42,086 nucleotides of DNA from Dehalococcoidia bacterium (GTDB lineage Bacteria; Chloroflexota; Dehalococcoidia; Bin125), in NCBI GenBank assembly GCA_022824765.1, contig JAJDZG010000006.1, forward strand, positions 1 to 42,086, read 5' to 3'. Of the stretch, positions 1 through 42,086 are shown in pieces; within the stretch, counting starts at the first letter, position 1; each line of letters opens with the position of its first letter. The notes under the pieces are model-generated. The model searched no databases and was not told where the DNA came from. It was given only the letters and a program-made list of their open reading frames with translations. A program made the position numbers and the translations under genes.

Positions 1-60
1 CGGGGGAGGTGTCACGCAGTGACGGAGGGGGCTCCCCAAGCATCACCCCAACCATCATCA
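1..60. repeat. Copy of a structured interspersed repeat
   Basis: The first 60 bases match 12818-12879 almost base for base, apart from a 2-base indel and a few substitutions. The copy holds a perfect dyad GTCAC-GCA-GTGAC at 11-23 and a second GC dyad, GGGG-GCT-CCCC, near 28-37. It probably continues left of the window. No ORF is supported here; bases 61-118 are A/C-rich spacer before rnhB. Confidence 0.8.
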
Positions 61-118
61 CCAACAACACACCAAACCACCCCGTAACCAACCTCTAGCA
101 CCCACGACACCCGAGACC

Positions 119-124
119 TACCCT
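119..124 (+). promoter_or_regulatory. -10 element of rnhB, leaderless type
   Basis: TACCCT lies 6 bases before the GTG start of rnhB and no Shine-Dalgarno site is visible. The same geometry recurs before polA, birA, the recombinase gene and others in this window. Transcription would begin at or next to the start codon. This is inferred from sequence only. Confidence 0.5.
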
Positions 125-130
125 CGACCC

Positions 131-793
131 GTGCCCATCCAACGTCCCACGCGTCGACGCGAGCTGCGCCTCAATCGCCAAGGCGCGACCGTCATCGCCG
201 GCCTCGACGAGGTCGGGCGCGGCCCCCTCGCCGGCCCCTTGGTCAGCGCCGCTGTCGTGCTCCCCCTCCAGCGACGGCCAAACTGGCTGTCGGACCTGCG
301 GGACAGCAAACAGCTCAGCCCCGCGCAGCGCGCTCGGCTCGCGCCCCTGATCCAGCAAGACGCCGACGACTGGGCCCTCGGCTGGGTCCATGCGAGCGAG
401 CTGGACGCCGCCGGAATGACCCGCGCCCTGCGACTCGCCGCCGCGCGCGCGATCGCCGGCTTGACCACCCCGCCCGACGCCGTCCTCGCCGACGGACGCG
501 ACGACCTCCGCCTGCAACAGCCCACGCACATGATCATCAAGGGCGACGCGAGCGTCGCCTCAATCGCCGCCGCCTCAATCGTCGCCAAGGTCGCCCGCGA
601 CCGCTGGATGGCCGATCTCGACCTCCGCGCTCCCGGCTATGGATTTGCACGTCATAAGGGCTACGCCTCGCCCGAGCACCTCCAGGCCCTGCGCACGCTT
701 GGACCCTGCCCGCAACATCGCCGCTCCTTCGCTCCCGTTCGACACCAACTCGAGCGTCAGCTGGGCCTCGAGGGACTCAATGCCGCCGACTGA
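131..793 (+). CDS. rnhB: Ribonuclease HII
   Basis: RNase HII is an endonuclease that nicks 5' of ribonucleotides embedded in DNA and starts ribonucleotide excision repair. The 220-residue protein has the signature GLDEVGRGPLAGP with catalytic Asp26 and Glu27, a further acidic residue in LADGRDDL, and the family block SIAAASIVAKVARDRWM. Length is normal. The start is GTG at 131, without a Shine-Dalgarno site but with TACCCT 6 bases upstream, which fits a leaderless message. The 3' end overlaps yraN by 14 bases, a neighbourhood common in bacteria. An RNase HI-type gene lies at 36.5 kb, so both RNase H types are encoded here. Identification is secure. Confidence 0.96.
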   Translation: MPIQRPTRRRELRLNRQGATVIAGLDEVGRGPLAGPLVSAAVVLPLQRRPNWLSDLRDSKQLSPAQRARLAPLIQQDADDWALGWVHASELDAAGMTRALRLAAARAIAGLTTPPDAVLADGRDDLRLQQPTHMIIKGDASVASIAAASIVAKVARDRWMADLDLRAPGYGFARHKGYASPEHLQALRTLGPCPQHRRSFAPVRHQLERQLGLEGLNAAD

Positions 794-1193
794 GCGGCCG
801 CAGCCGTCCAAGCACCATCGCCAGCGCTTGGGCGCCGCCGGTGAAGACCTCGCCGCCGCCTACCTCGAAGCGCGCGGTTACACAATCCTCGAACGCAACT
901 ATCGCCGACGTTGGGGCGAGGCCGACATCGTGGCCTCCGCCCCAGACGGCACCATCGTCATCGTCGAAGTTCGTTCCCGCAGCAACGCCCGCTACGCCGT
1001 CGAGGCCGCGCATTCCGTCGGACCGCGCAAGCAGACCCAGCTCCGCCGCCTCGCCCAGGGATTCTTGTCCGAGCAAGAGACGGAAGTGGACATCCGCGTC
1101 GATGTCATGGTCGTCGCACCTGATCAGCGCGGCCGTCTGGTCGTCGCCGCCCACATCGAGGATGCAGTCGAAGACGCAGAAATCGACGACTAA
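780..1193 (+). CDS. yraN: YraN/UPF0102 family nuclease-like protein
   Basis: A 137-residue protein of the UPF0102 (YraN) family, which has an endonuclease-like (Holliday junction resolvase-like) fold and no settled function. The core block is visible: GEDLAAAYLEARGYTILERN, then GEADIVA and VIVEVRSR, the PD-(D/E)XK-like active-site region with Arg in place of the usual Lys, a variation seen in the family. The start chosen is ATG 780, inside the end of rnhB and giving the family's normal length; the open frame goes further upstream, but that part only reads rnhB out of frame. Overlap with rnhB implies co-transcription and translational coupling. Confidence 0.9.
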   Translation: MPPTERPQPSKHHRQRLGAAGEDLAAAYLEARGYTILERNYRRRWGEADIVASAPDGTIVIVEVRSRSNARYAVEAAHSVGPRKQTQLRRLAQGFLSEQETEVDIRVDVMVVAPDQRGRLVVAAHIEDAVEDAEIDD

Positions 1194-1230
1194 GCTGAAA
1201 GCGTCAAGCCCAAGCGTCGGAACGCCGCAA

Positions 1231-1503
1231 ATGCCGATCTACGAGTACTTCTGCGACGACTGCGAGCGCACCGTCGAGCTCTTTCAGCGCCGTGTCCGTG
1301 CCGAGGGTGACGCACCGCCGGCCTGTCCAGAGTGTCGAGGCCGCGGGTTGCAGACGCGGTTCTCCCGCTTCCGCTCGCGCACCGAACTCTCGTTCCCCGG
1401 CTTCGACACCCTCGACGACGTCGACGCCGCCGACCCCGAGTCAGTCGCGGCCTGGCGCGAGTCCGCCGGCGCCTCGCCCGAGCTGCCCGCCGACCTCACC
1501 TGA
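1231..1503 (+). CDS. FmdB-like zinc ribbon protein 1
   Basis: A 90-residue protein starting MPIYEYFCDDC, the hallmark of the FmdB/CxxC_CXXC_SSSS putative regulatory family. It has one zinc ribbon built from CDDC (about residues 8-11) and CPEC (about 34-37), then a polar, acidic tail rich in Asp, Ser and Pro. FmdB was first linked to regulation of formamidase and amidase genes, but most family members have no known role. It lies 37 bases after yraN and 22 bases before a second FmdB-like gene, probably in the same operon. The start codon is fixed by the conserved MPIYEY N-terminus. Confidence 0.85.
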   Translation: MPIYEYFCDDCERTVELFQRRVRAEGDAPPACPECRGRGLQTRFSRFRSRTELSFPGFDTLDDVDAADPESVAAWRESAGASPELPADLT

Positions 1504-1525
1504 GCGCCGGCCAAGGAGACCTCAA

Positions 1526-1870
1526 ATGCCCATCTACGAGTACCGCTGCCAGCAATGCGGACACCAGCAAGAGCAATTCCACCGCTCCCTCGACAACGCC
1601 CGCATTCCCGACTGCGAGGCTTGCCAACCGGGCGACATGCAGCGCGTCATCTCCCGATTCGCCACCCCAAAAACCGAGTCCCAGGTGCTCGACCAATATG
1701 GCTCGCCGGGCCCCGGCGCCGGCCCCGACGCCTACCGCGACCCACGACAGATCGGCCGCTGGGCCGAAGAACGCTTCGACCAAATGGGCGTCGAAATGCC
1801 CGCCGAGGCTAAGCAAATGATCGACGCCGCACGCGACGGCGAGCTCCCCGCGCCCGTCAAGGACCTGTAG
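1526..1870 (+). CDS. FmdB-like zinc ribbon protein 2
   Basis: A 114-residue paralogue of the preceding gene, starting MPIYEYRCQQCGHQQEQF. The zinc-binding cysteines are CQQC near residues 8-11 and CEAC near 32-35; the second pair is followed by a longer C-terminal region than in paralogue 1 (GRWAEERFDQMGVEMPAEA). The start is preceded by AAGGAG at 1513-1518 with 7 bases of spacing, a good ribosome binding site. Function is unknown; a small DNA-, RNA- or protein-binding zinc ribbon is likely. Tandem paralogues that differ in tail length suggest duplication followed by divergence. Confidence 0.85.
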   Translation: MPIYEYRCQQCGHQQEQFHRSLDNARIPDCEACQPGDMQRVISRFATPKTESQVLDQYGSPGPGAGPDAYRDPRQIGRWAEERFDQMGVEMPAEAKQMIDAARDGELPAPVKDL

Positions 1871-1907
1871 CTTTGTCATCGTGCCGACCCCGTGACACAC
1901 GGCCGAA

Positions 1908-1936
1908 TTGCCGCCAATTCCCGCGAGCGGTACTCT
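1908..1936 (+). promoter_or_regulatory. Possible promoter for hppA
   Basis: TTGCCG (1908-1913), 17 bases, then TACTCT (1931-1936). The -10 match is weak. A short hairpin GCCTG-CTGG-CAGGC follows at 1937-1950, at or near the predicted transcript 5' end. The gap between FmdB 2 and hppA (1871-2018) holds nothing else I can support. Confidence 0.3.
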
Positions 1937-2018
1937 GCCTGCTGGCAGGCCTGCAACCCTTGGCTGCCTGCCCCGACCGGAACCGCTGGAACTCTGACCT
2001 GTTCGTGAGGGGATTCGT

Positions 2019-4103
<2,085 letters not shown>

Positions 4104-4117
4104 AGGATCGCAACCGA

Positions 4118-4285
4118 TCACTCAGCGAAGGAATCGTCCCCAGTCTCACGCGATGCCTCACGCGACGCTTCACGCATCTGCTCTTGAACCTGGGCGCGAA
4201 GCGCCTCACCCGCGTTGCCCGTCGCCAGGATCATCAGCACCGCCCCAATCGTCGCCCCCAACACCAGACCAATCAGAAATCGCAT
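4118..4285 (-). CDS. Small YtxH-like membrane protein (55 aa)
   Basis: A short minus-strand gene, MRFLIGLVLGATIGAVLMIL at the N-terminus (one predicted membrane helix with small-residue GxxxG-like spacing) followed by a charged amphipathic tail with EQMREASREASRE. This layout resembles YtxH-domain and gas-vesicle-protein-like small envelope proteins, but 55 residues are too few for a firm family call. Support for a real gene: CCTCCCC on the plus strand at 4291-4297 gives a GGGGAGG Shine-Dalgarno site 5 bases before the ATG, the only real gap between hppA and the Uma2 gene is filled by it, and it stops cleanly before hppA's 3' end. It converges on hppA and diverges from the Uma2 gene. Confidence 0.7.
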   Translation of the reverse strand: MRFLIGLVLGATIGAVLMILATGNAGEALRAQVQEQMREASREASRETGDDSFAE

Positions 4286-4350
4286 CGACGCCTCCCCATC
4301 CTTCGCTGCTCTCCAGCGTAGACGTTACGATGTCCCAAAAGGCTGGCTGA

Positions 4351-4926
4351 ATGATGACCACCACCGTCGCAAAGCTGCTCACCGCCGACGACCTGCTACG
4401 CCTACACAGCGAAGGCGTCCACGCCGAACTCATCCGAGGAGTATTGCAGGAAACCATGCCACCTGGAGAACGTCACGGCATCATCATGGCCGAACTCACT
4501 GCCCTACTCGTGATGTTTGTCAAGCAGCATCTCATCGGCCGGATCACGACTGGCGACGCCGGCGTTTGGGTTGAGCATGACCCAGATACGGTTCGCGCAC
4601 CCGACATCGCGTTCTTCTCGACCGAGCGGATTGCGACACGACCACCGCGCCCCGGCTACTCGGTCGCCATTCCCGACCTCGTCGTCGAAATCGTCTCCCC
4701 CCATGACAGGTCGAACGTGGTCTACGACAAAGCCCGCATGTGGCTCAGCCACGGCGTACGACTCGTCTGGGTCGTCAACCCCCAGACTCGCACCCTCGAC
4801 GTCCATCGAAGCGATGCCCGCGTCGAAGTGATCAGCAGCGATGGCGTCCTCGACGGCGCAGACGTCCTGCCCGGCTTCTCCTGCCCACTCGCCGACATCT
4901 TCCCGCCCGCCGACGAAACCGGCTAG
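4351..4926 (+). CDS. Uma2 family (DUF820) putative endonuclease
   Basis: A 191-residue Uma2-type protein with the restriction-endonuclease-like PD-(D/E)XK fold. Visible landmarks: Glu in HAELIRGVLQE, Asp in RAPDIAFFS, Glu in DLVVEIVSPHD, and Lys in VYDKARMWLSHGVRLVWVV. The last block is the best family signature. Members are very abundant in cyanobacteria, Chloroflexota and some other phyla; their substrate is unknown and most are orphans without a methylase, as here. Two adjacent ATG codons (4351 and 4354) are possible starts; AAAAGG at 4337-4342 serves as a modest ribosome binding site. Confidence 0.88.
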   Translation: MMTTTVAKLLTADDLLRLHSEGVHAELIRGVLQETMPPGERHGIIMAELTALLVMFVKQHLIGRITTGDAGVWVEHDPDTVRAPDIAFFSTERIATRPPRPGYSVAIPDLVVEIVSPHDRSNVVYDKARMWLSHGVRLVWVVNPQTRTLDVHRSDARVEVISSDGVLDGADVLPGFSCPLADIFPPADETG

Positions 4927-5057
4927 CCGCGCACCCCAGCTCCAAACCAGACTCCGACACTGCCTCCTTCGACGCTGAACCAGCGCCGCCGTGCGCCTAC
5001 GCTCAAGACACCTCCAGCAACCAGCATCCCGCCGAAACCCCCTCCAGAAAGGCCGTC

Positions 5058-6368
5058 ATGTCCCACGTCTCCCTCGAAACCCTCGTTTCACTCTGCAAGC
5101 AGCGCGGCTTCGTCTTCCCCGCCTCCGAAATCTACGGCGGTTTCGGCTCCACCTACGACTACGGACCCCTCGGCGTCGAACTCAAGCGCAACGTCAAAGA
5201 CCTCTGGTGGCGATCAGTCGTGCGCGAGCGCTCCGACGTCGTCGGCCTCGACTCCGCAATCATCCAGTCCCCCAACGTCTGGGAAGCCTCCGGACACGTC
5301 CAGAACTTCCACGACCCCATGGTCGACTGCCTCGAGTGCAAAGGCCGCTTCCGCGCAGACCACCTCGAAGGACCGACCTGCCCCACCTGCGGCGTCACCG
5401 GCAAGTTCACCGAGGCCAGAGAATTCAACCTCATGTTCCGCACCCAGGTTGGACCCGTCGCCGACGCCGGCTCAGAAGCCTACCTGCGCCCTGAAACCGC
5501 CCAAGGCATCTTCATCAACTTCGACAACGTCCTCACCTCCACCCGCCGACGCCTCCCCTTCGGCATCGCCCAACAAGGCAAGTCCTTCCGCAACGAGATC
5601 ACCCTCGGCAACTTCATCTTCCGCACCCGCGAATTCGAGCAGATGGAAATGGAATTCTTCTGCGCCCCCGACGAGTCCGACCAGTGGTACCAACGCTGGA
5701 TCGACCTGCGCGAGCAGTGGTACGTCGACCTCGGCATCGACCCCGACAACCTGCGCCGCGAGGTCCACCCCTCCGAGAAACTCTCCCACTACTCAGCCGG
5801 CACCACCGACCTGCAATACCGCTATCCATGGGGCTGGGACGAGCTGGAAGGCATCGCCAACCGCACCGACTTCGACCTCACCCAGCACGCAGCGTCATCC
5901 GGCAAGCGGCTCGACTACTTCGATCAGGAAGCCAACCAGCACTTCGTACCCCACGTGATCGAGCCCGCCGCCGGCGTCGACCGAATCATGCTGGCCCTGC
6001 TCTGCGACGCCTACACCGTGCTCAAGGACGAGAAGGGCAACGACCGCACAGTGATGGCCTTCAGCCCCCGCGTCGCGCCGATCACCGTCGCCGTGCTGCC
6101 CATCTCACGCAAAGAACCAGTCGCCGACCTCGCACGCAACGTCTGGGCGCAGATCCGACCATCCTGGACCACCCAGTACGACGACACTCAGTCAATCGGA
6201 CGCCGCTACCGCCGACAGGACGAAATCGGCACACCGCTCTGCGTGACGGTCGATTTCGACTCGCTCGACGACAACGCCGTCACGATCCGCGACCGCGACA
6301 CGCAGGAACAAGTCCGCGTCCCAATCGCAGAACTCAATGCCGCGCTGCGAGATCGCCTCGGCTTCTAG
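5058..6368 (+). CDS. glyQS: Glycine--tRNA ligase, alpha2 (single-chain) type
   Basis: A class II aminoacyl-tRNA synthetase that charges tRNA-Gly with glycine. The 436-residue protein begins with the family motif FPASEIYGGFGSTYDYGPLG, contains a Cys-rich insertion (CLECKGRF and CPTCG), the YLRPETAQGIF block, motif 2 FRNEITLGNFIFRTREFEQ, and a C-terminal anticodon-binding domain (GRRYRRQDEIGTPLCVTVD). This is the eukaryote/actinobacterial-type homodimer, not the alpha2-beta2 enzyme. I chose ATG 5058, which has AGAAAGG at 5046-5052 and places the conserved N-terminus normally; the frame is open further upstream without homology. The 131-base leader (4927-5057) shows no T-box signature. Confidence 0.97.
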   Translation: MSHVSLETLVSLCKQRGFVFPASEIYGGFGSTYDYGPLGVELKRNVKDLWWRSVVRERSDVVGLDSAIIQSPNVWEASGHVQNFHDPMVDCLECKGRFRADHLEGPTCPTCGVTGKFTEAREFNLMFRTQVGPVADAGSEAYLRPETAQGIFINFDNVLTSTRRRLPFGIAQQGKSFRNEITLGNFIFRTREFEQMEMEFFCAPDESDQWYQRWIDLREQWYVDLGIDPDNLRREVHPSEKLSHYSAGTTDLQYRYPWGWDELEGIANRTDFDLTQHAASSGKRLDYFDQEANQHFVPHVIEPAAGVDRIMLALLCDAYTVLKDEKGNDRTVMAFSPRVAPITVAVLPISRKEPVADLARNVWAQIRPSWTTQYDDTQSIGRRYRRQDEIGTPLCVTVDFDSLDDNAVTIRDRDTQEQVRVPIAELNAALRDRLGF

Positions 6369-6414
6369 TCGCCGACCGCGCGATTCCCCGCGATGTGACT
6401 CCGGCTGTCGGTAC

Positions 6415-6696
6415 CTATGGCGCCAGCTCGGTCACCTTCGCCCGCGCCGAGTCCTTGTCGTCGAACCACTCAGCGTTGATCTCCGTGAACGCCTGCCACT
6501 CATCCGGCACGTCGTCCTCAGAGAAAATCGCCGTCACCGGACACGCCGGCTCACACGCACCACAGTCGATGCACTCATCCGGCGAGATATAGAGCATCCG
6601 ATCGTCGTCGTCCGCGTGGATGCAGTCCACCGGACACACCTCGACGCATGACTGGTCCTTCACGTCGATGCACGGTTCCGCGATTACATAGGTCAT
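6415..6696 (-). CDS. fdxA: 7Fe ferredoxin ([3Fe-4S][4Fe-4S])
   Basis: A small cytoplasmic electron carrier of 93 residues. Cysteines fall at 9, 17, 21, 25, 42, 45, 48 and 52: the C-x7-C-x3-CP pattern followed by CIDCGACEPACP. By the Azotobacter FdI pattern, Cys9, Cys17 and Cys52 would hold the 3Fe-4S cluster and Cys21, Cys42, Cys45 and Cys48 the 4Fe-4S cluster. The acidic C-terminal extension (DEWQAFTEINAEWF) is typical of the Thermus/Mycobacterium FdxA group. GAGAGG lies upstream of the ATG, and a good promoter sits further up at 6769-6797. It is downstream of uvrA on the same strand but has its own promoter. The physiological partner cannot be told from context. Confidence 0.94.
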   Translation of the reverse strand: MTYVIAEPCIDVKDQSCVEVCPVDCIHADDDDRMLYISPDECIDCGACEPACPVTAIFSEDDVPDEWQAFTEINAEWFDDKDSARAKVTELAP

Positions 6697-6768
6697 CGTG
6701 TCAGCCTCTCATCCGCTCTTCAGGCCGCCGCGCTGATGCGTCGACTCGACGCAATCACGGCTACCTCA

Positions 6769-6797
6769 CTTATAGGACGGAGTGCCGCTCTTCGCAA
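6769..6797 (-). promoter_or_regulatory. Sigma70-type promoter of fdxA
   Basis: Read on the minus strand: TTGCGA (-35, plus-strand 6792-6797), a 17-base spacer, then TATAAG (-10, 6769-6774). It lies in the uvrA-fdxA gap and points at fdxA, with a leader of roughly 65 bases. Confidence 0.65.
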
Positions 6798-6838
6798 CTC
6801 CCATCCGAGTTAGTTGCACAGACTGACTGATACCCAGA

Positions 6839-9760
6839 TCACGACGCCGCCGCCGACGGCGCCCATTCCCGCCAGCCATGCTGCGCCAGCACGTCCCGCA
6901 GGAACCGTCCCGTGTGCGATGCTGCGCACTCCGCAATCTGCTCCGGAGTCCCCTCCGCCACCAGCTGCCCGCCTCGATCCCCACCCTGCGGACCCAGATC
7001 CAGGATCCAGTCCGCGTTCTTGATCACATCCAGGTGATGCTCGATCACGACCACCGTGTTCCCCCCGTCAACGAGCTGCTGCAACACCCCCAGCAGTGCC
7101 TCGACGTCCGCGAACGACAGCCCCGTGGTCGGCTCATCCAGCAGATACAGCGTCCGCCCCGTCGACCGCTTCGACAACTCAGTCGACAGCTTGATCCGCT
7201 GCGCCTCACCGCCCGAGAGCGTCGTCGCCGGCTGGCCAAGTCGGATGTAGCCCAGACCCACCGCCTGCAGCGTCCGCAGCTTGCGGCTCACCGTCGGGTT
7301 CGCCTCGAACAGCTCAGCCGCCTCGTCCACCGTCAGGCTCAGCACATCCGCAATGCTCCGCCCCTTGTAAGAAATCTCCAGCGCCTCGCGGTTATAGCGC
7401 GCGCCCTGGCAGACCTCGCACGGCACCGTCACATCCGGCAGAAACTGCATCTCAATCGTGTTGTACCCGTCCCCCTTGCACGCTTCGCACCGCCCACCCT
7501 TGACGTTGAACGAAAACCGCCCCGGCTTATAGCCCCGCATCCGCGACTCAGGCACCGACGCAAACAACTCCCGGACCGGCGTGAACAAGCCCGTGTACGT
7601 CGCCGGATTCGAACGCGGCGTCCGCCCAATCGGCGACTGATCGATGTCGATCACCTTGTCAATCGCCTCCAGTCCCTCGATCCGCTCCATCGCGCCCGGA
7701 CGCCGTCGCGCCCCGTGCAGCTGCTGCGCAGCCGCCGCATGCAGCAGATCATTCACCAACGTGCTCTTGCCCGACCCCGAGACACCCGTCACGCAAATCA
7801 GCGTGCCCAACGGGAAGGCCGCATCCACGTCCTGCAGATTGTGTTCGGCCGCGCCGACCACCTTCAGGACCTCGCCATTGCCCGCGCGCCGCTCCGACGG
7901 CAACGGTATCTCCCGCCGTCCGCTCAAATACGCGCCCGTCATCGATTCTGCATGCTCCATGATCTCCGAAGGCGGCCCCGCCGCCACCACCTGCCCCCCG
8001 TCCTCTCCCGCCCCAGGACCCATGTCGACGATGTAATCCGCCGCACGCATCGTCGCCTCGTCGTGCTCCACGATCAGCACCGTATTGCCCAGATCCCGCA
8101 GACGCTTCAGCGTCCGGATCAACCGCTCGTCGTCCAACGGATGCAGACCAATCGACGGCTCATCGCAGACGTACAGCACACCCATTAGCGACGATCCGAT
8201 CTGCGTCGCCAGCCGAATCCGCTGCGCCTCCCCGCCCGACAGCGTGGACGCGCCCCGATCCAGCGTCAGATAATCCAGCCCCACATCGACGAGAAACGTC
8301 AGCCGTTCGCGAATCTCCTTGAGGATCTGCCCCGCAATCGCCATCTCGCGACCGCTCAACGGCGTGTCGTCCTCGCTCAGCCGGTTCGCCCACTGCGACG
8401 CCGCCGCCACCGACATGCTCGTTACCTCGACGATCGACAGACCATCCACCGTCACCGCCAGCACCTCCGGCTTCAGCCGCGCGCCTCCGCAAGAGCCGCA
8501 CGGCACCGCCGTCATGTAACGCTCGATCTCCGTCCGCGACCAATCGGAATCAGTCTCACGATGACGACGGTCGAGGTTGTTGACCACGCCCTCAAACGTC
8601 GTCTCATAGCGTCGATGCCGGCCCCGATGGTTCACGAAATCGACCACGACCGGCTCCGCCAAGCCGTACAGCACCGCATCCACGAGCTCCGTCGGCAACT
8701 CGTCGAACGGCGTCTCCACATCCGCCTCAAACTCCTCAAACACCGCCTCCACCATCCGTCGGTGCCATCCCGTCGACGCCGACGCGCCCTTCCACGGCGC
8801 GATCGCGCCCTGATCGAGCGACTTCGACCGGTCCGGGATGACCAGCATCGGATCGACCTGCATCGTGTTGCCCAGACCCGTGCAATCCGGACAAGCGCCG
8901 TGCGGCGAGTTAAACGAGAACGACCGCGGCTCAATCTCGCCCAGCGCGAACATGTCCCGCGGACACGCCAACTGCTCCGAAAAGATCAGGTCATGCTCCG
9001 CCTCCAGCGGGCGTACCCGCACGATCCCGTCGCCCAATCCCAACGCCTGCTCCATCGAATCGGTCAGACGCCCCGTCAACGCCCGATGCGCCTCCGCATC
9101 CAACTCATCAGGCTGCAGCGTGACCCGGTCGATCACCACATCGATGCTGTGGTTCTTGTTCTTCTCCAGCGCAATCTCATCGTCGAGCGATCGCACCTCG
9201 CCATCAACTCGAACCCGCACGAACCCGCGACTGCGGGCATCCTCAAACACCGCCTTGTGCTCGCCCTTCCGATCACGAACCACCGGCGCCAGGATCATCA
9301 GCCGGCGGCTCTGCTCCCCGTCAGCGCCCAGCGAAATGACCGAGTCCACCATCTGCTGGACCGTCTGCTGAGCAATCGGATCCCCGCAGATCGGACAGTG
9401 CGGCCGACCCGCCCTCGCAAACAGCAGACGAAGGTAGTCATAAATCTCCGTGACCGTCCCCACCGTCGAACGCGGGTTCCGCGATCCCGTCTTCTGATCA
9501 ATCGAAATCGCCGGCGACAAACCCTCGATGTAGTCGACGTCCGGCTTCTCCATCCGTCCCAAGAACTGCCGCGCGTACGCAGACAGCGACTCCACATACC
9601 GACGCTGACCCTCCGCGTAGATCGTGTCGAACGCCAGCGACGACTTCCCCGACCCAGACAGACCCGTGATCACCACCAGCCGATCACGCGGCAGCTCGAC
9701 ATCAATGTCCTTCAGGTTGTGCTCGCGTGCGCCCCGCACCAGGATTCGATCTGCCGGCAC
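6839..9760 (-). CDS. uvrA: Excinuclease ABC subunit A
   Basis: UvrA is the damage-sensing ATPase of nucleotide excision repair and loads UvrB (22.0 kb in this window) onto lesions. It has two ABC ATPase modules: Walker [13 protein letters not shown] near the N-terminus and [13 protein letters not shown] in the second half, ABC signatures [12 protein letters not shown] and [12 protein letters not shown], and zinc-binding Cys pairs such as [20 protein letters not shown] and CEVCQG. Length is about 973 residues. Two GTG starts are possible: 9772 and 9760. I prefer 9760 because GGAG lies 6 bases before it; 9772 has no ribosome binding site and would place that GGAG inside the gene. It is divergent from polA across an 80-90 base regulatory gap. 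Confidence 0.97.
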
Positions 9761-9802
9761 GTGCCTCTCCACTCAATGCGGCGCGCCGCTCCGACGCGAC
9801 AC

Positions 9803-9821
9803 CAGATTATCAGAACATCTG
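9803..9821. promoter_or_regulatory. Palindrome in the uvrA-polA intergenic region
   Basis: A perfect inverted repeat CAGAT-N9-ATCTG lies between the divergent repair genes. Its left arm overlaps TAATCT read on the minus strand (plus-strand 9804-9809), a likely -10 element for uvrA, and its right arm is 18 bases upstream of the polA -10. This placement fits an operator. It does not match the E. coli or the Gram-positive LexA consensus. Confidence 0.35.
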
Positions 9822-9839
9822 ACCCTCCCCGCCCATCCG

Positions 9840-9845
9840 TATACT
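9840..9845 (+). promoter_or_regulatory. -10 element of polA, leaderless type
   Basis: TATACT (5 of 6 consensus bases) lies exactly 6 bases before the polA ATG. No ribosome binding site is present. The message should therefore start at or within a base or two of the ATG. Confidence 0.6.
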
Positions 9846-9851
9846 CAACCC

Positions 9852-12656
9852 ATGCCCGACACCCCCGCCGACTCAACCGCTGAAACCCAAGGCGAACTCA
9901 TCGCGCCGCGCCCCCGCATCGTCATCTTCGACGCATACGCCCTCATCTTCCGCGCCTACTTCGCCATGCAACGCGCCAACCTCCGCACTTCCGCTGATGA
10001 ACCCACCGGCGCCGTGCGTGGCTTCACCGCCACCCTCTTGCACATCATCAACACCCTCCAGCCCACCCACGCCGCCTTCGCCTTCGACGTCTCCGACGAA
10101 ACCGTCTTCCGACGCGACCTCTACCCCGAATACAAAGCACACCGAGACCCCACACCAGAAGACCTGCCCGGCCAAATCCTCCGCTGCCGCGAAATCGCCC
10201 AGGCATTCTCCATTCCTATCTACGAAGCTCCCACGTTCGAGGCAGACGACGTCCTCGCCACCATCGCCGACCAGGCCGTCGCCGCCGGCCTCGATACCTG
10301 GATCTGCACCCTCGACAGCGACCTCCTCCAGCTCGTCACCGACGACATCTCCGTCTACATGTACAACCCCTTCCGCAGCGAATACGTCCCCTACGACAGC
10401 CCAGCCAAGGTCCGCGACCGATACGACGTCAACCCGCCCCAGATCATCGACTACAAAGCGCTCGTCGGCGACTCCTCCGACAACATCCCAGGCGTCAAGG
10501 GAATCGGCGCGAAGGGCGCCGCCAAGCTCCTCAACGAATACCCCACCATCGAAGACATCTACGCCAACGTCGACACGATCAAGCCCGCCGGCACCCAGAA
10601 GAAACTGATCGAAGGACGTGAACACGCCTTCCTCAGCAAGACCCTCGCCACCATCAGCCACGACGCCCCCGTCACGCTCGACCTCGCCGCCGCAGACGTC
10701 AGCGCCTTCGAGCGCGACGCCGTCGTCGCCAAATTCCAGGAACTCGAATTCCGCACCCTCCTCGAACAGATCCCCGGCGCCGACGACGCCCCGACCCCAG
10801 TCGTCCAACGCGACGTCCATTACGAAATCGTCCGCGACGAGCCAGCCCTCCAGGCATGGGTCGCCCGATGCCGCGCCGCCGACCTGATCGCCGTCGACCT
10901 GGAAACCTCATCCACTGACACGATCGACTGCGAAATCGCCGGCTACGCGCTCTCCGACGCTGAGGGCCAGGCCTGCTACATCCCCGTCGCCCACCAACTC
11001 GGACAGCTCGACACTGACCCCCAGCTCGACCACGACACCGTCAAGAACGCCCTGCGCCCACTGCTCGAGGACTCCACAATCCCCAAAGTCCTCCACAACG
11101 CCAAATTCGACATGAAAGTCCTGCGCCGGCACGGCATCCAGATGCGCGGACTGCGCGACGACACCATGGTCGCCGCCTTCATCCTCAACAAGAACCGCAT
11201 CGGCCTCAAGGACCTCGCCCGCGAGCTGCTCGGCATCGAAATGACCCCGATCGAAGACCTGATCGGCAAGGGCCGCAAACAAATCACGATGCTCGACGTC
11301 TCAGCCGAACAGGCCGGCCCCTACGCCGCGGCCGACGCCGACGTCACCCTCACATTGGCCGCCATCCTCCTGCCCGAACTGGACCAATACGACAACCTCG
11401 CGCGGCTCTACCGAGAACTCGAACTGCCGCTCATCCCCATCCTCGCCGAGATGGAGCTCGCCGGCGTCGCCCTCGACACCTCCATCCTCGACGACCTCGA
11501 CCAACAACTCATCGCCGAGATCGCCACCACCACTCAACAGATCTACGAAGACGCCGGCCACGAGTTCAACATCGGCTCCCCCAAGCAGCTCAGCACCGTG
11601 CTCTTCGACGAACTCGACCTGCCCAAGACCCGCAAGACCTCCCAGGGCTTCTCCACCGACGCCCAACAACTAGAACGGCTCGAAGACAACAATCCAATCG
11701 TCCGACGCATCCTCCAGTGGCGAGAGCTCAACAAGCTCCGCAGCACCTACGTCGAATCACTGCCCAGGGAAGTGCGCGCGTCCACCGGACGCGTACACAC
11801 CGACTACAACCAGACCGTCGCCGCCACCGGACGCCTCTCCTCCGAGCATCCCAATCTGCAAAACATCCCCGTCCGCACAGAACAGGGCCGACGCATCCGC
11901 GCCGCCTTCGTCGCCCAACCCTGGCCCGACGCCGACAGCGGTGAAGACGTCAGGTTCGTCTCCGCCGACTACTCCCAAATCGAACTGCGCGTCCTCGCCC
12001 ATCTGTCCGAGGACGACGGGCTGATCGCCGCCTTCCGCAACGGCGAGGACATTCACGCGGCCACCGCAGCCGGCGCCTACGGCGTCTCGCTCGACGACGT
12101 CCAGCCCGAGATGCGGCGCGTCGCCAAAATGATGAACTTCGGCGTGATCTACGGACTCTCCGCGCACGGACTCTCCCAGCGCAGCGGCATGTCCCGCACC
12201 GACGCGCAGGCCTTCATCTCGGCCTACTTCGAGCGCTTCTCCCGCGTCGAGGAGTGGATCGAGGAAACCAAAGCATCGACCAAGCAACAGGGCTACGCCG
12301 AAACGCTCATGGGCCGCCGACGCTACCTCCCCGAAATCGCCTCTCGCAACTTCCAGCATCGAAACGCCGCAGAACGAATGGCCGTCAACATGCCCGTGCA
12401 GGGCACCGCCGCCGACGTCATGAAACGCGCCATGATCGACGTCGATGCCTCAATGCGCCAACAGGAGCTCCGCTCGCGAATGCTCCTGCAGGTCCACGAT
12501 GAGCTGATCTTCGAGGTCCCCCACGAAGAAGTCGCCGCCCTCGCCAACCTCCTCCACGAGATCATGCCATCCGCGCTCGACCTCACCGTCCCAATGCAAA
12601 TCGAAGTCAAAAGCGCCACCAACTGGCGCGACCTCAAACCCCTCCCCACCACCTAG
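9852..12656 (+). CDS. polA: DNA polymerase I with 5' nuclease and proofreading domains
   Basis: A 934-residue family A polymerase that fills repair gaps and removes RNA primers. The N-terminal 5'-3' exonuclease/flap domain (about residues 15-300) shows FDAYALIFRAYFA, DSDLLQLV and GVKGIGAKGAAKLL. The 3'-5' exonuclease appears intact: AVDLETSS, HNAKFDMKVLRRHG, and YAAADADVTL supply the DEDDY residues. The polymerase domain has motif A (SADYSQIELRVLAHL), motif B (RRVAKMMNFGVIYGLS) and motif C (LLQVHDELIFEV). The O-helix Phe in NFG predicts discrimination against dideoxynucleotides. ATG 9852 is chosen; upstream codons in frame belong to the divergent uvrA. It is transcribed from a leaderless-type promoter and is followed by the repeat array. 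Confidence 0.97.
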   Translation: MPDTPADSTAETQGELIAPRPRIVIFDAYALIFRAYFAMQRANLRTSADEPTGAVRGFTATLLHIINTLQPTHAAFAFDVSDETVFRRDLYPEYKAHRDPTPEDLPGQILRCREIAQAFSIPIYEAPTFEADDVLATIADQAVAAGLDTWICTLDSDLLQLVTDDISVYMYNPFRSEYVPYDSPAKVRDRYDVNPPQIIDYKALVGDSSDNIPGVKGIGAKGAAKLLNEYPTIEDIYANVDTIKPAGTQKKLIEGREHAFLSKTLATISHDAPVTLDLAAADVSAFERDAVVAKFQELEFRTLLEQIPGADDAPTPVVQRDVHYEIVRDEPALQAWVARCRAADLIAVDLETSSTDTIDCEIAGYALSDAEGQACYIPVAHQLGQLDTDPQLDHDTVKNALRPLLEDSTIPKVLHNAKFDMKVLRRHGIQMRGLRDDTMVAAFILNKNRIGLKDLARELLGIEMTPIEDLIGKGRKQITMLDVSAEQAGPYAAADADVTLTLAAILLPELDQYDNLARLYRELELPLIPILAEMELAGVALDTSILDDLDQQLIAEIATTTQQIYEDAGHEFNIGSPKQLSTVLFDELDLPKTRKTSQGFSTDAQQLERLEDNNPIVRRILQWRELNKLRSTYVESLPREVRASTGRVHTDYNQTVAATGRLSSEHPNLQNIPVRTEQGRRIRAAFVAQPWPDADSGEDVRFVSADYSQIELRVLAHLSEDDGLIAAFRNGEDIHAATAAGAYGVSLDDVQPEMRRVAKMMNFGVIYGLSAHGLSQRSGMSRTDAQAFISAYFERFSRVEEWIEETKASTKQQGYAETLMGRRRYLPEIASRNFQHRNAAERMAVNMPVQGTAADVMKRAMIDVDASMRQQELRSRMLLQVHDELIFEVPHEEVAALANLLHEIMPSALDLTVPMQIEVKSATNWRDLKPLPTT

Positions 12657-12673
12657 CCCCCCACCATCAAAAG

Positions 12674-12807
12674 CCCTCCCCCTCCGGGGGAGTTGTCACG
12701 CAGTAACGCAAATCAACCCCCTCCCCCTCCGGAGGAGCTGTCACGCAGCGACGCAAATCAAAACCCTCCCCTTCGGGGGAGGTATCACGCAGCGACGCAA
12801 ATCAAAA
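12674..12807. repeat. Three tandem partial copies of the structured repeat
   Basis: Three units with a period of 45, 45 and 44 bases (landmark CCCTCC at 12674, 12719, 12764). Each has a C-rich/G-rich hairpin followed by TCACGCAG and ACGCAAATCAA. In the third unit the hairpin is CCTCCCC-TTCG-GGGGAGG, a perfect 7-bp stem closed by a TTCG tetraloop; the first two have near-equivalent stems. They lie just after polA and may stop or stabilise its transcript, although no T-tract follows. Confidence 0.85.
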
Positions 12808-12880
12808 CCCTCCCCTTCGGGGGAGGTATCACGCAGTGACGGAGAGGGGGCTCCCCATCCGTCACCCTAACCACCATCAT
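12808..12880. repeat. Full copy of the structured repeat
   Basis: It begins with the same CCTCCCC-TTCG-GGGGAGG hairpin as the third tandem unit, then TCAC-GCA-GTGA and a GGGGG-CT-CCCC dyad, and matches window positions 1-60 from 12818 on. The four units together fill most of the 404-base gap between polA and the next gene (12657-13060). The rest of that gap (12898-13046) is C-rich spacer in which I see no gene. Confidence 0.85.
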
Positions 12881-12897
12881 TCCAGCCCGTCTGGAAT
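12879..12897. other. Inverted repeat next to the repeat array
   Basis: ATTCCAG-CCCGT-CTGGAAT is a perfect 7-bp stem with a 5-base loop directly after the full repeat copy. It may be part of the same mobile or REP-like unit, or a separate REP-like hairpin. No T-tract follows, so it is not a standard terminator. Confidence 0.6.
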
Positions 12898-13060
12898 CCC
12901 ACCCCCCCCTCAGCGCACCTCCAGCCAGGCGAGCCCCCCCTCAACTGGGCATCAGCTACTCTCATCTGGCCAACGATCCCGCACCGCCAAGCAACACCAA
13001 CCTCACACATCCGCGCCAACATGTGAACAGGACCTCGCTCCTCCCTCGGAAAGGCATCCG

Positions 13061-13912
13061 ATGTTCAACACCCTCCGCAACACCTGGCAGATCACCAAAC
13101 TGTCCTGGCGCGTCCTCCAACAAGACCGCGAGCTGATCTTCTTCCCCATCATGGGCACCATCGGAGCAGCCATCGTCGGCGCAATCGCCGCCGGAGTGTT
13201 CTACGGATCAGGAACGTTCGACCGACTCGGCAGCGGCGAAACCGAGTTCAGCGGCGTTGATCTGGCCATCGCCTTGCTCGCCTACTTCGGTTCCCTGTTC
13301 ATCGTCATCTTCTCCAACGCCGCCCTCGTCGCCGCCGCCCGTGAGCGTCTCGAGGGCGGCGACCCCAACATCGCCAGCGGCATCCGCGCCGTGCGCGGCT
13401 TATGGCTGTCCATCCTCGGCTGGACCCTGATCACCGGCACCGTAGGCCTACTCCTCCAGGCGCTGCAAAGCATGGCGCGTGATAACTCGCACGGCGTGAT
13501 GCGAATCGTCGCCATGATCGTCGTCGCCCTGCTTCAGACCGCATGGGCCTACATCACCTTCTTTGTCATCCCCGTGCTCGTCGTCGAGCGCATCGGCCCC
13601 ATCTCCGCCATCCGACGATCGGGCAGCCTGCTCCGTCAGTCATGGGGCGAACAGCTCACAGCCAGCTTCTCCTTCTTCATCATCTACCTGCTCGCACTCC
13701 TCGTCGTCGCCATCCCCGTCGTCGCCTTGATCTTCCTCTGGCCCGTCGGAGCAATCATCGTCGGCGTCATCCTCGGCGGCATCGCCATCGCCTCTGTCGC
13801 GGCCATGGAAGGCATCTTCAAAGCCGCCCTCTATGAGTGGGTCTCCGAAGGCAAGGGCAGCGAGTGGTTCGACCAGCAGCTGCTCACCAACGCCTACTCC
13901 TTGAAGCAATAG
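13061..13912 (+). CDS. DUF6159-like polytopic membrane protein
   Basis: A 283-residue protein with a short amphipathic N-terminus (NTWQITKLSWRVLQQDRELIFFP) and about six hydrophobic segments, near residues 30-50, 68-92, 120-145, 155-180, 207-235 and 240-262. The N-terminal pattern and overall layout resemble the DUF6159 family, which has no known function. Cytoplasmic loops contain AARERLEGGD and AIRRSGSLLRQSWGE, the latter similar to loops in other glycerophosphoryl-diester-phosphodiesterase-type membrane domains. The start at 13061 is preceded by GGAAAGG at 13048-13054. It lies 18 bases before mutM and is probably co-transcribed with it; a functional link is not evident. Confidence 0.75.
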   Translation: MFNTLRNTWQITKLSWRVLQQDRELIFFPIMGTIGAAIVGAIAAGVFYGSGTFDRLGSGETEFSGVDLAIALLAYFGSLFIVIFSNAALVAAARERLEGGDPNIASGIRAVRGLWLSILGWTLITGTVGLLLQALQSMARDNSHGVMRIVAMIVVALLQTAWAYITFFVIPVLVVERIGPISAIRRSGSLLRQSWGEQLTASFSFFIIYLLALLVVAIPVVALIFLWPVGAIIVGVILGGIAIASVAAMEGIFKAALYEWVSEGKGSEWFDQQLLTNAYSLKQ

Positions 13913-13930
13913 CCGACAGCACAGCGGCCC

Positions 13931-14794
13931 ATGCCAGAGCTGCCCGAAGTTGAGACGATTCGCCGCCAGCTTGAGCCGCTGCTCATCGGCCGCCAGATTC
14001 ACAGCTTCCAGGTCATGCCCGGTGCCGAGCGTCTGCTGCGCGGCCGCGCAGCGTTCGACATCGACGCCCAGGTCCGCGGATGCACCGTCACCGCTGTCAG
14101 CAGACGCGGCAAGTACCTCTCGCTACAACTCGACAGCGATCAGGTCATCGTCATCCACCTGCGCATGACCGGATCGCTTCGCTACCGCAATGTCGAGCAC
14201 GAGAACGAGCAGTTCACCCGCGCCGTCTTTCGTCTCGACGGCAACCGCGAGCTACGCTTCGTCGACGTCCGCAAGTTCGGCACAATCGACCTCGTCGAGC
14301 GCCTCGAAGACGCGCTGCCCGCGCTCGGTCCCGAGCCCCTCTCGGACGACTTCACCGCCGATGCGCTCTGGGACGCCCTGCGCGGTCGGCTCGTCGCCCT
14401 CAAGTCCGCCTTACTGGACCAGGCCAACGTCGCCGGCATCGGCAACATCTACGCCGACGAGGCACTCTTCCTCGCACACCTGCATCCAGAGTGTCCAGCC
14501 GGATCGCTACGCCCGCGCGAGCGATCAGCATTGCATTCGGCAATCCGTCAGGTCTTGCAGCAGGGTGTCCAGCACGGCGGCGCGTCATTCCGCGACTACA
14601 CCGACTCCGCCGGCGACGAGGGTGCGCAGCAGTACTACGTCCGCGTCTTCCGTCGCACCGATGAGCCGTGCGACGCGTGCGGCACCGCAATTCGCCGCAT
14701 CATCGTGGGAGGCCGCGCCACCCACTTCTGCCCAACCTGCCAACCAGTCCGCCAACGATCCAGGCAGGTAACATCCAAACGCCGCAGTCGCTAG
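13931..14794 (+). CDS. mutM: Formamidopyrimidine-DNA glycosylase
   Basis: A bifunctional base-excision repair enzyme that removes 8-oxoguanine and ring-opened purines and cleaves the abasic site. The protein has 287 residues and starts MPELPEVETIRRQLEP: after Met removal the catalytic Pro and the neighbouring Glu are in place. Further landmarks are the Lys in SRRGKYL, VIHLRMTGSL, the helix-two-turn-helix block VAGIGNIYADEALF, and a C-terminal zinc finger CDACGT ... FCPTC with the DNA-contacting Arg in GGRATHFC. A basic tail follows. All hallmark residues are present, so it should be active. It follows the membrane protein gene closely and precedes a coiled-coil gene. Confidence 0.96.
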   Translation: MPELPEVETIRRQLEPLLIGRQIHSFQVMPGAERLLRGRAAFDIDAQVRGCTVTAVSRRGKYLSLQLDSDQVIVIHLRMTGSLRYRNVEHENEQFTRAVFRLDGNRELRFVDVRKFGTIDLVERLEDALPALGPEPLSDDFTADALWDALRGRLVALKSALLDQANVAGIGNIYADEALFLAHLHPECPAGSLRPRERSALHSAIRQVLQQGVQHGGASFRDYTDSAGDEGAQQYYVRVFRRTDEPCDACGTAIRRIIVGGRATHFCPTCQPVRQRSRQVTSKRRSR

Positions 14795-14818
14795 ACTGAC
14801 ACTCGGAGGCTACCGACC

Positions 14819-15262
14819 ATGGTCACCGAAACTCCGCCAGACCAACCCGTGCCCGAGTCCGCGTTTGCCGACTACGAGCAAGACCTCATCCAGGAAGGCG
14901 TGCCCCCTGCCCAGGCACGCGCCTCGCGCCGGGCTCTCGAACGAATCGTCGACCGGTTCACAGCCCACCTAGCCACAAAAGCCGACTTGCGCGAGCTTCG
15001 AAATGAAGTCCGCGCCGAGATTCAGCAACTCCGCACCGAGTTTCAGGACCTCCGCTCCGAGTTTCAGGACCTCCGCACCGAAGTCCGCGCCGAGATTCAG
15101 GATCTCCGAGCTGACCACGGCGCCAAGATTCTGAAACTCATAGAGGACGTTGCAGCGCTCAAGGCCGAGATGCGAACCCTCAGGTGGGTGCTTGCGATTG
15201 GGATGTCCGGAGTGTTCTCCATGTTGACAGCAATCTTGGTGGTCCTCCTCACCCGCCTCTAA
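14819..15262 (+). CDS. Coiled-coil, tail-anchored membrane protein (DUF1640-like)
   Basis: A 147-residue protein in three parts: an N-terminal helical segment (DLIQEGVPPAQARASRRALE), a long coiled coil starting at LATKADLRELRNEV with heptads such as EFQDLRS and EFQDLRT, and a C-terminal membrane helix (WVLAIGMSGVFSMLTAILVVLL). The TKADL segment and layout recall DUF1640/CCDC90-type proteins, whose bacterial role is unknown. CGGAGG at 14804-14809 precedes the ATG with 9 bases of spacing. The coiled-coil DNA is a set of 21-base repeats (separate entry), so heptad number may vary between strains. Predicted to be anchored in the membrane with the coiled coil in the cytoplasm. Confidence 0.75.
   Translation: MVTETPPDQPVPESAFADYEQDLIQEGVPPAQARASRRALERIVDRFTAHLATKADLRELRNEVRAEIQQLRTEFQDLRSEFQDLRTEVRAEIQDLRADHGAKILKLIEDVAALKAEMRTLRWVLAIGMSGVFSMLTAILVVLLTRL
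15005..15100 (+). repeat. 21-base repeats encoding coiled-coil heptads
   Basis: GAGTTTCAGGACCTCCGC plus 3 bases occurs twice in tandem (15038-15058 and 15059-15079), differing at one base. A second 21-base block starting GAAGTCCGCGCCGAG is identical at 15005-15025 and 15080-15100. Each unit is one heptad, which suggests growth by slippage or duplication. Confidence 0.85.
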
Positions 15263-15312
15263 CCACTCATCTGCCGTCCTCGTTGCTCGCGCTCCGATAC
15301 TCTCTATCCGAG

Positions 15313-16218
15313 ATGACCAGCCAACGACCCACCGAGCCATACCCCCGCGAACCCTACCGCGTCGAGACCGACCGCCGCCACGATGTCGCGATCGCATCCT
15401 GCGACGACTGCGGCGACGAGTTCGACCTGACCGCCGTCGACCCCCGCACCCGAGTCTGTGCCACATGCTGGGACCGCTCCCTCGACGCCATCGAGGTCGC
15501 CTTCCTCGACAACTACGCCAAATTCGGCGCCAAGGCCCACCGCACCGTCGCCGAAGCCCTCTTCCGCTCCCAAGCCTTGGCCGACCCCGACGATCGCAAA
15601 GTGATCGGCATGCGCATCGTCGAGGAGTACCTCAACGCCGCTCAGGACCTGATGGCGCTCTATGTCGCCCTCCGCCGACGACGCGAACAGCCCCTCCTCA
15701 GCACATTCACCAACTTCGAGCTCAATGCACCATCTGTCGCCGCCTTCCGAATCCTCACCGCCGGCCGCACCGCCGACGAGCTGCTCCGAGACCTCCAGCT
15801 GCCCACACTGGCCGACGTCGACGCCGCCCGCGGCGACATCCCCAGACGCGACTGGCGCCAGTTCGCCGCCGCCGTCATGGCCGTCGCCAACGGCATCGAG
15901 CGCGTCCAAAAGGTCGACCAGGGCGTCCTCCTCGAACTGGCCGATGGACTCAACCAGTCCTCCGCGATCACCCACAAGCTCGAGTGGCTGCCCGACCGCG
16001 CCATGAACCCCGACCAGGTCGCGTTGGTCGTCCTCAATCAACGTCGACGCGTACTCATGACCCACGCGCTGGCCGTCCACGAACCCCAGCTCGAAGTCTT
16101 CATCGACGCCATCGACAAGATCACGGCCGCCGCCCGCGACCTCATCTGGCTGTATCTTCACGTGCGCGACTCCGTCGCACTCGACGATCCCCAGCCCGAC
16201 CGCGTCCGACGTTCCTGA
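15313..16218 (+). CDS. Unknown protein with N-terminal zinc ribbon
   Basis: A 301-residue protein I cannot assign to a family. A C4 zinc ribbon is visible near residues 31-52 (CDDC ... CATC). The rest appears mostly helical and soluble, with blocks such as VAFLDNYAKFGAKAHRTVAEALF, VIGMRIVEEYLNAAQDLMALY and VFIDAIDKITAAARDLIWLY; no membrane helix or signal peptide is apparent. The start is ATG 15313. TACTCT at 15298-15303 lies 9 bases before it and no Shine-Dalgarno site is seen, so its message may have almost no leader. The SDR gene follows after 34 bases. An adaptor or nucleic-acid-associated role is possible for the ribbon, but this is a guess. Confidence 0.7.
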   Translation: MTSQRPTEPYPREPYRVETDRRHDVAIASCDDCGDEFDLTAVDPRTRVCATCWDRSLDAIEVAFLDNYAKFGAKAHRTVAEALFRSQALADPDDRKVIGMRIVEEYLNAAQDLMALYVALRRRREQPLLSTFTNFELNAPSVAAFRILTAGRTADELLRDLQLPTLADVDAARGDIPRRDWRQFAAAVMAVANGIERVQKVDQGVLLELADGLNQSSAITHKLEWLPDRAMNPDQVALVVLNQRRRVLMTHALAVHEPQLEVFIDAIDKITAAARDLIWLYLHVRDSVALDDPQPDRVRRS

Positions 16219-16252
16219 GACGTCCCACAACGCTGGAAGTGAGCATGCCAGG

Positions 16253-17041
16253 ATGAGTCAATCGCCGTTCTCCCTCGACGGTCACGTGGTGCTCGTCTCC
16301 GGCGCCGGACGCGGCATCGGACGCGCCACCGCCGAGCTGCTCGCCCAGATGGGCGCCAAAGTCGCCGTCACCGCCCGCACCATCGCCCAGGTCGAAGCCG
16401 TCGCCCAACGGATCCGAGACGACGGCGGCCACGCCTGGGCCTTCCGCGCCGATATCGCCGCCATCGACGACCACGAGTCGCTCCTCAACGATGTCGAGAC
16501 CACCATCGGCCCACTCACCGGACTCGTCAACGTTGCCGGGGTCTCTCCGATCCTCCAGCGCGGCGAACGCATCACCGCCGACGAGTACGACCAGATCCAG
16601 AACATCAACCAGCGCGGCACCTTCTTCCTCACCAGCCGCTTCGCGGCAAGGCTGATCGACGCCCAGCGCGGCGGATCCATCGTCACCATCTCCAGCGTCG
16701 GCGCAGAGTTTGGCCTGCCCCGCCAGGCCCCCTACTCGATGACCCGCGCCGCCGTCGAAGCCATGACCAAAACGCTCGCCGCCGAATGGGCCCATGCCCT
16801 GCCCGCTCCTATTCGCGTCAACGCCGTCGCCCCCGCATTCATCGACACCCCACTCACCGAACCCATGCCCGGCTGGTACCGCGAACGCGTCGAGTCCCAC
16901 ACCGCCATGCGACGGCTCGGTGCCGACGACGAAGTCGCCGGCGCCGTTGCCTTCCTCCTCTCCGATGCCGCCAGCTACATCACCGGCACCGTCGTCCCCG
17001 TCACCGGCGGCTACGGACTCTGGTCTCTCGATCCGAGGTGA
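16253..17041 (+). CDS. SDR family oxidoreductase with YxxxR in place of YxxxK
   Basis: A 262-residue short-chain dehydrogenase/reductase. The Rossmann motif SGAGRGIGRA is intact, followed by the NVAG variant of NNAG, the structural Asn in QNINQRG, and catalytic Ser148 (TISSVGAEFG). Tyr161 is present, but the invariant Lys four residues later is Arg165 (YSMTR, codon CGC at 16745-16747). The C-terminus ends in the usual SDAASYITGTVVPVTGGYG. The Lys normally binds the nicotinamide ribose and lowers the Tyr pKa, so this enzyme may be altered or inactive. It ends 3 bases before the nitrilase start, whose ribosome binding site (GAGGTGA) overlaps its stop codon. Substrate unknown. Confidence 0.9.
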   Translation: MSQSPFSLDGHVVLVSGAGRGIGRATAELLAQMGAKVAVTARTIAQVEAVAQRIRDDGGHAWAFRADIAAIDDHESLLNDVETTIGPLTGLVNVAGVSPILQRGERITADEYDQIQNINQRGTFFLTSRFAARLIDAQRGGSIVTISSVGAEFGLPRQAPYSMTRAAVEAMTKTLAAEWAHALPAPIRVNAVAPAFIDTPLTEPMPGWYRERVESHTAMRRLGADDEVAGAVAFLLSDAASYITGTVVPVTGGYGLWSLDPR

Positions 17042-17044
17042 CAC

Positions 17045-17962
17045 ATGACCTATCTCGCAGCAGCCGTCCAACGCGCACCCGGCCTCACCCTCGAACAGGG
17101 CGTCGACAACGCCGTCAGCGCCATCGATGAAGCCGCCCGCGAGGGAGCGCAGCTCATCGTCTTCCCCGAGACCTGGATTCCGTCCTATCCCTACTATCAC
17201 TCCCGCGCCGCTGACCGCCAGGCCTTCGCCGCCTGCTATCGACACACCTTCGATCACTCCATCGCCATTCCCAGCCCGGAATGGCATCGAATCGCCGACG
17301 CCGCCCACGCCGCATCTGCGCACGTCGTGATCGGCGTCAACGAGCGAGAACCGACAGCCGGCACGATCTTCAACACCTTGGCCTACATCGGATCGAACGG
17401 CCAGCTGCTCGGCAAGCATCGCAAACTCGTGCCCACCCTGTCCGAACGCCTCATCTGGGGCTACGGCGACGGCTCCGACCTCGACGTCTACGACACCGAC
17501 ATCGGACGCCTCGGCGGTCTGATCTGCTACGAGCATCAGATGGCCCCAGCTCGCTACGCCCTCTCGACGCTCGGCATTCAGGTCCACGCCTCGGTCTGGC
17601 CCGGCTGGGACCAGCTGCATCCCGTCATCGACGCCGCCACGCGCCATCTCGCCTATGAAAATGCCTGCTACGTCATCGTCGCCCGCGAAGTCATGTCCCC
17701 CAACCGCCTCCCCTCGGGCACGCCCTTCGGCGAGGAGTCCTTCTGGCACGCTTCCGGAGGCTCGGCGATCATCGCCCCGGGCGGCAAGTACCTGGTCGAA
17801 CCAGTCACCGACACCGAGACAATCATCTACGCCGAAATCGACGTCAACGACACGATCGAGTCCAAACGATGGGTCGACTCCGCCGGACACTACGCGCGAC
17901 CCGACGTCTTCCAACTGCACTGGGACAAACGACCAAAGCCGCCGGTCGTGATCGATGAGTGA
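17045..17962 (+). CDS. Nitrilase family carbon-nitrogen hydrolase
   Basis: A 305-residue cytoplasmic hydrolase of the nitrilase superfamily. The catalytic triad is visible as Glu42 (FPETW), Lys127 (KHRKLVPT) and Cys161 (GGLICYEHQM), with the second conserved Glu134 in LSERLIWG. The combination HRKLVPT-x-x-ERLIWGYGDGS and the CYEH sequence resembles true nitrilases (branch 1: nitrile to acid plus ammonia) more than amidases or carbamoylputrescine hydrolases. Such enzymes usually form spirals or high oligomers. It is coupled to its neighbours: the SDR ends 3 bases upstream, and its last 8 bases overlap the P1 peptidase start. The substrate cannot be read from sequence. Confidence 0.92.
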   Translation: MTYLAAAVQRAPGLTLEQGVDNAVSAIDEAAREGAQLIVFPETWIPSYPYYHSRAADRQAFAACYRHTFDHSIAIPSPEWHRIADAAHAASAHVVIGVNEREPTAGTIFNTLAYIGSNGQLLGKHRKLVPTLSERLIWGYGDGSDLDVYDTDIGRLGGLICYEHQMAPARYALSTLGIQVHASVWPGWDQLHPVIDAATRHLAYENACYVIVAREVMSPNRLPSGTPFGEESFWHASGGSAIIAPGGKYLVEPVTDTETIIYAEIDVNDTIESKRWVDSAGHYARPDVFQLHWDKRPKPPVVIDE

Positions 17963-19040
17963 CCGACCGATCGCGGCCGGCCCGCATGACGACATCACCG
18001 ACGTGACCGGCATCGAGCTCGGTCACGCCACCGACCTCCAGCGCGCCACCGGCTGCACGGTGATCATCGCCCGCGCCGGCGCGCGACCTGGGGTCTTCCA
18101 GCCCGGCGGAGCACCAGGCACCCTCGACACCGACCTCGCCGCGCCCGAAAACGCCGTGCAGGACGTCCACGCCGTCCTCCTCACCGGCGGCAGCGTCACG
18201 GGTCTCGACGCCGCCGCAGACGTCCGACGCGTCTTGCAAGATCAAGGCGTCGGATTGCCCATGGCGCCCGACCAACCACCGCTCCCCATCGTGATGGGTG
18301 CCGTCGTCTTCGACCTCATGATCGGACAGCCCCACGGGCCGCCCGACGGCAGCGGACGCGACGCCGCGATCAACGCCAACAGCCGACCCGTGGCGCAGGG
18401 CAGCGTCGGCGTCGGCACCGGCTGCACCATCGCCAAGACCGGACCGCTCGGAACATCCATCAAGGGCGGCGTCGGCAGCGCCTCGCTGGTCCACGACAGC
18501 GGTCTGATCGTCGGAGCAGTGGTCGCGACCAACGCAGTCGGCGACATCATCAATCCCGCCAACGGACGCCTCGTCGCCGGCGCGCGCGCCGATCAACCAG
18601 GCCAAATGCTGCGCGCGACCGACACCCTCTTCAACCGCAGCCTCGAGCAGTACCAGGCGGAGTTCGACGCGCGATTCCCCCGTCCCCACGAACAAGCCGG
18701 CGCAAACACCACCCTCTGCGTCGTCGCCACCAACGCCAGGCTCCACAAGGGCACGGCCCGACGCGTCGCGATCATGGCCTCTGCCGGTCTCAGCCGCACC
18801 ATCAGCCCGATCTTCACCCCCGCCGACGGCGACACGATCTTCACCCTCGCCACCGGCGACATCGATGTCACCGCCATCCCTACCCTGCTCACGCTGACCG
18901 GAGCCATGGCCGCCGAGGCCGTCGCCGCCGCCACCCTGCGCAGCGTCGAGCGGGCCCAAACCGTCGCCGGCATTCCCTCAGTCCGTGACTGGACAGCAAC
19001 ATTGGAAACGACAGAAACGACAGAAACGGCAAGCCCATGA
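17955..19040 (+). CDS. P1 family (DmpA/BapA-type, S58) peptidase
   Basis: A 361-residue member of the autoprocessing aminopeptidase family related to DmpA and beta-peptidyl aminopeptidase BapA. Family marks: ITDVTGIELGHATD at the N-terminus, VLLTGGSVTGLDAA, GVGTGCTIAKTG, and GANTTLCVVATNA near residue 250. By analogy the precursor would cleave itself at Asn251|Thr252 and expose Thr252 as the N-terminal nucleophile. SAGLSRTISPIFTPADGDTI completes the C-terminal chain. Members release N-terminal residues, including D- or beta-amino acids, or hydrolyse amides. The start overlaps the nitrilase gene by 8 bases and the stop overlaps surE by 4, so translation is coupled. A signal peptide is not seen. 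Confidence 0.9.
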   Translation: MSDRPIAAGPHDDITDVTGIELGHATDLQRATGCTVIIARAGARPGVFQPGGAPGTLDTDLAAPENAVQDVHAVLLTGGSVTGLDAAADVRRVLQDQGVGLPMAPDQPPLPIVMGAVVFDLMIGQPHGPPDGSGRDAAINANSRPVAQGSVGVGTGCTIAKTGPLGTSIKGGVGSASLVHDSGLIVGAVVATNAVGDIINPANGRLVAGARADQPGQMLRATDTLFNRSLEQYQAEFDARFPRPHEQAGANTTLCVVATNARLHKGTARRVAIMASAGLSRTISPIFTPADGDTIFTLATGDIDVTAIPTLLTLTGAMAAEAVAAATLRSVERAQTVAGIPSVRDWTATLETTETTETASP

Positions 19041-19816
19041 CAGACCGACCCCTCGTGATCGCAACCAATGACGACGGCGTCGACGCGCCCGGCCTCTGGC
19101 ACCTCGCCGAAGCCGTCTACGAGTTCGCCGACGTGCTCGTCGTCGCCCCCGCCTTCAACCAATCGGGAATGTCAGCAGCCTTTACCCTCCGCCAGGACCT
19201 TGAAGCCGAGCGCGCCCACTCCCACATCGACGGCGTCGACGCCTGGCAAGTGAACGGCACCCCGACCGATGCCGTCGTCCACGGTCTGCGCCACGTCGTC
19301 AAGCAGTACGGCACCCGCCGCGTCAGCATGATCGTCTCCGGCGTCAACCCGGGACCAAACGTCGGACGCGAAATCCTCCACTCAGGCACCGTGATGGCGG
19401 CAATGCAGGGCTACCTGCGCGGCCTGCCCAGCGTCGCCGCGTCGCTCGCTTCCTTCGAAGACACCCACCTCAAAGACACCGCAATCGTCGCCGCGCTGAT
19501 CGCTCGCCGACTCCTGGACAGCGGCAACCTGCAGTTCCTCAACGTCAACGCCCCCGACCGCACCTTCGACGAGTTCACCGACATTCGCGCAGCCGCAATG
19601 GCCAACCTCGCCGTGTCGCGCGTGGTCGACCTCGTCGACGATCAGGGCTCCACCCGACGCAAGCTGGAATTCCGCTCCGATATCGAGGTCGCGCCCGAGA
19701 CCGACGTTGCCGCCATCATGGACGGAGCCGTCGCCGTCACCCCATTGCACAACGACCTCACCATGTTCAGCGCCCTCGCCCAAACGGCCACCCTGATCGA
19801 CGGCGTAGTAGACTAA
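19037..19816 (+). CDS. surE: 5'/3'-nucleotidase SurE
   Basis: A metal-dependent phosphatase that dephosphorylates 5' and 3' nucleoside monophosphates and short polyphosphates. The 259-residue protein has the metal site TNDDGVDAPG at the N-terminus, NQSGMSAAFT, VSGVNPGPNVGREI and HSGTVMAAMQG, all family hallmarks. It shares an ATGA overlap with the P1 peptidase gene. SurE is common and its placement after a nitrilase and a peptidase is unusual; a broad phosphatase role in the same process, or a simple passenger position, are both possible. yebC follows after 40 bases. Confidence 0.94.
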   Translation: MTDRPLVIATNDDGVDAPGLWHLAEAVYEFADVLVVAPAFNQSGMSAAFTLRQDLEAERAHSHIDGVDAWQVNGTPTDAVVHGLRHVVKQYGTRRVSMIVSGVNPGPNVGREILHSGTVMAAMQGYLRGLPSVAASLASFEDTHLKDTAIVAALIARRLLDSGNLQFLNVNAPDRTFDEFTDIRAAAMANLAVSRVVDLVDDQGSTRRKLEFRSDIEVAPETDVAAIMDGAVAVTPLHNDLTMFSALAQTATLIDGVVD

Positions 19817-19856
19817 GACTCCGACTCAACGGCACAAGTTCGCACGGGAGTTCGAG

Positions 19857-20603
19857 ATGGCCGGCCACTCCAAATGGGCGCAAATCAAGCGCAAGAAAGG
19901 CGTCACCGACGCCAAGCGCGGTCAGCTCTTCACCAAGCTCGGACGCGAAATCGCCGTCGCCGTCCGCGCCGGTGGACCCAAGCCCGAAGAAAACTCCGCC
20001 CTCCGCCTCGCCGTCGAGCGCGCCAAATCCTCCAACATGCCCAATACCAACATCCAGCGCGCCATCGACCGAGCCTCCGGCGGCGCCGATGGCTCCCAAC
20101 TCGAAGAAGTGCGCTACGAAGCCTACGGACCCGGCGGCGCCGCTATCCTCATCGACTCCTTGACCGACAACCGCAACCGCACCGTCTCCGAAGTCCGCGC
20201 CGCCCTCACTCGCGCAGGCACCAGCATCGCCGAATCCGGCGCCGTCGCCTGGCTCTTCGAGCAAAAGGGCGTGATCGCCGTCGACGTCGACACCCAGACC
20301 GATCCCGACGACGTCATGCTCGCCGCCATCGACGGCGGCGCCGAGGACGTCGCCATCGATGAGGGTCTGGTCGAAGTCATCACCGCACCCGCAGACCTCG
20401 AAACCGCGCGCAGCGCCGTCGAAGAGTCCGGCGCCCCCATCGCCTCCGCAGAAGTGATCATGCGCGCGACCAACACCGTCCCCATAGACACCGACCAGGC
20501 CGCCAAGCTCCTCCGCCTCATCGACTCCCTCGAAGACCTCGACGACGTACAGCGCGTCTTCACCAACGCCGACTTCCCCGACGCCGCGCTCGTCGAGGCT
20601 TAG
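19857..20603 (+). CDS. yebC: YebC/PmpR family protein (TACO1 homologue)
   Basis: A 248-residue protein starting MAGHSKWAQIKRKKGVTDAKR, the family signature, followed by GREIAVAVRAGG, PNTNIQRAIDRASGG and YEAYGPGGAAILIDSLTDNRNR. The family was described as transcriptional regulators but homologues also act on translation of difficult sequences such as polyprolines; which applies here is open. GGGAG precedes the ATG. A TAGACT element at 19809-19814 may be a -10. It heads the set yebC-ruvC-ruvA, a very widely conserved neighbourhood. Confidence 0.95.
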   Translation: MAGHSKWAQIKRKKGVTDAKRGQLFTKLGREIAVAVRAGGPKPEENSALRLAVERAKSSNMPNTNIQRAIDRASGGADGSQLEEVRYEAYGPGGAAILIDSLTDNRNRTVSEVRAALTRAGTSIAESGAVAWLFEQKGVIAVDVDTQTDPDDVMLAAIDGGAEDVAIDEGLVEVITAPADLETARSAVEESGAPIASAEVIMRATNTVPIDTDQAAKLLRLIDSLEDLDDVQRVFTNADFPDAALVEA

Positions 20604-20611
20604 GCCCCGCC

Positions 20612-21103
20612 ATGTCCTGCATCCTCGGCGTCGACCCCGGACTCAACGCCACCGGCTGGGGCATCCTCGAAATCGACACCAACAGCCAAGCCCACCTCCA
20701 CTGGGGCACCATCCGCCCCCCCAACGCCGAGCGGTCAGTCCGTCTGCTCGCCATCCGCGACGCCGTCGACGACGTAATCTCCCGCTACGCACCCGACGTC
20801 CTCGCCATCGAGCGACCCTTCAACCATCGCAACGTCCGCACCGCCATCGCCCTCGGACAAGCCCAGGCCGCCGCAATGCTGGCCGCCGCGACGCACGGAC
20901 TCTCAGTCCACGAATATCCTCCCCGAACGGTCAAGGAAACCGTCGCCGGCGACGGCTCCGCCAGCAAAAGCGCCATCAGCCAGGCGCTCATCTCACGGCT
21001 CGGACTCACCTCGCTCGACGCCTCCGCCGACGCCGCCGATGCGCTCGCCATCGCCTACTGCCATCACCTGATGACCCCAGCCGGCATCAACGTTGTCTCA
21101 TGA
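20612..21103 (+). CDS. ruvC: Crossover junction endodeoxyribonuclease RuvC
   Basis: The Holliday junction resolvase. The 163-residue protein has the acidic active-site residues Asp8 (GVDPGLNATGWG), Glu67 (LAIERPF) and the C-terminal pair in DASADAADALAIAYCH, and the DNA-binding block ALGQAQAAAMLAAA. It is 8 bases after yebC and overlaps ruvA by 4 bases (ATGA). ruvB is not adjacent and not in this window. Confidence 0.96.
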   Translation: MSCILGVDPGLNATGWGILEIDTNSQAHLHWGTIRPPNAERSVRLLAIRDAVDDVISRYAPDVLAIERPFNHRNVRTAIALGQAQAAAMLAAATHGLSVHEYPPRTVKETVAGDGSASKSAISQALISRLGLTSLDASADAADALAIAYCHHLMTPAGINVVS

Positions 21104-21759
21104 TCTCCCGCATTCGCGGCCGCGCCGTCGATTGGCATGAAGACTCCCAGAGCGTCGAAGTCGACGTCGGCTCCGAGACCGCCGGGCTCGTCTACGAAGT
21201 CCGCCTGCCCACAGCCGTCTGGCTCGCACTCGAAGAACCGCGCCCTGACCAACTCGACCTCTTCACCCACTATCACGTCCCCGATCGCAACCCCGTGCCC
21301 GTCCTCATCGGCTTCCTCAGACGCACCGAACGCGACTTCTTCCGCAAACTCATCGGCGTCCCCCAAATGGGCGTGACCAAAGCCCAACAGGCGCTCGCCG
21401 CCTCCGTCTCCACCATCGCCCAGGCAATCGAGTCCGAAGACCGCCGCACCCTCATGCAGCTGCCAGGTATCGGCGCACGACAGGCCGACCGCATCATCGC
21501 CGACCTCAAAGGCAAGGTCGTGGAAGAGGCAATGCTCGTCGACGAACGCTTCGACCCCCAATCCCAGCGTCCCATCCGGCCGACCGACGCCATCGCCGAC
21601 GACGCCGCCGAAGCCCTCGTCGCGCTCGGCTACACACGCCGCGACGCCGATCGCTGGATCGCCGCCGTGCTCAGCGCCCCCGATCTACCCGCGCCCGAAA
21701 CCACAGAAGACCTCCTCCGTACCGTCCTCGAACACATCGGCTCCGCCCCAACACGCTGA
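21100..21759 (+). CDS. ruvA: Holliday junction branch migration protein RuvA
   Basis: RuvA forms the tetramer that holds the four-way junction for the RuvB motor. The 219-residue protein has an N-terminal OB-fold (MISRIRGRAVDW ... FTHYHV), two helix-hairpin-helix motifs (LIGVPQMGVTKAQQAL and LPGIGARQADRIIADLKGK), and a C-terminal RuvB-binding three-helix domain (DDAAEALVALGYTRRDADRWI). It is slightly longer and the first HhH is somewhat divergent from the usual GVGPK form. It overlaps ruvC by 4 bases and ends the cluster; 288 bases of non-coding DNA follow before uvrB. Confidence 0.93.
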   Translation: MISRIRGRAVDWHEDSQSVEVDVGSETAGLVYEVRLPTAVWLALEEPRPDQLDLFTHYHVPDRNPVPVLIGFLRRTERDFFRKLIGVPQMGVTKAQQALAASVSTIAQAIESEDRRTLMQLPGIGARQADRIIADLKGKVVEEAMLVDERFDPQSQRPIRPTDAIADDAAEALVALGYTRRDADRWIAAVLSAPDLPAPETTEDLLRTVLEHIGSAPTR

Positions 21760-21841
21760 CCACCTTGACCACCCGGTATTCAATACAGTACAGTTGTGCG
21801 ACTAACGACAGCAGGGCAAGCTGGCGGACCCTCGCCCAGAC

Positions 21842-22034
21842 GTTCAGCCCACCCTGAACAAAACCAGACCGGACCGAACCATGCCGAACAAACCTGTACG
21901 AACCCGAACACCCCAAACACCCCATCTCCAGCGAAACACTGGACATCACAATCCACAGACCGCAGAAAAAAAAGATCGACTGAACACCAACCCCAACCCG
22001 CTCCCCATCCGCCTGCAAATCCGCCGCAACCCGC
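21842..22034. other. C/A-rich, G-poor intergenic stretch (rut-like)
   Basis: Most of the 288-base gap between ruvA and uvrB. From 21861 to 21960 I count 40 C and 14 G with abundant A, unlike the GC-balanced stems of coding DNA around it. Such unstructured C-over-G RNA is what Rho recognises, so this may end yebC-ruvCA transcription. It starts with an inverted repeat GTTCA-N8-TGAAC (21842-21859). No coding sequence is supported, although the uvrB frame stays open through it. Confidence 0.4.
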
Positions 22035-22040
22035 TAACCT
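22035..22040 (+). promoter_or_regulatory. -10 element of uvrB, leaderless type
   Basis: TAACCT lies 7 bases before the uvrB ATG, with no Shine-Dalgarno site. The geometry is the same as for polA, birA and rnhB. Confidence 0.5.
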
Positions 22041-22047
22041 CGCAGCC

Positions 22048-24186
22048 ATGACCACCCTCGCGCCCGTCCGCAACTCCAGACTCTTCGAGCTCTCCGCCGA
22101 CTACCAACCCACCGGCGATCAGCCCATGGCCATCGACCAGCTGGTCCAGGGACTCGACGACGGCCACCGCGCCCAGACCCTGCTCGGCGTCACCGGCTCC
22201 GGCAAGACCTTCACCATGGCCAACGTCGTCGCACGCCTCAACCGACCCACCCTCGTCCTCGCCCACAACAAGACCCTCGCCGCACAGCTCTGCACCGAGT
22301 TTCGAGACTTCTTCCCCAACAACGCCGTCGAGTACTTCGTCTCCTACTACGACTACTACCAGCCCGAGGCATACATCCCACGCTCCGACACCTACATCGC
22401 CAAAGAGTCCGACATCAACGAGGAAATCGACAAGCTCCGCCACGCCGCAACGCGAGCCCTCTTCGAGCGCCGCGACGTCCTGATCGTCGCCTCCGTCTCC
22501 TGCATCTACGGCCTCGGCGAGCCCGAGGATTACCAGGGCATGGTGCTCACCCTCGAAAAGGGCAAACCCTACTCTCGAAACCTCATCCTGCGCCGACTCG
22601 TCGACCAGCAGTACGAGCGCGACGAGCTGACCCTGACCCGCGGACGCTTCCGCATCCGCGGCGACACCCTGACCATCCATCCCTCCTACGAAGACCTCGC
22701 CGTCCGCGTCCAATTCTGGGACGACGAGGTCGAGCGCATCGTCGAATTGGACCCCCTGACCGGAGAAATCCTGGCCGACCGAGACCGAGTCGACATCTAT
22801 CCCGCCAAGCACTTCGTGACCACCGATGAACGCATGGCCGCCGCCGTCACCGACATCGAAGCTGAGCTCGCTCAACGCCTCGAAGACCTCAAACGCCAAG
22901 ACCTCATCCTCGAAGCGGCCCGGCTCGAAGAACGCGTCCGCTACGACCTCGAAACCCTGCGCGAGACCGGCTACTGCCCAGGCATCGAGAACTACTCCCG
23001 ACACCTCGCCCGACGCGCCGCCGGTTCCACCCCCTGGACCCTGCTCGACTACTTCCCCGAGGATTGGCTGCTCTTCATCGACGAGTCCCACATGACCATC
23101 CCACAGGTGCGCGGCATGTACGGCGGCGACACCTCCCGCAAGCAGACCCTCGTCGACTTCGGCTTCCGACTCCCCTCCGCAATCGACAACCGACCACTCA
23201 ACATCGACGAGTTCGAACGCCACATCAATCAAGTCGTCTTCGTCTCCGCCACCCCGGCCGACTACGAACGCAACCACTCAGCCCAGATCATCGAGCAGCT
23301 GATTCGCCCCACCGGACTGCTCGACCCCGATGTCGAGGTCCGTCCCACCGATGGCCAGATCGACGATCTGGTCTCCGAAATCAGGACTCGCGCCGAACGC
23401 GGCGAACGCACCCTCGTCACCACCCTCACCAAGAAGATGGCCGAGGACCTCGCCGACTACCTCCGCGAAGTCGGCATTCGCACCTACTACCTGCACTCCG
23501 AACAGGACGCCTTCCAACGAGTCGAAGTCCTGCGTGACCTCCGACTCGGCGTCTTCGATTGTCTCGTCGGCATCAATCTGCTCCGCGAAGGCCTGGACCT
23601 GCCCGAAGTCTCCCTCGTCGCCGTCCTCGACGCCGACAAGGAAGGCTATCTGCGCAACGAAAGCTCAATGGTCCAGACCATCGGCCGCGCCGCCAGACAC
23701 GTCAACTCCCACGCCATCCTCTACGCCGACCGCGTCACCGATTCCATGCGCCGCGCCATGGACGAAACCCACCGCCGACGACAGGCCCAGCACGAGTACA
23801 ACCTCGCCAACAACATCACCCCCGTCGGCATCACCAAGGAGATCCGCGATATCGCCTCCGATGTCGCCGATCAGGTCCGCGAGGAAATGGAACTGCAAGC
23901 CGTCGCCGAAGACGCCGCGCCCTACGAAGCAGGGCTCGGCGCGACCATCCCCGACGACATGACCCCCGACCAGATCGCACGGATGATCTCCGAACTCGAA
24001 TCCCGCATGAAGCAGGCCGCCCGCGACCTCGAATTCGAGAAAGCCGCCGCACTCCGCGACCAGATTGTCGAACTGCGCCGCGACCAGGCCGCACTCGGCG
24101 AAGACCTGCAGCTCTGGAGCGACCAGGCCTACGGCCGACGACGACGTCCCCTGCGCAGAAAGGAGCCTGCATCATCTCAGCGTTAA
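22048..24186 (+). CDS. uvrB: Excinuclease ABC subunit B
   Basis: The damage-verifying helicase-like subunit of nucleotide excision repair. The 712-residue protein has [17 protein letters not shown], Walker [13 protein letters not shown], the beta-hairpin region [18 protein letters not shown], helicase motifs [11 protein letters not shown] and [29 protein letters not shown], and a C-terminal UVR motif ([19 protein letters not shown]) that contacts UvrC. ATG 22048 puts the conserved N-terminus at the normal place; a GTG further upstream would add 84 low-complexity residues. uvrA is at 6.8-9.8 kb; uvrC is not in the window. Confidence 0.97.
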
Positions 24187-24249
24187 CGACGTAATGCGTC
24201 AGACCGACTTTATCGCTCAATCACAGCTGACATATGCGACGCACCGCCA

Positions 24250-24268
24250 GGCTTGATACCTTCAAGCC
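24250..24268 (+). other. Hairpin between uvrB and the cyclase gene
   Basis: GGCTTGA-TACCT-TCAAGCC is a perfect 7-bp stem with a 5-base loop, 64 bases after the uvrB stop. No T-tract follows, so it may be a transcript-stabilising or weak terminator structure, or an operator. Confidence 0.4.
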
Positions 24269-24343
24269 GACGTCAGCACTCAATCGCATGGGCGCCCTGA
24301 CGCACGCCCGCTCGAACCGCGGACAATTGGAGAGTGTGCAGCC

Positions 24344-25171
24344 GTGGTCGATTCCAACCGCTCGGACCGCAGCCGCCAGACAATGGCCGACGCGCCGCCG
24401 TCCTGGCTCGGCGCTGACCCGGCCGACGAGTCGCGCGCCTGCGCCTTCTGCGGCGAACTCCCGCCTCAGGGCTCCCTGTTCTGCCCCCGCTGCGGACGCG
24501 CCTTGACCGCCTCCCTCCTGCCTCAACAGGGCGAAGCCGCCACCGTGCTCTTCACCGACATCGAAGACTCCACCCAGCTCACCGAGCATCTGGGCGACTA
24601 CGTCTGGGAAACGATCATCGACGAGCACAACCAGATCGTCCGCGAAGAGCTGCACCGACACGCCGGCTTCGAAGTCAAGCTGACCGGCGACGGCTTCCTG
24701 ATCGTCTTCGCCGACGGCATGGAGGCGCTCCGCTGCGCCGCCCGCATCCAGGCCCAGGTCACCGTCCGCAGCGAGCGCTTGGGGGCCGAATGGCCAGTCC
24801 ACGTCCGCATGGGCGTCCACCGCGGCGACGTCATCCTCCGCCCCGGCGGCGACATCCTGGGCCGCACCGTCAATATGGCCGCCCGAATCATGGCCAAGGG
24901 ACGCGGCGGATCCATCGTCGTCTCCGAAGCCTTGCAGCAGCACGTCGGACACCAGATCGCTGACGACTTCTGGGTCGACATGGGCGCCCGACGACTACGC
25001 GGCCTCGAGCGCCGCGAGCGCATGTTCCTCTTCCGCTGGCCCGAGTACCTCCGCAGCGAGGCCAGCCTCGACGAGCCCGGCGCTGACCACATGTCCTTCT
25101 TGCCCGGCGACACCGTCGATCCCTTCGACCCGATCCTGCTCTCAGTCGGCGGAGCCCCAGTCGACGCCTAA
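24344..25171 (+). CDS. Class III adenylate/guanylate cyclase with N-terminal zinc ribbon
   Basis: A 275-residue protein. A four-cysteine ribbon (CAFCGE ... CPRCGR, about residues 33-51) is followed by a class III cyclase catalytic domain: metal-binding Asp in VLFTDIEDST, Lys before LTGDGFLIVF, the second metal Asp in that block, and DILGRTVNMAARI with the transition-state Asn and Arg. The Lys and Asp positions favour ATP, so cAMP is the likely product. No membrane segment is seen. The GTG start at 24344 is supported by GGAGAG at 24329-24334; an internal ATG (24383) is the alternative. The stop codon overlaps the convergent ftsK stop. Confidence 0.9.
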   Translation: MVDSNRSDRSRQTMADAPPSWLGADPADESRACAFCGELPPQGSLFCPRCGRALTASLLPQQGEAATVLFTDIEDSTQLTEHLGDYVWETIIDEHNQIVREELHRHAGFEVKLTGDGFLIVFADGMEALRCAARIQAQVTVRSERLGAEWPVHVRMGVHRGDVILRPGGDILGRTVNMAARIMAKGRGGSIVVSEALQQHVGHQIADDFWVDMGARRLRGLERRERMFLFRWPEYLRSEASLDEPGADHMSFLPGDTVDPFDPILLSVGGAPVDA

Positions 25172-27810
25172 CGCCGCAGCACCCGACGCGATGTCCCGCC
25201 TTCCGCCGGCGCCACAACCCCGGTCTGCTCCAGCTGCTCAATCAGCCGCTCCGCGCGCGGACGTCCCAGCCGCATCCGTCGCTGCAACAGCGACGCAGAC
25301 ACCCGCTCAAAGTCCCGCGCCAGCTCTGCCGCTTCTGACAGCCGCGTGTCAAACGCCGCCCCCTCGTCCCCTCCACCCCCACCCTCTCCAAGCACAACGT
25401 CCACCACATCCGCCTCTTCCGCCTCTGACTCTTCCGCGCCCAGCACAGAGTCCAACGTGGCGGTCAGCGCGCGCAGATCAGATTGCGCCCGCCGCGCCGC
25501 AATCTCGCCGACCGCGACCTCGCTGTCGCCAGCCATCTCCTCCAGCGCCGCATCGAGCGAACCGTCCGCTGCCGATGCTCCGTCGATGCCGCCAGACTCC
25601 TCCATCAGCTCCTGCTCCGGCGGAGACCACGACTCAAGGATGCGCTCGATCTCCGCGTCCGACACATAGGTCCCCTGCACACGGCGCGGCTGGATCGTGT
25701 CCGACGACATGAACAGCATGTCCCCCCGACCCATCAGCTTCTCAGCGCCCGCTCGATCCATGATCACCCGCGCGTCCGTCTGCGACGTCGTCGCGAACGC
25801 GATCCGAGTCGGGAAGTTCGCCTTGATCAGACCAGTCACCACGTCCACAGACGGTCGTTGCGTCGCGACTACCAGATGTATGCCAACCGCCCGCGCGAGT
25901 TGCGCCAAACGCACCAGCTGCCCCTCGACCTCCGCTGCCGCCGCCATCATCATGTCGGCCAGCTCGTCCAGCACGACCACCCAGTACGGCAAAGGCTTCT
26001 CAACGTCCGCCAGCGCGTTGTACGCGACGATGTTGCGCGCCCCGCGATCCTCCAGACGCCGATACCGCCGATCCATCTCCGCCACCACCACCCCCAGCAC
26101 CGAGACCACCTCATCCGGCTCCGTCACCACCCGCGAGAAGGCCAGGTGTGGCGCCGAGCCATAGCCCGTCAGCTCCACCCGCTTCGGGTCAACCAGCACA
26201 AGCCGGATCTCCTCCGGCGACTTCTGCATCAGCAGCGACGTGATGATCGTGTTGATGCACACCGACTTGCCTGACCCCGTCGCCCCCGCAATCAGCACAT
26301 GCGGCATGCGCGTCAGATCGGCGATCACCGGTTTGCCCGTCACGTCACGTCCCAGCGCGATCGGCAGCCCGCCCTCGGCCGCCCGATGCTGGAACTCCTC
26401 CGACGCCACCAGCGAACGCAGCCCCACGATCCGGCGATCCGCGTTCGGCACCTCCACCCCAACGATCGGCTGCCCCGGCACCGGCGCCTCGATCCGTATC
26501 GAGGGAGCCGCCAGCGCCAGCGCGAGATCATCGGCGAGCCGCGTAATCCGGTTGACCCGCACCCTCGAGCGCGACACCTCCTCGCTCACCGTCCGCGGCT
26601 GACCGTGCTCGTCCACCACCTGAGCGCCGCCCGCATCCCGCATCGGCACCTGCCGCGTCTTGACCTCCCAGCCTGGCTCAACTCCGAACTGAGTGATCGC
26701 AGGCCCCTCGTTGATCTGCGTGACCCTCGCATCGACGCCGAAGGACGCGAGCGTCTCAACGATGATCTGCGCCTGCTCTTCCGCCCCCGAGCGCAGCGTC
26801 TCAGCCGGATCCTCGTCCAGCAGGTCAATCGGAGGCAGCCGCCAACCATCCGCAGCGGTCCGCTCAAGGGTGCGAAGGGTCGACGGCGGATCGCCATCGG
26901 CCGCCGCCAGCACCAACTGCCGCTCGGCATCCTCGACATCGCCGGGAGGCTCGGTCTCGGACGCTGTCGCAGTGAGCGGCGGCCACGACTCCTCCACTGC
27001 CCTCGATGTCGATGCAGCGCCCGGCACGGACTGCGGCGTCGAACCCAGCTGCGGATCGGCGACACCCCCAGTCGCTCGATCCCCACGGCGCAGACCCTCC
27101 GCAATCTGACACCCAATGACCCGCAACGCATCCCACACTTCCCGCAGCCACCAACGCAGACCGATCCAAAGCCAGCGCGCCAGCAAGACCAGAGCCGTCC
27201 ACAGACCCTGGCCAATCGCGACGGCGATGCCAGGGCCGTGCTCCCGAGTCCACGACCCCGCGCCCCGCGTAACCCGCTTGACTTGACCACCCAGCACTCT
27301 GCCGGCCGCCCTCGACTGCGACGGCGCAGCGACGACCAACGCCACCAGCACGGCGCCCGCAATCAACGCCCAACCGATCACGGAGTCGAACCAAGCGCCA
27401 ACACGGCCGCCCGCGCTGTGCTCGGACAGCGACACCCCACCGAGCGATGCGTCGGGCCCGATCGCGCCGGCCACTCCCCATGCGGCAATCAGGGACAGGA
27501 CGACCGCCGCCGTGTATCGCTGCGCTCGGCGATCAGTCCGCAGCACCGACCGCGTCCGCTCGCTGCCCAGCGAGAGCGCGACCAGCAGCAGCGCCGCCGA
27601 TACCAGGTACACCCCGCCGCCCAACCACTCGATCACCCCGTTGCGAGCGTCATCCAGCGGGATCGCGGATATCGATGCCCAGACGGCGAGCAGCACGGCC
27701 GCCGCCGCGACCGCGAGGCCCAGCGACAGCATCCGATGCTGCGCAACCCAGAGAGAGATGAGATCGGGCAGCGGTCTGCGCGTCCGCTGCGTCTTGGTCC
27801 GTGTCGCCAT
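25168..27810 (-). CDS. ftsK: DNA translocase FtsK/SpoIIIE
   Basis: A septal DNA pump that clears chromosomes from the division plane. About 880 residues: four N-terminal membrane helices (near 30-50, 63-83, 102-122 and 148-168), a Pro/charged linker, then the motor domain with Walker A GATGSGKSVCINT, Walker B VVLDELADMMM and VATQRPSVDVVTG. It ends in a winged-helix gamma-like domain (LLQRRMRLGRPRAERLIEQLE), which in relatives reads KOPS/SRS sequences. Starts: ATG 27810, or GTG 27816 two codons earlier; I chose ATG. Its stop codon overlaps that of the convergent cyclase gene. It is last in the minus-strand block, 42 bases after rnj. Confidence 0.95.
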   Translation of the reverse strand: MATRTKTQRTRRPLPDLISLWVAQHRMLSLGLAVAAAAVLLAVWASISAIPLDDARNGVIEWLGGGVYLVSAALLLVALSLGSERTRSVLRTDRRAQRYTAAVVLSLIAAWGVAGAIGPDASLGGVSLSEHSAGGRVGAWFDSVIGWALIAGAVLVALVVAAPSQSRAAGRVLGGQVKRVTRGAGSWTREHGPGIAVAIGQGLWTALVLLARWLWIGLRWWLREVWDALRVIGCQIAEGLRRGDRATGGVADPQLGSTPQSVPGAASTSRAVEESWPPLTATASETEPPGDVEDAERQLVLAAADGDPPSTLRTLERTAADGWRLPPIDLLDEDPAETLRSGAEEQAQIIVETLASFGVDARVTQINEGPAITQFGVEPGWEVKTRQVPMRDAGGAQVVDEHGQPRTVSEEVSRSRVRVNRITRLADDLALALAAPSIRIEAPVPGQPIVGVEVPNADRRIVGLRSLVASEEFQHRAAEGGLPIALGRDVTGKPVIADLTRMPHVLIAGATGSGKSVCINTIITSLLMQKSPEEIRLVLVDPKRVELTGYGSAPHLAFSRVVTEPDEVVSVLGVVVAEMDRRYRRLEDRGARNIVAYNALADVEKPLPYWVVVLDELADMMMAAAAEVEGQLVRLAQLARAVGIHLVVATQRPSVDVVTGLIKANFPTRIAFATTSQTDARVIMDRAGAEKLMGRGDMLFMSSDTIQPRRVQGTYVSDAEIERILESWSPPEQELMEESGGIDGASAADGSLDAALEEMAGDSEVAVGEIAARRAQSDLRALTATLDSVLGAEESEAEEADVVDVVLGEGGGGGDEGAAFDTRLSEAAELARDFERVSASLLQRRMRLGRPRAERLIEQLEQTGVVAPAEGGTSRRVLRR

Positions 27811-27852
27811 GGTCACTCGCCGCCGCTGCGGACGGGCTGCGCGCTGCCTGCG

Positions 27853-29532
27853 CTAGACCCGCACCGCCACCACAACCACCATAGGGCGTTGCCGCGTCTC
27901 CTGTCTCAGGTACGTCGACACCTGTTGCTGCACATGTTGACGCCGTTTGTCCCAGCTGCGCGGCTTCTTGCCCGATTCGGCCGATTGCAACGCCTCCCGC
28001 GCGACCCGGGCCGCTCCCTCGCAGAGGCTCGGCGTGATCGCCGCCTCGGCGAACCCTCGCGCCGCCACCTGGACCTCGCCAGAGAGCGGACCGTTCTCTC
28101 CCCGCAGCGGCGCGGCAACCAGCAGGATGCCGTCGCCGGCGAGCTTCTGCCGCTCGCGTATCGTGGTCTGCTTCACACCGCCGACATTCTCGCCGTCGAC
28201 GAAGATGTACTCCGCGCTGACCTGCCCCACGACCGCCGACGCATCCTCAGTCAGCTCCAGCACGTCACCGTCGAGCAGGATGTGGCGCTCACCCTCGGCG
28301 ATGCCCATGTCCTCGGCCAGCTTCGAATGCAGCGCAAGGTGTCGAAACTCGCCGTGGATCGGCACGAACGCCTGCGGCTCGGTCAGCGCCAGCACCGTCT
28401 TCAGCTCCTCCTGCGCCGCGTGGCCCCGCACATGCACATGCTGGTGACCAGACGAGACCGACATCACCTCCACGCCGCGACGGAAGAGATCGTTGATGGT
28501 CGTGTTGACCGCCGACTCGTTGCCAGGAATCGGCGACGACGACAGCACCACCGTGTCGCCAGCCTTGAGCTCGATGTCGCGGTGCGACCCCTTGGCCATC
28601 CGCGACAGCGCCGCAGTCGGCTCGCCCTGCGCGCCAGTGCAGACGACCACCGTGTTCTCATCGTGCGCGGAGCCAAGGTCCGTGATCGGCCGCAGCCGCC
28701 GCTTGTCCGCCTGCACGTAGCCCATCCGTTGGCACATCTCCAGGTTCTTCTCCATCGAACGGCCGGTCGCGTAGACCACCCGGTCCGACTCCTCCGCCGC
28801 GTCGATGATCTGTTGGATCCGCGCGATCTGCGACGCAAACGTGGCGATGATCACACGGCCCGGCGCCGTCAGCAGGACTTCCGCCAACTTGTCGCCGACG
28901 ACCGTCTCCGACGGCGTCACCCCCGTCTGATCCGCGTACGTGGAGTCCGAACAGAGCAGCCGCACGCCCTCCTGTCCGTAGGCCGCGAGCCGCTGCAGGT
29001 CAGTCGGCGCTGACATCACGGGCGTATGGTCGATCTTGAAGTCTCCTGTGTGCACCACCAGGCCGGCCGGCGTGCGCAGCGCGATCCCGAACGCGTCAGG
29101 GATCGAGTGGGCGACCGGGAAGAACTCCGCCGTGATCGAGCCGAAGTCGAAGCGCGAAGACTCGTCGGCCATCTGAAACGCGGCGTCGAGGATGCCCTGT
29201 TCCTCAAGCCGCCATTGGATCAGCCCGGCCGCGAGCGGCGGAGCGTAGATCGGCGCCGGCAGGTCGGGCAGCAGGAAGCGCAGCGCCCCGATGTGATCCT
29301 CGTGACCGTGCGTGATCAGGTACCCGCGCAGCTTGTGCCGGCGCTCCTCGACATACGTCGTCTCCGGCAGGATGTAGTCGACGCCGTGCATGTCGTCCGT
29401 CGGGAAGAGGAAGCCAGCGTCGACGATGACCAAGTCATCGGCGGTCTCGTACACCATCATGTTGCGGCCGATCTCGCCGAGACCGCCCAACGGCACCATC
29501 CGCAGCACGCCCGCCGCCACCTCTGAGTCCAT
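27853..29532 (-). CDS. rnj: Ribonuclease J
   Basis: A metallo-beta-lactamase/beta-CASP nuclease with 5'-3' exo- and endonuclease activity, central to mRNA decay and rRNA maturation in bacteria lacking RNase E. Metal ligands: HGHEDHIG, the His in FPVAHSIPDAFG, Asp in HTGDFKID; beta-CASP motifs include SDSTYADQTG and the C-terminal GHQHVHVRGHA and HGEFRHL. The open frame allows Met at 29553, 29541 and 29532. I chose 29532 (559 residues, N-terminus MDSEVAAGV) because GGAGG at plus-strand 29542-29546 lies 9 bases before it and would fall inside the gene with the longer start. It sits between a UDG gene and ftsK. Confidence 0.95.
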   Translation of the reverse strand: MDSEVAAGVLRMVPLGGLGEIGRNMMVYETADDLVIVDAGFLFPTDDMHGVDYILPETTYVEERRHKLRGYLITHGHEDHIGALRFLLPDLPAPIYAPPLAAGLIQWRLEEQGILDAAFQMADESSRFDFGSITAEFFPVAHSIPDAFGIALRTPAGLVVHTGDFKIDHTPVMSAPTDLQRLAAYGQEGVRLLCSDSTYADQTGVTPSETVVGDKLAEVLLTAPGRVIIATFASQIARIQQIIDAAEESDRVVYATGRSMEKNLEMCQRMGYVQADKRRLRPITDLGSAHDENTVVVCTGAQGEPTAALSRMAKGSHRDIELKAGDTVVLSSSPIPGNESAVNTTINDLFRRGVEVMSVSSGHQHVHVRGHAAQEELKTVLALTEPQAFVPIHGEFRHLALHSKLAEDMGIAEGERHILLDGDVLELTEDASAVVGQVSAEYIFVDGENVGGVKQTTIRERQKLAGDGILLVAAPLRGENGPLSGEVQVAARGFAEAAITPSLCEGAARVAREALQSAESGKKPRSWDKRRQHVQQQVSTYLRQETRQRPMVVVVAVRV

Positions 29533-29570
29533 TGATGTCATCCTCCAGTCCATCCACCATCTGGCGGCCG

Positions 29571-30203
29571 CTAGAGCAGCGACCGTTGTGAGTCGTCGTC
29601 CCCTGGCCCGTGCGAGTGCCCGCTGGGCCGCGGCTGTTGCGGCGGCCGCTCAGACTGTGCCAACAGCGGACGGATCAGCGCGAAGTCCTGCTGCGTCACT
29701 TCGCGCAGGCTCGGATTGCGCAGGATCGCGGCCGGGTGGTAGACCGGCAGGACCAGCCACGGACCCGTCTGATGCGGCTGGCCGCGCACCTGTCCGATCC
29801 GCGCGCCGGGCAGAAAGTACTGCGTCGCAAACAGCCCCAGCAGCACGATCAGCTTGGGCCGGATGCCCTCAATCTGCTCGCGCAGGTAGACCTCGCAGCA
29901 GCCGATCTCGTCCGGCTGCGGATTGCGATTCTCCGGCGGCCGGCACTTGACGACGTTGGCCACGAACACCTCAGGCCGCGTGAAGCCGATTTCCGCGAGC
30001 AGGTCGTCGAGCAACTGCCCGGCGCGTCCGACGAACGGGCGCCCGATCCGATCCTCATGCGCGCCCGGCGCTTCACCGATGAACATCAGCTCGGCGTTGG
30101 GATCGCCGTCGCCCGGCACGGTCTGCGTGCGGCCCTGATGCAGACGGCACGCCGTGCAGCCCGCAATCTTGGCATTCAACAGCTCGACGAACTCGCTATC
30201 CAC
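29571..30203 (-). CDS. udg: Family 4 uracil-DNA glycosylase (4Fe-4S)
   Basis: A base-excision enzyme that removes uracil arising from cytosine deamination. The 210-residue protein has the family-4 cysteine pattern for a 4Fe-4S cluster: Cys16 and Cys19 (CTAC), Cys87 (VVKCRPPENRNP) and Cys102 or Cys103. The active-site motif GEAPGAHEDRIGRPFVGRAG and the later HPAA motif are intact. The C-terminal 30 residues are Pro/Gln/Ser-rich and look disordered. The start is GTG at 30203. It is 18 bases after tatC and lies within the minus-strand block. Confidence 0.94.
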   Translation of the reverse strand: MDSEFVELLNAKIAGCTACRLHQGRTQTVPGDGDPNAELMFIGEAPGAHEDRIGRPFVGRAGQLLDDLLAEIGFTRPEVFVANVVKCRPPENRNPQPDEIGCCEVYLREQIEGIRPKLIVLLGLFATQYFLPGARIGQVRGQPHQTGPWLVLPVYHPAAILRNPSLREVTQQDFALIRPLLAQSERPPQQPRPSGHSHGPGDDDSQRSLL

Positions 30204-30221
30204 GCAGCACTGCCCCGCCCA

Positions 30222-31088
30222 TTACGCCGGCTGACCGTCCGGATCGTCGCCATCGAGGTCCGATTCAATCACCGGGATCACCGTCCGATTCTCGACCAGG
30301 CGCACCAGCGCGATGCCGAGGATGTACAGCCCCAACGTAGGCACCGCGACAAAGGTCTGGGTGACCGGATCAATCGAGGGCGTGATCAGCGCGGCCAACA
30401 GGAACGCCCCGATGATCGCCCAACGCCACATGCCCAGCAATCGCCGCGACGTGACCAGGCCAATCGCGCCCAGACCCATCAGGAACAGCGGCAGCTCGAA
30501 CACAATGCCGGTCCAGATCACAAATCGGGTCAGCATGTCGATGTAGTTGTTGATCCGCACCTGCGGATCGGCAATCTCGTTCCCGAAGTTGAGCAGGAAC
30601 GTCAGGGCCGGCGGCCAACCGATGAAGAAGGCAAACGCGCCGCCGCAGGCAAACGCCACCGTCGCCAGGCCAACGATCGGCATCACCCACTTCTGCTCAT
30701 CGCGCGTCAGTCCCGGATGGATAAACGCGTAAATCTGATATACGATCACTGGCATCGCACCGGCGAGGCCCAGCATCAGCGAAATCTTGATGTACGCGCC
30801 GATGAAGCCCAGCAGCTCGGTGAAGATCGGCTGGAAATCGGGCAGCGCCTGGCGGCCCGGCTCCAGCAGATAGTCGAGAATCGTCGACGCGAAGACGAGC
30901 GTCACCACGGTGGTCAGCACCAGCGTGAGCACCGCGACCGTGAGCCGCTGGCGAATCTCGTTCAGATGCTCGCCGAGCGTTAGCTCACCGCCCGGCGGCT
31001 GATCGGGCGGCGGCTGGTCGCCGAACTGATCGTCGACGATGTCCAGCGTGGCCGGATCCGGCGGCTCGGCGACCGGTTGCGAGGCCAT
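30222..31088 (-). CDS. tatC: Twin-arginine translocase subunit TatC
   Basis: The substrate-receptor core of the Tat pathway for folded protein export. A 288-residue protein with a Pro-rich cytoplasmic N-terminus, then LGEHLNEIRQRL and about six membrane helices. Conserved features include FTELLGFIGAYIKISLML, YQIYAFIHPGLTRDEQKW and the C-terminal ALITPSIDPVTQTFVAVP. The N-terminal extension (about 35 residues) and C-terminal acidic tail are longer than usual. It lies 18 bases after tatA and is co-transcribed with it. Confidence 0.96.
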   Translation of the reverse strand: MASQPVAEPPDPATLDIVDDQFGDQPPPDQPPGGELTLGEHLNEIRQRLTVAVLTLVLTTVVTLVFASTILDYLLEPGRQALPDFQPIFTELLGFIGAYIKISLMLGLAGAMPVIVYQIYAFIHPGLTRDEQKWVMPIVGLATVAFACGGAFAFFIGWPPALTFLLNFGNEIADPQVRINNYIDMLTRFVIWTGIVFELPLFLMGLGAIGLVTSRRLLGMWRWAIIGAFLLAALITPSIDPVTQTFVAVPTLGLYILGIALVRLVENRTVIPVIESDLDGDDPDGQPA

Positions 31089-31106
31089 CAGACGTGCGCC
31101 CGTCCG

Positions 31107-31664
31107 TTACTGGACATCGCGGTCGAGCTCCCTGCGTCGGCGGTTGAGCGAGATGACGTTGGACGGCCGCGCCGGCTCTGCGGACTCGTCGCCCGCGGTG
31201 GACGAGGCCGATGCCGTGGCCCGGCGTGGACGCACGACTGGTCGGCGGCGCATCCGCCGGGCAGCGCGTTGATCGCTCTCGGTGACCCCGCCGTTGCCCG
31301 AGGCTGGAACCGACGACTCGGGTGCCGCCCCGCCGTCCTCATCCTTGGCGGTGGCGATCGCGTCTTCGGTCATCACTTCGGCGTCGCGCACAGCGCCCCG
31401 CACGTCGGCCTGCGCCTGCGCGAGGTCGTCGCGAATGTCGGCGTCGATCTGTTGCAGCTCAAAGCGCTGCTCGATGAACTCCTCGCGCACCTCTTCGAAG
31501 TCGGTCAGATACTCGTCGCGGAAGTCTCGGGCATACTCGCGCAGCTCGCGGATCGCGCGGCCAAACTGACCTGCGATCTCAGGCAGCTTGCCAGGCCCGA
31601 AGATCAGGGCCGCCAGCAGCAGCACGACGAGGATCTCAGGAATGCCGACGCCGAAGATGTTCAT
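31107..31664 (-). CDS. tatA: Sec-independent translocase TatA/TatB-type protein
   Basis: A 185-residue protein with the Tat A/B architecture: one N-terminal membrane helix (GIPEILVVLLLAALIFGPGKLPEI) ending in the FGPxKLP hinge, an amphipathic helix (FGRAIRELREYARDFRDEYL), a long acidic helical region, then a low-complexity basic tail (RRMRRRPVVRPRR). The length is more like TatB than TatA. Only one A/B-type gene is beside tatC here; another copy may lie elsewhere. The ATG has no clear ribosome binding site, but TACGCT lies 8 bases upstream, indicating a possible leaderless start. Confidence 0.9.
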   Translation of the reverse strand: MNIFGVGIPEILVVLLLAALIFGPGKLPEIAGQFGRAIRELREYARDFRDEYLTDFEEVREEFIEQRFELQQIDADIRDDLAQAQADVRGAVRDAEVMTEDAIATAKDEDGGAAPESSVPASGNGGVTESDQRAARRMRRRPVVRPRRATASASSTAGDESAEPARPSNVISLNRRRRELDRDVQ

Positions 31665-31672
31665 CGGCTGTC

Positions 31673-31678
31673 AGCGTA
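31673..31678 (-). promoter_or_regulatory. -10 element of tatA, leaderless type
   Basis: Read on the minus strand, TACGCT lies 8 bases before the tatA ATG, which lacks a Shine-Dalgarno site. It would give tatA-tatC their own promoter separate from acpP. Confidence 0.4.
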
Positions 31679-31729
31679 CTCGATTGACAGGATCGCGAGT
31701 TGCACGCGCAGCGGTCGGACGGCGAGAGT

Positions 31730-31987
31730 CTACTCGTCCGAGACGCCCTTGCCGACGAGGAAGTCGATGGCGTCCTGGACGGTGCCGATGCCTTCCGCGT
31801 CCTCGTCCGAGATCTCGAGCTCCGGCACCTCGTCGCGGAACTCGTCCTCGAACGACATGATCAGCTCGACGAGGTCCAGGGAGTCCGCGCCGAGATCGTC
31901 GACGAACGAGGCCTCCGGCTTGACATCGTCAGGGTCGGCCGAGAGTTGGTCGACGATGATGTCCTTGATGCGATCGAACAGTGCCAT
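31730..31987 (-). CDS. acpP: Acyl carrier protein
   Basis: The 85-residue acidic carrier of fatty acid synthesis. The phosphopantetheine site is Ser36 in [21 protein letters not shown]. The loop before the last helix ([20 protein letters not shown]) is somewhat longer than in E. coli. GGAGG lies 9 bases before the ATG. It is grouped with fabD, rpmF and yceD, as in many bacteria, with nusB placed between. Confidence 0.96.
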
Positions 31988-32001
31988 GCTGCTTTCCTCC
32001 G

Positions 32002-32463
32002 CTACTCCGCAGTCCCAGCCTGCAGATGGTCTCGCTCGACGGACTTCAGCACGCCGGTCACAAAGCGCCGGCTGCCGTCCCCGCCAAACCGCTTGGCCAG
32101 CGACACACCGCGCCGCACAGCCGTATTCGAGCGTACCGCGCCATTATCAAAGAGCATCTCATACAGCGCAATGCGCAGGATGGCACGGTCGACGAGCGTG
32201 ATCATGTCGGCTGGCAGCTTGTCGGGCGTAGAGTCGATCAACGCATCGAGTTCGGCGCGGCGCTCAACGACGCCCTCGACCAGGGCACGCGCACGCCTGG
32301 CCCGCTCCGCCGACATGGGTGCGTCCGACTCAGACCGCTCCAGCGCCTCTGTTGCCGTGCACCGCTTGAACTCGGCCTCATACAGCGCACAGAAGGCGCG
32401 CACGCGCTCGTTGTCCTCGGCGGTGGGACGCTTCACCTGACGATCCGCCGCGCTAGCTGCCAA
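32002..32463 (-). CDS. nusB: Transcription antitermination factor NusB
   Basis: NusB binds boxA RNA with NusE (S10) and aids rRNA antitermination. The 153-residue protein has the all-helical family pattern: [59 protein letters not shown]. The N-terminal half is less conserved and carries a charged extension. The start is TTG at 32463, preceded by GGGAG inside the end of fabD; an internal GTG is an alternative. It overlaps fabD by 11 bases. Placement in a fatty-acid gene cluster is unusual but the overlap shows it is part of the operon. Confidence 0.9.
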
Positions 32464-33394
32464 CGCTCTCCCGATCGTTGATGTTGATCAACTCGGGCGG
32501 CTCGGCCAGCTTGAGTGGACGCAGTGTCGTGCGAACCAGGCCGGTCAGCACCTTGCCCGGTCCCATCTCGATGTAGCGGGTGACCCCCAACTCGTTCATC
32601 CGCAGCACCGTGTCTTCCCAGCGAACGGGCCGGCGAATCTGAGCGGTCAGATCGGCGCGAACCTGATCAGCTGTGCTCAGCGGCGCCGCATCGACGTTGC
32701 CGATGACCGGCGTGCTCGGGTCCGAGATCTCTGCCTCAGCCAGGAGCGGCTGCATCGCCTCGGCCGCGGGTGCCATCAGTGACGTGTGAAACGCGCCGCC
32801 GACGTTGAGCATGACCACGCGCCGCGCGCCGCGCTCTTCGGCCAGCTGCGCCGCAGCCTCGACCGCCGCTACGGCGCCGCCGATCACGATCTGGCCAGTC
32901 GCATTCAGGTTGCAGACCTCGGCCCCGGTCTCATCGCAGACGGCCGCGACATCCGCCTCGTCCATGCCCAGCACGGCGGCGAGCGTACCTGGGTTCTGCT
33001 CGCCCGCGGCCTGCATCAACTCGCCGCGCTTGGCGACGAGCCGAACCGCCTCCGAGATCGTCAGCGCGCCGGCCGCGACCAGCGCCGAATACTCGCCCAT
33101 GCTGTGTCCGGCGGCGCAGATCGGCGCGTCGGCCAGCGCGGGATGCCCCAACGCGCTCGCCGCCTGCCAGGCAGCCAGCGACGCGACCAGGATCGCGGGT
33201 TGCGTGTTGACCGTCTGGCGCAGGACATCGTCGGGACCCTCGAAGATGATGCTCGAGAGCGAGCGGCCGAGCGCTTCGTCGGCCTCTTCGAAGACGGCGC
33301 GGGCCTCGGGCACCGCGTCGTAGAGGTCGCGGCCCATGCCGACCTCCTGCGCGCCCTGACCAGGGAAGAGCCAGGCGCTGGCGGCGTCGGACAC
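32453..33394 (-). CDS. fabD: Malonyl-CoA--ACP transacylase
   Basis: FabD moves malonyl from CoA to acyl carrier protein (its gene partner acpP). The 313-residue enzyme has FPGQGAQEVGMG, the nucleophile Ser98 in AAGHSMGEYSAL, and the catalytic His in GGAFHTSLM. The GTG start at 33394 has GGAGG 6 bases upstream, within the rpmF end; the genes are 1 base apart. The C-terminus overlaps nusB. Confidence 0.96.
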   Translation of the reverse strand: MSDAASAWLFPGQGAQEVGMGRDLYDAVPEARAVFEEADEALGRSLSSIIFEGPDDVLRQTVNTQPAILVASLAAWQAASALGHPALADAPICAAGHSMGEYSALVAAGALTISEAVRLVAKRGELMQAAGEQNPGTLAAVLGMDEADVAAVCDETGAEVCNLNATGQIVIGGAVAAVEAAAQLAEERGARRVVMLNVGGAFHTSLMAPAAEAMQPLLAEAEISDPSTPVIGNVDAAPLSTADQVRADLTAQIRRPVRWEDTVLRMNELGVTRYIEMGPGKVLTGLVRTTLRPLKLAEPPELININDRESVGS

Positions 33395-33395
33395 G

Positions 33396-33578
33396 CTAGT
33401 CCTCCAGGTCGATCACGTTGCGGCCGCGGTAGGCGCCGCAGGCCCAACAGATGTGGTGCGCCTGGTGTGTCTCATTGCAATCGGGACACACAACCAGCTT
33501 GGGGCGTCGCACGGTGTGGTGCTGACGGCGCAGGCGCTGGCGCGTCTTGGCGTACTTTCGCTTGGGAAGCGGTGGCAT
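33396..33578 (-). CDS. rpmF: 50S ribosomal protein L32
   Basis: The 60-residue ribosomal protein bL32: basic N-terminus MPPLPKRKYAKTRQRLRRQHH, then a zinc ribbon with CPDC and CWAC (the zinc-bearing C+ form). AAGGAG lies 7 bases before the ATG, and the yceD stop and rpmF start are packed as TGACATG. The order yceD-rpmF-fabD is widely conserved. Confidence 0.97.
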   Translation of the reverse strand: MPPLPKRKYAKTRQRLRRQHHTVRRPKLVVCPDCNETHQAHHICWACGAYRGRNVIDLED

Positions 33579-33579
33579 G

Positions 33580-34140
33580 TCAGTCTCCTTCGGTCGTCAG
33601 GTTCAGGGTCGCGAGTGCCGCCCATCTCGGGTCTGCGCGCTCCTCGCTCGGTTCCTCAATCTCCAGACCAGGGCAGTCCTCCGCGCAGCGGGGACTCATC
33701 GGGCGGCTCATCTCCACATATTGTCGCACGGCCTCTGACAAGTCGATCTGCCCGTCGACCACAGAGAACCCGGATCGCTCCGGCGGTGGCTCAAGCGCCA
33801 TGCCGGTGATCGCGTCCGCAGGCGGCCAGAACTCTTCGTCGAAGTCGACGTCAAGCTCAAGCACCAGCTCGTTGAGGCAAGATCCGCACAGATCCGTCAC
33901 AGAGGTCGTGAGTGCCGCCGTGGCGAGCAGCGACTGATCGGTTCGCAGCAGACGCAGCCTGCCACTGACCGCAGATTGCAGGCCGGCTCCGCGTGCGCCG
34001 TCAATCTCGAAGCGCCGCAGCGACCCAATCGGCTCCTGCAGCAGGGTCGAGACGTTGATCAGCAGCGAGGCTGTGGTTCGGATCGGGACTTGGCCAGCGG
34101 CGGCACCCGCGCTCTGGTCATGGCGCTCATCGGCTGTCAT
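33580..34140 (-). CDS. YceD/DUF177 family protein
   Basis: A 186-residue DUF177 protein. The core is recognisable by the CxxC block LCGSCLNELVLELDVDFDEEFWP and the acidic segment DGQIDLSEAVRQYVEMSRPMSPRCAEDCPGL, which adds a second cysteine pair. In E. coli the gene lies before rpmF and homologues are tied to 23S rRNA accumulation. It heads the minus-strand block; TACGCT with an extended TG lies 9 bases before its ATG, and no ribosome binding site is seen. Confidence 0.88.
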   Translation of the reverse strand: MTADERHDQSAGAAAGQVPIRTTASLLINVSTLLQEPIGSLRRFEIDGARGAGLQSAVSGRLRLLRTDQSLLATAALTTSVTDLCGSCLNELVLELDVDFDEEFWPPADAITGMALEPPPERSGFSVVDGQIDLSEAVRQYVEMSRPMSPRCAEDCPGLEIEEPSEERADPRWAALATLNLTTEGD

Positions 34141-34149
34141 GGTGCAATC

Positions 34150-34155
34150 AGCGTA
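34150..34155 (-). promoter_or_regulatory. Extended -10 of the yceD-rpmF-fabD-nusB-acpP operon
   Basis: Read on the minus strand, TGATACGCT (extended -10) ends 9 bases before the yceD ATG. The message would have a leader of only a few bases or none. Confidence 0.45.
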
Positions 34156-34197
34156 TCAGCGCAGCGTCGCGCGTTGGTCAGAGCAGGACCGGTGATG

Positions 34198-34226
34198 TTG
34201 GATTTCGCAGTGGTCGGGCATACACT
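34198..34226 (+). promoter_or_regulatory. Candidate promoter of the zinc-ribbon coiled-coil gene
   Basis: TTGGAT (34198-34203), 17 bases, TACACT (34221-34226). It lies in the 150-base divergent gap with yceD and would give a leader of about 55-60 bases. Confidence 0.4.
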
Positions 34227-34290
34227 CAGAATGCCCACCTAGTGCAACCGCGAGTCGCGCGTCGACGCGCCAGCTGAAAACGAGCCGCAT

Positions 34291-34986
34291 ATGGACCTCG
34301 AAGGACTGCAAGCGCTGCAGGAGATCGACATCCAGCGCGACCGCGCGATCCGTGAGCTGCAGGCCGTCGCCGACCAGATTGCCGATCCGCCGTTTCTGGC
34401 ACAGCTCGACGCCGAGGTCGAGGCGCAGGCCGACGAGGTTCGTCGCGCCGAACTCTCCGCGCGCGAGGCGCATGCCCATGTGCAGACCGCGGAGCGTCGG
34501 ATCGAAGCTGCCGATGCGCGGCTCTACTCGGGCACGATCACCGATCACCGCACGCTCGAAGAGTTGCAGCGCGACCTCTACTCGCAGCGTCAACAGCTCA
34601 CGCCGACGAAGGATGCTGAGACGCGCGCCGGTCAGGCCGCCGAAGCGGCCCGCGACGCCAGCTCGTGGCTGATGACCCTGCGCACCAATGTTGTCGACGC
34701 CTGGAACGCGAAACAGGCTCAGCTGCGCTCCGAGCGGGCGTCCGCGCAGGAGCAGGTCGACGAGCACGCTCGGCAGATTGCAGAGCTGCGCGAACAGATC
34801 GCCGCCGACGAACTCGCCGTCTATGACCAGTACCGCCGCCGCCGTCCGCGCGTCGTTGCGACCGTGACCGGCGGCGTCTGCGACGAGTGCAGACTGATGG
34901 TGCCGACCGTCGCTGTGACTCGTGCGCGTCGCGGCAACCGCGTGGTCGATTGTCCATCCTGTGGATGCATTCTGCGCGTGACCTAG
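34291..34986 (+). CDS. Coiled-coil protein with C-terminal C4 zinc ribbon (CT398/DUF164-like)
   Basis: A 231-residue protein: two long antiparallel coiled-coil helices (about residues 5-160, LQALQEIDIQRDRAIRELQAVA onward), then a zinc ribbon near the C-terminus with CDECRLMV and CPSCGC. This layout is that of the CT398/DUF164-type putative nucleic-acid-binding zinc ribbon family, where a Chlamydia member interacts with secretion and sigma54 factors; the general role is unknown. It is 32 bases upstream of the recombinase gene. The ATG at 34291 has only a weak ribosome binding site. Confidence 0.85.
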   Translation: MDLEGLQALQEIDIQRDRAIRELQAVADQIADPPFLAQLDAEVEAQADEVRRAELSAREAHAHVQTAERRIEAADARLYSGTITDHRTLEELQRDLYSQRQQLTPTKDAETRAGQAAEAARDASSWLMTLRTNVVDAWNAKQAQLRSERASAQEQVDEHARQIAELREQIAADELAVYDQYRRRRPRVVATVTGGVCDECRLMVPTVAVTRARRGNRVVDCPSCGCILRVT

Positions 34987-35006
34987 TACTCCCGCCGGCA
35001 ACGGCA

Positions 35007-35012
35007 TAGCAT
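35007..35012 (+). promoter_or_regulatory. -10 element of the recombinase-like gene, leaderless type
   Basis: TAGCAT lies 6 bases before the GTG start at 35019; no ribosome binding site is visible. It implies that the recombinase-like gene has its own promoter. Confidence 0.45.
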
Positions 35013-35018
35013 TGCAGC

Positions 35019-36473
35019 GTGCGTGCCATCGGCTACCTCTCGCAGCTCTCTGACCAGATAGCAGGGTCGGTCCGTGGCGGGGGCACGGCGGCGACGTTGG
35101 TGGAGCAGCACGCGTCGTTTCTCGGCTACTGCGAGTCGCACGGGTTCGAACCCACGGCGACATTCCTCGACGCCGCCGCCTCGGCCGAATCGCCCGACCG
35201 TGAGCGCTACGGCATGGCGCAGCTGCTGCGCCACCTCAGCGAGCAAGCGCGCGGCTTCACCGTCGTGGTCGCGCAGTCGTTTGAGCATTTCGGCTCCGAT
35301 CCGACGCAGGCCGTCCGGACGGTCTTGCAGCTGCGAGCTCGCGGCGTGCACGTGGTCTCCCTGGACGACGGTCCGATTGACGACGCATCGCTGGTGACGC
35401 TGTGGCGCGCATCGGCGAGTGACGAGCCGACCTCCGACACCCGCCGCGCGCGGATGATCGAGCGGGCGAAGCTCGGTCAGGCCATCGGCCGGCCTCCCTA
35501 CGGCTACAGGGTCGGCGGCGACGGCCGCTACGAGATCGACGACGATGAGGCGGATGTCGTTCGGCGCATGTTCAACCTCAGCCTGCGCGACGGATTGGGC
35601 ATCCGCCGGATCGCACAGCGGCTCAACGCCGACGGATTCCGAACTCGGCGCGGGCGATACTGGAGCATGGTCACGATCCGCGACCTGTTGCGCAATCCGG
35701 TCTACATCGGCCGCTACGACAGACTCGGCGTGAGCGTTGACGGCAATCATCCGGCGATCATCTCCGAGCCTGACTTCCACCAGGTCGGCAAGCAGATGGC
35801 CGAGCGCCGCACCGCGACCGGCGTGAGCCATCCGTCCGACTTCCTGCTGGCCGGCCTCGTCTGGTGCGGCGAGGACCAGACCCGCATGATCGGTGTCACC
35901 CGGCGGCATCAACGCCGCACCGACGGCGGCGAGCGAGAGTCGGTCGCCTACCGCTACTACCAATCCGAGGCGCGCACGAACCAATCGGTTGGCGGGTACC
36001 ACACGTGCCGCGCAGACGAGCTTGAGCAAGCCGTGGTCGCGCAGATTCGGGGCGACGAGGGTGGCGGTGAAGCGACCGTCCTGAACATCGGTCGTGACGC
36101 CACCGAGCTGGCCGCGGAGACCGCCGTCGCCCTGTCCGCGGCGAGCGCGAGGCTGCGCGCCATCGAGCGCAGTCTGGCCCTGCTGCTCGAGGATGCCGCC
36201 GCCGGCGATCCGTCGCAGCCCGCGCTGAGCGAGGCCGGCGCAACGATCGTCGAACAGTGGGAATCGGCCCATGCCGATCTGTCCGATCTGCAGAGTCGCG
36301 CGTTGGCGCACGAGCGGGACAGCGAGCGTCGCCGACTGCGGGAGCAACGTGTGCAGCAGGTTCGCGAGGAGTGGGGCGACTTGCCCTTTGCGAAGCAGCG
36401 CGAACTGATCGAGCATCTGGTGTCGCGCGTCGTCGTCTTCGATGACTCGGTCACGACCCACTTCAACGCTTGA
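35019..36473 (+). CDS. Large serine recombinase-like protein with degenerate catalytic domain
   Basis: A 484-residue protein with the order of a large serine recombinase: resolvase-like domain (1-125), recombinase DNA-binding domain (about 145-245, AKLGQAIGRPPYGYRV ... WSMVTIRDLLRNPVYIGRY), zinc-ribbon region (about 265-335) and a C-terminal coiled coil (about 345-460). The catalytic residues are missing. Where active enzymes have YxRxS near residue 10, this reads GYLSQLSDQ (Arg lost, Ser shifted). Where they have RLxR it reads SFEHFGSD. The zinc ribbon keeps only two cysteines (LVWCGED and YHTCRAD). The frame is nonetheless intact, with normal composition. It is surrounded by core genes, with no att sites or phage genes seen. 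Probably a domesticated DNA-binding protein. Confidence 0.85.
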   Translation: MRAIGYLSQLSDQIAGSVRGGGTAATLVEQHASFLGYCESHGFEPTATFLDAAASAESPDRERYGMAQLLRHLSEQARGFTVVVAQSFEHFGSDPTQAVRTVLQLRARGVHVVSLDDGPIDDASLVTLWRASASDEPTSDTRRARMIERAKLGQAIGRPPYGYRVGGDGRYEIDDDEADVVRRMFNLSLRDGLGIRRIAQRLNADGFRTRRGRYWSMVTIRDLLRNPVYIGRYDRLGVSVDGNHPAIISEPDFHQVGKQMAERRTATGVSHPSDFLLAGLVWCGEDQTRMIGVTRRHQRRTDGGERESVAYRYYQSEARTNQSVGGYHTCRADELEQAVVAQIRGDEGGGEATVLNIGRDATELAAETAVALSAASARLRAIERSLALLLEDAAAGDPSQPALSEAGATIVEQWESAHADLSDLQSRALAHERDSERRRLREQRVQQVREEWGDLPFAKQRELIEHLVSRVVVFDDSVTTHFNA

Positions 36474-36490
36474 GCCGCCGCAGCGGCCGA

Positions 36491-36496
36491 TATGCT
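36491..36496 (+). promoter_or_regulatory. -10 element of rnhA, leaderless type
   Basis: TATGCT lies 7 bases before ATG 36504. Position and lack of a ribosome binding site fit the leaderless pattern and favour 36504 over 36492 as the rnhA start. Confidence 0.45.
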
Positions 36497-36503
36497 GCTG
36501 GGC

Positions 36504-36899
36504 ATGCGTCTGATCGCCTACGCCGACGGTGCCTCTCGCGGCAATCCTGGTCCCGCCGCCTACGGCGCGGTGCTCTGCGACCCTGATGGCTCCGAGCGGG
36601 ACGCCTGGGGCAACCGGATTGGCAGAGCGACGAACAACGTGGCCGAGTATCACGGCGCGATCGCCGCGGTCGAGGCCGCCCTCGAAGCCGGCGCCACCGA
36701 GCTTGAGTTGCGGCTCGACTCGGAGTTGATCGTGCGCCAGCTGCAGGGCCGCTACCGAGTTCGACACAAGGATCTCAAGCCGCTCTTCGAACAGCTCAGC
36801 GGTCTGATTGACCAGCTCGATCGTTTTCGGGCGTCGCACGTCCGCCGCCATCTCAATCAGCGCGCCGACGCGCTCGCCAACGAAGCGCTGGATCGTTGA
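36504..36899 (+). CDS. rnhA: Ribonuclease HI family protein
   Basis: A 131-residue RNase HI-type nuclease that cleaves the RNA of RNA-DNA hybrids. The active-site acids are present: Asp in YADGASRGNPGPAAYG, Glu in TNNVAEYHGAI, Asp in LRLDSELIVRQL, and Asp in QRADALANEAL. It belongs to the shorter group without the basic protrusion of the E. coli enzyme. Starts at 36492 or 36504 are possible; 36504 gives the family-typical MRLIAYADG and fits the upstream TATGCT. The 3' end lies about 20 bases before the mature RNase P RNA. Confidence 0.92.
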   Translation: MRLIAYADGASRGNPGPAAYGAVLCDPDGSERDAWGNRIGRATNNVAEYHGAIAAVEAALEAGATELELRLDSELIVRQLQGRYRVRHKDLKPLFEQLSGLIDQLDRFRASHVRRHLNQRADALANEALDR

Positions 36900-36918
36900 G
36901 AGCGCGATAGAGTGGAGT

Positions 36919-37318
36919 CGCCAGGCCGCCGGGCGGCCGCGGCGCGACGGCTTCGGTCGCTGCGTCGAGGAAAGTCCGGGCTCCGCGGGACAGGGCGCTG
37001 GGTAACTCCCAGGCAGGGCGACCTGACGGAAAGCGCACAGAAACACACCGCCAACCCGATGCCGCGCCTCGCGTTTGCGAAGTGCGGCGGCGTCGGCGGC
37101 AAGGGTGAGATGGTGCGGTAAGAGCGCACCAGCGGTCGGGTGACCGGCCGGCTGAGCAAGCCCCGCCCGGAGCAAGACCAAATAGGGAGGCGTCGGCTCG
37201 TCCCGGGCCGCCTCCGGGTAGGTCGCTCGAGGCGGCGGGTAACCGTCGTCCCAGATGGATGGCCGCCGCCCGATGCGCAACCATCGGGTACAGAACCCGG
37301 CTTACAGGCGGCCTGGCG
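36919..37318 (+). ncRNA. rnpB: RNase P RNA
   Basis: The catalytic RNA that removes 5' leaders from pre-tRNA. The ends pair perfectly for 12 bp to form helix P1: CGCCAGGCCGCC (36919-36930) with GGCGGCCTGGCG (37307-37318). The conserved core is present: GAGGAAAGTCCGGGCTCC at 36967-36984, GGTAAGAGCGCACCAG near 37117-37132, AGATGGATGGCCGCC near 37253-37267 and ACAGAACCCGGCTTACA at 37290-37306. TAGAGT at 36908-36913 is well placed as a -10 for a 5' end near 36919, partly in the rnhA-rnpB gap. murE follows 36 bases after the 3' end; no terminator is visible between them. Confidence 0.96.
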
Positions 37319-37354
37319 TCCGCCGCCTGCGAGATCACTGGAAACCGACGTGCC

Positions 37355-38869
37355 ATGACCAAACCACTCAGGCGACTCTTGAGCGAGGCAGCGCTGGACG
37401 TTGATCCGCCGCCAAACGACATCACGGTGGCGGATGTCACGCAGGACTCTCGCCAGGTCAAGACCGACAGTCTGTTCGTTGCGATTCCTGGATTCTCAGT
37501 CGACGGGCATCAGTTCCTGGATGCGGCTGCCGCCCAGGGCGCTTCCGCGCTGATCGTGCAGGCCGACCACCGCGATCTCTGGCGGCCCGTCGCCGCCGCA
37601 TACCCCGATCTGGCGGTCGTTGCGGTCGACGACACCCGTTCGGCGCTGGCGAGGATTGCCGCCGCGTTCCACGACTTCCCGGCTGACCACCTCACGATCG
37701 TCGGCGTGACTGGCACGGACGGCAAGTCCACGACCACCTATCTCACGCACGCGATGCTCGCAGCTGCCGGGCATCGCAGCGGACTGCTCAACGGTGTCGA
37801 GTTCCAGATCGGCGGCGAATGGCGTCGCAACGAGACCGGCGAGACCACGCCGGAGGCGGACGTCATCCAGGCGTCGCTCGCGGCGATGGTCGCCGCTGGT
37901 GACACGCATGCCGTTCTGGAAGTCAGTTCGCATGGACTCGAACTCAACCGCGTCGATGGCATCAACCCGCGGGTTGCCGTCTTCACGGGCTTGGCCGACG
38001 ACCACCTCGACTTTCACGGAACGCGCGAACGTTACCTGGCCGCAAAGCTGAAGCTCTTCCAGTCGCTCGATGCTCAGGCGCGAGGTACCGCCGTCGTCCG
38101 AGCGGAGGACGACCTCCGAGACACCATCTCGGCCGCGCACCAGGGCGTGACGACAATCGTCACGGCTCGACCCGGCGAGATCGCCGATGTCAGCGTGCTG
38201 GCCAGTTCGCTGGACGCGCGAGGCTCCGAGGTTCGCATCGTGACCCCGGCTGGAGCGCTCGGCGCGCGCCTCCCGATGCCGGGCAGCTACAACCTGGGCA
38301 ATCTGGCGCTGGCCGCGGGCACGGCATGGTCGCTCGGGGTCGGTCCCGTCGCGATGCAGGCGGCGCTCTCGGATCTGCGTCCCGTACCAGGACGGATGGA
38401 GCCGATCGAGGCGGGCCAGCCGTTCACGGTGATCGTGGACGCGGCCGCGACTGGTCCCGCGCTAGGGCTGGCGCTGGAGACCCTCAAGCCTCACGTGCTG
38501 GGACGTCTGATCCTCGTCTTCGGCGTCGCCGGGGAGCGCGATCCGCTGCGCAAGGTCAGCATGGCTGACGCCGCTGCTCGACTCGCTGATCACACGGTGA
38601 TCACCAATGAGAACCCTCGCTCGGAGGATCCAGCTGAGATGGTCGAGGAGATCGCCCTACACTTCCTGGCTTCGGGTGGGGAGTCGTTCGACCAGCGCCC
38701 GGATCGACGCGACGCGATTGAGCGCGCGGTTGCGTTGGCCCAACCCGATGACCTGGTCCTGATCGCGGGCAAGGGGGCGGAGCCGACCATGATCACTGCG
38801 GACCGCATTACGCCGTGGGACGACCGTGAGGTCGCGCGCGAAGTGATTCGGTCTCGTCTATCGCGCTAG
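37355..38869 (+). CDS. murE: UDP-N-acetylmuramyl-tripeptide synthetase
   Basis: A cytoplasmic Mur ligase that adds the third amino acid to UDP-MurNAc-L-Ala-D-Glu. The 504-residue protein has the substrate-binding N-domain (VTQDSRQVKTDSLFVAIPG), P-loop GVTGTDGKSTTTYL, TTPEADVIQ, the SSHGLELNRVDG block, and the Lys in AAKLKLF that is carbamylated in relatives. The diamino-acid selector reads ENPR where meso-diaminopimelate enzymes have DNPR; Arg is kept, so diaminopimelate is likely but not certain. Other mur genes are absent from the window. Start ATG 37355 lies after rnpB. Confidence 0.94.
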   Translation: MTKPLRRLLSEAALDVDPPPNDITVADVTQDSRQVKTDSLFVAIPGFSVDGHQFLDAAAAQGASALIVQADHRDLWRPVAAAYPDLAVVAVDDTRSALARIAAAFHDFPADHLTIVGVTGTDGKSTTTYLTHAMLAAAGHRSGLLNGVEFQIGGEWRRNETGETTPEADVIQASLAAMVAAGDTHAVLEVSSHGLELNRVDGINPRVAVFTGLADDHLDFHGTRERYLAAKLKLFQSLDAQARGTAVVRAEDDLRDTISAAHQGVTTIVTARPGEIADVSVLASSLDARGSEVRIVTPAGALGARLPMPGSYNLGNLALAAGTAWSLGVGPVAMQAALSDLRPVPGRMEPIEAGQPFTVIVDAAATGPALGLALETLKPHVLGRLILVFGVAGERDPLRKVSMADAAARLADHTVITNENPRSEDPAEMVEEIALHFLASGGESFDQRPDRRDAIERAVALAQPDDLVLIAGKGAEPTMITADRITPWDDREVAREVIRSRLSR

Positions 38870-38881
38870 CGGGCGAGCGCA

Positions 38882-38887
38882 TACCCT
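38882..38887 (+). promoter_or_regulatory. Possible -10 of the aminotransferase gene
   Basis: TACCCT precedes the aminotransferase by about 40 bases, allowing a short leader that carries its GGAG ribosome binding site (38914-38917). No -35 is convincing. Confidence 0.3.
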
Positions 38888-38924
38888 GTGGCCAGAGACG
38901 CCTCGAATGCCCTGGAGCTCGACG

Positions 38925-40268
38925 ATGGACTACATCCAATACCGCGCGCTGGTTGAAGACGACCTACAGCACTGGGTTCACCCGCTCTTCCATCCCGACT
39001 TCCACCAGGAGCCGGTGATGTTCGAGCGCGGCGAGGGCGTGTACATCTACGGTGCCGACGGGCGGCGCTACATCGACGGTTTGGCCGCGCTCTGGAACGT
39101 CGCCGTGGGACACGGTCGCGAGGAGCTGGGCCAGGCCGCGCTCGAGCAGATGTCGAAGCTGGGCTTCTCCAACTCCTACGAGGGCTACACCAACGAGCCG
39201 GCCATTCGTCTGGCCAAGAAGGTGATCGAGCTCGCCTACGACAACATGCAGGCGGTCTACTTCACCAACTCCGGCTCCGAATCGAACGAGACCAACGTCA
39301 AGGCGGCGCGCTTCTACTGGATTCAGAAGGGTCGGCCCGAGAAGCAGAAGATCATCACCCGCGTCGAGGCCTATCACGGCAACACCGTCGCGATGACCGC
39401 CGCTACGGGCATGCAGGTCTTCAAGCCGCAGTTCGGCCGTCCCGTGCCGGACATCATCAACGCCACGACGCCCGACGCCACACCGACCGGCGGCGGGCGG
39501 ATCGACAGCGGCAACCTGATGATCGACAACATCGTGGCGACGATTGAACAGGAAGGTCCTGATTCGGTCGCTGCGGTGATCGCCGAGCCCGTGCAGGGCG
39601 CCGGCGGGGTCTATCCGCCGCCCGACGACTACTTCCCGCGCTTGCGCGAGGTCTGCGACCGCTACGAGGTGCTGCTGATCGCGGACGAAGTGATCACCGG
39701 CTTCGGACGCACGGGCAAGTGGTTCGCACTCGAGCACTTCGACGTCCAGCCTGACATGATGTCGATCGCCAAGGCGATCACGTCGGGCTACATCCCGATG
39801 GGCGCCGCGATCTGGTCCAAGGACGTGCACGACACGATCACCGAGGGTCCCGGCAAGTTCATGCACGCCTACACCAACTCCGGACACGCGGCCGGCGCCG
39901 CCGTCGGATTGCGGAACCTGCAGATCTTTGAGGACGAGGGACTGGTCGAGAATGCCGCCGCACGCGGCGATCAACTGCTGTCGGGTTTGCAGCGGCTGAC
40001 CGAGAATCCGCACATCGGCAACGTGCGCGGTCTGGGCTTCATGTGCGGCTTCGACATCCTCAAGGATCCCGAGACTGACGAGGCGTTCCCGGCGTCGGAC
40101 GGGATGGGCGCGAAGCTGCTCAAGGCCTGCCAGAGCCGCGGGCTGATCAGCCGAGTCCGCAACGATGGCTATCTGCTCGCCCCACCGCTCGTGGCGACGA
40201 AGGAGCAGGTCGACGAGATTCTGACTATCGTCGAGGACTCCGTCCGCGAGGTCACCTCGGCGCTGTAG
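38925..40268 (+). CDS. Class III (omega) aminotransferase
   Basis: A 447-residue PLP-dependent aminotransferase of the class III family (aspartate aminotransferase family in many annotations), with YIYGADGRRYIDGLAALWNV, the cofactor block TNSGSESNETNVKAARFYW, AYHGNTVAMTAATG, Asp in LLIADEVITGFGRTG, and the Schiff-base Lys in SIAKAITSGYIPMGA. Substrate is not fixed by sequence; omega-amino acids or amines with pyruvate are typical. ATG 38907 also opens the frame, but GGAG at 38914-38917 lies 7 bases before ATG 38925, so I chose the latter. No biosynthetic partner genes adjoin it. Confidence 0.92.
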   Translation: MDYIQYRALVEDDLQHWVHPLFHPDFHQEPVMFERGEGVYIYGADGRRYIDGLAALWNVAVGHGREELGQAALEQMSKLGFSNSYEGYTNEPAIRLAKKVIELAYDNMQAVYFTNSGSESNETNVKAARFYWIQKGRPEKQKIITRVEAYHGNTVAMTAATGMQVFKPQFGRPVPDIINATTPDATPTGGGRIDSGNLMIDNIVATIEQEGPDSVAAVIAEPVQGAGGVYPPPDDYFPRLREVCDRYEVLLIADEVITGFGRTGKWFALEHFDVQPDMMSIAKAITSGYIPMGAAIWSKDVHDTITEGPGKFMHAYTNSGHAAGAAVGLRNLQIFEDEGLVENAAARGDQLLSGLQRLTENPHIGNVRGLGFMCGFDILKDPETDEAFPASDGMGAKLLKACQSRGLISRVRNDGYLLAPPLVATKEQVDEILTIVEDSVREVTSAL

Positions 40269-40276
40269 GCCCTGAC

Positions 40277-40306
40277 TTGCCAAGTCGTCGCCTTCTCGCC
40301 TATCAT
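40277..40306 (+). promoter_or_regulatory. Near-consensus promoter of the small transcription unit
   Basis: TTGCCA (-35, 40277-40282; 5 of 6), an 18-base spacer, TATCAT (-10, 40301-40306; 5 of 6). Among the strongest sigma70-type matches I see in the window. Predicted transcription start near 40313. Confidence 0.7.
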
Positions 40307-40333
40307 GCGGGGCAGGAAAGGAGGTGATGCAAC

Positions 40334-40399
40334 TTGGGACATAGCCAACTCTCGCCCAGGTACCGACGACGCAGCGCAGTGGAGGTGGGCGCCTCCTAG
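40334..40399 (+). CDS. 21-residue peptide with maximal ribosome binding site
   Basis: A TTG-initiated ORF of 21 codons plus TAG. GGAGG ends 9 bases before the TTG and sits inside a 13-base full complement to the 16S 3' end, far stronger than any other site in the window. The peptide is small and basic with four Arg in five codons (RYRRR, residues 9-13, codons AGG-TAC-CGA-CGA-CGC). The stop codon lies at the base of a hairpin. It could be a functional microprotein or a leader peptide whose Arg cluster slows ribosomes. An ATG at 40327 overlapping the ribosome binding site would give only five codons and is not favoured. Confidence 0.5.
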   Translation: MGHSQLSPRYRRRSAVEVGAS

Positions 40400-40442
40400 C
40401 CGCTGAGACCAAACGTCGCCCGGACACCTGGGCGAACATGCG

Positions 40443-40480
40443 CGACCCCGAGCCGCCCAGCTCGGGGTCGTTTCGTTTCT
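40443..40480 (+). terminator. Rho-independent terminator
   Basis: GACCCCGAGC (40444-40453), loop CGCCCA, GCTCGGGGTC (40460-40469) form a perfect 10-bp stem, 11 bp with the flanking C-G pair, followed by GTTTCGTTTCT. It closes the small transcription unit upstream of birA. Confidence 0.85.
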
Positions 40481-40505
40481 CCGCCCACTCGCAGCGCGGG
40501 ATGGC

Positions 40506-40511
40506 TACTCT
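40506..40511 (+). promoter_or_regulatory. -10 element of birA, leaderless type
   Basis: TACTCT lies 6 bases before the birA ATG. Since a strong terminator lies just upstream and no ribosome binding site is visible, birA is probably transcribed separately from the small unit. Confidence 0.5.
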
Positions 40512-40517
40512 TCAAGC

Positions 40518-41327
40518 ATGTCTGAAGCCTCGCTGCTGCCGCCCGAACGCCGACTCGACCTTGAGCGGGTCCGAGCTCTGCTGACGACGGAGAGCGTCGC
40601 TCGCGAGCTGCATTACCTGGTGCAGACGACATCCACGATGGACGATGCGCGTCGCCTGGCGGAAGCGGGCGCGCCGCACGGCGCTGTCGTCGTGGCGGAC
40701 GAGCAGACCGCTGGACGAGGCACCAAGGGGCGCGTCTGGGTGTCGCCGGCTGGTCAGAGCATCCACACGACGCTGATCGTGCGTCCCACGACGGAGGCGC
40801 TGAAGCGGCTCAGCATTGTGTCGCCGGTGGCCGCAACGGACGCTGTTCGGGTCGCGGCCTCGCTCGAGCCGTCGATCAAGTGGCCCAACGACATTCAGAT
40901 CGAGCAACGCAAGCTCGGCGGCATCCTGATTGAGGCGGAGTGGCGGGACGGTCAGCCGGCGTACGCTCTGGTTGGGATCGGGATCAACGTCAACTTCGAC
41001 CCGGCGCCGTGGGCGTCGGTGATCGATCGGCCGGCGACCAGTCTGATGATTGAACTCGGCCGGGAGTCGCCGCGCGAGCCGCTGCTGGCGGCTCTGTACA
41101 ACGCGTTTGAGCGACGGCTGGCTCAGGCGGGTGAGGCCGTGCTGCATGACACGTGGCAGGCGCGACTCGACACGTTGGGCAAGGACGTCACCGTCACGTT
41201 TGCAGGCGGCGAGGCGGTGCATGGTCGCGCAACGGGAGTCGATCGGGACGGCGCGCTGATCGTCCGACGCGACGACGGCGCTGAACAGGCATTCATCGCT
41301 GGTGAAGTGACGCTCCGACTCGCTTGA
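40518..41327 (+). CDS. birA: Biotin--[acetyl-CoA-carboxylase] ligase
   Basis: Attaches biotin to the carrier domain of acetyl-CoA carboxylase, thus supporting fatty acid synthesis (fabD and acpP are in this window). The 269-residue protein has TTSTMDDARRLAEAG, the adenylate-binding loop QTAGRGTKGRVWVS, IKWPNDIQI, RKLGGILIE and GIGINVNF, and a small C-terminal SH3-like domain (DVTVTFAGGEAVHGRATGVD). It lacks the N-terminal winged helix of E. coli BirA, so it is a monofunctional ligase and not a repressor. Confidence 0.95.
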   Translation: MSEASLLPPERRLDLERVRALLTTESVARELHYLVQTTSTMDDARRLAEAGAPHGAVVVADEQTAGRGTKGRVWVSPAGQSIHTTLIVRPTTEALKRLSIVSPVAATDAVRVAASLEPSIKWPNDIQIEQRKLGGILIEAEWRDGQPAYALVGIGINVNFDPAPWASVIDRPATSLMIELGRESPREPLLAALYNAFERRLAQAGEAVLHDTWQARLDTLGKDVTVTFAGGEAVHGRATGVDRDGALIVRRDDGAEQAFIAGEVTLRLA

Positions 41328-41352
41328 GGCAGACGCGTGACACTTGTGGAAC

Positions 41353-42086
41353 TCACCAGGCGAGTCTCGGTCTCAGACGAGAGTACGGAGCTTGCTGATT
41401 GCGAACGATCAACAAGGCTGGACCAATCACAGTCTGACCGGAGTGGAGGGTGGACCAATCGCCGCTGACCAGATCCAGTCGACACCATGAGCTCTGGGCA
41501 AAGGGATCGACGCCTGAGACGATTCGAACGGCAATCGGATCGTCGGTCAGCAGTCGTACCTGACTCGCAGCGTCGACGCGAGCGACGGTGACATGTGATT
41601 CGTCCTGTCCGTCCCAACAAGTCTGTGGTAACGACTCCAGCAGCGGCAAGAGGCGCATGTGTTCGTCCACCAGTGATACTTGTACGCGAGATTCTCCATC
41701 GGGCAATCGGCTGGCGTTGATCTTGATGTGCAGGTTTCCGAGCGCGAGGGTTGTCCAGCCCTGGCCAGATAGCAGGGCGTTGTCTATGCCTCGGCTCGAG
41801 GCAAACTCCTGCGCCAGTTCGCGGGCGAACGTGGTGCTGCCGCCGTCGGCCCTCAGCCGTGCGTCCTCAACGCGGGCGGCAAAGCTTGATGCTCGCTTCG
41901 TCTTGTTCTCCACCGACAGTTCGAACGGTTCCAAGCTGAGACCTGACCGGTCGACGATCGCGTGTCCATCTGGCGGTTCGTAGATCAGGCGCACCACATC
42001 CACAGACGTGATGCGTTCGGCCAGACTCAGTTCTATAGAAGTGTCAGTCCAAGTTTGTGATTCGACTGGGATGGGTCGTCGGCCGG
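41353..42086 (-). CDS. Unknown protein, 5' part beyond the window edge
   Basis: A minus-strand reading frame that stays open to the right edge of the window, so at least 244 residues are coded and the true start is outside. A GTG at 42003 is only an internal candidate; the frame upstream continues smoothly (PIPVESQTWTDTSIELSLAE). I recognise no family. It looks soluble and beta-rich, with no membrane helix in the visible part; blocks include LALGNLHIKINASRLPDG and SGVDPFAQSSWCRLDLVSGD. Codon use is less C/G-extreme than its neighbours, with more T and A in third positions, which may mean recent acquisition or weak constraint. It converges on birA. Confidence 0.6.
   Translation of the reverse strand, partial: GRRPIPVESQTWTDTSIELSLAERITSVDVVRLIYEPPDGHAIVDRSGLSLEPFELSVENKTKRASSFAARVEDARLRADGGSTTFARELAQEFASSRGIDNALLSGQGWTTLALGNLHIKINASRLPDGESRVQVSLVDEHMRLLPLLESLPQTCWDGQDESHVTVARVDAASQVRLLTDDPIAVRIVSGVDPFAQSSWCRLDLVSGDWSTLHSGQTVIGPALLIVRNQQAPYSRLRPRLAW

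Follow-up and report, generated by a model that had tools for sequence, protein, structure and literature searches.

The DNA analysed here, a window of 42,086 nucleotides from a Dehalococcoidia bacterium (GCA_022824765.1, contig JAJDZG010000006.1), contains a member of what is apparently a new and undescribed family of structured short-ORF RNAs in Chloroflexota. Comparison between homologues shows conserved parts, two covarying pairings, neither of them coupled to the terminator, and copies that have no downstream gene; and the reading to which we give slightly better than even chances is that of a small autonomous mRNA, some 160 nt long and ended by its own terminator, the translation of which would be switched by its own fold. 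It is from sequences and predicted folds that we infer that the element is transcribed and translated, that the switch acts in the cell, and what the element does. That a conserved, covarying gene of this size has apparently been overlooked in a major phylum is probably due to an ORF so short that it escapes annotation. The gene would provide a compact natural test of how ribosome supply interacts with co-transcriptional folding and with extended SD pairing.

In the window, a promoter, a 13-nt SD, a 21-codon ORF, hairpins, and a terminator all fit within 40277–40471 (Table 1), which confirms the compact unit proposed in the first-pass annotation, including its 13-base stretch complementary to 16S rRNA and its TTG-started ORF. 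The promoter has 10/12 consensus matches (mean of the shuffles, 0.0), it is the only site, on the + strand only, in a scan of both strands of 40000–40700 (the one search in which an antisense RNA was looked for), and SD1 would lie a few nt 3′ of the transcription start presumed from the −10. The RNA 40310–40482 folds better than 200/200 shuffles (z −3.05). The same annotation had called the unit an orphan, a label that fits only in part, since birA begins on the same strand 118 nt 3′ of the short-ORF stop codon; given the TACTCT 6 nt 5′ of its ATG, this birA may have its own leaderless promoter. Elsewhere in the window, at 36921–37320, Rfam 15 identifies a class A bacterial RNase P RNA (261 bits).

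Table 1. Parts of the element and the neighbouring gene, in window positions
Feature	Position	Strand	Description
Promoter	40277–40306	+	−35 TTGCCA 40277–40282, 18-nt spacer, −10 TATCAT 40301–40306
SD1, GAAAGGAGGTGAT	40316–40328	+	Exact complement of the 16S 3′ tail
Short ORF	40334–40399	+	TTG start, 21 codons 40334–40396, TAG 40397–40399, MGHSQLSPRYRRRSAVEVGAS
P1 5′ strand, UCGCCCAGGU	40352–40361	+	Within the ORF; CCCAGG can alternatively pair with the start-codon region
In-frame GAGGTG (Glu-Val codons)	40382–40387	+	Internal SD-like sequence
Anti-SD-like segment, GCGCCTCCT	40389–40397	+	Able to cover SD1; p 0.01 vs codon shuffles
P1 3′ strand, ACCUGGGCGA	40426–40435	+	Between stop codon and terminator
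Intrinsic terminator	40442–40471	+	12-bp stem
birA, biotin protein ligase	40518–41327	+	Neighbour, outside the unit as counted; PF03099 and PF02237

A search of its own assembly for a 16S match gave none, and the 16S tail was taken from relatives. Eight of the ten sites fetched were 16S 3′ ends (the other two, in G007 and G035, were not); they come from seven same-genus genomes and from one further member of the family, and read ...GGCTGGATCACCTCCTTTCTAGG / GGATCACCTCCTTTCTAGG. Because the 3′ end of the relatives reads ...GGCTGGATCACCTCCTTTCTAGG, the 13 nt of SD1 are the exact complement of AUCACCUCCUUUC. The exact 13-mer occurs once in its own assembly, the observation that bears on whether this is, as in the rpsU type, the one exceptionally strong SD of its genome. 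The next-longest exact match to the complement of the tail within the window has 9 nt (28471, minus strand), and the claim that no other ribosome binding site in the window comes near this strength is thus borne out, by exact-match length only (13 vs 9 nt).

Homologues were found in 13/14 same-genus genomes, 12 of them at 86–97% identity and one (G012) at 75%, and a fragmented genome of the genus (G003) gave a short match only. Matches of a pattern search occurred in 34/197 class genomes, and 30 of the 33 named records matched belong to Chloroflexota, many labelled Dehalococcoidia. They include Tepidiforma flava, a relative with a named strain and a complete genome. The other three (Moranbacteria, bacterium MS4, Fournierella) were dropped as chance. 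A sequence-only model (R1, promoter to codon 6, 27 sequences) matched 197/393 class genomes at E ≤ 0.05, where the listed matches reach down to chance level and those above about 1e-3 were treated as unreliable, and 37/301 genomes of the phylum at E ≤ 1e-3; strong R1 matches in the class are usually one per genome. With a wider model (R2, 66 sequences, likewise restricted to promoter to codon 6), 130/400 Chloroflexota genomes matched at E ≤ 5e-4, 11 of the 130 being from the same class. In a control phylum 4/199 genomes matched, one of the four having been chosen for its match. When the birA upstream regions of 19 genomes without a strong R1 match were read, together with a twentieth (G094) as positive control, the element appeared among the 19 in G020 only.

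The class collection comprises 114 loci (a few genomes are perhaps represented twice) in 17 families of Dehalococcoidia and 59 clusters, the single f53 locus clustering with another family; the clusters, cut at 85% ORF identity, are still kin by descent. In other classes, 33/34 loci read combine the SD with a short ORF whose start codon stands at the usual distance; the exception, L324, is an ordinary gene and was dropped as a false positive by inspection, as were L055, L228, and L230. The 30-locus set from these classes does not include L268–L270, which nearly duplicate L267 and L266. One same-genus genome holds a second, decayed copy (G001:C12:5720-6261), composed of the element and a birA fragment with stop codons. 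Eight pattern matches in viral contigs, with no birA in the fetched DNA, were judged unrelated by inspection; in one of these contigs (L129, about 871) a similar SD precedes a short ORF, hydrophobic-looking by eye, that may be a type I toxin-like gene. The conservation in related genomes on which the first-pass annotation had made its unit depend was therefore found, with SD block, ORF, and hairpins recurring across the phylum and a terminator in most loci, the constancy of the SD being partly by construction since homologues were recruited by the SD block.

What recurs beyond the model region is the short ORF, the long helix P1, and usually an intrinsic terminator. A promoter (at least 4 matches in the −35 and at least 3 in the −10) precedes 67/89 homologues vs 4% of shuffled upstream regions, and in 82/83 homologues with a scored −10 this ends 12–16 nt 5′ of GGAGG, so that the SD should sit at the extreme 5′ end of the RNA. 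Counted from the first G of GGAGG, the start codon comes 13–16 nt later in the class and 13–15 nt later in other classes. ORFs of 13–28 codons are found in 89/89 homologues, a count that is not unbiased, as the choice of start codon favoured ORFs of 12–35 codons (class) or 10–35 (others). A lenient scan without shuffle control gave a terminator in 104/114 class loci and 26/30 other-class loci (in L049 it chose a site 130 nt downstream). Some other classes have a shrunken form: L317 consists of SD-GGTGATGCCC-ATG, a 14-codon ORF that contains GGGCATCAC, and, past the stop, a second GGTGATGCCC, which is, as judged from its sequence, the putative three-strand toggle in its barest form.

The ORF takes part in two alternative pairings: P1, in which the early ORF (codons 4–15) is paired with post-stop RNA, and a second, weaker helix, in which the ORF interior lies over the SD and start codon. 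Because homologues differ in length, these were assessed by cross-matching the duplex energy of the segments of each locus against segments of other families, row- and column-centred; the class P1 test, the accessibility calculations, and the tests on 79 elements include only elements that have a detected terminator and a post-stop segment of sufficient length. Across the phylum (36 families) the own P1 has −11.64 kcal/mol (null 0.40 ± 0.41) and is in the best 10% in 73/79 elements, and in the class it has −10.69 (null 0.71 ± 0.52; best 10% in 48/53). For the SD block and start with the ORF interior the phylum value is −2.56 (null 0.11 ± 0.25; best 10% in only 26/79), and for the spacer and start with the ORF interior the class value is −1.92 (null 0.21 ± 0.22; best 10% in 23/59). 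Each helix is negative, that is, covarying between families, in 33/36 families. Compared with codon-shuffled ORFs, the pairing of SD and ORF interior reaches p < 0.05 in only 38/59, and only 38/79 elements have, downstream, an exact complement of at least 6 nt to their own SD core.

Inside family f33 the SD helix is 98.1% paired; both sides have changed in 3 cells, and 0/500 shuffles attain its covariation score. The P1 pairs fit inside f59 (96.4%) and f33 (87.3%), against 19–43% for slid versions, with no excess of covariation over column shuffles in these two alignments; covariation of P1 within families was accordingly rejected, and it is from the between-family comparison that support for P1 covariation comes. 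RNAalifold recovered only part of the SD helix on f33 and missed P1, and on f59 it preferred the helix that hides the SD (20 pairs) to P1. In alignment A3, L262 had been entered on the wrong strand, and this alignment was set aside. Pairing of the SD block with the post-stop segment was at null level in the 79 elements and was discarded. In the same elements no antiterminator signal emerged, either for the post-stop segment with the terminator (+0.87, null −0.02 ± 0.40) or for the ORF interior with the terminator (−0.29, null 0.01 ± 0.39), and therefore the switch looks translational.

The order in which these segments are transcribed suggests how such a switch could work. The SD would emerge first, and a 30S subunit could bind at once; as the ORF is transcribed, its interior could pair with the SD and start codon, closing them; the post-stop segment would then take the early ORF into P1, favouring re-exposure of the SD, and the terminator would end the RNA. 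Predicted accessibility of GGAGG, as the mean of 79 elements, is 0.59 when the transcript reaches codon 5, 0.31 when it reaches the stop, 0.42 ahead of the terminator (P1), and 0.36 at full length (window element: 0.55, 0.00, 0.43, and 0.44). Between the stop and the pre-terminator stage it rises in 36/79 and falls in 17, and of 60 elements closed at the stop 23 pass 0.5 again. With the post-stop segment shuffled, pre-terminator accessibility is 0.26 instead of 0.42, 43 elements lying above their control by 0.1 and 16 below. The modelled folds thus support closing and partial reopening of the SD during transcription as a trend, not as a rule.

If the RNA is translated, its peptide of 13–28 residues might itself be the product, as in the abundant microprotein of the first-pass annotation. 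ORF start, frame, and stop are indeed kept; the first GAGGT is, with two exceptions, in frame in the cluster representatives having one (39/41; 18/59 have none), its eight distances from the start all being multiples of three; and an N-terminal MDDxS and a C-terminal EV recur in the class. However, class ORFs have no clear third-codon-position excess (substitutions at positions 1/2/3 are 400/337/422 in codons 2–6 and 309/369/175 in the last five codons) and their peptides no codon-level conservation, and other-class peptides have little in common by eye. A microprotein gene is for these reasons quite improbable; frame and stop would seem to matter, and the peptide not, or it would be bound by RNA constraints. 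The arginine-stalled leader that had also been suggested is unsupported and was rejected, as the RYRRR cluster, present in the window and the same genus, was not seen outside the genus. Nor does an untranslated sponge, binding 30S through its SD or the ribosome-binding sites of mRNAs through an anti-SD-like segment, account for the kept frame and the start codon at fixed spacing, which it would not need. The full 16S complement in the SD would suit it, as would the post-stop CATCACCTCCTTTC of L273 (other class), a near-copy of the 16S 3′ tail, but this mimic is complementary to the SD of its own RNA over about 16 nt, and we hold the sponge to be very unlikely.

The neighbouring genes raise another alternative, a cis-acting leader in which translation of the short ORF would control terminator read-through into birA, smpB, or greA, as in ribosome-mediated attenuation. 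In 102/114 class loci (15/17 families) birA lies at most 700 nt downstream on the same strand, in the attenuator layout of a short ORF and terminator before a gene, while the gene upstream varies among the loci read; so tight a linkage suggests a cis role that an autonomous RNA leaves unexplained. In the 30 other-class loci, birA follows in 8 (four by tblastn, four by eye), smpB in 6 (by eye, two checked by Pfam), and greA in 1, in all 15/30, and 21/29 listed f33 loci have no −10 near the birA start, the script having found no start codon in some. On the other hand, the antiterminator that competes with the terminator in ribosome-mediated attenuators was not found in the 79 elements, and birA is missing downstream in f17 (0/8; one of the contigs runs only 425 nt past the stop) and f4 (0/2); the copies inspected face convergent genes. 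Such standalone copies, in which the attenuator layout is absent, occur in f17 (5 loci read), f4, L172, and other classes. Moreover, TANNNT stands 6–7 nt 5′ of the birA start in 17/18 f1 loci (no control run), suggesting that f1 birA could be leaderless, and the peptides have, by eye, no run of one regulatory codon common to lineages. We regard the leader as rather unlikely and, given the copies without birA and the missing antiterminator, reject a birA attenuator as the sole function; the unit is read instead as an independent gene with favoured places, with cis effects by read-through being possible. Upstream of birA in f34 and f60 genomes without the element (L247–L249, L259, L260), a murE-like gene (by eye) reaches birA; in L017 and L262 the element lies between the two. 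In L327 and L330 the element, smpB, and the tmRNA gene succeed one another on the same strand, a possible link to ribosome rescue.

For the autonomous small mRNA, the most likely role would be that of an RNA that reports or buffers initiation capacity (free 30S), because conservation falls on the act of ribosome loading rather than on the peptide; if there is a gene downstream, read-through may hand a signal of this capacity on to it. Titration or sensing of free 30S subunits, which the first-pass annotation had listed, is a possible role, and the covarying helix over SD and start codon speaks in its favour. More tentatively, these could be phylum-wide stand-alone sensor RNAs carrying both SD:anti-SD halves, which would read the speed of 30S arrival during transcription, the peptide being incidental, ribosome occupancy being the signal, and the whole being possibly tied to ribosome rescue (before smpB, tmRNA) and to fatty-acid capacity (before birA).

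Searches of known families agree with the earlier statement that no named family is matched. Rfam 15, run on the window and 20 element loci, gave none at gathering score for the element (best weak match 16.5 bits vs 46 required), for which reason its identity with another named RNA was rejected; the only matches were the RNase P of the window itself and, in DNA flanking the other loci, rRNA and tmRNA. For peptides near the 20-residue limit of the tools, NCBIfam gave 0 families (12 distinct peptides) and Pfam 0 (7 peptides), and in the literature, mostly outside subscription journals, no description of the element was found.

Three known systems come closest to the element. In the AapA3/hok type I toxin mRNAs, anti-SD segments, of which one lies within the ORF, hide the SD through successive co-transcriptional folds (PMC6733600). 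The element likewise has a short ORF, an SD hidden in its own mRNA by a cis anti-SD, here by prediction and comparison only, including one inside the ORF, and successive folds; however, its peptides are hydrophilic by inspection, not small hydrophobic membrane toxins, and weakly conserved, and it is found in many families of one phylum, usually with one strong match per genome. We would therefore say that it resembles these SD-hiding mRNAs in logic, without filing it as a member. With the extended SD of rpsU in Bacteroidota, which is read differently by ribosomes without bS21 (PMC9976891), it shares exceptional strength, but the rpsU SD precedes the bS21 gene and that of the element a short ORF with a putative folding switch; no bS21 gene was met downstream in the loci read, which have birA, smpB, greA, other genes, or no gene on that strand. 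The usage of extended SDs in S. aureus (PMC13009471) is a looser parallel. Finally, the uORF candidate uORFC-6-1 before hflX is a short ORF in a predicted RNA structure, thought to influence transcription of a ribosome-rescue gene (PMC8632094); the element, too, is a short ORF within a predicted structure and in some lineages precedes smpB, but its terminator is not coupled to the switch, and it has copies without any downstream gene.
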